From positions 1 through 39,257 of the forward strand of contig JAIRNJ010000208.1 of assembly GCA_031258115.1 (NCBI GenBank): a stretch of 39,257 bases of DNA. The letters are read 5' to 3'. Position numbers and translations under genes: made by a program. Numbering within the stretch: position 1 is the first letter of the stretch; the number at the start of each line of letters is the position of its first letter. Below the pieces are notes generated by a model that saw nothing but the letters and a program-made list of their open reading frames with translations, was not told the origin of the DNA and searched no databases. The stretch is from Treponema sp. (GTDB lineage Bacteria > Spirochaetota > Spirochaetia > Treponematales > Breznakiellaceae). Below are positions 1 through 39,257 of the stretch, piece after piece.

Positions 1-26
1 CGGTGGTTTGCGCCGCCAGCCGGTAT

Positions 27-42
27 CCCCCCCCCCCCCCCC
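27..42. repeat. 16-nt poly-C (poly-G on minus) homopolymer
   Basis: An uninterrupted run of 16 C on the plus strand. On the minus strand it is G16, beginning 5 nt after the TAG stop of the rhamnosidase gene, so it lies downstream of that gene and upstream of whatever follows to the left of the window. Long poly-G runs in spirochaetes are known slippage tracts that can vary promoter strength or reading frame. Here it does not interrupt a gene that can be seen. Confidence 0.9.
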
Positions 43-47
43 TGATC

Positions 48-2696
48 CTAAGGGACATACGAAAACGAATACTCCCCCGAACCAAGTTCCGCGCGGGCCC
101 CGCCTTCGGCAGGACTGAATTCAATCCCGCCCATGGTTCCCGCTTTTGCCCCGGGCAGTATCAGGAGCGCAGTGGTATTGTGGGGCACCTTTACATTCAC
201 CTTCAACCCATTGTCCGATTTTTCCCAGCGTACCGAAAAGAGACCGTAGGCGGATTCATAGTTTGTTTCCGCCCAGGCAAGGGGGCCGCCGGGCAGGGGT
301 TTTATGAGAGCCTTCTTGAAGCCAACAGTATCACTGTCGGTGTCAAGACCGCCCACGGAACTGAAGATCCAGTCGCAGACCGCGCCGTATGCGTAATGGT
401 TGAAAGAATTCATATCGGCGCTCCACATGGTTCCATCGGGCTTGAGGCCGTCCCAGTGTTCCCAGATGGTGGTAGCCCCCTTGGTTACCTGGTAGAGCCA
501 ACTGGGGAAGTCTTCCTTGAACAGAAGTTCATAGGCCAGATCCGGCCTCCCGTTATCCGCCAGTACCCGGCAGGCAAAGGGGGTTCCCAGAAAACCTGTG
601 GTCAGGTGATTGGTGTTTTCCTTGAGGAGTTCCACCAGGGTATCCAGCGTCCTCTTGCGGGCATGGGGGGGACAAAGATCAAAGTAAAGTGAGAGTATGC
701 AGGCGGTCTGAGTCCGGGCGGCGATGCGGCCCCTGGGGCTAAAGAATTCCTCCCCGAACGAGGCAGCAATCTTCCGGTGAAGTTTTTCATACATTTCGGC
801 ATCTTCCTTTTTGCCCAGAAGGGCGGCGCTCTTTGACAGTAATTCTGTCGAATAGGCATAGAAGACGGTAGCGGAAAGATCGTTGGGGGTGGCGCCCAGA
901 TAACTTCCCTCTTTGGCATCCAGCGCAACCCAGTCGCCGAAATGGAAACCCGTATTGAAGAGCGTTCCGTCTTCGGCAACTCCCCGGATATAATCTACCC
1001 ACTTCTTCATGTTTGGGTACTGCTCTTCCAGGATGGCCCTGTCTCCAAAGTATCTGTACATAGTCCAGGGAATGATCACCTCCGCATCCGCCCATGCGGT
1101 TGCTCCGGCAGGTTCATCCTGTTTTGAATCCCCGTGCTGATAGTCCTTGAGCACGTTGGGTACCACATGAGGCACCCTGCCGTCGGGAAGCTGGGAAACC
1201 GCCACATCACGGAGCCACTTTCTGAAGAAGGGGGCCGCTTCCATAAGAAAACTTGCCGAACGGCAGAATATCTGCGCATCCCCCGTCCAGCCCAGCCGTT
1301 CATCCCTCTGGGGACAATCGGTGGGAATATCCACAAAATTATCCTTCATGCTCCATTCGGTATTGATCACAAAGCGGTTCAAAAGTTCGCTGGAAGATGT
1401 AAAACTTCCCGTGGGCCTCATGTCCGAATAGACCGCAATTGCTTCAAAACTGTTCATGTCGAGGTTTCCGGGCCACTCATCAACCGCAATGTAACGGAAA
1501 CCCTGAAAGGTAAAATGCGGACTGTAGCTTTCCTGCCCTTCACCCCGGAGGCTATACTCAATGGTCTGCCGGGCCTTCCTCAGGTTTTCGGTGTAAAAGT
1601 TGCCTTTTGCATCAAGAATCTCCGCATGGCGGATCTTTACCCTGTCGCCGGTCTTGCCGCTCACGGTAAAGCGTACATAGCCTGAAATATTCTGCCCAAA
1701 GTCGATAACCCGGTCTCCGCCGGGGGTGGTAAAGAGAGAGAGGGCCCTGAAATGTTCCTGTTCCTTAACGGGAAGCCCGTCTGCCGCCCTTAGCATGGAA
1801 ACGTCATTGCTCTCCATATATGCCGGTTTCCAGCCCTGCTCCGTAAAACCGGCTTCACTCCAGCCCCGCTCTTCCTTCCGCGCGTCATAGATTTCGCCGT
1901 GATAGATCTCCGAGTAAAGCACCGGGGCCTTGTTGCGTTTCCAGTTGCCGTCGCTGCAGACAAGCTCCACCGTATCATCTTCATACACTACCCGGAGCTG
2001 GGCGATAATGGCGGTGCGTGCGCCGAAACAGTTCCGGTTGCCTATCCAGCCGGCCATGTCTCCCTTGTACCATCCGGGGCCAACCATGAAGCCCAGCGCA
2101 TTGGGCCCCTGCTTAAGCGCGGCAGTCACATCAAAAGTCTGGAAGAGAATCCGGCTTCCATATTCGGTGAAGCCCGGCGTAAGCCTTTCATCCCCCACCC
2201 TTATCCCGTTGCACCATGCTTCGTAGATCCCCTTGGCGGATGCATATAAACGGGCGGACTTTATCTTTTTGGAGAGATTGAATTCCGTACGCAGCGCCGT
2301 CCCCTCGGAGACGGGTCCGGCATTTTCATCCTCAGCGCTGATAAACACCGCCTTCCATTCATCCTGTTTCAGCATGGAAACTTCAAACCATGCGCTTTCA
2401 CTCCAGGGACTCTCTTCGCCCAGATTATCCCAAATCTTTACCCGCCAGAATTTCTTCTCAAAGGACGCAAGACTCAAACCCTTGCAGGAAACAAACTGCG
2501 ATTCCCCCGAATCAATTTTCCCGGACTCCCAAAGTTCGGCATGAAAGTCTTCAAAGGAAGAGATCTGCAGACTATAGGCGCCCTGCAGAACGTTCTGTTT
2601 ATCCGACTCAATTTTCCAACCGAAACGGGGCGTCCCGGTGTGAAGCCCCAGCGGATTTTCGCGGTACTCGGTACGAAGCTGAACTGCCTTTATCAT
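48..2696 (-). CDS. Alpha-L-rhamnosidase, GH78 family
   Basis: An 882-aa enzyme predicted to release terminal alpha-L-rhamnose from oligosaccharides or glycosides. No signal peptide is visible, so it should act in the cytoplasm on imported substrates. The N-terminus (NPLGLHTGTPRFGWKI) and the block DCPQRDERLGWTGDAQ are typical of GH78. The acidic residues of the second block are the family's catalytic region in the (alpha/alpha)6 barrel, and beta-sandwich domains precede it. The ORF track starts 4 codons earlier at a TTG. I chose the ATG at 2696 because a GGAGG sits 5 nt before it and overlaps the TTG. No transporter or rhamnose catabolic gene is adjacent inside the window. The neighbour to the right is divergent. 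Family assignment is secure; the natural substrate is not. Confidence 0.93.
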   Translation of the reverse strand: MIKAVQLRTEYRENPLGLHTGTPRFGWKIESDKQNVLQGAYSLQISSFEDFHAELWESGKIDSGESQFVSCKGLSLASFEKKFWRVKIWDNLGEESPWSESAWFEVSMLKQDEWKAVFISAEDENAGPVSEGTALRTEFNLSKKIKSARLYASAKGIYEAWCNGIRVGDERLTPGFTEYGSRILFQTFDVTAALKQGPNALGFMVGPGWYKGDMAGWIGNRNCFGARTAIIAQLRVVYEDDTVELVCSDGNWKRNKAPVLYSEIYHGEIYDARKEERGWSEAGFTEQGWKPAYMESNDVSMLRAADGLPVKEQEHFRALSLFTTPGGDRVIDFGQNISGYVRFTVSGKTGDRVKIRHAEILDAKGNFYTENLRKARQTIEYSLRGEGQESYSPHFTFQGFRYIAVDEWPGNLDMNSFEAIAVYSDMRPTGSFTSSSELLNRFVINTEWSMKDNFVDIPTDCPQRDERLGWTGDAQIFCRSASFLMEAAPFFRKWLRDVAVSQLPDGRVPHVVPNVLKDYQHGDSKQDEPAGATAWADAEVIIPWTMYRYFGDRAILEEQYPNMKKWVDYIRGVAEDGTLFNTGFHFGDWVALDAKEGSYLGATPNDLSATVFYAYSTELLSKSAALLGKKEDAEMYEKLHRKIAASFGEEFFSPRGRIAARTQTACILSLYFDLCPPHARKRTLDTLVELLKENTNHLTTGFLGTPFACRVLADNGRPDLAYELLFKEDFPSWLYQVTKGATTIWEHWDGLKPDGTMWSADMNSFNHYAYGAVCDWIFSSVGGLDTDSDTVGFKKALIKPLPGGPLAWAETNYESAYGLFSVRWEKSDNGLKVNVKVPHNTTALLILPGAKAGTMGGIEFSPAEGGARAELGSGEYSFSYVP

Positions 2697-2736
2697 ATAT
2701 GCCTCCAATTGATCTATTGAAAATCAAATTTTCATT

Positions 2737-2766
2737 ATTGTAAATGGATAAAACAAAACCGGACAA
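2737..2766 (-). promoter_or_regulatory. Putative promoter of the rhamnosidase gene
   Basis: On the minus strand TTGTCC (2761-2766), an 18-nt spacer and TACAAT (2737-2742) resemble a sigma70 promoter. Just downstream of it lies a small inverted repeat GAAAAT-CAA-ATTTTC (2719-2733), between the promoter and the GGAGG, where a repressor could bind. Recognised by eye only. Confidence 0.4.
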
Positions 2767-2885
2767 TGGAGTATGGAATAGAAGCCTCCTTTCGGCCTTT
2801 AGGTTCAATAATTCTACTGTCTGCAGGGGCTGCCATCAATCTTGACATTTATCGTATATTTTGTCAGGATTAAATACGAGGTTTT

Positions 2886-3710
2886 ATGAATATTTGGCAG
2901 GAAAACGCGGAACTGCGCTTTGGGGTTATTGACCGTTCCGACCGGCTTACACTTTCCTCCGCATTCGACTTTTTCCAGGAACTTGCTATTAGCCATGCCG
3001 AAGTCTTGGGCGTAGGCCGGGATTCCATGGCGAAGACGGGGCAGGTCTGGATTCTTTCCCGCATCTCCGTGCAGTTTGACAGGCGGCCCCGCTACGGCGA
3101 AAAGGTTGTTCTGCGAACCTGGCCCCGGGGAAGCGAGAAGCTTTTTGCGCTCCGGGATTACGATATCCGGGACGAAAAGGACATCCCCATTGTCCGGGGA
3201 CGGAGCGGCTGGCTCATCATAGACATTGAAAAACGGCGGCCCCTGCGGCCCCAGGCGATCATGACTGCCATGCCTCTCAACGAGGGGCTTGATGCTCTCA
3301 TCGACGGCGGCGCCGGTCTTTCCGTCAGGGCGGGTCTCTCCAAAGCCGCCGAACGGACAGCCCGTTATTCGGATATAGACTACAACGGCCACGTAAACAA
3401 TACCCGCTATATCCAGTGGATCCAGGATCTCATAGAATGTGAAACCCTGGAAAGGGCTTCCCGGATGCGGCTGGACATCAACTTTGTAAACGAAATAAGG
3501 CCGGGCGAAGTTACCGGTCTCTTTACCGGTCCCATTGAAGACAGCCCCGGGGTTCCTGCCCCCGGAGAGTGGCTTAAGGCCCTGCAGCAGGCCGAAGGCA
3601 AGGCGGAAAACCCTGTGGAACAGGCCCTGGCTATCGAAGGCCGCAAGGCCGGAACATCTTCCGAAGCCGCTCAGGTGAATTTCCGGGCTGAACTGCGGCT
3701 CCGGGGATAG
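2886..3710 (+). CDS. Acyl-ACP thioesterase (FatA/FatB-like double hotdog)
   Basis: A 274-aa protein with two hotdog halves, matching the acyl-ACP thioesterase family that hydrolyses acyl-ACP to free fatty acid and ACP. The N-terminal half contains the helix region FFQELAISHAEVLG. The second half carries the DYNGHVNNTRYIQW motif with the expected Asp, Asn and His. In plant enzymes a Cys follows the Glu of the motif near INFVNEI; here that position is Ile, so the Asn-His-Cys set described for plants is incomplete, and bacterial homologues may use the acidic residues. The start is supported by GAGG 4 nt upstream. The gene stands alone, with no fatty-acid genes beside it. It may tune membrane lipid turnover, which is inference. 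Confidence 0.85.
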   Translation: MNIWQENAELRFGVIDRSDRLTLSSAFDFFQELAISHAEVLGVGRDSMAKTGQVWILSRISVQFDRRPRYGEKVVLRTWPRGSEKLFALRDYDIRDEKDIPIVRGRSGWLIIDIEKRRPLRPQAIMTAMPLNEGLDALIDGGAGLSVRAGLSKAAERTARYSDIDYNGHVNNTRYIQWIQDLIECETLERASRMRLDINFVNEIRPGEVTGLFTGPIEDSPGVPAPGEWLKALQQAEGKAENPVEQALAIEGRKAGTSSEAAQVNFRAELRLRG

Positions 3711-3738
3711 ATGAACTTTTCCAAAATCTCAATGGTTT

Positions 3739-3758
3739 CGGGACAAGTCCGGTTTTTT
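3739..3758 (+). terminator. Weak possible terminator after thioesterase
   Basis: A short GGAC/GTCC inverted repeat is followed by GG and six T. The stem is short and has a mismatch on extension, so this is only a candidate for ending the thioesterase transcript before the next promoter. Confidence 0.25.
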
Positions 3759-3762
3759 CATT

Positions 3763-3818
3763 TTTTAACAAAATTTTAACAAAATATATTTGACAAAATC
3801 TTCCGTTCATGATAGGTT
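3763..3818 (+). promoter_or_regulatory. Promoter of the deoR-btpA-bmp operon with A/T-rich upstream repeats
   Basis: TTGACA at 3790-3795, a 17-nt spacer and TAGGTT at 3813-3818, with a TG dinucleotide one base before the -10 (extended -10 type). Directly upstream are two perfect tandem copies of TTTTAACAAAA (3763-3773, 3774-3784), A/T tracts placed like an UP element. Transcription would start near 3825, just before the operator below. Confidence 0.55.
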
Positions 3819-3828
3819 TTGAAAGTAA

Positions 3829-3848
3829 AATGTTCGATTTTGAACACT
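3829..3848 (+). promoter_or_regulatory. GlpR-like operator for the DeoR-family repressor
   Basis: The sequence ATGTTCGATTTTGAACA contains perfect TGTTC/GAACA arms. Against the E. coli GlpR consensus as I recall it (WATGTTCGWTAWCGAACATW), 17 of 20 positions agree. It lies between the predicted transcription start and the regulator's ATG, as expected for autoregulation of the whole operon. That the adjacent regulator binds here is inference. Confidence 0.6.
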
Positions 3849-3876
3849 ATATGGGAGAAAAGGAACATGGCTTGCC

Positions 3877-4653
3877 ATGAATGAAAGACAGCAGGAGATT
3901 TTGAACATTCTCAAAGGCCATGGCTTTGCCTCGGTTGGCGGACTCTCCAGCCATTTTGATGTTTCGGAGATGACCATACGCCGGGATCTGCAGATCCTGG
4001 AGGAAAACAGCTCCGCCCGCCGGGTACACGGCGGGGTAGTCTCCGCGATAAGCCTGGGACAGGAACCGGTTTTTGACGAACGGGCAGCAAGCCTTGTGGA
4101 GGAGAAAAAGATCATTGCGGATCTGGCATCTGAAATTGTAAGGGATAACAGTGTTATTGCGCTGGATACCGGCTCTACCGCACTGGCTCTGATACAACGG
4201 CTCACTTCAAAAAATAACCTTACCATCATTACTACCAATATCCATATCATGCTGGTGTGCCTGCAGCACCCGAACCTGAAGGTAATCGTTCCGGGAGGGG
4301 TTCTGCGTCCCTATGAAGGGTCGCTGGCGGGGGCAAGCACGGTGGAATTTCTCTCTGCCTGCCATGTGGATCAGTTTTTTATGGGAGTCGGCGGGATTGA
4401 TGCCAAGGCCGGGGTTACCGAGTACAGTCTGGAGGATATTGCGGTCAAGCGGGCGCTGGCCGCCAATGCCCGGCAGGTTATCATACTGGCGGACTCAAGC
4501 AAATTCGGCAAAGTTACCTTCGCTTCGATCTGTCCCCTTGATGAAATCGACATGGTGATAAGTAATGAGGCTCCCGACAAGAATTATGCCAAAATCTTTG
4601 ACCGGATCAATATTCCGGTAATATGTCCCCAGGGGATAAGCAAGGCCGGATAA
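3877..4653 (+). CDS. DeoR/GlpR-family transcriptional regulator
   Basis: A 258-aa repressor-type protein. The N-terminal winged helix (about residues 1-57) has the classic MNERQQEILNIL start and recognition helix SEMTIRRDLQIL followed by RRVHGG. The rest is the DeoR C-terminal sensor domain with the sugar-phosphate pocket signature VIALDTGSTALAL and the GVGGID segment. Members usually sense a phosphorylated sugar produced by their own operon, which fits the FGGY kinase at the operon end. The start codon lies 12 nt after AAAGGA; no in-frame earlier start exists. It leads the operon, 16 nt ahead of btpA, behind a GlpR-like operator, so it probably regulates itself. Confidence 0.9.
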   Translation: MNERQQEILNILKGHGFASVGGLSSHFDVSEMTIRRDLQILEENSSARRVHGGVVSAISLGQEPVFDERAASLVEEKKIIADLASEIVRDNSVIALDTGSTALALIQRLTSKNNLTIITTNIHIMLVCLQHPNLKVIVPGGVLRPYEGSLAGASTVEFLSACHVDQFFMGVGGIDAKAGVTEYSLEDIAVKRALAANARQVIILADSSKFGKVTFASICPLDEIDMVISNEAPDKNYAKIFDRINIPVICPQGISKAG

Positions 4654-4669
4654 AAAGGAGTACATGTAA

Positions 4670-5482
4670 ATGAGTAAGGGCTGGATAAAAAAAAGTTTCG
4701 GCACGGCAAAACCGGTCATAGCAATGTGTCATTTCGATGCGCTGCCGGGGGATCCCAAATATGATATGAAGAAAGGGCTTGGCTGGGTTATTGACCGGGC
4801 CCGGAAAAATCTTGCGGCCCTGCAAAAGGGCGGCGTTGATGCGGTGATGTTTTCCAATGAGTTCAGCCTTCCCTACCTTACCAAGGTGGAACCCATAACA
4901 CAAACCGTAATGGCCCGGATCATCGGAGAACTCAGGCAGGAGATTCATGTGCCCTACGGAGTGAATGTGCTTTGGGATGCCGGAGCAAGTGTGGAACTGG
5001 CTGTAGCGGTTGGCGCATCTTTTGTCAGGGAAATTTTTACCGGAGTGTACGCCAGTGATTTCGGCCTGTGGAACACCAACTACGGAGCGGTGGCCCGGCT
5101 GCGGAGCCGTCTGGGGGCAGGGGATGTCAGGCTGATGTTCAACATACTCCCCGAAGCAAGCACCTACCTTGGTCAGCGGAGTCTTGCGGATATTGCCAAA
5201 ACTACGGTATTTAACGGAGAACCCGACATGATCTGTGTTTCCGGGATGAAGGCAGGGGCCGTAACCTCAACAGAAGCACTGCGGGAGGTGGTAAAGGCCG
5301 TCCCCGGTACGCCGGTGTTTGCCAATACCGGTGTCAACATTAAAAATGCGGCCGAACAGCTTTCCATTGCCGACGGGGCGGTTATCGGCAGTACTTTCAA
5401 AAAGAACAATGATTTCTTTGACATGGTAGATCAGGAAAAGGTAGCTCGATTAATGGATGCCGTCCGGGCAGCCAGAAAATAG
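4670..5482 (+). CDS. BtpA/SgcQ family TIM-barrel protein
   Basis: A 270-aa soluble protein matching the BtpA family (named from cyanobacterial photosystem I biogenesis; E. coli SgcQ is a homologue in a sugar-type operon). Visible signatures are PVIAMCHFDALPGDP near the N-terminus, DAVMFSNEFSLPY, VNVLWDAGASVELA and the C-terminal phosphate-binding-like loop TPVFANTGVNIKN...DGAVIGSTFKK, as in TIM barrels that bind sugar phosphates. The biochemical reaction of the family is not established to my knowledge. AGGAG sits upstream at a normal distance. It is placed between regulator and binding protein in a catabolic operon, which argues for a metabolic role on a phosphorylated sugar or nucleoside fragment (inference). 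Confidence 0.88.
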   Translation: MSKGWIKKSFGTAKPVIAMCHFDALPGDPKYDMKKGLGWVIDRARKNLAALQKGGVDAVMFSNEFSLPYLTKVEPITQTVMARIIGELRQEIHVPYGVNVLWDAGASVELAVAVGASFVREIFTGVYASDFGLWNTNYGAVARLRSRLGAGDVRLMFNILPEASTYLGQRSLADIAKTTVFNGEPDMICVSGMKAGAVTSTEALREVVKAVPGTPVFANTGVNIKNAAEQLSIADGAVIGSTFKKNNDFFDMVDQEKVARLMDAVRAARK

Positions 5483-5498
5483 AGAAAGGAGTGTAAAG

Positions 5499-6557
5499 AT
5501 GAAGAAAATTGCGCTGGCCGTAATTCTCGTCACGGCTCTTGCCGCCGCAGTATTTGCAGGGGGCAAGAAGGATAATCAGGCAAAGGCTGGAGAGAAAAAG
5601 ATCACTGTAGCAGTGGTTATGCCAAGCCCCCTGGGGGATCGTTCTTTTGTTGACAGTGCGGCGGCAGGGGTACGCCGGGCGAATGCGGAACTTCCCGTTC
5701 AGGCGGATATTATCGAAACCCAGGGGGTTCATGAACATGAAACCGCCATGAGGAGCGCCATCAACAAGGGCTATGATCTCATTCTGGGGGTCGGCCTTGA
5801 TACCCAGATGATGCTGGATCTGGCTACCGAGTATCCCGATCAGATGTTTGGTTCCCCTTCAGAACTCTTTGCGGACAATCTGCCGCCCAACCTGGCCTCC
5901 CTGCTCATCAACGTGAACAAGTCCAGTTTTCTTGCCGGGCTTGCGGTCGGTTCTCTTACCAAAACCGGTAAAGTCGGCGCGGTTTGCGGCGGTGATGCCC
6001 CCGGGATCAACCAGTTCTTCTACGGTTTCAAGCAGGGAGTTCTGGTAAACCGGCCTGATGCCAAGGTTTATGTCAACTACCTGGGTTTTGATTTCTCCAA
6101 CCCGACTCTGGGCAAGGAGAGCGCCATCGCCCTTTACGATGAAGGCTGTGATGTGATCTACCAGGTGGCCGGGCTTTCCGGTGAAGGGGTTCTGGCCGCG
6201 GCGGCGGAACGGAAACTCTACGCTATCGGTGTTGATAATGTTCAGGACAGTTTTTATCCCGGCAGCATTATCCTGAGCGTAATCAAGCGGGTAGATAACA
6301 GTACCTACAGCCTTATTCAGGATTATGTAAACGGCGCCTATAAAGGCGGTTTCCGTACCCTGGATCTTGAAGACGGAGCTACAGGCATTTCCTGGGACAC
6401 CGGGGCCGATGATTTTGCAAAGAACGGCCCTGCCGACATGACGGCAAAACTGCCGGCCGTCAAGACCCAGATCGAAGATTACCGGAAACGGATTCTTTCC
6501 GGTGAGTACAAGGTCTACGATGCCCTGAAAGAACCCCTGTGGGATAATCTGAAATAG
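5499..6557 (+). CDS. BMP/PnrA-family substrate-binding protein of an ABC importer
   Basis: A 352-aa periplasmic binding protein of the basic membrane protein family, whose characterised members (for example T. pallidum PnrA/TmpC) bind purine nucleosides. MKKIALAVILVTALAAAVFA is a signal peptide. No lipobox Cys follows, so signal peptidase I cleavage near AVFA is likely, unlike lipoprotein members. The mature part shows VAVVMPSPLGDRSFVD, the GVGLDTQMML segment and GKVGAVCGGDAPGINQFF, typical of the fold. The track ORF starts 14 codons early; AAAGGAG precedes the ATG at 5499. The next genes encode its ATPase and permeases. Three hairpins separate it from them. Confidence 0.9.
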   Translation: MKKIALAVILVTALAAAVFAGGKKDNQAKAGEKKITVAVVMPSPLGDRSFVDSAAAGVRRANAELPVQADIIETQGVHEHETAMRSAINKGYDLILGVGLDTQMMLDLATEYPDQMFGSPSELFADNLPPNLASLLINVNKSSFLAGLAVGSLTKTGKVGAVCGGDAPGINQFFYGFKQGVLVNRPDAKVYVNYLGFDFSNPTLGKESAIALYDEGCDVIYQVAGLSGEGVLAAAAERKLYAIGVDNVQDSFYPGSIILSVIKRVDNSTYSLIQDYVNGAYKGGFRTLDLEDGATGISWDTGADDFAKNGPADMTAKLPAVKTQIEDYRKRILSGEYKVYDALKEPLWDNLK

Positions 6558-6584
6558 TTTAGCGCAGTAGTTTATGATGAATTC

Positions 6585-6650
6585 GAGAGCCGGATTTCCA
6601 TGCGGAGATCCGGTTTCTCCTCCATGGAGACGCATGAAACGAAGTTTCAT
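6585..6650 (+). promoter_or_regulatory. Three consecutive hairpins between binding protein and ATPase genes
   Basis: Three inverted repeats occur in a row. First is an imperfect stem GAGAGCCGGAT/ATCCGGTTTCTC (6585-6619). Second is the palindrome CTCCATGGAG (6620-6629). Third is a perfect ATGAAAC-GAA-GTTTCAT (6634-6650). No T-tract follows. Such stem-loops after binding-protein genes commonly protect the upstream mRNA end so that binding protein is made in excess over the membrane subunits; that role is inferred here. Confidence 0.6.
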
Positions 6651-6673
6651 TGGTTGAATTTTTGAGGTTATCT

Positions 6674-8197
6674 ATGGATACCATGGTAGAATTCCGCGGC
6701 ATTAACCGTTACTATCCCTCAACCGCGGTGCAGGCAAATGATCATGTGTCTTTTTCTGTAAAGGCGGGGGAGGTACATGCCATCTGCGGGGAAAACGGGG
6801 CGGGAAAATCGACCCTGATGAATATCCTCTTCGGGCTCGAAAAGCCTGATTCCGGGGAGATTCTAATTAATGACAGGCCGGTTGCTTTCAAGTCTCCTTC
6901 CGATGCCATTGCCAATGGTATCGGCATGGTACATCAGCACTTCAAGACAGTAAATTCATTTACCGTAACAGAAAATATACTCCTGGGTATCGAAAAAAAC
7001 CGTTATGGTTTTTTGAACCATAAAGAAGAAATTGCCTTTGTTAAAGAACTTCAAAAAAAATACGGTCTTCCCATAAACCCTTCTGCCGTCGCAGGAAGTC
7101 TTCCTGTCGGCCTCCTCCAGCGGCTGGAAATTCTAAAAATGCTGGCCCGCGAGATAAGTATACTGATCCTCGATGAACCTACCGCAGTCCTTACTCCGCA
7201 GGAAGTAAAACCTTTTCTGGAAACCCTGAGACAGCTTACAAAGAGGGGAGTTACCATTTTCTTTATCTCCCACAAACTTCAGGAAGTTCTTGAAGTGGCA
7301 GACCGCATTACGGTAATGAAGAAGGGAAAGGTGGTCGCCACCAGAAACGCTGAAGAGACCAATGCAAAAGATCTTGCCGAGATGATGGTAGGCCGGGAAA
7401 TTGTGTTCAGGATCAACAAGACTGCCGCAAGGCCCGGGGAACCGGTACTGGAAGTGCAAGGTCTTACCGTTAAAAACAGGCTGGGAGTAAAGGCCTTAAA
7501 GGATATTTCCTTTACGCTCCGCGCCGGAGAAATTTTGGGCATTGCAGGGGTCAGCGGCAATGGTCAGGACGCCCTGGTTTCGGGGATCGCGGGCCTTATG
7601 CCGGTGAGTGAAGGAAAGATCAGGCTTAAAGGTGAAGATATAACAGGACTTGATGTCCGGGGCAGAAGATTGCGGGGCCTTGCCCATGTACCGGAAGACC
7701 GTATCCACATGGGTCTTAATCCTGCCGCCACAATAGCGGAGAATACGATGCTCGGTTTCCAGCGGAAGAGCGAATTCCGCAAAGGAATAATGATTAATAC
7801 ATCGGCCTGCAATGCCTGGGCCGAAAAGATAATTGCCGATTATTCGGTATACGGCGCCGCGGCCGGCGGCCCTGTAGCAAAACTTTCCGGCGGAAACATG
7901 CAGAAGATCGTTTTGGGCAGGGAAGTTTCCTCCAATCCGGTACTTCTGGTTGTGAACCAGCCCACACGGGGTCTTGATGTGGGGAGCATAGAATTTGTTC
8001 ACCAGATGCTTCTCGATCACCGGGACAGGGGCGTAGCAATACTGCTGGTATCGGTAGAGCTGGAAGAAATTATAGCCCTAAGCGACCGGGTAGAGGTTCT
8101 GCTCGGCGGCTCCTTCCAGGGAGAACTTACAGGCGATGAGATTAACGAAAAAAACATCGGGCTTCTTATGACCAGGGGGCAGTACCGTGAACCATGA
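6674..8197 (+). CDS. ABC importer ATPase, nucleoside/sugar (YufO-like) double ATPase
   Basis: A 507-aa protein with two fused ABC domains. The first has Walker A GENGAGKST (about residues 39-47), a degenerate signature LPVGLLQR and Walker B ILILDEPTAVL. The second has a degenerate Walker A (GVSGNGQD, no GK[ST]), an intact signature LSGGNMQK and VVNQPTRGLD in place of a DEPT box. This asymmetry is typical of the BMP-linked nucleoside importers. The start at 6674 is chosen because GAGG lies 6 nt before it; the track's TTG 8 codons upstream has no such site. It energises uptake with the two permeases that follow. It overlaps the next gene by 11 nt, indicating tight coupling. Confidence 0.92.
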   Translation: MDTMVEFRGINRYYPSTAVQANDHVSFSVKAGEVHAICGENGAGKSTLMNILFGLEKPDSGEILINDRPVAFKSPSDAIANGIGMVHQHFKTVNSFTVTENILLGIEKNRYGFLNHKEEIAFVKELQKKYGLPINPSAVAGSLPVGLLQRLEILKMLAREISILILDEPTAVLTPQEVKPFLETLRQLTKRGVTIFFISHKLQEVLEVADRITVMKKGKVVATRNAEETNAKDLAEMMVGREIVFRINKTAARPGEPVLEVQGLTVKNRLGVKALKDISFTLRAGEILGIAGVSGNGQDALVSGIAGLMPVSEGKIRLKGEDITGLDVRGRRLRGLAHVPEDRIHMGLNPAATIAENTMLGFQRKSEFRKGIMINTSACNAWAEKIIADYSVYGAAAGGPVAKLSGGNMQKIVLGREVSSNPVLLVVNQPTRGLDVGSIEFVHQMLLDHRDRGVAILLVSVELEEIIALSDRVEVLLGGSFQGELTGDEINEKNIGLLMTRGQYREP

Positions 8198-9269
8198 CCG
8201 CAGACAACTATTGCTTTCCGCCCTCATTCCCCTTACGGCGATATTTCTGGGAATTTTTTGCGCATCCCTGCTTATCGCCATCACCAAAGTTTCGCCGTTT
8301 TCAGCCTTTAGAGTTCTTTTTGGAAGCGGTTTTGGGGTATCGGGAAAAGTATGGCCCCTGTTCATCACCCTGGCCAATTCAACACCCCTCATTCTGAACG
8401 GCCTTGCCGCCATGCTCGGCTTCAGGGTAGGAGTTTTCAGCATCGCCCAGGAAGGCCAGTATGTAGCGGGAGCCATTGTTGCCGCCTGGCTTGGAGCCTC
8501 CCTCCATCTGCCCGCTCCGGTACTCATCCCCCTTATACTTATACTGTCAATGCTGGCAGGAGGTATTTACGGGATAATCCCGGGTATTCTCAAAGTAAAA
8601 CTCGGGGTAAACGAGATCATATCCTCGATCATGCTCAACAGTATCGCTGTTTTGGTACTTGAATACATGGTGGCATTCCCCCTTCGGGCGGATGCGGGAC
8701 AGAAGGCCCAGTCCGCCGTGATCCCCCAGTCTCTCTGGCTCTTCCAGTTTGTCCGCGGTTCCCGTTGGGGCATTGCCTTTATGATCGCTATTGTCTGTGC
8801 AGTATTGGTGTATTTTTATGTGTGGCGCAGTCCTGCAGGTTATGAACTGCGCATGGTAGGCGAAGCTCCCGGTTTTGCCCGCTATGGAGGTATCAAATCC
8901 GATAGAGTAATATTGAAAACCATCGTCATGGGCGCCATGCTGGCCGGTCTTGCGGGAAGTCTTGAAATTTTGGGAAACTATCACCGGATCATGACAGGCT
9001 TCTCCTCCGGCCTGGGATTCGACGGATTATCCGTAGCTCTTCTCGGCGGTTCCCACCCCATGGGCGTAGTAATTGTGGCATTCATTCTTGCGGGGATACG
9101 GCAAGGAGCCCAGCTTGGGCTGCAGATCAGCCTTCAGATCCCCCGGGAACTGGGAGGGGTACTCATCGCCCTCATCATCCTCTTTGTAGCGGCGCAGAAT
9201 ATCTACCGGCCTCTTCTGGAAAAACTTGTAAATTGTCTTACAGGCAAAAAGAAGGAGACCTCATCATGA
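8187..9269 (+). CDS. ABC importer permease, YufP-like
   Basis: A 360-aa inner-membrane protein of the BPD_transp_2 (branched-chain/sugar/nucleoside permease) class with about 8-10 hydrophobic segments. The conserved cytoplasmic and membrane signatures GFRVGVFSIAQEGQY and LGVNEIISSIMLN are visible, as is GAMLAGLAGSLEILG near the C-terminal part. It starts at GTG, inside the end of the ATPase gene, with AGGGGG seven bases before. It forms a heterodimeric channel with the next gene product. Substrate class follows from the BMP binding protein. Confidence 0.9.
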   Translation: MNHDRRQLLLSALIPLTAIFLGIFCASLLIAITKVSPFSAFRVLFGSGFGVSGKVWPLFITLANSTPLILNGLAAMLGFRVGVFSIAQEGQYVAGAIVAAWLGASLHLPAPVLIPLILILSMLAGGIYGIIPGILKVKLGVNEIISSIMLNSIAVLVLEYMVAFPLRADAGQKAQSAVIPQSLWLFQFVRGSRWGIAFMIAIVCAVLVYFYVWRSPAGYELRMVGEAPGFARYGGIKSDRVILKTIVMGAMLAGLAGSLEILGNYHRIMTGFSSGLGFDGLSVALLGGSHPMGVVIVAFILAGIRQGAQLGLQISLQIPRELGGVLIALIILFVAAQNIYRPLLEKLVNCLTGKKKETSS

Positions 9270-10225
9270 CGGGCATCTTTAATTTCTTTACGATAAATCT
9301 TTTAAGCAGCGCCATCAGGCTTGCAACACCGGTAATTTTGGCTGCCCTGGGAGCGGCTCTCTGCAACAAGGCCGGGGTTCTCAACCTTGCAATAGACGGC
9401 AAGATCACGGTGGGGGCCTTCGTCGCCATTGTTACTACCTACTTTATAAGAAATTATACCGCATTCGGCATGGCCAATCCCGAATTTTCAACCTTCATCG
9501 GCGTAATTGCCGCCATGTTCGCAGGGGCGCTGCTGGGACTCTTCTTTGCCTGGCTTCACGTGTCTTTCCGGGTAAATCTTGTGGTATTGGCCATTGCAAT
9601 TAACATACTGTCCCTGGAAGTAACCGTGTACCTCATGCGGGTCTTGTTCAAACAATCCGGTACCTGGTCAGATCCGAGTATAGTACAACTGCCCGCCATA
9701 CATCTGGAATTTATCGAAGGAATTCCGGTTCTGGGACGGCTTTTTTCCGGTTACAATATTATTGTCTACCTCTCCTGGATAGCCGCAGTTGTTTTCAGCA
9801 TACTGGTATACCGTACCCGTTTTGGCAGGCATCTTCTTGCCGTCGGGGAAAATGAAGAAGCTGCAGTATCCGTAGGTATTTCCGTCAGGCGGGTGCAGTA
9901 TACCGCATTGATCATAAGCGGCGTTCTTTCCGGCCTTGCGGGTGCCTTTCTTTCGGTTGGGCATCTTACCTTGTTCACGAGGGACATGAGTTCCGGCCGG
10001 GGCTGGATTGGAAATGCGGCGGCCCTCTTTGGTTTTAACAGCCCCGGCGGCTCCTTCTGGGCAGGACTCTTTTTCGGTTTTGCCGATGCAGTAGCCCTGC
10101 GTCTTCAGAATGTTACCAAGATACCTCCCTATATCGTGCAGATCCTTCCCTATGTAATGACACTGGTGATACTGTCCTTTGTATCCTGGCAGGCGAGAAT
10201 TAAGAGTCTGCGGAAATTGCTTTAG
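9266..10225 (+). CDS. ABC importer permease, YufQ-like
   Basis: A 319-aa integral membrane protein, second permease of the importer. The hallmark motif AALGAALCNKAGVLNLAIDGKI near the N-terminus marks this half of the pair; FGFADAVALRLQ lies near the C-terminus. Multiple hydrophobic helices span the length. The track start is 11 codons too early; the ATG at 9266 overlaps the preceding TGA (ATGA) and has AAGGAG 8 nt upstream. After it, 87 nt of hairpins separate it from the amidohydrolase gene. Confidence 0.9.
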   Translation: MTGIFNFFTINLLSSAIRLATPVILAALGAALCNKAGVLNLAIDGKITVGAFVAIVTTYFIRNYTAFGMANPEFSTFIGVIAAMFAGALLGLFFAWLHVSFRVNLVVLAIAINILSLEVTVYLMRVLFKQSGTWSDPSIVQLPAIHLEFIEGIPVLGRLFSGYNIIVYLSWIAAVVFSILVYRTRFGRHLLAVGENEEAAVSVGISVRRVQYTALIISGVLSGLAGAFLSVGHLTLFTRDMSSGRGWIGNAAALFGFNSPGGSFWAGLFFGFADAVALRLQNVTKIPPYIVQILPYVMTLVILSFVSWQARIKSLRKLL

Positions 10226-10243
10226 TGTAACAAAAAAGGAGTT

Positions 10244-10265
10244 ATGATTAACACTTCGTGTTAAT
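10244..10265 (+). promoter_or_regulatory. Leader hairpin overlapping a 6-codon mini-ORF
   Basis: A perfect 8-bp inverted repeat ATTAACAC-TTC-GTGTTAAT (10247-10265). It overlaps a possible short reading frame (ATG at 10244, encoding MINTSC, stop at 10262) preceded by AAAAAAGGAG, although the spacing of about 2-3 nt is short. It stands just ahead of a terminator-like hairpin and the amidohydrolase gene. It could be an operator, an mRNA hairpin, or a leader of an attenuator. Confidence 0.45.
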
Positions 10266-10277
10266 TTCGATTCATAT

Positions 10278-10300
10278 AAGCGGCGATACCGCCGCTTTTT
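10278..10300 (+). terminator. Intra-operon intrinsic terminator or attenuator
   Basis: An 8-bp GC-rich stem AAGCGGCG/CGCCGCTT with a 4-nt loop ends in a run of five T. The T-run merges into the Shine-Dalgarno GAGGAG of the amidohydrolase gene. This looks like a rho-independent terminator placed inside the operon, so the last two genes may be transcribed at a lower or a regulated level. Confidence 0.65.
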
Positions 10301-10312
10301 AGAGGAGTTAAT

Positions 10313-11641
10313 ATGGCCAAGCGTATCATTATTACTGCAGGGATAATCCTCACCATGGATACTGAATACAGTATCCATAAGGGCGGATACTTGATAATTG
10401 AAGACGGCAGGATTTCTGCGCTTGGATCGGGAGAAGCTCCAAAAGCCCAAAACGGCGATGAAGCGGTGGATCTGTCAGGCTCGCTTGTCATGCCGGGCCT
10501 CATTAACTGCCATGCCCACAGTCCCATGACCATTACCAGGGGCATGTGCGAAGGGGTTTCCCTCTTCACCATGGACGGTTTTCTCAATACCCTGCGGCGT
10601 TATGAATCGTTTGAAGACGCCTCCATGGCTTCGGCCTCCACGGGAGTTTCCTGCGCCGAGATGATCCGTACCGGGACTACCTGCTTTGCCGATCAGTACT
10701 TCTATGCGGATAAAATTTTTACCGAAGTTGACAAGGCAGGACTCAGGGCAGTTATTGCCTATGGCATTGTAGAGCTGGGGGACGAAAAACGGCGGGTACA
10801 GGAACTTGCCAGCGCCGAAGCTTTCCTTAAACTCTGTGCGGAGCATCGGCGGATAGAAGGCTGGGTAGGACCTCACGCCTTCTTTGTGGATAACAGCCCG
10901 GATCTTATCCGGGAAGAGATTGCCCTGGCAAAGAAATACAATGCCGGTTTTCATATTCATTTTGCGACCAGCAACGAAGAGAATGATTACTGTGCGGAAC
11001 ACTTTCATTGTACCGCCATAGAAAAAATGGAAGAACTGGGGATTCTTGAGATACCGATCCTTGCCGCCCATTCCATTACCGTCTCGGAATCTGACATTGC
11101 CCGCATGGCGAAGTATCCCTTCTATCCGGTGATGGCGCCCTCCGCGGCCATGCGGAGCGGTTTCCCCGCGGCCCCGGTAAGGGCCATGAAGAACGCGGGA
11201 GTTACCGTTGTCCTGGGAACCGATAATGTCTGTAACTGTAATACCTACGATATGTTTTCGGAAATGGGAACCGCCGGGAAACTTATCATCCACCGGGAAC
11301 AGGATGTCAAGGCTGTCCGCGCCAGAGAACTGGTATTAATGGCTACCCGTGAAGGCGCAAGGGCTCTGGGCATGGAAAAAGAAACGGGTTCTCTGGAAAA
11401 AGGAAAGAAGGCGGATCTTATCGCGCTGGATCTTTCCGACATCGGCTGGGCGCCTTTCTGCGGACAGGATTACTACACCCAGCTTGTTTACTCGGTAAGC
11501 GGCTACAGTGTTACTCACTCCATGGTAGATGGCAACTGGCTCATGAAAGACAGGAAGCTTCTTTCAATTAATTACAGCGATTATGTACGGCGAATGGAAG
11601 AAGATACCGGTGAACTGCAGCGCCGTATGGCCTCATCTTGA
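10313..11641 (+). CDS. TRZ/ATZ-type amidohydrolase (SAH/MTA deaminase-like)
   Basis: A 442-aa metal-dependent hydrolase of the chlorohydrolase/deaminase group. Metal ligands can be read as HxH in NCHAHSPM (His67, His69), followed by ITRGMCEGV, a later HIH in GFHIHFATS, AAHSITV and the Asp of VLGTDNVCNCN. Well-studied relatives deaminate S-adenosylhomocysteine, 5'-methylthioadenosine, guanine or related N-heterocycles. In this operon a purine nucleoside or analogue brought in by the BMP importer is the likely substrate; the exact one cannot be told. GAGGAG lies just upstream, directly after a terminator hairpin. Its TGA overlaps the TTG start of the kinase. Confidence 0.87.
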   Translation: MAKRIIITAGIILTMDTEYSIHKGGYLIIEDGRISALGSGEAPKAQNGDEAVDLSGSLVMPGLINCHAHSPMTITRGMCEGVSLFTMDGFLNTLRRYESFEDASMASASTGVSCAEMIRTGTTCFADQYFYADKIFTEVDKAGLRAVIAYGIVELGDEKRRVQELASAEAFLKLCAEHRRIEGWVGPHAFFVDNSPDLIREEIALAKKYNAGFHIHFATSNEENDYCAEHFHCTAIEKMEELGILEIPILAAHSITVSESDIARMAKYPFYPVMAPSAAMRSGFPAAPVRAMKNAGVTVVLGTDNVCNCNTYDMFSEMGTAGKLIIHREQDVKAVRARELVLMATREGARALGMEKETGSLEKGKKADLIALDLSDIGWAPFCGQDYYTQLVYSVSGYSVTHSMVDGNWLMKDRKLLSINYSDYVRRMEEDTGELQRRMASS

Positions 11642-13098
11642 AGACATGTCTTGGTATCGACATCGGTACCACAGCCATAAAGATAGTTCTCCTGGATCAG
11701 GACGGAAACTTTTTATGTTCATGGAGCCGGGAACACGATCTCCTCTCGCCCGCGGCAGGTTATGCCGAAGAAGATCCAAACATCTGGGAAGAGAATCTCT
11801 TTGCACTCCTTAGAACTGCGGCAAAGGAAATTGATGTTTCTGCCGTAGCCGCCATGGGTCTTACCGGCATGGTACCCACATTGATTCCACTGGATGAATA
11901 CCACCGGCCCCTGTTTAACTCAATCCAGCAGAATGACATACGCGCCGCCGCCGAAATTGAGGAATTGAAAGAGAAGATTGACGGCCCCTGGTTCTTCCGG
12001 GAAACAGGAAATCAGGTAAATCAGCAGCATATCTTCCCCAAACTTCTCTGGCTCAAGCGGCACAGGAAAGCAGTATTTCTGTCAATGAAATATATTACCG
12101 GTTCCTACGATTATGCCGGGTACCTTTTGACAGGAAATCTGCACATTGAACGGAACTGGGCCCTGGAAAGCGGTATGTACAGTCTCAGGGAAGAAAGGTG
12201 GCTGCCCGAAATCCTTGAGCTTGCGGAGATCGGGTCCGAAATGCTGCCGCCGCTGATTGGGTATGAAGGCTGCCGGGGAACGCTTATCCGGGTTGCCGCG
12301 GAACGGAGCGGCCTTCATTCGGGAATTCCGGTCTATGCCGGTACAGCGGATCACATCGCCTCCGGCTTTGCGGCAGGGGCCGGAAAAAGCGGGGATCTGG
12401 TATTCAAGCTGGGAGGCGCCGCAGATATTCTGCTATCCTCAGGTGAGGCGCTGACAGATCCGCGGCTTTTTATTGACTACGGTTGCAGCAGGGAAGCGCC
12501 TTTTGTGATAAACGGTTGTACCGCTTCTTCCGGTTCCATCCTTAAATGGGCAAAGGAAGAATTCAATCTGCCGGATTTTACAGTAATGGATACACGTGCA
12601 CAATCCATAGCGCCCTGCTCCGAAGGGCTCACGGTGCTCCCCTATTTTCTCGGTGAAAAGACCCCTCTCTTCGATATAGCGGCCCGGGGTGTCTTCTTCG
12701 GCCTGAGCCTTTCCCACGGGGCTGCCCATATTTACAGGGCGATCCTTGAGGCCATAGCCTACAGCCTCAATCACCATATAGAAATTTTCCGGGAACTGAA
12801 TCTTCCCATAAACCGTATCTTTATTACCAATGGCGGCTCGAAGAGCAGGCTGTGGCGGCAGATTGTCTCCGATGTAACGGGTTTCGATCTCCTCTATGTC
12901 GGCAATAATCAGGGCTCATCCGCGGGAGCAGCGCTCCTGGCAGGCATGGCTGCAGGCATTATGGATACGGAAACGCGTTTAAATGGCGAAGAAGCGCCGG
13001 TTATCCATGATCCTGCCCGGCACGAACAGTACCTGCACGGATATGCAATGTACCGGAATTTGTATGAAAAGCTGCGGGAATTCTTTCCCCTGCTTTGA
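11638..13098 (+). CDS. FGGY-family carbohydrate kinase
   Basis: A 486-aa ATP-dependent sugar kinase, xylulokinase-like in length and motifs. The N-terminal phosphate-binding strand is CLGIDIGTTAIKIVLLD; further blocks are YAGTADHIASGFAAGA, FKLGGAADILLSSGE and FITNGGSKSRLWRQIVSD, which fit the two FGGY domains. It starts with TTG overlapping the amidohydrolase stop (TTGA) and has no good Shine-Dalgarno, so it probably depends on translational coupling. It is the last gene of the operon. It likely phosphorylates the sugar part released from the imported compound, and that phosphate may be the DeoR effector. Substrate unknown. Confidence 0.9.
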   Translation: MKTCLGIDIGTTAIKIVLLDQDGNFLCSWSREHDLLSPAAGYAEEDPNIWEENLFALLRTAAKEIDVSAVAAMGLTGMVPTLIPLDEYHRPLFNSIQQNDIRAAAEIEELKEKIDGPWFFRETGNQVNQQHIFPKLLWLKRHRKAVFLSMKYITGSYDYAGYLLTGNLHIERNWALESGMYSLREERWLPEILELAEIGSEMLPPLIGYEGCRGTLIRVAAERSGLHSGIPVYAGTADHIASGFAAGAGKSGDLVFKLGGAADILLSSGEALTDPRLFIDYGCSREAPFVINGCTASSGSILKWAKEEFNLPDFTVMDTRAQSIAPCSEGLTVLPYFLGEKTPLFDIAARGVFFGLSLSHGAAHIYRAILEAIAYSLNHHIEIFRELNLPINRIFITNGGSKSRLWRQIVSDVTGFDLLYVGNNQGSSAGAALLAGMAAGIMDTETRLNGEEAPVIHDPARHEQYLHGYAMYRNLYEKLREFFPLL

Positions 13099-13109
13099 TC
13101 GTAAAGTCC

Positions 13110-13150
13110 TAATTAGTGCCTGTCCACAAAGCCGGTTACTTTGCTAATTA
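13110..13150. repeat. Copy 1 of a dispersed structured repeat (short form)
   Basis: The 34 nt at 13111-13144 match 26024-26057 at 33 positions. The core CAAAG-CCGGTTA-CTTTG forms a hairpin. The copy is bounded by TAATTA on both sides (13110-13115 and 13145-13150). It lies in the gap between the convergent kinase and ThuA-like genes and may also act as a transcription end. Compared with copy 2, the right half of the longer element is missing. Confidence 0.75.
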
Positions 13151-13152
13151 CC

Positions 13153-13884
13153 TCAATTCAGCTTTTCCAGAGGCTCCGTGTCGTTGGGACATTCGGTGTT
13201 TGGTATGCGGACAGCGGGAGCGGCCCATTTAACGGCATTGATGATCACCCTCTGAATATCCTTGTTGAAGTAATTCGGGTAGGTTTCATGTCCCGGCTGG
13301 AAGTAGAAAATCTTGCCGAATTCCCGGTGAAAGGTAACGCCGCTGCGGAACACATTGCCTCCCTGGAACCAGCTTATAAAAACTGTATCGTCAGGGTTGG
13401 GAATACCGAAAGGCTCCGAATACATCTCCTCGCAATCAATGGCAAACTGCGGCGGCACTCCTGCCGCAATTGGGTGCTGGGGACTTACGGCCCATACCCT
13501 GCAGCGTTCATCCGCTTCCCGCCAGGAGAGGCGGCCCGAGGTGCCCAGGAGCCGGCAGAAAGCCTTGCTCCGGTGGGAGGAATGGAGAAAGATAATCCCC
13601 ATGCCCCTCTGTACCCGGTCTACAAGGCGCTGGGCAAACTTGTCTTCCACGATGTGGTGCAGCATGTGGGCCCAGTAGACCATGACATCGGTACTGTCAA
13701 GGATCTCTTCGCTAAAGCCCTGATCGGGATCGGTAATGACCGAACATTTTGCCTTTATGCCGCCTTCCCTGTTGAGGAAATCCGCGATTGCAACATGCAG
13801 CCCATTGGGGTATACTTTTGCTATCTCTTCCCGTTTCTGTTCATCCTGGTATTCATTCCAGACAGTAACTCTGATGTCACTCAT
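13153..13884 (-). CDS. ThuA-like (trehalose utilisation) domain protein
   Basis: A 243-aa protein of the ThuA family, a glutamine amidotransferase-like flavodoxin-type fold often encoded beside sugar oxidoreductases. Visible are the start IRVTVWNEYQDEQ, DVMVYWAHMLHHIV, GMGIIFLHSSHRSKAF and the C-terminal GKIFYFQPGHETYP with conserved His/Glu. The enzymatic role of the family is poorly defined; some act with dehydrogenases in 3-keto-glycoside metabolism. AGGAG is 5 nt ahead of the ATG. It follows the Gfo/Idh/MocA gene by 8 nt, so the two are an operon. Confidence 0.87.
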   Translation of the reverse strand: MSDIRVTVWNEYQDEQKREEIAKVYPNGLHVAIADFLNREGGIKAKCSVITDPDQGFSEEILDSTDVMVYWAHMLHHIVEDKFAQRLVDRVQRGMGIIFLHSSHRSKAFCRLLGTSGRLSWREADERCRVWAVSPQHPIAAGVPPQFAIDCEEMYSEPFGIPNPDDTVFISWFQGGNVFRSGVTFHREFGKIFYFQPGHETYPNYFNKDIQRVIINAVKWAAPAVRIPNTECPNDTEPLEKLN

Positions 13885-13892
13885 TACGACTC

Positions 13893-14984
13893 CTATTTCC
13901 CGTCAAAGTAATACGGCTTTCCCGAGGATGCGGATTTATAGATCCCTTCCAGTATCTTTGTTACAACTGCGGCTTCTTCCGCCTGTATATAGGGTTTTTC
14001 CTTGCCCTGGATTGCCTTGAGGAAACATTCGGCTTCCAGATCGGTGTCTTTCGGTATCTCGCCGCCGTAAAAGGCAACACCGCCTGCTCCCAGATCCGGC
14101 TTCATGGTAAATTGTTTACCGTTTTTAACTCCATTAAACTCAAGTTCACCCGCAGCCGGCATGTCTGCGCCGCCTTTGGTACCGCAGAGGGTGGTAACCG
14201 CTTCCCTCACTTCGGTAATGTTGAGCGCCCAACTGGACTGCAGTATTATTGTTGCGCCGTTCTTCATCACCACAAAACCGAAGGCCGAATCCTCAACGGT
14301 GAATTTCTTTGTGTCCCAGTCGCCCCAGGCATTTCCGGTATTCTTGTCCTTGTTGAGTTTATGATACACCGTGCCCACCGCATAGAGGGGTTCGTAGTTA
14401 TTCATCATGAAGAGGGTAAGGTCAAGGGCATGGGTGCCGATGTCGATGAGGGGGCCGCCTCCCTGTTTTTCTTCATCCAGGAAGACACCCCAGGTGGGAA
14501 CCGCCCGCCGCCTGATGGCGGTAGCCTTGGCAAAATAAATCTCCCCCAGGGTACCCGTGCTGCATTCAGTTTTAAGAAAGAGACTGTCCTGCCGGAAACG
14601 GTTCTGGTAGCCGATGGTAAGAATTTTTCCGCTCTTGTCCCTGGCCGCGATCATCTCTTTGGCTTCTTTATAGTTTATAGCCATGGGTTTTTCGCAGAGC
14701 ACATTCTTGCCGGAAAGCAGCGCCGCCACAGAAATCTCGCTATGGGATATGTTGGGGGTACATACAATCACCGCATCAAGGTTTTCCTTCAAAAGATCCT
14801 TGTAGTTCTTGAAGACTTTACCCTTGCCCCCGGCATATTCCTTGTTTGCCTTCTCGGCCCGGTCGGGAATTATATCGCAAAACGCCGCAAGTTCCACTTC
14901 CTTGAGCTTTGAAATAGCCGGCAGGTGCTTGCCGTTGGCAATCCCGCCGCAGCCGACTATCCCATATTTTAATTTGGTTGCCAT
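13893..14984 (-). CDS. Gfo/Idh/MocA-family oxidoreductase
   Basis: A 363-aa NAD(P)-dependent sugar or inositol dehydrogenase-type protein. The Rossmann motif is YGIVGCGGIANGKHLPA, followed by DAVIVCTPNISHSE and the family-defining CEKPMA. The C-terminal half holds GGGPLIDIGTHALDL, the substrate-domain motif with the catalytic-type Asp/His. The track starts 18 codons early; AGGAGG lies 5 nt before the ATG at 14984. Together with the ThuA-like gene it suggests oxidation of a sugar or glycoside at a ring carbon (inference). A perfect 19-nt palindrome lies 32 nt upstream and may be the operator of the pair. Confidence 0.92.
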   Translation of the reverse strand: MATKLKYGIVGCGGIANGKHLPAISKLKEVELAAFCDIIPDRAEKANKEYAGGKGKVFKNYKDLLKENLDAVIVCTPNISHSEISVAALLSGKNVLCEKPMAINYKEAKEMIAARDKSGKILTIGYQNRFRQDSLFLKTECSTGTLGEIYFAKATAIRRRAVPTWGVFLDEEKQGGGPLIDIGTHALDLTLFMMNNYEPLYAVGTVYHKLNKDKNTGNAWGDWDTKKFTVEDSAFGFVVMKNGATIILQSSWALNITEVREAVTTLCGTKGGADMPAAGELEFNGVKNGKQFTMKPDLGAGGVAFYGGEIPKDTDLEAECFLKAIQGKEKPYIQAEEAAVVTKILEGIYKSASSGKPYYFDGK

Positions 14985-15015
14985 ATTATCCTCCTGAAGG
15001 TAGATAAACCGGCGC

Positions 15016-15034
15016 CGTCCGGAATTTCCGGACG
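15016..15034. promoter_or_regulatory. Perfect 19-nt palindrome upstream of the Idh-ThuA operon
   Basis: CGTCCGGAA-T-TTCCGGACG, 9-bp arms around one base. It is located between the 3' end of the small secreted protein gene and the Shine-Dalgarno of the Gfo/Idh/MocA gene. It has the shape of an operator for a dimeric repressor, but it could also form an RNA hairpin ending the upstream transcript; no clear T-tract follows on the minus strand. Confidence 0.55.
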
Positions 15035-15094
15035 ACACCTTTTATTTGATACTAAGGCACCTTTCAGAACTTGTCCAGAGATGAGGAAAGGATC

Positions 15095-15673
15095 TTACCA
15101 CCGGCGGGGAGTCATCCTCCGGTCACGCCGTTCTCTTGAACCGTACATGTGTCCCTTTGGGCCGTGAGTGTTCGGAAACCGGTGGTACGGCGCCGCTTCC
15201 GGCCGCCTGTGCATGTATCGGTCAGGCCTGTGGTTGAAATCCTTTGGCCACGGATTAAAGTCCCTGTCCTTTCTCCTGCCTTCCGCAAGGAGATCGTAAT
15301 CCTTTCCGTTAAGGCTGAGTTTTTCGGCCCTGATTACCCTGAAACTGTCCTGTGAATCACCGGCATTGGGGGCAATTTCGGCTTTTTGCCCCTCAGTCTC
15401 CGGCCGGGTATTCCGGTACTTCCGTTCCGGAGCCCACACGGTTCCCTGCAGAGTTACTGCGGCCCCTTCCTTTAAGCCATCGACAAAACCGGCCAACTGC
15501 CCCAGGCCCCGGACATAGTAAAGACCGTCTTCCGTCTTGAGGGCAATCCGTCCGTATTCGACAACAAGGGTTCCGCTCAGGGTTTTCTGTTCCATTGCAG
15601 GCGCCTTATTCCGGGCAAAGGCTGCGGCGCCAAGGGCCGCAATCATGATCGCAGTGAGAATGATCTTTTTCAT
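15095..15673 (-). CDS. Small secreted protein with basic, His/Pro-rich tail
   Basis: A 192-aa protein I do not recognise. MKKIILTAIMIAALGAAAFA is a signal peptide with AFA cleavage, so it should be periplasmic or exported. Residues about 30-115 (LSGTLVVEYGRIALKTEDGLYYVRGL ... VTLQGTVW) look like an OB-fold-type beta domain similar in style to bacterial stress OB-fold proteins. The last 60 residues are rich in Arg, His, Pro and Tyr (for example DRYMHRRPEAAPYHR), which could bind metal, acidic polymers or the cell wall. AAGGAG precedes the ATG. It is a single gene between two operons on the same strand. Confidence 0.7.
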   Translation of the reverse strand: MKKIILTAIMIAALGAAAFARNKAPAMEQKTLSGTLVVEYGRIALKTEDGLYYVRGLGQLAGFVDGLKEGAAVTLQGTVWAPERKYRNTRPETEGQKAEIAPNAGDSQDSFRVIRAEKLSLNGKDYDLLAEGRRKDRDFNPWPKDFNHRPDRYMHRRPEAAPYHRFPNTHGPKGHMYGSRERRDRRMTPRRW

Positions 15674-15905
15674 TTCTGCATACTCCTTGATACTAAAATT
15701 TTGGCATATTCACGTTGTTGAACATGCCGGGCATTTCAAAATATCGGATTTTGGAAATACCTCTGTCTTTATTAAGCAAAAAACATGCCAGGATAGAAAA
15801 ACAGGATGAAAAAACGCCGTATTGAGCCTGTTTAAAACTCAAGTTTTTTCGGAATAGCCTCTGTTATCTTCAAAAATTGACATTTTCAAAAAACGCCGGG
15901 TATTT
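15674..15905. other. AT-rich intergenic spacer
   Basis: About 230 nt between two minus-strand genes. It is A/T-rich and should carry the promoter of the small secreted protein and the end of the LarA-like transcript. An imperfect inverted repeat TTTCAAAAT...ATTTTGGAAA lies at about 15734-15756. I see no convincing -35/-10 pair and no gene. Confidence 0.5.
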
Positions 15906-17258
15906 TTACTCCGAAAAGTTCCGGGAATGGCTCCAAAGTCCCAAAGCAGGGTTAGGAACAAAGAATATTTTTTCTCCGCCGGGTAAAGTATTCCATCCTA
16001 CGGGTAAATTTTTCACATCATAGAGCTTCAGGGCCTCTTCCAGATTCCCCCATTCATAGCCCACCGATTCGATTTCCCTCCGGCTCAGGAGCGGACCCGG
16101 ACAGTAGCGTACCGTAAAACGGCCTTCGCTGGAACCATGGATAAGGTGTGCGGCGGCGGAGAGACTTTCCCCCAGAAGGGGTTCCTTTTCCGCCAGTTCC
16201 CGTATATGTGCGGCAGGCCGGTAGCCGTAATGCCGGATCAGCGCATCCACATCCCGGTCTTCCCCAAAGCGTTCCAGGGCGGGAGCCAGAATGACGAGTT
16301 CTCCTCCGTCCGCCATTGCCATCCGGGTACGGTAGATCGCCTTGTTTCCAAGCCATGTGGTTCTGAACTCTGCGGGCTCCAGGTAAACAAGCGCCTTTTG
16401 CACGGGCTCATCGAGAAGATCTACATTCAGCTCCCCGGAAAGGGCCGCCGCTTTTTCAAAACATTCCCTGCCGAAACCGGCAAAAAGCCCCCGCAGCGCG
16501 AGAGTCTTGTCCGGACGAAGACCGGCAACCGTCAGTATCCAGAGGATGGGGGGAAGCTTTTCGGCAGAGCGCCTGAGCCCTTCGTCAAACAGAGCCCGTA
16601 CCGGTGTGTTTGACCGTCCCATTATCTTCTCCATTCCATAGCAGGCGCCGGCAAAGTGGCTTTTATCGATAGCCTCCTTTCCCCCGCATCCCACGAATAT
16701 GTTTTTGGCATGGTTCGCCATACCCGCCACTTCGTGAGGCACCACCTGCCCGATGGAAACGATAAGCTTGTATGCGCCGGAGCAAAGCTGCCGGTTAACC
16801 TGTACAGGCCAGTCAAAGCGGACCGCCCCCTTAAAGGTTTCTTCAACCCAGTCCTCTTCAATGCGATCCAGTTCAACTACATCCCTGCGCCAGTCGTGAA
16901 CAAGAAAACGTTCTTTGGGAATTCCGGAAAACATCCGGGAAATTTCAGGGGCGGTCATGGGCATGTGAGTCCCCAGGGCAGGCATCAGCATGGAACCGCC
17001 GCTACGGCGATTGAGTTCCCGGAAGACAATGCCGCTTAAATAGCCTGCTCCGGAATGGTAACGGGTAATATCCGGCGGCAGAATCAGTGCGGGGCCGCTC
17101 TCGCCGGTTTCCTCCAGGGCTTTTTCCAGGGCACGGGAGAGAAGCGAATCAAGTTGGGCGCGGGAAAGATCCGCGGGAAACTTCATTTCCCCTCCGATTG
17201 AATTTTTAAGGCCGGCGTTTTTTCCGCCTTCTGCAATCAATGTCAAATCTTTTTGCAT
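15906..17258 (-). CDS. LarA-like nickel-pincer racemase/epimerase family protein (DUF2088)
   Basis: A 450-aa protein related to lactate racemase LarA. Visible family blocks are ILPPDITRYHSGAGYLS, MPALGTHMPMT, PHEVAGMANHAKN and the glycine-rich GCGGKEAIDKSH, where LarA places the lysine tethering the nickel-pincer nucleotide and its histidines. Many homologues epimerise other 2-hydroxyacids or sugar acids, so lactate is not assured. No larB, larC or larE maturation genes are present in this window. The start is open: the first ATG has only a weak site, while an internal ATG at 17186 (426 aa, close to LarA length) has GGAGG 4 nt upstream. The N-terminal residues LTLIAEGGKN resemble family starts, so I keep the longer form. 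Confidence 0.8.
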   Translation of the reverse strand: MQKDLTLIAEGGKNAGLKNSIGGEMKFPADLSRAQLDSLLSRALEKALEETGESGPALILPPDITRYHSGAGYLSGIVFRELNRRSGGSMLMPALGTHMPMTAPEISRMFSGIPKERFLVHDWRRDVVELDRIEEDWVEETFKGAVRFDWPVQVNRQLCSGAYKLIVSIGQVVPHEVAGMANHAKNIFVGCGGKEAIDKSHFAGACYGMEKIMGRSNTPVRALFDEGLRRSAEKLPPILWILTVAGLRPDKTLALRGLFAGFGRECFEKAAALSGELNVDLLDEPVQKALVYLEPAEFRTTWLGNKAIYRTRMAMADGGELVILAPALERFGEDRDVDALIRHYGYRPAAHIRELAEKEPLLGESLSAAAHLIHGSSEGRFTVRYCPGPLLSRREIESVGYEWGNLEEALKLYDVKNLPVGWNTLPGGEKIFFVPNPALGLWSHSRNFSE

Positions 17259-17290
17259 TACTACCTGTGTTATCCTGATATATCCAAAAT

Positions 17291-18496
17291 TTACACCGCT
17301 TCAAACAGATCCCGAACCGGAGTCTTTAAAAATTCCACAAGATCAAAGCCCTGCCCCCCTACGAGCAGGGTTTTTGAAGAGGGAAACAGATTTTTGAATA
17401 CTGATAAATTTCCACCGCTTCCGGCCTTGCGTCCGCTTTTAATTTCAAAAGCCACTATTTTGTTTCCCCGCTTTACAACAAAATCGACCTCATCGTTGTT
17501 TTGCCGCCAGTAATAAAGGGCATATCCGGCATTTTCCCTGACCTGGTTAATTAAATAGCTCCCGGCAGCGCTTTCCCAGACACGGCCCCAGAGTTCACGA
17601 TCCTGCCGGGCTTCCTTAAATATTTCCGTCCGCAATGCGGAAAGAAGGGCTGTATTATGAACCTGAAATTTCGGTATGGATGCTTTTGCCAATACCGGTT
17701 TGTTACCGTATTTTTGAAGTCCCGCCAACAATCCCGCCTGATCCAAAAGCAGGATATACCGGGAAAGGGTTGTGGTATTACCGGCATCCCGCAGGGCGCC
17801 CAAAATTTTGTTAAACGAAAGTATCTGGGCGCTGTAGGAAGCCCCCAGTTCAAAAAGCTGCCGTAACAGCGCCGGTTTGCTCACCCTGGTAAGCATCAGA
17901 ATATCACGGGAAAGACTCGGCTCAATAATGGAATTGAGAATATAATTTTTGAACCTGCCTTCGTCTTTTATAAGGAAAACTGCTCCGGGGTAGCCTCCGA
18001 ACCAGACATACTCTTCCGGACTAAAGCCGAAAGCCTCCTCCATTTCGGTGAGGGACCAATGCCCCAGGTAATTAAGCTCGTAGCGGCCCAGGAGCGATTC
18101 TGAAAGCCCCTCCTGCAGCAAGAGCCGGGAAGATCCCAGAATAATCAATTTTACAGGAATTTTATTCCGGCTGTCTTCATCCCAATTTTTTTTGACACAT
18201 TCGCTCCAGCCCGGAATTTTTTGAATTTCGTCAATCACAAGAAGCCCGTCTCTGGTTTTTTTGAGGCTCAGCTCGGTTCGGAAATTTTCCCAAATACTGT
18301 CCAGCCAGGAGGCATCGGTATCCGTCACTCCGTCTGCGGAATAAAACCGGCTAAAAATGGTATTTTCGTCAATGAACTGCTGTACCAGTGTTGTTTTACC
18401 CACCTGGCGGGGGCCTGCAATTACCTGAATAAAGCGGCGTTTTGAAAGTATCCGTTTACGCAATGTTTCAAGCTGGGGCCTTTTATACTCAGCCAT
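17291..18496 (-). CDS. AAA ATPase with C-terminal DUF4143 domain (first copy)
   Basis: A 401-aa protein. The AAA domain starts with Walker A GPRQVGKTTL (about residues 28-37) and has Walker B LLVIDEIQKIPGW. The C-terminal DUF4143 half ends with EVDFVVKRGNKIVAFEIKSG, which preserves the D...ExK pattern of the PD-(D/E)XK nuclease fold. The family is widespread and variable in prokaryotes; its physiological role is unclear. GGAG precedes the start. A tandem palindromic repeat lies 25 nt upstream of the ATG. The LarA-like gene follows by 32 nt on the same strand. It is a distant paralogue of the ATPase at 20729-21892. Confidence 0.88.
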   Translation of the reverse strand: MAEYKRPQLETLRKRILSKRRFIQVIAGPRQVGKTTLVQQFIDENTIFSRFYSADGVTDTDASWLDSIWENFRTELSLKKTRDGLLVIDEIQKIPGWSECVKKNWDEDSRNKIPVKLIILGSSRLLLQEGLSESLLGRYELNYLGHWSLTEMEEAFGFSPEEYVWFGGYPGAVFLIKDEGRFKNYILNSIIEPSLSRDILMLTRVSKPALLRQLFELGASYSAQILSFNKILGALRDAGNTTTLSRYILLLDQAGLLAGLQKYGNKPVLAKASIPKFQVHNTALLSALRTEIFKEARQDRELWGRVWESAAGSYLINQVRENAGYALYYWRQNNDEVDFVVKRGNKIVAFEIKSGRKAGSGGNLSVFKNLFPSSKTLLVGGQGFDLVEFLKTPVRDLFEAV

Positions 18497-18520
18497 GGCA
18501 TCTCCATTCTTTATGCGCCT

Positions 18521-18568
18521 GTAATTTTACTCAGTCAATTGAGTAATTTTACTCAGTCAATTGAGTAA
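18521..18568. repeat. Tandem 22-bp palindromic repeat upstream of DUF4143 ATPase
   Basis: Two perfect, adjacent 22-bp units (18521-18542 and 18543-18564) with a partial third. Each contains the inverted repeat ACTCA-GTCAAT-TGAGT. It lies in the 5' region of the ATPase gene on the minus strand. Perfect tandem palindromes of this spacing (two helical turns) fit paired operator sites for a dimeric regulator, or an mRNA structure. Confidence 0.8.
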
Positions 18569-18625
18569 AAGTCTATAGCTCATTGACCGGTTCCGGCCTT
18601 TCGGTTTTTTAATCCGGGCTTACAG

Positions 18626-18643
18626 GCAGTATGGGGATACTGC
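18626..18643 (-). terminator. Hairpin at the end of the membrane protein gene
   Basis: A 7-bp perfect stem GCAGTAT-GGGG-ATACTGC begins at the stop codon of the 283-aa membrane protein gene. No strong T-tract follows on the minus strand, so termination is uncertain; it may stabilise the mRNA end. Confidence 0.35.
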
Positions 18644-19494
18644 TAGAGCCACAAATAGACTTTATGCAGCCTTGTGCAGATAAACCATGTTCCTGCCGCC
18701 AGTGCAAGCGATCCGGGAATGGGGCTTATCCAGGTATCGGCGTTGAGCAGAAGATTCCGGCCGAGCAGGACGAGAAAGGAACCTATGCCGATAACAATAA
18801 ATTCCTTTTCGCTCCTGAACCAGGATGAAATAAAGAAACTTATCAGCGTAATGATGAGCATTACGGCTTCCACCAGGCGGAACATGGACAAAAAACCGGA
18901 AATCATGCTGAAACTGGTATCCCAGGAGAGGGTATCCACGGGGACTCCAAGGGCGATGACCAGGGTTGCCACCACTATGACAAAGAGCGTGATACGCTGT
19001 TGCTGGGCCTGGAATCCGGCCGCGTAGATCGAAGCGGCAAAGAGTGAAAAGATACCGGCATAGCGGCCGAAAAGGAGGAACCGCGAAGAGATCATCAGGT
19101 AGATGGGAAGAATCTCATGATCCATGTTCAGGGGCACCACGATCCTCATGGATTCAAAGCCAAAAGACAGCGCAAAAAGGGCAAAAAAAAGGATCTCCGG
19201 AGACTGGGTTTTTTCAAAAAAATAGTAAATAATAATACTGGCGGTGAAAGAATAGAGTACCGAAGCGATTATGGAAATATATGCCCCGTAGGGATTCATT
19301 TCAAAAAATTTTCCCCCAATCAACTGCCCGAATCCGGCGGAACGGCGGAAGGCGGCGGCAACGGCATCCGGACAGGCGGCAATAACCCTTGCCGAACTTG
19401 CAGCCAATATGAAGAGGAACACCGAACTAAGCGCAATGCTCCCTTTTAAAATGGTATTTCTGCCGGATAGGGTCATATAAAAAGCATAACTCAT
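18643..19494 (-). CDS. Conserved integral membrane protein of unknown function
   Basis: A 283-aa hydrophobic protein with about 8 predicted membrane segments (for example SIALSSVFLFILAASS, ILFFALFALSFGF, ITLFVIVVATLVIAL, FIVIGIGSFLVLLG and ALAAGTWFICTRL). An extracytoplasmic loop lies between the first two segments. I cannot assign a family; the layout resembles membrane sensor modules of the 7TM type without an attached output domain. AAAGGA precedes the ATG at 19494. It is divergent from the DUF2259 gene with 85 nt between starts, so the two may share a control region. Confidence 0.7.
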   Translation of the reverse strand: MSYAFYMTLSGRNTILKGSIALSSVFLFILAASSARVIAACPDAVAAAFRRSAGFGQLIGGKFFEMNPYGAYISIIASVLYSFTASIIIYYFFEKTQSPEILFFALFALSFGFESMRIVVPLNMDHEILPIYLMISSRFLLFGRYAGIFSLFAASIYAAGFQAQQQRITLFVIVVATLVIALGVPVDTLSWDTSFSMISGFLSMFRLVEAVMLIITLISFFISSWFRSEKEFIVIGIGSFLVLLGRNLLLNADTWISPIPGSLALAAGTWFICTRLHKVYLWL

Positions 19495-19579
19495 GAAGTC
19501 CTTTCCCTCAAGGCGGTTTTACTACATGCCGATACCTCTAAAGAGGAGATTCCCAAATCTTCATGGATCGGAGGTACGC

Positions 19580-20287
19580 ATGTTAATGAAAAAAACTGCC
19601 ATATTAAGCGGCATGGTTCTGCTTGCTTTTTCCTTATGGGCGGGAGATACGGCATCTTTTGTAGATCTGGGCTTTTCACCCGACGGGCAGGTGTATATGT
19701 TCGCCCAATACGGAGTTCAGACTTCAACCCTCAGGCCCTGGGCGGATCTTTTTGCAGTGGATGTGCCCCGGAATAACTTTGTTTCCGGCGGGAAACTCTC
19801 TTATATCCACGAAAGTCCGGTGATGGCAGGCCAGGATGGTTCCGGCGCTTTTTTTAGGCTGCTTTCCCGTAACGGCACGTTGGCGGATCAGAATAAGGTT
19901 ACCTTTATGAATCAGGGGAAACCCCTCTACATTTCCCTGGAAAACGGTGACTTTCCCTCAGACGGCGCCCAGGGTTCCGGCATCGAATTCCGTGACTTCG
20001 GCAAAGGCGACAACTACCGTGCGGTTTTGGTTCCCTATACCGAAGGAACAGGCGCAAACTTAAAATCTTCGTTTTATATTGAACTGGAAAGAACGGCTGC
20101 CAACGGAAACCGGAGATCCTATACCATCGGTACGCCCGGCGTAAAACGCCCTCTCATCGTCTCTTACAAAATCAAGAAGGTTATTGCCGCCCCCCATGAA
20201 GGTTCCATAATCTTTGTGATTGAAACACGCAAGCAGGCGGATTCAGGCTACGATGTACGCTACATGGTGGAAGCGTTGAAACTGTAG
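19580..20287 (+). CDS. Secreted DUF2259-like protein
   Basis: A 235-aa exported protein. After MLMKKTAILSGMVLLAFSLWA (signal peptide) comes SFVDLGFSPDGQVYMFAQYGVQ, which matches the opening of the DUF2259 predicted secreted protein family as I remember it. The rest is beta-rich, ending in YKIKKVIAAPHEGSIIFVIETRKQ and YDVRYMVEALKL. No enzymatic motif is visible; the family has no known function. The track ORF begins 29 codons early; GGAGG 5 nt before the ATG at 19580 decides the start. Confidence 0.78.
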   Translation: MLMKKTAILSGMVLLAFSLWAGDTASFVDLGFSPDGQVYMFAQYGVQTSTLRPWADLFAVDVPRNNFVSGGKLSYIHESPVMAGQDGSGAFFRLLSRNGTLADQNKVTFMNQGKPLYISLENGDFPSDGAQGSGIEFRDFGKGDNYRAVLVPYTEGTGANLKSSFYIELERTAANGNRRSYTIGTPGVKRPLIVSYKIKKVIAAPHEGSIIFVIETRKQADSGYDVRYMVEALKL

Positions 20288-20294
20288 TTTTGTT

Positions 20295-20729
20295 TCAGAA
20301 CTCTTCGGGAGGGCTGCAGGGTCTCAGTACCTGAGTCACCGGCAGCCCGTCTTCAAAAAGCCGTCTGAGGAAAACCCTGTTTTCCAGCCTGTAACGTTCC
20401 CAAAGCCCGTCTTTCTGTACTTCCGTTCCCATATATATAAAATCTTCCCGGCTTCTCTTCCCCCGAAGCTGGGCAAAGAGATAATGCCCCGCAGGAATTT
20501 CAAAGCCCGGCTCTCCTCCCGCGCTTACCGGGCGCCGCCTCCCCGCAAAGAGAAGCGGCCCCAGCCACTGCCGCAGATCCGGTTCAATGCTGATCTCTTC
20601 CCCGCGCTTAAGCTCAAAGCAGAATACCTGTTCTTCCCTTTCATCTGTTTCAAAAGGCTCAAGCCCGGAGGCTTCCAGGTAATAAAGCGGAGCGCACAAT
20701 TCCAGATGCTGAAACTCGATAGTTTCCAT
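20295..20729 (-). CDS. Hypothetical protein coupled to DUF4143 ATPase
   Basis: A 144-aa soluble, acidic-to-mixed protein I do not recognise. It has no signal peptide and no membrane segment. A central stretch FCFELKRGEEISIEPDLRQWLGPLLFAG and a C-terminal FIYMGTEVQKDGLWERYRLENRVFLRRLFEDGLP can be seen. Its ATG shares one base with the stop of the preceding AAA ATPase gene (TAATG), so the two are translated together and may act as partners. GGAG lies 8 nt upstream, within the ATPase end. Confidence 0.7.
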   Translation of the reverse strand: METIEFQHLELCAPLYYLEASGLEPFETDEREEQVFCFELKRGEEISIEPDLRQWLGPLLFAGRRRPVSAGGEPGFEIPAGHYLFAQLRGKRSREDFIYMGTEVQKDGLWERYRLENRVFLRRLFEDGLPVTQVLRPCSPPEEF

Positions 20730-21892
20730 TAGATATACTCCAAAAAATTATCAGGGCCTACCACTTCGTAGCTTGCATCGGGGTAACTCTGCCCGAAGGC
20801 CGAAGGGAGTTTTGCGGCTTTTCCCGCCGGCCATTTGAATTCCAGTGCGTGCAGGCGGCCTTCGTATTCTTCCAGCAGATCGATTTTCTGTTTTTCCCAA
20901 GTCCGCCAGAAGTAATCGCGGGCATAGATATTGTTGTAGCTCCGGGTTTTCAGCCGTTCAATAACCATAAAATTTTCCCAGAGCGCGCCGGCGTCATTGC
21001 GGAGGGAAAGGGGATTGAAATTTTTTATCACGGTATTCCGTATCCCCGTATCGTAGAAATAGTACTTGCCTGTTCCGGCAACCTCGTTCCGCAAATTTCT
21101 GCTAAAACCGCGCAGCCTGTAAAGGACAAAATATTTCTCCAGAAGATCAAGATAGCGTTCAACGGTTTTCATATCTATGCCGAGTTCGCCGCCCAGCTCA
21201 TGGAGGCTTAGTTCACTTCCAATCTTCAGGGCAATAAGGGTAAGCAGGTTGACAAGCGCCTGCGGTTTTTTGATGTGTTCTATTTCAAGGATGTCTTTCA
21301 ATAAATAGACATCGGCAAGTTCGTTAAGGATCTTCTTTTTCTCTTCCGCAAAAGCGCAGGTACGGACTTCGGGATACATGCCAAAGACAAGCAGATCTTC
21401 CAGATTCTGCCTGAGTTCAAAGTCGTTCATGGCAGCACGCAATTCTCCGGCGGACAGGGGAAACAGGATGACGGGAACCTGCCGGCCCGTCAGAACTTCC
21501 CCGAATTTGCCGGTAAGATCAAAACTCGAAGAACCGGCAGCAATAACGGTCAGCTCCGGCCGGGAATCCATCAGCATCCTGAGGGCCCCGCCTATATCGG
21601 GTATGCGTTGGGCCTCATCGATAAATACCGTATCGTAGCCGGAGACCCACTCAAGCAGAACACGCGTTTCCCGGTTGGAAAGAAGGCTGCGTTCCGAAAG
21701 CCTGTCCCCGCAGGCGCGGAGAACCCGTGCCCCATGGGGGGAAGCTTCATCTGTTTGTCCGCTTGAAGAAACAAGGTAATGGTTTATCAGGGTTGTTTTC
21801 CCCGCCCTGCGGGGCCCCTGAAGAACCGTTACCCGTTTGGACATCATTAAGTTCTGTAGATTGTCAAAATGACGGGGAATATACCTTTCCAT
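20729..21892 (-). CDS. AAA ATPase with C-terminal DUF4143 domain (second copy)
   Basis: A 387-aa protein with Walker A LQGPRRAGKTTL (about residues 24-35) and Walker B VFIDEAQRIPDIGG. The middle holds the winged-helix-like LGIDMKTVERYLDLLEKYFVLYRLRGFSRN typical before DUF4143. Near the C-terminus KIDLLEEYEGRLHALEFKW keeps the D...ExK nuclease-fold pattern. The domain order matches the other ATPase at 17291-18496, but sequence identity is low. Upstream is an A/T-rich gap of 200 nt. Only a weak GGA precedes the ATG. Downstream the 144-aa gene is coupled by TAATG. Confidence 0.87.
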   Translation of the reverse strand: MERYIPRHFDNLQNLMMSKRVTVLQGPRRAGKTTLINHYLVSSSGQTDEASPHGARVLRACGDRLSERSLLSNRETRVLLEWVSGYDTVFIDEAQRIPDIGGALRMLMDSRPELTVIAAGSSSFDLTGKFGEVLTGRQVPVILFPLSAGELRAAMNDFELRQNLEDLLVFGMYPEVRTCAFAEEKKKILNELADVYLLKDILEIEHIKKPQALVNLLTLIALKIGSELSLHELGGELGIDMKTVERYLDLLEKYFVLYRLRGFSRNLRNEVAGTGKYYFYDTGIRNTVIKNFNPLSLRNDAGALWENFMVIERLKTRSYNNIYARDYFWRTWEKQKIDLLEEYEGRLHALEFKWPAGKAAKLPSAFGQSYPDASYEVVGPDNFLEYI

Positions 21893-22057
21893 AATCCAAG
21901 CATATCAAAATCTTTAAAATAAGTTAAGTACTATGAGTCAATATCTATAAAATATATTAAATATTAGGAATTAAACTCCTTAAAATAGGTAAAATTATAG
22001 GATTTATGAGAATTACGAATATTTTTTGAATGCTTTTTCATGAGGCGGCAATAATTC
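21893..22057. other. AT-rich divergent intergenic region
   Basis: Very A/T-rich DNA between the divergent ATPase and PfkB kinase genes. It must contain the ATPase promoter on the minus strand, but I cannot single out one among many TATAAT-like strings. No gene is seen. Confidence 0.5.
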
Positions 22058-22086
22058 TTGATAAATCGTAAAAAATAATTCATAAT
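22058..22086 (+). promoter_or_regulatory. Promoter of the PfkB kinase gene, leaderless arrangement
   Basis: TTGATA (22058-22063), exactly 17 nt, then CATAAT (22081-22086). The -10 ends 6 nt before the ATG at 22093, so transcription should begin at or next to the start codon. No Shine-Dalgarno exists between them. Both boxes match consensus at 5 of 6 positions. Confidence 0.65.
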
Positions 22087-22092
22087 CGGTTT

Positions 22093-23241
22093 ATGTCTTT
22101 GTTGAATATTCCTGCTCCGGAAGGAGTAAAACATGATCTCCTGGCTCTGGGCGCCCTGGTAACCAGGCTTAACCCCGGAGTTATCCCCTTTGCGGAGGCG
22201 GATCATTTTACACTTCATGTTTCGGGGGGGGAGTATAATGTAGCGGCAAATCTTTCCAGTTGTTTCGGCATGCGGAGCGCCATTGTTTCCGCCATGGTGG
22301 ATTATCCCATCGGTAAGAGGATAGAGAATGCGGTCAGGCGGGCGGGTGTGGTTCCCTACTACAGGCGTTTTGCCCATGACGGAGTTCGGGGTCCCAATAT
22401 GGCGACTGTCTGGAGCGATGAAGGCCAGGGGGTGCGCCCGCCGGTAGTGTTTTATAATCGTTCCAATGAGGCTGCAGACCGCCTTAAGCCGGGGGACTTT
22501 GACTGGCAGAAAATTTTAGGCTCCGGAGGACAGCCGAATGTGCGCTGGTTTCATTCCGGGGGCATTTTCAGCGCTCTCTCCCCTACAACCCCGGAACTGG
22601 TCATTGAAGCCATGCAGGCGGCAAAGGCCGCCGGAGCGGTGGTTTCCTTTGACCTCAATTACCGGGCCAAGCTCTGGGCGGCGGCTTCCGGGGCAAACGC
22701 CGCAGAGGATTCCGGCTCCGCACAGGCCGGTGAACGGGCGTCAAAGATCCTTCGCAAGATCGTTTCCTATGTGGATGTACTTGTGGGAAATGAAGAGGAT
22801 CTACAGAAGGGCCTGGGAATCCGGGGCCCGGAGGTGGAAAAGGCGGCGGGAAGCGGCAAACGGGAGATGGATGCTTCGGCATTTTTCAATATGATAAAAA
22901 ATGTAGTAAGGGATTTCCCTAACATCAAGGTGGTTGCTACTACTCTGCGGGAAGTCCATTCAACCAACCGTCATTCCTGGTCTGCCCTTCTCTGGCATGA
23001 AGGCAAGGAGTATAGCGCTCCTGTCTGCGAACTGGATATTTATGACCGGGTAGGCGGCGGGGATGGTTTTGCGGCGGGCCTTTTTTATGGTCTCATGAAG
23101 AATAAAAGTCCTGAAGAGGCTCTCCGGCTGGGCTGGGCTCACGGCGCCATGCTCACTACCACCCCCGGAGATACCTCCATGGTAAGTCTTGATCAGGTAG
23201 AAGCTTTTTCTGCGGGAGGTTCCGCACGGATCCAGCGGTAG
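22093..23241 (+). CDS. PfkB-family sugar kinase (KDG-kinase-like)
   Basis: A 382-aa kinase of the ribokinase/PfkB superfamily. The N-terminal HDLLALGALVTRLNPG and SGGEYNVAANLS fit the substrate-binding part. The C-terminal DRVGGGDGFAAGLFYGLM is the ATP/anion-hole motif with the catalytic Asp. Several of these blocks resemble 2-keto-3-deoxygluconate kinases, but the sugar is not certain. There are about 12 residues before the usual start (MSLLNIPAPEGV). A better-looking AAGGAG...ATG at 22133 is out of frame. The promoter suggests a leaderless mRNA. An eight-G run lies in the codons for SGGE. Confidence 0.85.
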   Translation: MSLLNIPAPEGVKHDLLALGALVTRLNPGVIPFAEADHFTLHVSGGEYNVAANLSSCFGMRSAIVSAMVDYPIGKRIENAVRRAGVVPYYRRFAHDGVRGPNMATVWSDEGQGVRPPVVFYNRSNEAADRLKPGDFDWQKILGSGGQPNVRWFHSGGIFSALSPTTPELVIEAMQAAKAAGAVVSFDLNYRAKLWAAASGANAAEDSGSAQAGERASKILRKIVSYVDVLVGNEEDLQKGLGIRGPEVEKAAGSGKREMDASAFFNMIKNVVRDFPNIKVVATTLREVHSTNRHSWSALLWHEGKEYSAPVCELDIYDRVGGGDGFAAGLFYGLMKNKSPEEALRLGWAHGAMLTTTPGDTSMVSLDQVEAFSAGGSARIQR

Positions 23242-23276
23242 AATGACAATATGATGTTTGAAAAAGAAGGTAAGCC

Positions 23277-24593
23277 ATGATTTTAGGAGTACTCAATTCC
23301 GACCCGATCATAAAAAAACTTGTTGAAGACGCTTTTAGTTCCAGCACAAAGCATGAATATAATCCCCGGTTTTTTATCAGTCAAGATGAAATACTTGAAT
23401 TTCTCAATTTTGATCTTCCGGAAATTGTAATTATCAATTTTTCCGATCCGGAAATAGATATCGAGCACATTATTTCCCATATCAAGGAAGACAAGTGGAT
23501 TCTCAACTTCGGCATCATCGGCCTTTATTCCAACGAAAAAGACGAGGAAGAAGCGCTGCTCAAAAAATATATGGCCATCAATCTTCTTACCATGCTGGAC
23601 AGCTTCAGAATCCGCAGTCATCTCATGAAAAGTGTTCAGATTATCGAGCAGAACTACCAGATCATCTTCCAGCAGGAGTTCACCCGGAATCTTTTGGACG
23701 GCGCCTCGGGAGCTTTTACCATCGAAAATGACCTTTTGGCTGTTCCTCTCTTTGCGGGTATCGGCGCCACCATCCTTGCCCAGAGGGGTCTTATCAGGGC
23801 GGAAAACAAGATGCACCTTCAGCTTGCCCTGGGGGAACTCATTGTCAACGCCATTGAGCACGGGAACTGCGGCATTACCTACGAAGAAAAAACCATCGGC
23901 ATGGAAAATGGTCTTTCGGTGGTGGATCTGGTTGCCCTCAAATGCAAGGATCCCCTAATCCGCGGGAAAAAGGTGGAATTTCAGTGGGAAATACAGAATG
24001 ATAAATGTGTCTTTATTATCCGGGATGAGGGGAAGGGTTTCGATGTAAAAGCCCACCTCAAAAAGATTGCAAAACAGGACATGATGAGCCTTCACGGCCG
24101 GGGCATCAGAATGGCGAGTCTTTTTTCAAGCAGTCTTAGTTACAATGACAAGGGAAACCAGGTAACCCTGGAGGTTCTGCATGAGGTTGATGTAGAGCAT
24201 GAAGTTCCTGTCGGTTTTTCAAAGGAAGAAGTGGTGACTGTCAAGCGGGGAGATATAGTTCTCCGGGAAGACGAGCCCTCCGATTATATTTACTATATCG
24301 CTGCCGGTACATATTCGGTGTTTCATAACCTGAAGAAAGTAGGTTCCCTTTCTCCCCAGGATATCTTCATGGGTGAGATGGCGTTCCTTCTGAATCAGCG
24401 CAGAAGCGCTTCCGTGAGGGCCGACGGGCCGGGTAAACTTATACTTATTACCCGCAAGGCTTTTGTTTCCATTGTCCGGGAATATCCGCACTACGGGATC
24501 TTCCTGTCAAAATTGCTGGCAAAACGGCTTGTCCGCAGCAACGATCAGAATGCTACGCTTATCGGAAAACTCAATGAAAAAAGTAACGATTAG
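23277..24593 (+). CDS. Three-domain signalling protein: pseudo-receiver, HATPase, cNMP-binding
   Basis: A 438-aa cytoplasmic protein with an unusual order. Residues 1-120 look like a response-regulator receiver (start LGVLNSDPIIKKLVEDAF, later LPEIVIINFSDPEID), but the phospho-acceptor Asp position appears to be Asn. Residues about 165-305 are a GHKL ATPase of the RsbW/SpoIIAB kind, with N box LGELIVNAIEHGN, G1 box DEGKGFD and G2 HGRGIRMASL. Residues about 320-425 are a cyclic-nucleotide-binding beta-roll with the phosphate cassette MGEMAFLLNQRRSASV. It may phosphorylate or sequester a partner in response to a nucleotide (inference). AAGAAGG precedes the start; a small gene follows by 9 nt. 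Confidence 0.85.
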   Translation: MILGVLNSDPIIKKLVEDAFSSSTKHEYNPRFFISQDEILEFLNFDLPEIVIINFSDPEIDIEHIISHIKEDKWILNFGIIGLYSNEKDEEEALLKKYMAINLLTMLDSFRIRSHLMKSVQIIEQNYQIIFQQEFTRNLLDGASGAFTIENDLLAVPLFAGIGATILAQRGLIRAENKMHLQLALGELIVNAIEHGNCGITYEEKTIGMENGLSVVDLVALKCKDPLIRGKKVEFQWEIQNDKCVFIIRDEGKGFDVKAHLKKIAKQDMMSLHGRGIRMASLFSSSLSYNDKGNQVTLEVLHEVDVEHEVPVGFSKEEVVTVKRGDIVLREDEPSDYIYYIAAGTYSVFHNLKKVGSLSPQDIFMGEMAFLLNQRRSASVRADGPGKLILITRKAFVSIVREYPHYGIFLSKLLAKRLVRSNDQNATLIGKLNEKSND

Positions 24594-24602
24594 GGGGAAA
24601 AG

Positions 24603-24887
24603 ATGGCAACCGTTGAAGAATTGAGAGAAACACTGGAGGCATTATCAAACAAAATTGCTTCTGCGGGAGAAGGAGCAGTGGTGGAACTGGACACTGTCAG
24701 TAAACTTGCTGCCGAAGCCGGCAGTTTGGGCATGAAGGCGGGAAAGCAGTTGTTGGACAATCTGGCTGCTTCTCTGCAGTCTGTAAAAGACGGCAAGTCT
24801 CATGCCGATAGCATACAGGTGAGGATTACCGCTCTGGACTTTTATCTAAACAAGATCAAGGGTGGCTCAGGCGAAGAAGAGCTGTAA
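24603..24887 (+). CDS. Small helical protein, likely partner of the signalling protein
   Basis: A 94-aa protein with no recognised family. It is predicted to be almost fully alpha-helical, with heptad-like stretches (VEELRETLEALSNKIASAG, LLDNLAASLQSVKDG) and an acidic tail GSGEEEL. AGGGGGAAAAG precedes the ATG. It starts 9 nt after the three-domain protein, and an intrinsic terminator follows, so the two form one unit. It could be the phosphorylation or binding target of the HATPase domain, but no phospho-site motif is evident. Confidence 0.72.
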   Translation: MATVEELRETLEALSNKIASAGEGAVVELDTVSKLAAEAGSLGMKAGKQLLDNLAASLQSVKDGKSHADSIQVRITALDFYLNKIKGGSGEEEL

Positions 24888-24893
24888 TTCCCC

Positions 24894-24910
24894 AAAGCCT
24901 GCGGCTTTTT
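24894..24910 (+). terminator. Intrinsic terminator after the small helical gene
   Basis: AAAGCC-TGC-GGCTTTTT: a 6-bp stem with a 3-nt loop and a T-run, 7 nt after the TAA. It separates the signalling unit from ddl, which therefore needs its own promoter. A palindrome GATCC-GGCA-GGATC follows at 24921-24934; its reverse complement recurs at 30207-30220. Confidence 0.7.
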
Positions 24911-24961
24911 AAAATTCAGCGATCCGGCAGGATCATGATTAAAGATATATAGTGATTCAAT

Positions 24962-26029
24962 ATGGAAAAAAAGGTCAAGGTTTGTATACTCTTTGGGGGG
25001 AAATCGGCGGAACACGAAGTGTCCCTTCAATCGGCAAAAAACATTTATGAGGCCCTGGACAGGAACAAGTATGAACCTGTGCTGGTGGGAATTACCAAGG
25101 TGGGGAGCTGGGTGCGGGGAGAGGTTTCGCAGTTTCTCCTGAATGCCGAAGATCCGGGCAGGATAAAGCTTATTGAAAATGGAGAGCCGGTGTCCCTTAT
25201 TTCGGACAAGGCCCCGCCGGTGGATGTGGTTTTTCCTATCCTTCACGGCCCCTTTGGGGAAGACGGCACAGTGCAGGGGCTGCTCAAGCTGGCCGGGCTT
25301 CCCTTTGTAGGTTCATCGGTACTCGGTTCCGCCGCAGGCATGGACAAGGATGTGATGAAACGGCTCCTCCGGGATGCGCGCATCCCCATCGGCATGTACC
25401 GGGTTCTGCAATCCCATGAAAAGTTTCCTTCCTATGGGGAAGTAAGCGCCGAACTGGGGGAGATTCTCTTTATAAAACCCGCCAATATGGGGTCTTCTGT
25501 GGGTGTTTCCAAGGTTCATAACAGGGAAGAGTACCATGCCGCTTTGGAAAATGCCTTCCGCTATGATACCAAACTGGTCATAGAAGAATTCATAAAAGGC
25601 CGCGAGATTGAATGTTCGATTTTGGGAAACGAAGAGGCAATAGCCAGCCTTCCCGGCGAGATCCTTGCAAGCCACGAGTTCTACTCTTACGAGGCTAAGT
25701 ATCTTGATGAAAAGGGAGCGGTTCTCAAAATTCCCGCCGATCTGCCTCCGGAAATCGTAAAGGAAGTGCAGGATCTGGCGGTAAAGACTTTCCATACCCT
25801 CTGCTGCGAGGGCCTCTCCAGGGTGGATTTCTTTGTCCGGGAGGAAGGAAGCGCCAGGGTTATCGTGAACGAGATTAACACCATGCCGGGCTTTACCCGG
25901 ATCAGCATGTATCCCAAACTCTGGGAAGCCAGCGGCATTTCCTATTCCGAACTAATCGACCGCCTTATTCAGCTTGCCCTGCAGCGCTTTGCGAAAGAAA
26001 ACAAACTGAAAACCAGTTATCTGAATTAG
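24962..26029 (+). CDS. ddl: D-alanine--D-alanine ligase
   Basis: A 355-aa ATP-grasp enzyme that joins two D-alanines for peptidoglycan precursor synthesis in the cytoplasm. Signatures are VCILFGGKSAEHEVSLQSA at the N-terminus, PILHGPFGEDGTVQG, the ATP-binding FIKPANMGSSVGVSKV, EFYSYEAKY and the metal-binding INTMPGFTRISMYP. Length fits the family. There is no Shine-Dalgarno. A TATAGT (24948-24953) ends 8 nt before the ATG, so the transcript leader is probably only a few bases; no good -35 is seen. The stop codon TAG lies inside the direct repeat that borders the structured element downstream. It is not linked to mur or fts genes here. Confidence 0.93.
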   Translation: MEKKVKVCILFGGKSAEHEVSLQSAKNIYEALDRNKYEPVLVGITKVGSWVRGEVSQFLLNAEDPGRIKLIENGEPVSLISDKAPPVDVVFPILHGPFGEDGTVQGLLKLAGLPFVGSSVLGSAAGMDKDVMKRLLRDARIPIGMYRVLQSHEKFPSYGEVSAELGEILFIKPANMGSSVGVSKVHNREEYHAALENAFRYDTKLVIEEFIKGREIECSILGNEEAIASLPGEILASHEFYSYEAKYLDEKGAVLKIPADLPPEIVKEVQDLAVKTFHTLCCEGLSRVDFFVREEGSARVIVNEINTMPGFTRISMYPKLWEASGISYSELIDRLIQLALQRFAKENKLKTSYLN

Positions 26030-26159
26030 TGTCTGTCCACAAAGCCGGTTACTTTGCGGACAGACCTTGCATTTGCATGCGCAAATGCGGTTTTTAAGGT
26101 AGTCGCGGCATAAATGCCGAGTCTATAATGTGTCTACATTATAGACAGACTCGAATTAG
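26023..26159. mobile_element. MITE-like structured repeat (copy 2, long form)
   Basis: A segment of about 120 nt is bounded by direct repeats GAATTAG (26023-26029 and 26153-26159). Its ends carry inverted GTCTGTC (26031-26037) and GACAGAC (26144-26150). Inside are four successive hairpins. They are GTCTGTCC-A-CAAAG/CTTTG-C-GGACAGAC (26031-26065), GCATTTGC/GCAAATGC plus a T-run (26069-26095), CGGCAT/ATGCCG (26106-26119) and GTCTATAATG/CATTATAGAC (26121-26146). The first 34 nt recur at 13111-13144. No ORF is inside, so any movement would need enzymes from elsewhere. A 10-nt palindrome CCGGCGCCGG follows at 26163-26172. Confidence 0.6.
26069..26095 (+). terminator. Intrinsic terminator after ddl
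   Basis: An 8-bp stem GCATTTGC/GCAAATGC with loop ATGC is followed by GG and five T. It sits inside the structured element, 40 nt after the ddl stop. Confidence 0.6.
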
Positions 26160-26194
26160 CGGCCGGCGCCGGTAGTTTATACTTCCGGCACACC

Positions 26195-26611
26195 TTAGCT
26201 TTCCGGTTCGGCGGAGGATACCGGCTTTAGGCCCGGAAGATCCCACTCGGCGGGAATCCTGGTAGGCATGCCTCTGGAATCCACGAAGGCCCAGGTAACT
26301 TTTGCGCTGATCAGCAGATCTTCCCCCCGCCAAATCTCCTGGGCCACCGTTCCCGATACGGCACCCTTTTTGATCGCCCAGGTTTTTATGAGTAACTCTT
26401 CGTCGGTAACGGCGGATTTTTTGTAATCAATCTCTATCCGGGCTATATAAACCCCGTAACCGGCCTTGAATGCGGCCGGGTAATCGAAACCCACATCCTT
26501 GAGGTATTCATAACGGGCATATTCCAGATAGTTAAGATAGTTGGCGTTATTCACATGACCGTAACTGTCGCACTCATAGGTACGGACTCTCAATGTGCAT
26601 TGACTAATCAT
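26195..26611 (-). CDS. Hotdog-fold acyl-CoA thioesterase (YbgC/4HBT-like)
   Basis: A 138-aa single hotdog-domain protein that should hydrolyse acyl thioesters (acyl-CoA or acyl-ACP). The motif YECDSYGHVNNANYLNYLEYARYEY carries the family Asp and the helix; RIEIDYKKSAV and VTWAFVDSRGMPTRIP follow as expected. It normally works as a tetramer in the cytoplasm. It has no Shine-Dalgarno. A very good promoter ends 6 nt before its ATG, so the mRNA is probably leaderless. It is a single-gene unit beyond the trxB operon and converges on ddl. Confidence 0.88.
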   Translation of the reverse strand: MISQCTLRVRTYECDSYGHVNNANYLNYLEYARYEYLKDVGFDYPAAFKAGYGVYIARIEIDYKKSAVTDEELLIKTWAIKKGAVSGTVAQEIWRGEDLLISAKVTWAFVDSRGMPTRIPAEWDLPGLKPVSSAEPES

Positions 26612-26617
26612 ACATGT

Positions 26618-26646
26618 AGTATATCTGGTGATAGGCTGCGTGGCAA
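26618..26646 (-). promoter_or_regulatory. Near-consensus leaderless promoter of the hotdog thioesterase
   Basis: On the minus strand TTGCCA (26641-26646), exactly 17 nt, then TATACT (26618-26623), each 5 of 6 to consensus. Only 6 nt separate the -10 from the ATG at 26609-26611, which places the transcription start at the start codon. Confidence 0.75.
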
Positions 26647-26704
26647 TGAACCGCCTTCCATGAGCAATGCAAATGAATTTTAAGGCATTTCCCCCGCGGG
26701 GGCT

Positions 26705-27565
26705 TTAATCCTTGAAGTAGGCGATACGATAGTCTGCCGTGGATCTGAAACCGATGCGGCTGTAAACCCGGCGGGCCGCGGCGTTGCGTTTCTTTACAAA
26801 GAGGGAAATTCCCCAGCCCTGTTTGAAAAGGTTTAAGGAAAATTCTGCGCACATCCGCCGGGCGATGCCCAGGCCCCGGAAATCGGGATGCACATACACC
26901 CCCCCAATCTGGCAGCGGGTAAAAGAAACGGCGCTTGTGTTGATCTTCCCCACAAGCCGGCCCCGGTAATCCGCCGCCATGATCCGTTCATGTTTTACTA
27001 TCTGTTCCAGATTGAGGCGGCAGGTGGCCGGATTGAATTGGGAAAAGGAAGGAAGCACTTCTTCCCTGTCGTAGGCTGCCTGTAATTCAAAGAGGGCGTC
27101 CATGTCGGTGATGTCCGGGGCACGGATGATCAGTCCCGGCGGCCCGGCGGAGAGGTTTTCCCTGTCAGGCGGATTGTCCAGTTCCATAAGGTCATAGTCG
27201 AGACTTTCGTTAATATCATAGCCGAGGGCGCTCATGCCCTGTTCCAGGGAAAATTCCTCCTGAGCCAGGCCCTGTATCGAATGGATATGCACCTTAAAAA
27301 GGAAACGGCTTAAGAATTTCGGCAGAGGCGTGTCCAGGTTTCCGTTAAAGACCGGGAAGAGGGACTGTTTCCAGTGGATCAGCAGGGCATTAAAATGTCC
27401 CGCTTCATCCAGAGCCCATACATGATTCCCCCGTTCTCCCCGGCGGAGGAAACGGCTGGAAGCCCCGACACAGAACTTCTCCCTGTTCCGTAGTATTGAT
27501 TCAGCCGCCGGAGCTTCCCTGTCCCCGATCCTGCGCCAACGCTGTCTTCCGGCGGTTTTATTCAT
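26705..27565 (-). CDS. GNAT-family N-acetyltransferase, two-domain
   Basis: A 286-aa protein whose C-terminal half (about residues 150-286) is a GNAT acetyltransferase: IGGVYVHPDFRGLGIARRM holds the acetyl-CoA motif A, and FVKKRNAAARRVYSRIGFR is motif B. The N-terminal half (RWRRIGDREAPAAESILRNREKF...) is a separate module that I cannot name. Substrate unknown. The ATG at 27565 overlaps the GH3 stop by 8 nt and has GGGGGA upstream; the track's GTG start 9 codons earlier is less likely. It ends the trxB-GH3-GNAT operon. Confidence 0.83.
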   Translation of the reverse strand: MNKTAGRQRWRRIGDREAPAAESILRNREKFCVGASSRFLRRGERGNHVWALDEAGHFNALLIHWKQSLFPVFNGNLDTPLPKFLSRFLFKVHIHSIQGLAQEEFSLEQGMSALGYDINESLDYDLMELDNPPDRENLSAGPPGLIIRAPDITDMDALFELQAAYDREEVLPSFSQFNPATCRLNLEQIVKHERIMAADYRGRLVGKINTSAVSFTRCQIGGVYVHPDFRGLGIARRMCAEFSLNLFKQGWGISLFVKKRNAAARRVYSRIGFRSTADYRIAYFKD

Positions 27566-29198
27566 AGGGAAGCTTCCCCCGGCCGGGGACACGGCCCAGA
27601 ATGACGGAAAAGCCCGCTACAAAGGATTCCGGGGCATAGCTGTAGACTGCAAGAACCGCATCCACCCAGGAGACCTGCTCCAGATATACAGGATTTAAGA
27701 TCGAAAGAACGATGATCCGTTTTTTAAGAGGTTCAAGACTCTTTAACATGGGAAGGTCTGTCCCGTCGGAAAGACAGAAGATGATGGTATCGGCGTTGCG
27801 GGCATAGGAGACAAGTTCCGAAGTTCCCCGCGATGAGGAATACCGGTAGGAAACGGCTCCGGGGAAGGCTCTTCTTCCTGCCTGGAAAAAGTCTTCATAC
27901 CGGCCGGCCAGCAGTACCCTGCCCGCTTCTTCGGTGTTCGTGGGGATCGCCGCGGACTTTATCACGGTAACGCTCCGGGCCGCCAGATCCAGGAAAAAGG
28001 CCGAACCGTTTGGATCGGGAAGCTCGTCCTCAATTTTTTTCAGATCCGGTACGGGGGGAACCGAAGTCTCTCCCCGCAGATATTGAAGCTTTAGTTTCAG
28101 CGTCCGGCGGCATGCATCCCTCACGCGATCGCGGAAGGCTTCATCGGTTTTCATGGCCTCCCGCAGGGTCGTCCACACAGGATCGGAGAGACTGGGGGTC
28201 TTGGACAGCATGATTACATCGTTTCCCGCCATAAGGGCCTGCCGCGCCGCCATGGAGAGGCTTCCCGCCCAGGTGGTAGCTCCGTTCATCATGAGATCAT
28301 CGGTGATGATGATGCCTTTAAAACCTATCCGTTCCCTCAGTACCTCGTCCAGGAAGTATGATGAAAGGGAGGCCGGCGCATCGGCAGCCTGTGTATTTGG
28401 AAAGGAAAGGTGACCGCTCATCACCGCTGGAAGTCCTTCCTTCGCCATTATCCGGTAGGGGCTCAGTTCCCTGTCCCAGAGCACTTCAAAGCTTGCGCCG
28501 ATCCGGGGCAGTACCCCATGGGAATCCAGGCCCGTATCCCCGTGGCCGGGATAATGTTTGGCGGTGGGAATTACCCCGGCGGCCTGCTGCCCTTTCATAA
28601 AGGCGGCCCCCAGAATTCCTGTCCGTACCGGATCGCTCCCAAAGGCCCTCGTCCCGATAAGAGTAGATTCCCTGTTGGTAAAGAGATCCACCGTGGGCGC
28701 AAAGTTCATGTTGATTCCCAGGAGCGCCAGTTCCTTTGCTATATAGTAACCGGAAAGGTACGCGTCCCTGGGGACGCCGGAGGCCCCTATGGCCATGTTT
28801 CCCGGAGTTTCGCTGGTGCTGCCCTTTACATGGCGTATCCAGCCCCCTTCCTGATCGGTAGCCACAAGGAGAGGTATGCCGTAAGCTCCCGCGAGGCTGG
28901 CCTTTTGCAGTTCTCCCACCGTTTGGGCAAGACGCCGGGTATCTCCGGTATTCCAGCCGAAGATCTTTACCCCGCCGATATGTCTATCCCTGATCCAGTC
29001 CATGATGAGGGGCGAAGGCTCCGCTCCCACCCAGCCCAGCATAAAAACCTGGGCAAGGGCTTCTTCATCGCTCATGGCGCGGGTCAGTTCAAGCGCCAGT
29101 GTTTCAGGCGGCAGGGGATCTTCAAATGAAAGCGCGGGAATTTGGGCCCGGAGGCTGGAAAACAAGCTTAAAAAAACGAGAAGTTTGACAGCCTTCAT
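27558..29198 (-). CDS. Glycoside hydrolase family 3, NagZ-like, exported
   Basis: A 546-aa GH3 enzyme, most like beta-N-acetylglucosaminidases that trim muropeptides or chitooligosaccharides. A signal peptide (MKAVKLLVFLSLFSSLRA) points to the periplasm, unlike cytoplasmic NagZ. The barrel shows VATDQEGGWIRH, the His loop AKHYPGHGDTGLDSHG (the Asp/His catalytic pair of NagZ) and the nucleophile region GIIITDDLMMNG. A C-terminal alpha/beta domain of about 150 residues follows, as in two-domain GH3 members. It starts at ATG overlapping the trxB stop (TGATG) with a weak AGGG. It may serve wall recycling or chitin/GlcNAc use. Confidence 0.9.
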   Translation of the reverse strand: MKAVKLLVFLSLFSSLRAQIPALSFEDPLPPETLALELTRAMSDEEALAQVFMLGWVGAEPSPLIMDWIRDRHIGGVKIFGWNTGDTRRLAQTVGELQKASLAGAYGIPLLVATDQEGGWIRHVKGSTSETPGNMAIGASGVPRDAYLSGYYIAKELALLGINMNFAPTVDLFTNRESTLIGTRAFGSDPVRTGILGAAFMKGQQAAGVIPTAKHYPGHGDTGLDSHGVLPRIGASFEVLWDRELSPYRIMAKEGLPAVMSGHLSFPNTQAADAPASLSSYFLDEVLRERIGFKGIIITDDLMMNGATTWAGSLSMAARQALMAGNDVIMLSKTPSLSDPVWTTLREAMKTDEAFRDRVRDACRRTLKLKLQYLRGETSVPPVPDLKKIEDELPDPNGSAFFLDLAARSVTVIKSAAIPTNTEEAGRVLLAGRYEDFFQAGRRAFPGAVSYRYSSSRGTSELVSYARNADTIIFCLSDGTDLPMLKSLEPLKKRIIVLSILNPVYLEQVSWVDAVLAVYSYAPESFVAGFSVILGRVPGRGKLPYE

Positions 29199-30178
29199 CA
29201 ATATGCGGAGCCCTTGAGTTCGTCGATATAACGGGCAGCGTTGTGGGCGGCCGAGGCTCCGTCTCCGCAGGCCGTTACCACCTGCCGGAACGTCCCGGCC
29301 CGGATATCCCCCGCGGCAAAGAGGCCGGGCAAACCGGTAGCCATATTCTGATCGGTTATGACATAGCCCGATTCGTCAAAGGCCAGACCGGAAAGCTCAT
29401 TCACTCTGAGCAAGCCTGTCTGGGGAATGGTTCCCGCAAAGATAAAGACCGCATCGGTTTCCTCTTCGTAAGAGTCTCCTCCTGAGGCCCCCCTCAAAAT
29501 AACGGAATTTACCTGTTTGGATTCTTTCCCCCGAATCTCGAGAAGTATCGTGTTGAAACGTACATCGACGGCAGGGTTTTTGAGTACCTGTTCGGCAATG
29601 GAGGACTGAGCCCGGAAACGATCCCTCCGGTGCACCAGCACGACCTTGCTTGCCAGCCGGGAAAGATAGAGGGCCTCGTCGCATGCGGCATCCCCGCCGC
29701 CGATAACAAACATCTTCTTTCCTTTGAAGAAAGGCCCATCGCAGGTAGCGCAGTAGGAAACTCCCCGGCCGAAGAATTCTTTCTCTCCGGGAACTTCCAG
29801 AAGCCGGGGTTTGGAGCCTGTTGCAAGGATAACTGCCGGGGCGCTGAGGAGTTTTCCTCCCGCCATGCCCAGAATAAAGCTGTCGCCCTCTTTTTTAAGA
29901 GAACTGACCGTATCATACACAAAGGAGGCCCCGAATTGTTCGGCCTGTTTCTGGAGATCCTGGGCAAAATCGAAGCCCGAAGGCGCCCCCTCTCCGCGGC
30001 GGAAATAACCGGGGTAGTTTTCCAGTTCACCGATGAGCAGGGCCTGGCCGCCGGGGGCAAGCTGTTCGATGATAAGTGTTTTGAGGTTTGCCCTGGCGCC
30101 GTACTGAGCCGCCGTAAGCCCCGCAGGCCCCGCGCCGATTATTATCAAATCGGCGGCTTGTGTTTGTGTATCAGCCAT
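29198..30178 (-). CDS. trxB: Thioredoxin reductase
   Basis: A 326-aa FAD flavoprotein that passes electrons from NADPH to thioredoxin. FAD motif LIIIGAGPAGLTAAQYGARA is at the N-terminus. The redox-active disulfide CATC lies in GVSYCATCDGPFF. The NADPH domain has VIGGGDAACDEAL and VHRRDRFRAQ with the arginines that favour NADPH. FAAGDIRAGTFRQVVTACGDGA closes the second FAD motif. An AGGGA site precedes the ATG. It is first in an operon with GH3 and GNAT genes, an unexpected grouping. No thioredoxin gene is in the window. Confidence 0.95.
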   Translation of the reverse strand: MADTQTQAADLIIIGAGPAGLTAAQYGARANLKTLIIEQLAPGGQALLIGELENYPGYFRRGEGAPSGFDFAQDLQKQAEQFGASFVYDTVSSLKKEGDSFILGMAGGKLLSAPAVILATGSKPRLLEVPGEKEFFGRGVSYCATCDGPFFKGKKMFVIGGGDAACDEALYLSRLASKVVLVHRRDRFRAQSSIAEQVLKNPAVDVRFNTILLEIRGKESKQVNSVILRGASGGDSYEEETDAVFIFAGTIPQTGLLRVNELSGLAFDESGYVITDQNMATGLPGLFAAGDIRAGTFRQVVTACGDGASAAHNAARYIDELKGSAY

Positions 30179-30188
30179 TTTATTCCCT

Positions 30189-30305
30189 GGCCTGTTCCAA
30201 AATTACGATCCTGCCGGATCGCGGATTATAAAAAATCCTTGATACGCGGCGGGGGTTTCATACTCCGTCCGCTTTGCGGCGGGGCTGCTTGATTTTGGAA
30301 CGGCC
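30189..30305. repeat. 117-nt segment with 14-15 nt terminal inverted repeats
   Basis: GGCCTGTTCCAAAAT (30189-30203) and ATTTTGGAACGGCC (30292-30305) are inverted copies that differ by one extra T. Between them lie the palindrome GATCCTGCCGGATC (30207-30220), a GATT/AATC stem with an A-run, and CCGC-TTT-GCGG. It fills the divergent gap between trxB and the TPR gene. It could be a miniature element or a large RNA/DNA structure; no matching direct repeats were found outside the arms. Confidence 0.55.
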
Positions 30306-30354
30306 TCCCGTACAATTCTTTTATTTCTATCATTTTAATTGTATTATTGGAATC

Positions 30355-31833
30355 ATGAAAAGCCCTGCATCTCTCTTTTTTCTTTTTAGTCTGGGTATCG
30401 GACTATCCGGCCTTTCGGCCCAGAATTTTCCCCTGCTGGAAGCCGATCCCAAAGCCGCGGAGTACGGGCGGCAGGGAAACTATGGCTGGGAAGACTATGG
30501 GGAGATCGGCCTCTGGGCTTCCCTAACGGGGGATACTGCGGCCTCAGCCTCTATGGACGCCAATCTCAAGCGTATAAAAGACGCTGCGGCGGAGCTGCTT
30601 GCCTCAGCGGACTTGCCTTCCGCCGAAAAGGACAGGGGTGAGTATGTGCTCCGCTGGATGCACAGAAAATTTCTTAAAAACTACTCGGCTCTGCAGACCC
30701 GAATCGATACTCTTTTGAGCAGGGGGAGCTATAACTGCGTTTCTTCCGCGGTTCTTTACCTTACCTTTGCCTCTGCGGCGGGCCTTGAAATCCGGGGCGT
30801 AGTGACAAAAGACCATGCTTTTGCAAAAGTATGGGCGGAAAACGAGTGGATCGATGTAGAAACAACCAATCCCTACGGTTTTGATCCGGGGAACCGGAAG
30901 GAATTCCATGATCAATTCGGGAAATCTACCGGTTTTGCCTATGTTCCCGCCCGGAATTACCGTGACAGGGCGGAAATAAGCCCCCTGGAACTCCTCAGCC
31001 TGATCATTCATAACCGTATTGCAGACCTGGAAAGTAAAAACCGCTATGCCGAGGCAATACCTCTGGCTATCAGCCGGGCGGGTCTTCTCCGGGAGAGGAA
31101 GGAAACGGTCTCCAGCCCCATTTTTGCCGACCCGGACGATGATATGATGGACAGGATATTCAATTACGGCGCGTATCTTATGAAGCAGGGGAAGGAAGAT
31201 GCGGCCCTGGCCTGGGCCAGGACGGCGGAGGCTGTTTTTCCCGATCAGGCCCGCTGGCAGGAATTTACCGATACGGCTGCAAACAACCTGATCATAAAAC
31301 TCTGTAAAAGCGGCAAATTTGCCGAAGCGCACAGGGTCTTTGGGGAAAACCGGGATCGGATCGGCGCCGAAAAACAGAAGGAGATTCCGGGTATGATCTA
31401 TGATGCGGAACTGAGCGACCGCTCCAGGAAGATCAGGCAGGCTTCCGAAGAGCCTGAGCTTCTCTCCGCCATAGACAGCGCCGAAAAGGACGGTTTTTTA
31501 CAACCGAAACGGGCCGGAGAGCTGCGGACTTTTGTCATCGGAAAAACGGCGGGTTTTCTCTCCTCCAAAAGGGACTGGCTTGCAGGTATTGATTATCTGG
31601 AAAAAGCCCTGCGCAGCTACGGCCCCAACAGGGAGCTTGAGGCGAATCTGGCGGTTCTCAGGGGGAACCGGGTTTCGGATATTCACAATGCCTTTGCCGG
31701 AGCCTTTAACAAAGGCCAATTCGACGAGGCGGCCCGGATTCTGGAATCCGCTCTTGCCGAATTTCCGGATAACCGGCAACTGCTTCAGGACAAAAATATT
31801 ATGGAACAGGCCGCCAAGCCCTCATCTCCATAG
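30355..31833 (+). CDS. Secreted transglutaminase-like protein with TPR-type repeats
   Basis: A 492-aa exported protein. MKSPASLFFLFSLGIGLSGLSA is a signal peptide (cleavage near LSA-QN). Residues about 90-180 form a transglutaminase/cysteine-protease-like core: Cys in SYNCVSSAVLY, His in KDHAFAKVW and Asp in WIDVETTNPYG form the expected triad. The remainder is helical with TPR-like units (RYAEAIPLAISRAGLL, EDAALAWARTAEAVFP, FDEAARILESALAEFP). It may cleave or cross-link periplasmic or wall peptides. The track start is 27 codons early. A TATTAT ends 7 nt before the ATG and there is no real Shine-Dalgarno, so a very short leader is possible. Confidence 0.8.
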   Translation: MKSPASLFFLFSLGIGLSGLSAQNFPLLEADPKAAEYGRQGNYGWEDYGEIGLWASLTGDTAASASMDANLKRIKDAAAELLASADLPSAEKDRGEYVLRWMHRKFLKNYSALQTRIDTLLSRGSYNCVSSAVLYLTFASAAGLEIRGVVTKDHAFAKVWAENEWIDVETTNPYGFDPGNRKEFHDQFGKSTGFAYVPARNYRDRAEISPLELLSLIIHNRIADLESKNRYAEAIPLAISRAGLLRERKETVSSPIFADPDDDMMDRIFNYGAYLMKQGKEDAALAWARTAEAVFPDQARWQEFTDTAANNLIIKLCKSGKFAEAHRVFGENRDRIGAEKQKEIPGMIYDAELSDRSRKIRQASEEPELLSAIDSAEKDGFLQPKRAGELRTFVIGKTAGFLSSKRDWLAGIDYLEKALRSYGPNRELEANLAVLRGNRVSDIHNAFAGAFNKGQFDEAARILESALAEFPDNRQLLQDKNIMEQAAKPSSP

Positions 31834-31838
31834 TCCAA

Positions 31839-33116
31839 TTACTGATTTACCGCCAATTCCGAATTGGATACCAGGCTTGATGCATAGGATTCAATATGTT
31901 TGCAAATTTCTTCAAGGCCCTTCTCGCTGCGGATCTGTTCCCCCAGACGGGCGGCGTTTTCCTTATATACAGGATTATTTACCAGATCCAGTACCTTCTC
32001 TTCAAGAGGGGAAGCTTTATCTGCTTTAGCGGGTTTGGTTGAGGTCTTCATCTTTACCGAACCGGGCCCGATGCCCAGTTCTTTGACCCGCTGGCCCCAG
32101 TAGAACTGATCGAGAAGAAGCGGAACCACCATCTGGGGCTTCCCCGCGCGGGCGGCACTGTGGGTAGTACCGACTCCGCCGTGGTGAATAATCGCATCGC
32201 AGGAGGGGAAAATAAACCAGTGGGGAATCGCCTTGTCCAGAAGGCAGAGGTTCTCCTTGTTGTGGAGATGAGTCCCCACCTTCCACCAGCCGCAGCCTAC
32301 CACCAGTTTGAAGTTATGCCTACAGCAAATATCAAAAAGCCGTTCGGCAAAGCGGTCTCTTTCTTCCGCATTGCAGGAACCCAGAGTAAAGAAGATCGTG
32401 GGTCTTTCGTCTTTTTTGATAAAGGCCGATACATCCTTGAGCGCCTGCTCCTCGTAGGGGAAACTGTCGTTAAAGACATAGCCTCCGATATTCCATTTGT
32501 AGGGCCATTCTTTATCCACACTGCCCAGATATTTGGAATACATAAGGAAGTTATCCGCGGTTTTCGGGGCATGGCTGGTCTGGCTCCTGATCATCTTGAG
32601 ATCCAGGGCCTTACGGCGCCTGTTGAGCGTTCTAAGAATCATCATGTTAAGCCCGTTGTTGAGCATTGCCCAGAGCAGGGGTATGAATATCTTTTTGGCA
32701 GCGGGGAAGGGCATTGCGGGGGGCGAAATTGTTTTTGAAGGGAGGAAAGGCCCAAAGGCTGTACGGATGATGGGCTTTTTGCAGTATTCCGCAATGCTCC
32801 CCGCGGAAAACTCCGTGTTGCCGCAGACAAGGATGTCGTGCTTTTCCAGCAGGGGGATATACTCATCGAATTGATCCTCTACCACCCTGTGCAGCCATTT
32901 AAGAAGAGCCTTGATATCCGGCGTTTCCGCCATCATTCCTGCAATATCGTCCATGGCCTGGAGTACATAGTTTACTCCCGCCTCCTTGGCCTGCTTTTCA
33001 AAAATCCGCGGAACGCTGATCGTAACAAAATGTCCCCGGACTGTTAATTCCTGGGCCAGTCTGAGATAGGGATAAATATCTCCCTGAGAACCCCTGTTTG
33101 CGAGAAATATGTTCAT
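31839..33116 (-). CDS. UGT-like glycosyltransferase (GT1/GT28 type)
   Basis: A 425-aa GT-B glycosyltransferase resembling bacterial sterol/lipid or macrolide-type UDP-sugar transferases. N-terminal acceptor domain starts MNIFLANRGSQGDIYPYLRLA; the C-terminal nucleotide-sugar domain has FFTLGSCNAEERDRF and the donor motif HHGGVGTTHSAARAGKPQMVVP. The acceptor is unknown; lipids or small hydrophobic molecules are usual for such enzymes. The track start is 41 codons early; an AGGG site and the 13-nt distance from the radical SAM stop favour the ATG at 33116. Its stop is only 5 bp from that of the convergent TPR gene. Confidence 0.86.
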   Translation of the reverse strand: MNIFLANRGSQGDIYPYLRLAQELTVRGHFVTISVPRIFEKQAKEAGVNYVLQAMDDIAGMMAETPDIKALLKWLHRVVEDQFDEYIPLLEKHDILVCGNTEFSAGSIAEYCKKPIIRTAFGPFLPSKTISPPAMPFPAAKKIFIPLLWAMLNNGLNMMILRTLNRRRKALDLKMIRSQTSHAPKTADNFLMYSKYLGSVDKEWPYKWNIGGYVFNDSFPYEEQALKDVSAFIKKDERPTIFFTLGSCNAEERDRFAERLFDICCRHNFKLVVGCGWWKVGTHLHNKENLCLLDKAIPHWFIFPSCDAIIHHGGVGTTHSAARAGKPQMVVPLLLDQFYWGQRVKELGIGPGSVKMKTSTKPAKADKASPLEEKVLDLVNNPVYKENAARLGEQIRSEKGLEEICKHIESYASSLVSNSELAVNQ

Positions 33117-33129
33117 TCCTGTTGCCCTG

Positions 33130-34377
33130 TTATGCCGTCTGTTTTTCCACAGTGACGGCACCCGGGATAAGCCCGATTTCGATGAGCTTGGCCCGATCCA
33201 GTTTATACTTGTTCTCCAGACTCTCCAGCACATCTTCACCGATGTTTACCGGATGCTCGGATGCAAGCCGTTTGGTTTCCTTGTTTGCCTTTATCAGCAT
33301 GGAGATCATCTTGCCGGGATTGAAGGTGATGGAACTCATGATCCAGCAGCCGTGGGTACACCAGCAGTTGGCCTTGTATCCGTGCCCGACTGCCTCAATT
33401 TCCTTCTTCATCGCATCGCTGTGCATGATCTTCTGTACATCACAGTCATAGTCCTGAACCCTGCCGATTGGTTCCCGCAGTTCGCAGGAACGGAAACGTC
33501 CGTCATAGTCGAGAACCAGGGTGGTTTCCCCGGCGGTACAGTCCATGTTCCAGGGTGTGGGCTTCTCCAGATTGCTGGCCCGGATATTGTACATGGCCCT
33601 CATGAGCCCCACATAGAAAAATTTGGTAAGGCCGCGGCCGATGAAGTTCATTCCTTCGCCTATCCGTTTGGCATAGTAGAGATAGTAGGGGGCAATCTGA
33701 TCCTGAATTTCCCTGAGGGATTTTTCGGTAAGCACCTTTACCCCCTCTTCCCTGGTAACTCCCCTGGCGGCCTCAATTGTGTGGGTAGAAATATGGAAAC
33801 GGCCGTAAACCCACGCCACAAAGTCGATTATTTCCTGTATATTGTACCTGGTAATTACCGTGGCGATGTTGGTGAGGATATGGCCGTCGTCCTTGAAATT
33901 GTCATGCACCTTCCGGAGTGTCTCGATGGCCCTGTAAAAACTGGGAATGCCCCGCTGGGTGTCGTGGGTCTGGCCGAAACCGTCCAGGGATATGGAAATG
34001 GAGATGTTCATATCCGGGCAATTTTTGCGCAGCCGGGCGAGCCATTCAATAACCCGCTCTGTTTTGATGCCATTTGTGGGGAAATTGCAGTCCGTAATGT
34101 GGTTGTTTTTGTAGATCATCTCGATAATCTCGGGAAGATCGTCCCGAAGGGTGGGTTCCCCCCCGGACAGCCAGAGCCGTTTGAATTCCCCGGCGCTTTC
34201 CGAAAGCTTTTTAATCTCTTCAAAGCTTAGATCCTGGGCCTTTTTCTCCATGTCGTTGGCATAAAAGCACATGGCGCATTTGGCATTACACTTCCCCGTG
34301 GTAAAAAGGAAGACCGATTCCAGTTTTCGCTTGGAATTGAGTGAATTGAAAGAACTTCCGGAACGTTTGGTTTTCAT
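33130..34377 (-). CDS. Radical SAM protein with SPASM-like C-terminal cysteines
   Basis: A 415-aa radical SAM enzyme. The [4Fe-4S]/SAM motif is CNAKCAMC (Cys30, Cys34, Cys37), followed by LWLSGGEPTLRDDLPE. The C-terminal third has clustered cysteines: MDCTAGETTLVLDYDGRFRSCE, then YDCDVQ, then ANCWCTHGCW, as in SPASM or twitch domains that hold auxiliary clusters. Relatives modify peptides, sugars or lipids. GGGGAG lies about 10 nt ahead of the ATG. It is followed by the glycosyltransferase, so the two may build one glycosylated product. No small precursor peptide gene is visible next to it. Confidence 0.88.
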   Translation of the reverse strand: MKTKRSGSSFNSLNSKRKLESVFLFTTGKCNAKCAMCFYANDMEKKAQDLSFEEIKKLSESAGEFKRLWLSGGEPTLRDDLPEIIEMIYKNNHITDCNFPTNGIKTERVIEWLARLRKNCPDMNISISISLDGFGQTHDTQRGIPSFYRAIETLRKVHDNFKDDGHILTNIATVITRYNIQEIIDFVAWVYGRFHISTHTIEAARGVTREEGVKVLTEKSLREIQDQIAPYYLYYAKRIGEGMNFIGRGLTKFFYVGLMRAMYNIRASNLEKPTPWNMDCTAGETTLVLDYDGRFRSCELREPIGRVQDYDCDVQKIMHSDAMKKEIEAVGHGYKANCWCTHGCWIMSSITFNPGKMISMLIKANKETKRLASEHPVNIGEDVLESLENKYKLDRAKLIEIGLIPGAVTVEKQTA

Positions 34378-34455
34378 AACTTATTTGCTCCCCTATGGGT
34401 AAAAACGAGGTATTTTCAGAATGGATTTGAAAAACCTCTAACAAAGCTAAAGAAA

Positions 34456-34485
34456 ATTATAGAATATAACCGGGATAATAGGCAA
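34456..34485 (-). promoter_or_regulatory. Promoter of the radical SAM-glycosyltransferase operon
   Basis: On the minus strand TTGCCT (34480-34485), 18 nt, TATAAT (34456-34461, perfect -10). It gives a leader of about 70 nt that ends in a GGGGAG ribosome site, unlike the leaderless units elsewhere in the window. Confidence 0.6.
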
Positions 34486-34529
34486 GGCTTAAGTCAAGAC
34501 ATGGAATAAAAATCGTATAAAAAATGGCC

Positions 34530-34552
34530 TTTTTAGTTATTTTATCTAAAAA
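34530..34552. promoter_or_regulatory. Inverted repeat in the divergent radical SAM / MATE region
   Basis: TTTTTAG-9 nt-CTAAAAA, perfect 7-bp arms, in the A/T-rich gap of 240 nt between divergent genes. It could be an operator shared by both. The rest of the gap holds A/T-rich promoter-like DNA and no gene. Confidence 0.35.
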
Positions 34553-34617
34553 TGGATGAATTTCGAGAGAGTTTCCCCCCTATAAATACTCTGCCCTTTC
34601 AATTATGATTATAGTAT

Positions 34618-36015
34618 ATGAAACTACTCCGTTTTGGCCCCTTTAGTTTTTATCGGGCAGCTTTTTCTATCGCCGCGCCTGTTATGCTCCAGCAGCTCAT
34701 CATGAGCATGGTTTCCCTGATCGACAACTTCATGGTTGCGGGCCTTGGGGACGTGAGCATGGCCGCGGTAAACGTGTCAAACCAGATCAACTTTATCCAC
34801 ATTGTGTTTATCAATATTATTGCAGGCGCCGGAGGCATATACCTCGCCCAGTTTATGGGTGCAAAAGATGAGGAAGGCATGGGTCAGGCTTACCGCTTCA
34901 AGGTGATCCTCGGCTTTGCCGTCTCCGTGCTCTACTTTATCCTCTGCTGGACCATACCGGAGGCGATGCTCTCCATGATGACCATGGGGAACGCGGCCCA
35001 GGCGGAAATCGTGGCGCTGGGTTCGACTTACTTACGGCTCACCTCATTTACCCTCGTGCCCATGGTGATCTCCAATGCGATAGGCAGCTCCTTCCGGGAG
35101 ATCGGCCGGCCTTCCGTGCCCCTGGTTATCTCCGCCGCGGCTACGGTGGTCAACACTGTGGGAAACTGGTTCTTCATCTACGGCAACCTGGGGGCTCCCC
35201 GGCTTGGGGTGAGCGGGGCGGCCATTGCCACCATCATTGCCCGCTTTGTCGAGGTGGCGGCCTTTATTATCTATGTGTATTGGGATAAAAAGCGGGGAAA
35301 GGCGCCTTTCTTTGTCCGTTTCAGCAGGATTCTCCATGTCAACTGGCAGCTTATCAGGGAAATTATGGCAAAATCGGCCATGATGTTCCTTTCGGACTTC
35401 TCGTGGATCAGTTCCGAAACCATCATGACGGCACTCTACAACGGCCGGGGCGGAGCCGAGGTGGTTGCGGGCATGGCCGCCGCCTGGACCATAGCCAATA
35501 TCTTTTTCCTGCTCTGGGGAGGGATCTTTACCACCACCGCGGTGCTTATCGGGGGGAGCCTGGGCGCGGGCAAACTCGACGAGGCCCGTAAACGCGCCGA
35601 ATGGATCAAGTCGGGTTCCACCGCAGCAGGATTTGTCATAGCAATTGTGGGAGCAGGAGTTTCCACCCTTCTCATCCCCCTGGTCTTCAGCAACCTGACG
35701 GTACATGCCAGGTCAATCAGCCTGGGCCTTGTCTATATCATTCTCTTCTACATGCCTTTCTGGGCTCTGCTCAACTCCATGTGGGCCATTTCCCGTGCGG
35801 GCGGGGACACCGCCATGGGCATGTACGCCGATGTGTCCGTGAATACCTTCCTCTTTGTGCCCGCCTGCTTCATTCTGGCCCTCTGCACAAGTATACATCC
35901 TGTAACCATGTTCGGCATCGTGAAGCTTACCGATATAGTCAAGTATTTTATCGCCCGGCATTTTCTCGGCAAGGAACGCTGGGTGCGGAATTTGACGGTA
36001 CAGAAACATGGATGA
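34618..36015 (+). CDS. MATE-family multidrug/cation efflux transporter
   Basis: A 465-aa inner-membrane protein with about 12 hydrophobic helices in two MATE halves. Typical blocks are AAPVMLQQLIMSMVSLIDNFMVAGLGD, VNVSNQINFI and IGSSFREIGRPSVPLVISAAATVVNT in the first half, with SNLTVHARSISLGLVYIILFYMPFWALLNSM in the second. It would export drugs or metabolites with Na+ or H+ antiport. No Shine-Dalgarno is present. TATGAT (34604-34609) ends 8 nt before the ATG, so the leader is probably very short. It is divergent from the radical SAM operon and could export its product (speculation). Confidence 0.92.
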   Translation: MKLLRFGPFSFYRAAFSIAAPVMLQQLIMSMVSLIDNFMVAGLGDVSMAAVNVSNQINFIHIVFINIIAGAGGIYLAQFMGAKDEEGMGQAYRFKVILGFAVSVLYFILCWTIPEAMLSMMTMGNAAQAEIVALGSTYLRLTSFTLVPMVISNAIGSSFREIGRPSVPLVISAAATVVNTVGNWFFIYGNLGAPRLGVSGAAIATIIARFVEVAAFIIYVYWDKKRGKAPFFVRFSRILHVNWQLIREIMAKSAMMFLSDFSWISSETIMTALYNGRGGAEVVAGMAAAWTIANIFFLLWGGIFTTTAVLIGGSLGAGKLDEARKRAEWIKSGSTAAGFVIAIVGAGVSTLLIPLVFSNLTVHARSISLGLVYIILFYMPFWALLNSMWAISRAGGDTAMGMYADVSVNTFLFVPACFILALCTSIHPVTMFGIVKLTDIVKYFIARHFLGKERWVRNLTVQKHG

Positions 36016-36048
36016 AAAACTCTTTGAATCTGTTTTCATAGCTTTTTT
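36012..36048 (+). terminator. AT-rich intrinsic terminator at the MATE stop codon
   Basis: ATGAAAAAC and GTTTTCAT pair imperfectly around an 11-nt loop and are followed by AGC and six T. The stem includes the TGA of the MATE gene. It suggests that nfnA has a separate transcript. Confidence 0.4.
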
Positions 36049-36078
36049 CTTTATGCCTTTTTGTATTATCTTTTTATT

Positions 36079-36921
36079 ATGAATAAAATTGTATCGAAAA
36101 AACAGCTTTCCGCGGATGTTTACGAGATGAGGGTGGAAGCGCCCCTCATTGCCGGGGCGCGGAAGGCGGGGCAGTTTATCATAGTGCAGATCGACAGCGA
36201 CTGGGGGGAGCGCATACCCCTTACCATCGCCGATGCGGATCCGGCTGTGGGAACCATTACCATGGTCTTTCAGGCCGTAGGGGCGACTACACACAGGCTG
36301 GCGCTGAAGGAACCGGGGGATCATGTGGAAAATATCCTGGGCCCTCTGGGTAATCCTACCCATATTGAAAAATTCGGAACCGTGGTATGCGTGGGGGGCG
36401 GTATCGGCGTAGCGCCGCTCTTCCCTATCGTTCAGGCGATGAAGGAGGCGGGCAATACCGTGAAGGTTATTACCGGCGCACGTACCAAAGAGCTCTTGAT
36501 CTTTGAAGAGCGGATGCGCCGGTTTGCCGACGAACTTGTCATTGTTACCGACGACGGCTCCTGCGGCCGCAAGGCCCTGGTAACCGGGCCCCTGAAGGAA
36601 TACTGCGCGGGGAAGCCGAAGCCGGACATGACGGTAGCCATAGGCCCGCCGGTCATGATGAAGTTCTGCGCCGCAACAACGAAGGAATTTGATGTGCCGA
36701 TCATGGTTTCCCTCAATACGATTATGATCGACGGCACGGGCATGTGCGGAGGCTGCAGGGTTACTGTCGGGGGTGAAACCAAATTTGTCTGTGTGGACGG
36801 CCCGGAGTTTGACGGTCATGCGGTGGATTTTGAAAACATGATGCTCCGCATGCGTTCATACAAGGAAAAGGAAGATGAGGATCATCACAAGTGTCATTTG
36901 AATTTGGGACTGGACATTTGA
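36079..36921 (+). CDS. nfnA: NfnA-like ferredoxin-NADP reductase subunit alpha
   Basis: A 280-aa flavoprotein of the sulfide dehydrogenase beta / NfnA type. An FAD-binding barrel at the N-terminus (GQFIIVQID, ERIPLTIAD) is followed by the NAD-binding domain VVCVGGGIGVAPLFPIVQ and the C-terminal [2Fe-2S] site DGTGMCGGCRVTVGGETKFVCVDGPEFDGH. With NfnB it makes the enzyme that couples NADH and reduced ferredoxin to NADP+ reduction by electron bifurcation. The track start is 6 codons early. No Shine-Dalgarno; a TATTAT ends 9 nt before the ATG. NfnB follows after 46 nt. Confidence 0.88.
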   Translation: MNKIVSKKQLSADVYEMRVEAPLIAGARKAGQFIIVQIDSDWGERIPLTIADADPAVGTITMVFQAVGATTHRLALKEPGDHVENILGPLGNPTHIEKFGTVVCVGGGIGVAPLFPIVQAMKEAGNTVKVITGARTKELLIFEERMRRFADELVIVTDDGSCGRKALVTGPLKEYCAGKPKPDMTVAIGPPVMMKFCAATTKEFDVPIMVSLNTIMIDGTGMCGGCRVTVGGETKFVCVDGPEFDGHAVDFENMMLRMRSYKEKEDEDHHKCHLNLGLDI

Positions 36922-36967
36922 ACAGGGGATTTTCAATTTTAAAAATACTTTAGAAAAGGGGTAAAAC

Positions 36968-38485
36968 GTGAAGACCGGGGAAATTCTGGAAGCCGAAGCA
37001 GGGAAACTGCTCAGACCCATACTGGATAAAAAAGCCGCGGGAGAGAAACTTTCCGCAAAAGAACGCATGGCGATCCCTTCCCAGCAGATGCCCGCCCAGG
37101 ATCCGAAAGTCCGCAGAAGGAATGTTTACGAAGTTGCCCTGGGTTACGGCGAAGCCCAGGCCCGGCTTGAGGCGGAACGCTGTCTGGGCTGCAAAAATAC
37201 GCCGTGTATTGCGGGCTGTCCCGTGGGGGTGCCGATTCCCCGCTTTATTGCGGAGATCCAGGCGGGAAACTTCAAGGCCGCCGCGGATATTATCAAGGAA
37301 ACGAACCTGCTGCCGGCGGTTTGCGGCCGGGTCTGTCCGCAGGAAAAACAGTGTCAGGAACAGTGTACGCTGGGGAAGATCCTCAAAGATACGGAAAAGG
37401 CGGTAGCCGTTGGAAGGCTGGAACGTTTTGCCGCGGACTGGGAACGCTTACAGGGTGCGGTAAGCCTGCCGGTGGTAAAGGCCTCCACCGGGAAGAAGAT
37501 AGCCGTCATCGGCTCAGGCCCCGCCGGCCTTACCGCCGCCGCGGATCTTGCCCGCGAAGGCCACGGTGTTACTATCTATGAAGCTTTTCATAAGGCCGGC
37601 GGCGTGATGATCTACGGCATTCCTGAATTCCGTCTTCCCAAGACCATCGTCCAGGCGGAAGTTGAAGGACTGCGGAAGATGGGTGTCAAAATCGAAAACA
37701 ATTTTCTTGCGGGCCGAACCAGAACCATCACGGAGTTTCTTGAAAAAGACGGCTGTGATGCGGTCTTTATCGGCGCGGGAGCCGGACTTCCCAAATTCCT
37801 CGGCATCCCCGGAGAAAATCTGGTGGGAGTATTCAGCGCCAACGAGTATCTTACCCGTGCGAATCTGATGAAGGCCTATGACCGCGAAAAGGCCGACACC
37901 CCGGTATTCCTTTCAAATGTTGCGGCAGTCATAGGCGGCGGAAACGTGGCGATGGATGCGGCCCGCATGGCCCTGCGCCTGGGGGCCGCCGAGGTGCATG
38001 TGATCTACCGCCGTACACGCGGGGAAATGCCCGCACGGGCGGAGGAAGTGGAACACGCCATGGAAGAAGGAATCATCTTTGATTTCCTCCGCAATCCCAA
38101 CAGAATTCTGGGAGATGAAAAGGGCCGGGTTACCGGCATGGAACTTCAAAAGTTTGAACTGGGAGAAAGCGATGCCTCAGGCCGCAGAAGTCCTGTCGCC
38201 ATTGCAGGTTCGGAATACGGTTTTAATTGCGATACCGTTATTGTCGCCCTGGGCAACGAACCCAACCCCCTGCTTTCGAAAACCACCCCCGGCCTGCAGG
38301 CCGACAGGCGGGGCCGCCTCGTGGTCAACGAGGTGCAGAAAACCTCCCTGGACAGGGTTTATGCCGGGGGAGACATCGTGCTCGGCGCGGCCACGGTGAT
38401 TCTCGCCATGGGAGAAGGGCGGAAAGCCGCCGCAGAGATAAATGAGAGACTGAAAGAGAACAAATTTATCTCCGGGTCAGGATAA
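36968..38485 (+). CDS. nfnB: NfnB-like / glutamate synthase small-subunit-type oxidoreductase
   Basis: A 505-aa protein of the homotetrameric GltA/NfnB group. The N-terminal domain has two [4Fe-4S] cysteine sets: CLGCKNTPCIAGCPVGVP and CGRVCPQEKQCQEQC. The flavin part has KKIAVIGSGPAGLTAAADLAREG and the NAD(P) domain AAVIGGGNVAMDAARMALRLGA; ending DRVYAGGDIVLGAATVILAMGEGRKAA. Alone it could be annotated as NADPH glutamate synthase small chain, but the adjacent NfnA subunit and absence of a large GltB subunit favour the bifurcating transhydrogenase. GTG start with AGGGG 6 nt upstream. Confidence 0.9.
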   Translation: MKTGEILEAEAGKLLRPILDKKAAGEKLSAKERMAIPSQQMPAQDPKVRRRNVYEVALGYGEAQARLEAERCLGCKNTPCIAGCPVGVPIPRFIAEIQAGNFKAAADIIKETNLLPAVCGRVCPQEKQCQEQCTLGKILKDTEKAVAVGRLERFAADWERLQGAVSLPVVKASTGKKIAVIGSGPAGLTAAADLAREGHGVTIYEAFHKAGGVMIYGIPEFRLPKTIVQAEVEGLRKMGVKIENNFLAGRTRTITEFLEKDGCDAVFIGAGAGLPKFLGIPGENLVGVFSANEYLTRANLMKAYDREKADTPVFLSNVAAVIGGGNVAMDAARMALRLGAAEVHVIYRRTRGEMPARAEEVEHAMEEGIIFDFLRNPNRILGDEKGRVTGMELQKFELGESDASGRRSPVAIAGSEYGFNCDTVIVALGNEPNPLLSKTTPGLQADRRGRLVVNEVQKTSLDRVYAGGDIVLGAATVILAMGEGRKAAAEINERLKENKFISGSG

Positions 38486-38714
38486 GCGCACAGGAATTTT
38501 TAACCATGTGTTTATCCTGTCAAAAGGAGACCGAGCCTCTGATGCTGCGCAAGCAGCTTCCTCTTTAGGCCCCGAAGCGTAAACAGGCCTGTTATGTGTC
38601 GTTTTTTGAGCCTCATCTACAAACTGTTTTGCGCCATGGACGGCGCAAAACGTGTGATTATGTTTTTATTCTTATTGCCTTTATTTTCTCAAAACTATTA
38701 CAATATAAAAGCAA
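38486..38714. other. Intergenic region with strong hairpins after nfnB
   Basis: About 230 nt between convergent nfnB and the Vsr-like gene. A perfect 10-bp stem GTTTTGCGCC/GGCGCAAAAC with a 6-nt loop lies at 38626-38651, and GCTGC-GCAA-GCAGC at 38544-38557. Neither has a clear T-tract directly after it. Base composition changes from GC-rich to AT-rich to the right of about 38650. No gene is visible. Confidence 0.6.
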
Positions 38715-39128
38715 CTATTCATTGTATTTTCCAATAGCATTACAAATGGCATTTACAACCTGTTTTGTATCCTTTTTGATTGAAGATTCCCAAAACCTCA
38801 AAACATGCCAGCCTTGTTTTTGTAAAGTCTCGGTCACGTAAATATCTCGTTCCCTGTTCCTTTTAAATTTCTTTTCCCAATATTCAATGTTTGTAGTTGG
38901 CATTATGACTTTTTGGGGATTGCAATGCCAAAAATCGGAGTCAATAAATACTACAATTTTTTTGCGTCTAAAAACAATATCCGGTTTTCCTATTATTTTA
39001 TCAACGTGTTTGGAAAAATATATTTTGCGATGTTTTAGCTCGTTCATTACAAGCAGTTCCGGCACAGTGTTTTTTGACCGTATCTGCTTCATGTTTTTAC
39101 GCCGTTGTTCCGGGGTTAGATAGTCCAT
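38715..39128 (-). CDS. Vsr-family very short patch repair-type endonuclease
   Basis: A 137-aa endonuclease of the Vsr fold (PD-(D/E)XK-like) that in well-known cases nicks at T:G mismatches made by deamination of 5-methylcytosine. Visible are TPEQRRKNMKQIRSKNTVPE, GKPDIVF (catalytic Asp), VVFIDSDFWHCNP and EYWEKKFKRNRERD, and WHVLRFWESSI. The usual HGCFWH is changed to IDSDFWH, so the zinc site may differ from E. coli Vsr. The gene is clearly richer in A/T than the rest of the window, which suggests import, typically with a restriction-modification locus. No methylase is inside the window. No Shine-Dalgarno is seen. Confidence 0.87.
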   Translation of the reverse strand: MDYLTPEQRRKNMKQIRSKNTVPELLVMNELKHRKIYFSKHVDKIIGKPDIVFRRKKIVVFIDSDFWHCNPQKVIMPTTNIEYWEKKFKRNRERDIYVTETLQKQGWHVLRFWESSIKKDTKQVVNAICNAIGKYNE

Positions 39129-39136
39129 AATATAAA

Positions 39137-39257
39137 TTAAACATGAAAATCCATGTAATATTCTTCATCTGAGAATTTATAGAATGTTACATCAGTTCTG
39201 CCATAATGTTCGAGATTTATCCGCCAAACAGGTGCTCCATTAGGTACACCAATTCTA
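39137..39257 (-). CDS. 3' end of an unidentified gene (partial)
   Basis: An open frame enters from the right edge of the window and ends in TAA at 39137-39139, giving the last 39 residues (RIGVPNGAPVWRINLEHYGR ... DEEYYMDFHV). It is missing from the ORF track because it has no start inside the window. It ends 8 nt before the Vsr-like gene on the same strand, so they are probably one operon, and a restriction or methylation function is a fair guess. Family not recognisable from this piece. Confidence 0.6.
   Translation of the reverse strand, partial: RIGVPNGAPVWRINLEHYGRTDVTFYKFSDEEYYMDFHV

Follow-up and report, generated by a model that had tools for sequence, protein, structure and literature searches.

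The large gene of the window (the whole stretch of 39,257 nucleotides of Treponema sp. DNA that was analyzed) encodes a protein that combines a receiver fold with an RsbW-like Bergerat ATPase and, at the C-terminus, a cyclic nucleotide-binding domain (CNBD). This protein probably acts as a cyclic nucleotide (cNMP)-controlled switch of the RsbW/LvrC type, with a sigma or STAS target encoded elsewhere, a reading to which we assign a probability of about 0.6. The object of interest is the three-domain family as a re-wired relative of LvrC with a cNMP input, and not the pair that the large gene forms with a small gene located downstream. The window corresponds to contig 228 in an assembly of 2.9 Mb; among named organisms, termite-gut ‘Treponema’ metagenome-assembled genomes (MAGs) are the nearest relatives of this assembly. 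The following features were distinguished at this locus:

22093-23241, + strand: pfkB-family sugar kinase gene, 35 nt upstream of the large gene
23277-24593, + strand: ORF of the 438-aa three-domain protein, with an ATG start and an AGAAGG-like RBS
23277-23651, + strand: pseudo-receiver, residues about 1-125, with N54, N7, Y84 and M106 at the receiver key positions
23703-24179, + strand: Bergerat/RsbW-like HATPase, residues about 143-301, assigned by Pfam, motif alignment and model
24222-24584, + strand: CNBD, residues about 316-436, assigned by Pfam, alignment, model and fold match
24603-24887, + strand: ORF of the 94-aa three-helix protein, 9 nt after the stop of the 438-aa ORF, with a GGGGGA RBS
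24894-24908, + strand: weak hairpin after the small gene, with a 6-bp stem followed by U residues

The three-domain architecture of the 438-aa protein was borne out by domain searches and structure prediction. Pfam assigned HATPase_c_2 to residues 167-298 (E 1.9e-13, above the cut-off) and cNMP_binding to residues 320-402 (E 6.7e-15). The receiver was not recognised by Pfam, and residues 32-298 aligned with the receiver-Bergerat chain 9QIH in a phmmer search of the PDB (E about 2e-13). The AlphaFold model, obtained for a single chain with 19 homologues (pLDDT 79.9, pTM 0.75), contains alternating strands and helices of a receiver-like kind in residues 1-125, followed by a Bergerat domain, a CNBD built as a beta-roll and, at the C-terminus, a long helix (residues 404-436); its confidence is modest at the domain interfaces, and residues 132-142 and 269-272 have a pLDDT below 50. 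The best Foldseek match to this model was again 9QIH (E 2.5e-17), followed by many cNMP-bound CNBDs (CRP, HCN, SthK; E about 1e-8). The dN/dS ratio of the gene, about 0.15-0.2 among close relatives, indicates purifying selection. A role in a defence system was considered and rejected: the PADLOC matches comprise only the CNBD of Pycsar effectors, and there is no defence context.

Conservation of individual residues was scored over 67 distinct aligned orthologues of the 438-aa protein. The Bergerat motifs, i.e. the N-box (E187, N191 and EHG194-196), the G1 box (D250xG252xG254) and the G2 box (G274xG276), are invariant, as are Y289, N290, G293 and N294. In SpoIIAB and RsbW, the N-box Glu and Asn have roles in catalysis and Mg binding. 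The phosphate-binding cassette of the CNBD reads F364-x-G366-E367 ... R376-S-A378-S, and F364, G366, E367, F370, R376 and A378 are present in every orthologue. Judging from these residues, both the ATP site and the cyclic-nucleotide pocket of the family are intact, in agreement with an earlier note on this DNA that had proposed an RsbW-like kinase-type domain fused to a cyclic-nucleotide sensor. The Ser/Thr following the cassette Arg would be compatible with either cAMP or cGMP.

The same note had described a receiver that seemed to have lost its phospho-Asp. This was confirmed for the window protein, which has N54 at the phospho-acceptor position, N7 at the acidic position, Y84 at the Thr position and M106 at that of the catalytic Lys, and the loss of chemistry extends throughout the orthologues. 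Position 54 is occupied by N (41 of 67), D (16), Y (9) or C (1). Position 7 is N, S, T or C in all 67, without a single acidic residue, the Thr/Ser position is mostly F, Y or H, and position 106 is V, M, L, I, F or T in all 67, with no Lys. On this alignment, the receiver is dead at the level of the family.

The arrangement had been thought rare, and it turned out to be common among spirochaetes. One scan revealed 32 related loci, nearly all of them spirochaetal, together with one in a SAR324 MAG. Full-length orthologues were found in roughly half of the 99 relatives’ genomes searched, usually one per genome, and a phylum-wide search detected full-length three-domain members in several further spirochaete families. 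The homologue from the SAR324-cluster MAG (L034; 35% identity), outside the spirochaetes, has all three domains and may reflect transfer or a binning error.

One orthologue is located at about 1,081,126-1,082,403 in a 1.14-Mb treponeme genome (G069). In an excerpt of PMC3373638, the ‘cyclic nucleotide binding protein’ TP0995 (TPChic0995) is placed at 1,080,774-1,082,108, and because the two positions are so near each other, the G069 orthologue is almost certainly TP0995 of T. pallidum, the syphilis bacterium. The tp0995 gene is listed as one of the signalling genes in which the SS14 and Nichols ancestors differ (PMC8735616). At the acceptor position the TP0995-type protein (L085) has Asp, whereas the window protein has Asn, and its receiver lacks both the acidic residue and the Lys of a working receiver.

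The 94-aa helical protein was present 9 nt downstream, as had been described. Its model is a three-helix bundle (pLDDT 86), and dN/dS values of 0.08-0.4 among close relatives indicate purifying selection. No family match was obtained in Pfam, NCBIfam, PADLOC or PHROGs, and no confident PDB fold match was given by Foldseek. The lack of a family match, together with the all-helical model, led us to reject a STAS antagonist. A pseudo-HPt docking on the pseudo-receiver was likewise rejected: the Foldseek matches to CheA P1/HPt had E values of 0.65 or worse, generic four-helix bundles scored similarly, there was no Pfam Hpt match, and hhalign gave a probability of 5-9% against treponemal HPt domains. 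The alignment of the family contains no conserved His and no invariant phospho-acceptor. The conserved Ser70 was dropped as a candidate phosphosite, since it is located where a helix begins and Asn takes its place in locus L129, which fits a helix cap better. The family is small and treponemal, and 35 of the 150 host-family genomes contain it. A second, distant copy, 99 aa long (L139:4989-5288, genome G033), is situated inside a SWIM zinc finger/CoxE-like VWA/DUF5682 cluster, which may point to a function alongside MoxR/VWA-type systems.

It had been suggested that the 94-aa protein is the likely target of the large one; the two would then form a closed switch, with the large protein as kinase and the small one as its dedicated substrate or partner. 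In at least nine host-family genera the small gene comes immediately after the large one, and within this family the large gene is present in 14 of the 19 genomes with the small gene versus 15 of the 41 without it, which is above expectation (Fisher p 0.012, uncorrected for kinship). In L129, DHH is followed by an M16 peptidase gene, the large gene and the small gene. In L128, L131 and L134, belonging to three other genera, the small gene comes next after DHH and M16, at a distance of 0 to about 180 nt from M16, and no full-length large gene was found in these assemblies. The order of L129 is the ancestral one, and in the other three loci the large gene has disappeared from between M16 and the small gene. 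The pair is thus old, but the small gene persists where the large one has been lost, and it seems to have a role of its own. Elsewhere the small gene adjoins unrelated genes or stands without the large gene, and most carriers of the latter have no adjoining copy, among them Treponema putidum and the T. pallidum-like G069, where none lies beside the TP0995-type orthologue. Conservation of the pair is therefore partial: adjacency in some genera and a modest co-occurrence stand against three genera that keep only the small gene. Since the conserved Ser can be Asn, and the protein is neither a STAS protein nor a demonstrable HPt, the case for a dedicated target is weak. The 94-aa protein is real but probably not the dedicated target of the large protein, and the closed switch is quite unlikely.

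In another interpretation, the large protein would be a scaffold independent of phosphorylation, in which ATP is structural and which binds, in a cNMP-dependent manner, a histidine kinase or a chemotaxis or motility protein instead of a sigma factor or STAS protein. A receiver that keeps its fold and has dead chemistry would agree with this, as in atypical receivers such as FrzS (excerpt of PMC1974792), and so would the light-driven nucleotide messenger that controls motility in Leptospira kobayashii (excerpt of PMC9043183). However, a purely structural site would need neither the N-box Glu nor the Mg-binding Asn, both of which are invariant, and no linkage of the large gene to chemotaxis or flagellar genes was found; we consider a scaffold unlikely. 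Highly improbable, in our estimate, is a protein that integrates a phosphorelay with cNMP through members still phosphorylated on the Treponema pallidum/denticola side. The Asp at position 54 in 16 of the 67 orthologues speaks for it, but these members have neither the acidic Mg-binding residue nor the catalytic Lys, which makes phosphorylation chemistry very unlikely in them, and the window protein itself has Asn.

Gene neighbourhoods were also considered as pointers to the client of the switch, and this approach was abandoned. The pfkB gene is the upstream neighbour in close relatives only (10 loci) and is thus not part of a conserved system; in the window, the gene pair is followed by a D-Ala-D-Ala ligase gene. 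The neighbours of the large gene change by clade (pfkB/ddl, M16/DHH/S41, glycogen-branching-type, aminotransferase), so that linkage is uninformative and indicates no client. No STAS or sigma gene was found among the window neighbours or the conserved neighbours of the large gene. A terminator had been placed after the 94-aa gene; the 6-bp hairpin with U residues is there, but it folds no better than shuffled sequence (z -0.64) and was not listed by the terminator scan. The window also contains, on the - strand, genes for an apparent membrane protein of 283 aa, without a match in Pfam (18643-19494), and for an AAA_14/DUF4143 ATPase (20729-21892).

Possible sources of the signal and possible clients were identified in the window genome by family searches. 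It contains seven class III cyclase domains. At least one class III cyclase was detected in each of the 20 carrier genomes tested and in 13 of the 16 tested non-carriers, so the co-occurrence is consistent but not specific. Two STAS proteins, one of them with a DSSGIG motif, have their genes on other contigs, at L153:4995-5330 and L154:4929-5480. A search for a SpoIIE phosphatase in the window assembly (92% complete) gave none; four genus-mate genomes encode one to three each, so this absence may represent an assembly gap, and it was dropped as an argument against partner switching. Contig 22 of the same genome (G000; L155:4947-5915) encodes a 322-aa protein in which an RsbW-like HATPase is joined to two CBS domains, apparently another ligand-gated Bergerat protein.

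We propose that the large protein is a switch protein of the LvrC (RsbW-like) type with a changed input. Because its chemistry is lost, the receiver would serve only for dimerisation or docking. The C-terminal CNBD, with its intact pocket, would sense cAMP or cGMP produced by class III cyclases; once a nucleotide is bound, the hinge and the long helix at the C-terminus (residues 404-436) would shift, and this movement would alter the way in which the ATP-loaded Bergerat dimer holds on to its client or phosphorylates it. Given the RsbW/SpoIIAB/LvrC fold, the client would most likely be a sigma factor and/or a STAS anti-anti-sigma protein encoded elsewhere. The 94-aa helical protein would be an accessory, once co-transcribed and still so in some genera, which probably acts independently as well. 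As for the new nucleotide-controlled partner-switching module suggested in the earlier note, a nucleotide-controlled anti-sigma-type switch remains plausible from the domain content, but the 94-aa protein is probably not its dedicated target.

To our knowledge, spirochaetes make cyclic nucleotides whose receptors, beyond CRP-like proteins and channels, are largely unassigned. The combination of a CNBD with an RsbW-like output provides a concrete candidate route by which cAMP or cGMP could reach transcription without CRP, and the family offers an explanation for conserved, uncharacterised proteins such as TP0995. It would also illustrate clearly, in nature, how one input can be exchanged for another while the output domain stays the same. 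More tentatively, at somewhat less than even odds, we suggest that an LvrC-type phosphorelay anti-sigma protein was converted once, as its receiver chemistry was lost and a CNBD was gained, into a directly cAMP/cGMP-gated anti-sigma switch, that this switch is found phylum-wide, and that it is a main effector of cAMP in treponemes, one that even the minimal genome of T. pallidum has retained.

The REC-Bergerat core itself is not new, since its nearest relative with a solved structure has already been described: LvrC of Leptospira, a Rec-regulated putative anti-sigma factor whose receiver is phosphorylated on D53 by the histidine kinase LvrB and whose anti-sigma role is a proposal of the source paper (PMC13269768). 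Chain 9QIH is LvrC of Leptospira interrogans (lic11110) according to both the fold-library entry and PMC13269768; its designation as ‘SenB’ was discarded, as the literature under that name concerns unrelated proteins. LvrC and the window protein share the order of an N-terminal receiver followed by a Bergerat domain, similarity over residues 32-298 of the latter and a common segment after the N-box, and LvrC is the top fold match. They differ in that LvrC has a canonical receiver and no CNBD in the 304-residue chain solved, whereas in the window protein the receiver is dead (N54, no Lys) and a CNBD forms the C-terminal part. The window protein is of the LvrC type, but its receiver no longer works and a CNBD has been added.

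Two-domain relatives of about 300 aa were also found in the phylum, and among 13 sequences the acidic residue and the Lys are each kept in 10, with D or E at the acceptor position. In eight of these 13 LvrC-like proteins (L183-L195) the acceptor is Glu, a natural phosphomimic, and the Lys is kept in most; this subgroup possibly has constitutively ‘on’ receivers. In a tree of the Bergerat domain only, all 21 three-domain proteins sampled fall into a single group, separate from the two-domain LvrC-like ones (support 99/97, present in all 200 bootstrap trees), and LvrC itself lies on a long branch. The simplest reading is that a phosphorylation input was replaced once by a cyclic-nucleotide input, with a polarity that is only presumed because the root of the tree is not known.

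With RsbW and SpoIIAB the window protein has in common the HATPase_c_2 fold and the N-box Glu/Asn, G1 and G2 motifs. Those proteins are single-domain and encoded beside rsbV/sigB-type genes, whereas no sigma or STAS gene is adjacent here, and the curated NCBIfam models of RsbW score the window protein far below their cut-offs (NF003144, 15.3 bits against 145; TIGR01924, 12.5 against 155). Its CNBD resembles those of the CRP/PKA type, including the HCN and SthK channels, in the fold (matches at E about 1e-8) and in a cassette with invariant Glu and Arg. Unlike CRP-type proteins it has no helix-turn-helix, and its output is a Bergerat ATPase, whereas CRP-type proteins, PKA-type proteins and channels have DNA-binding, kinase or channel outputs.
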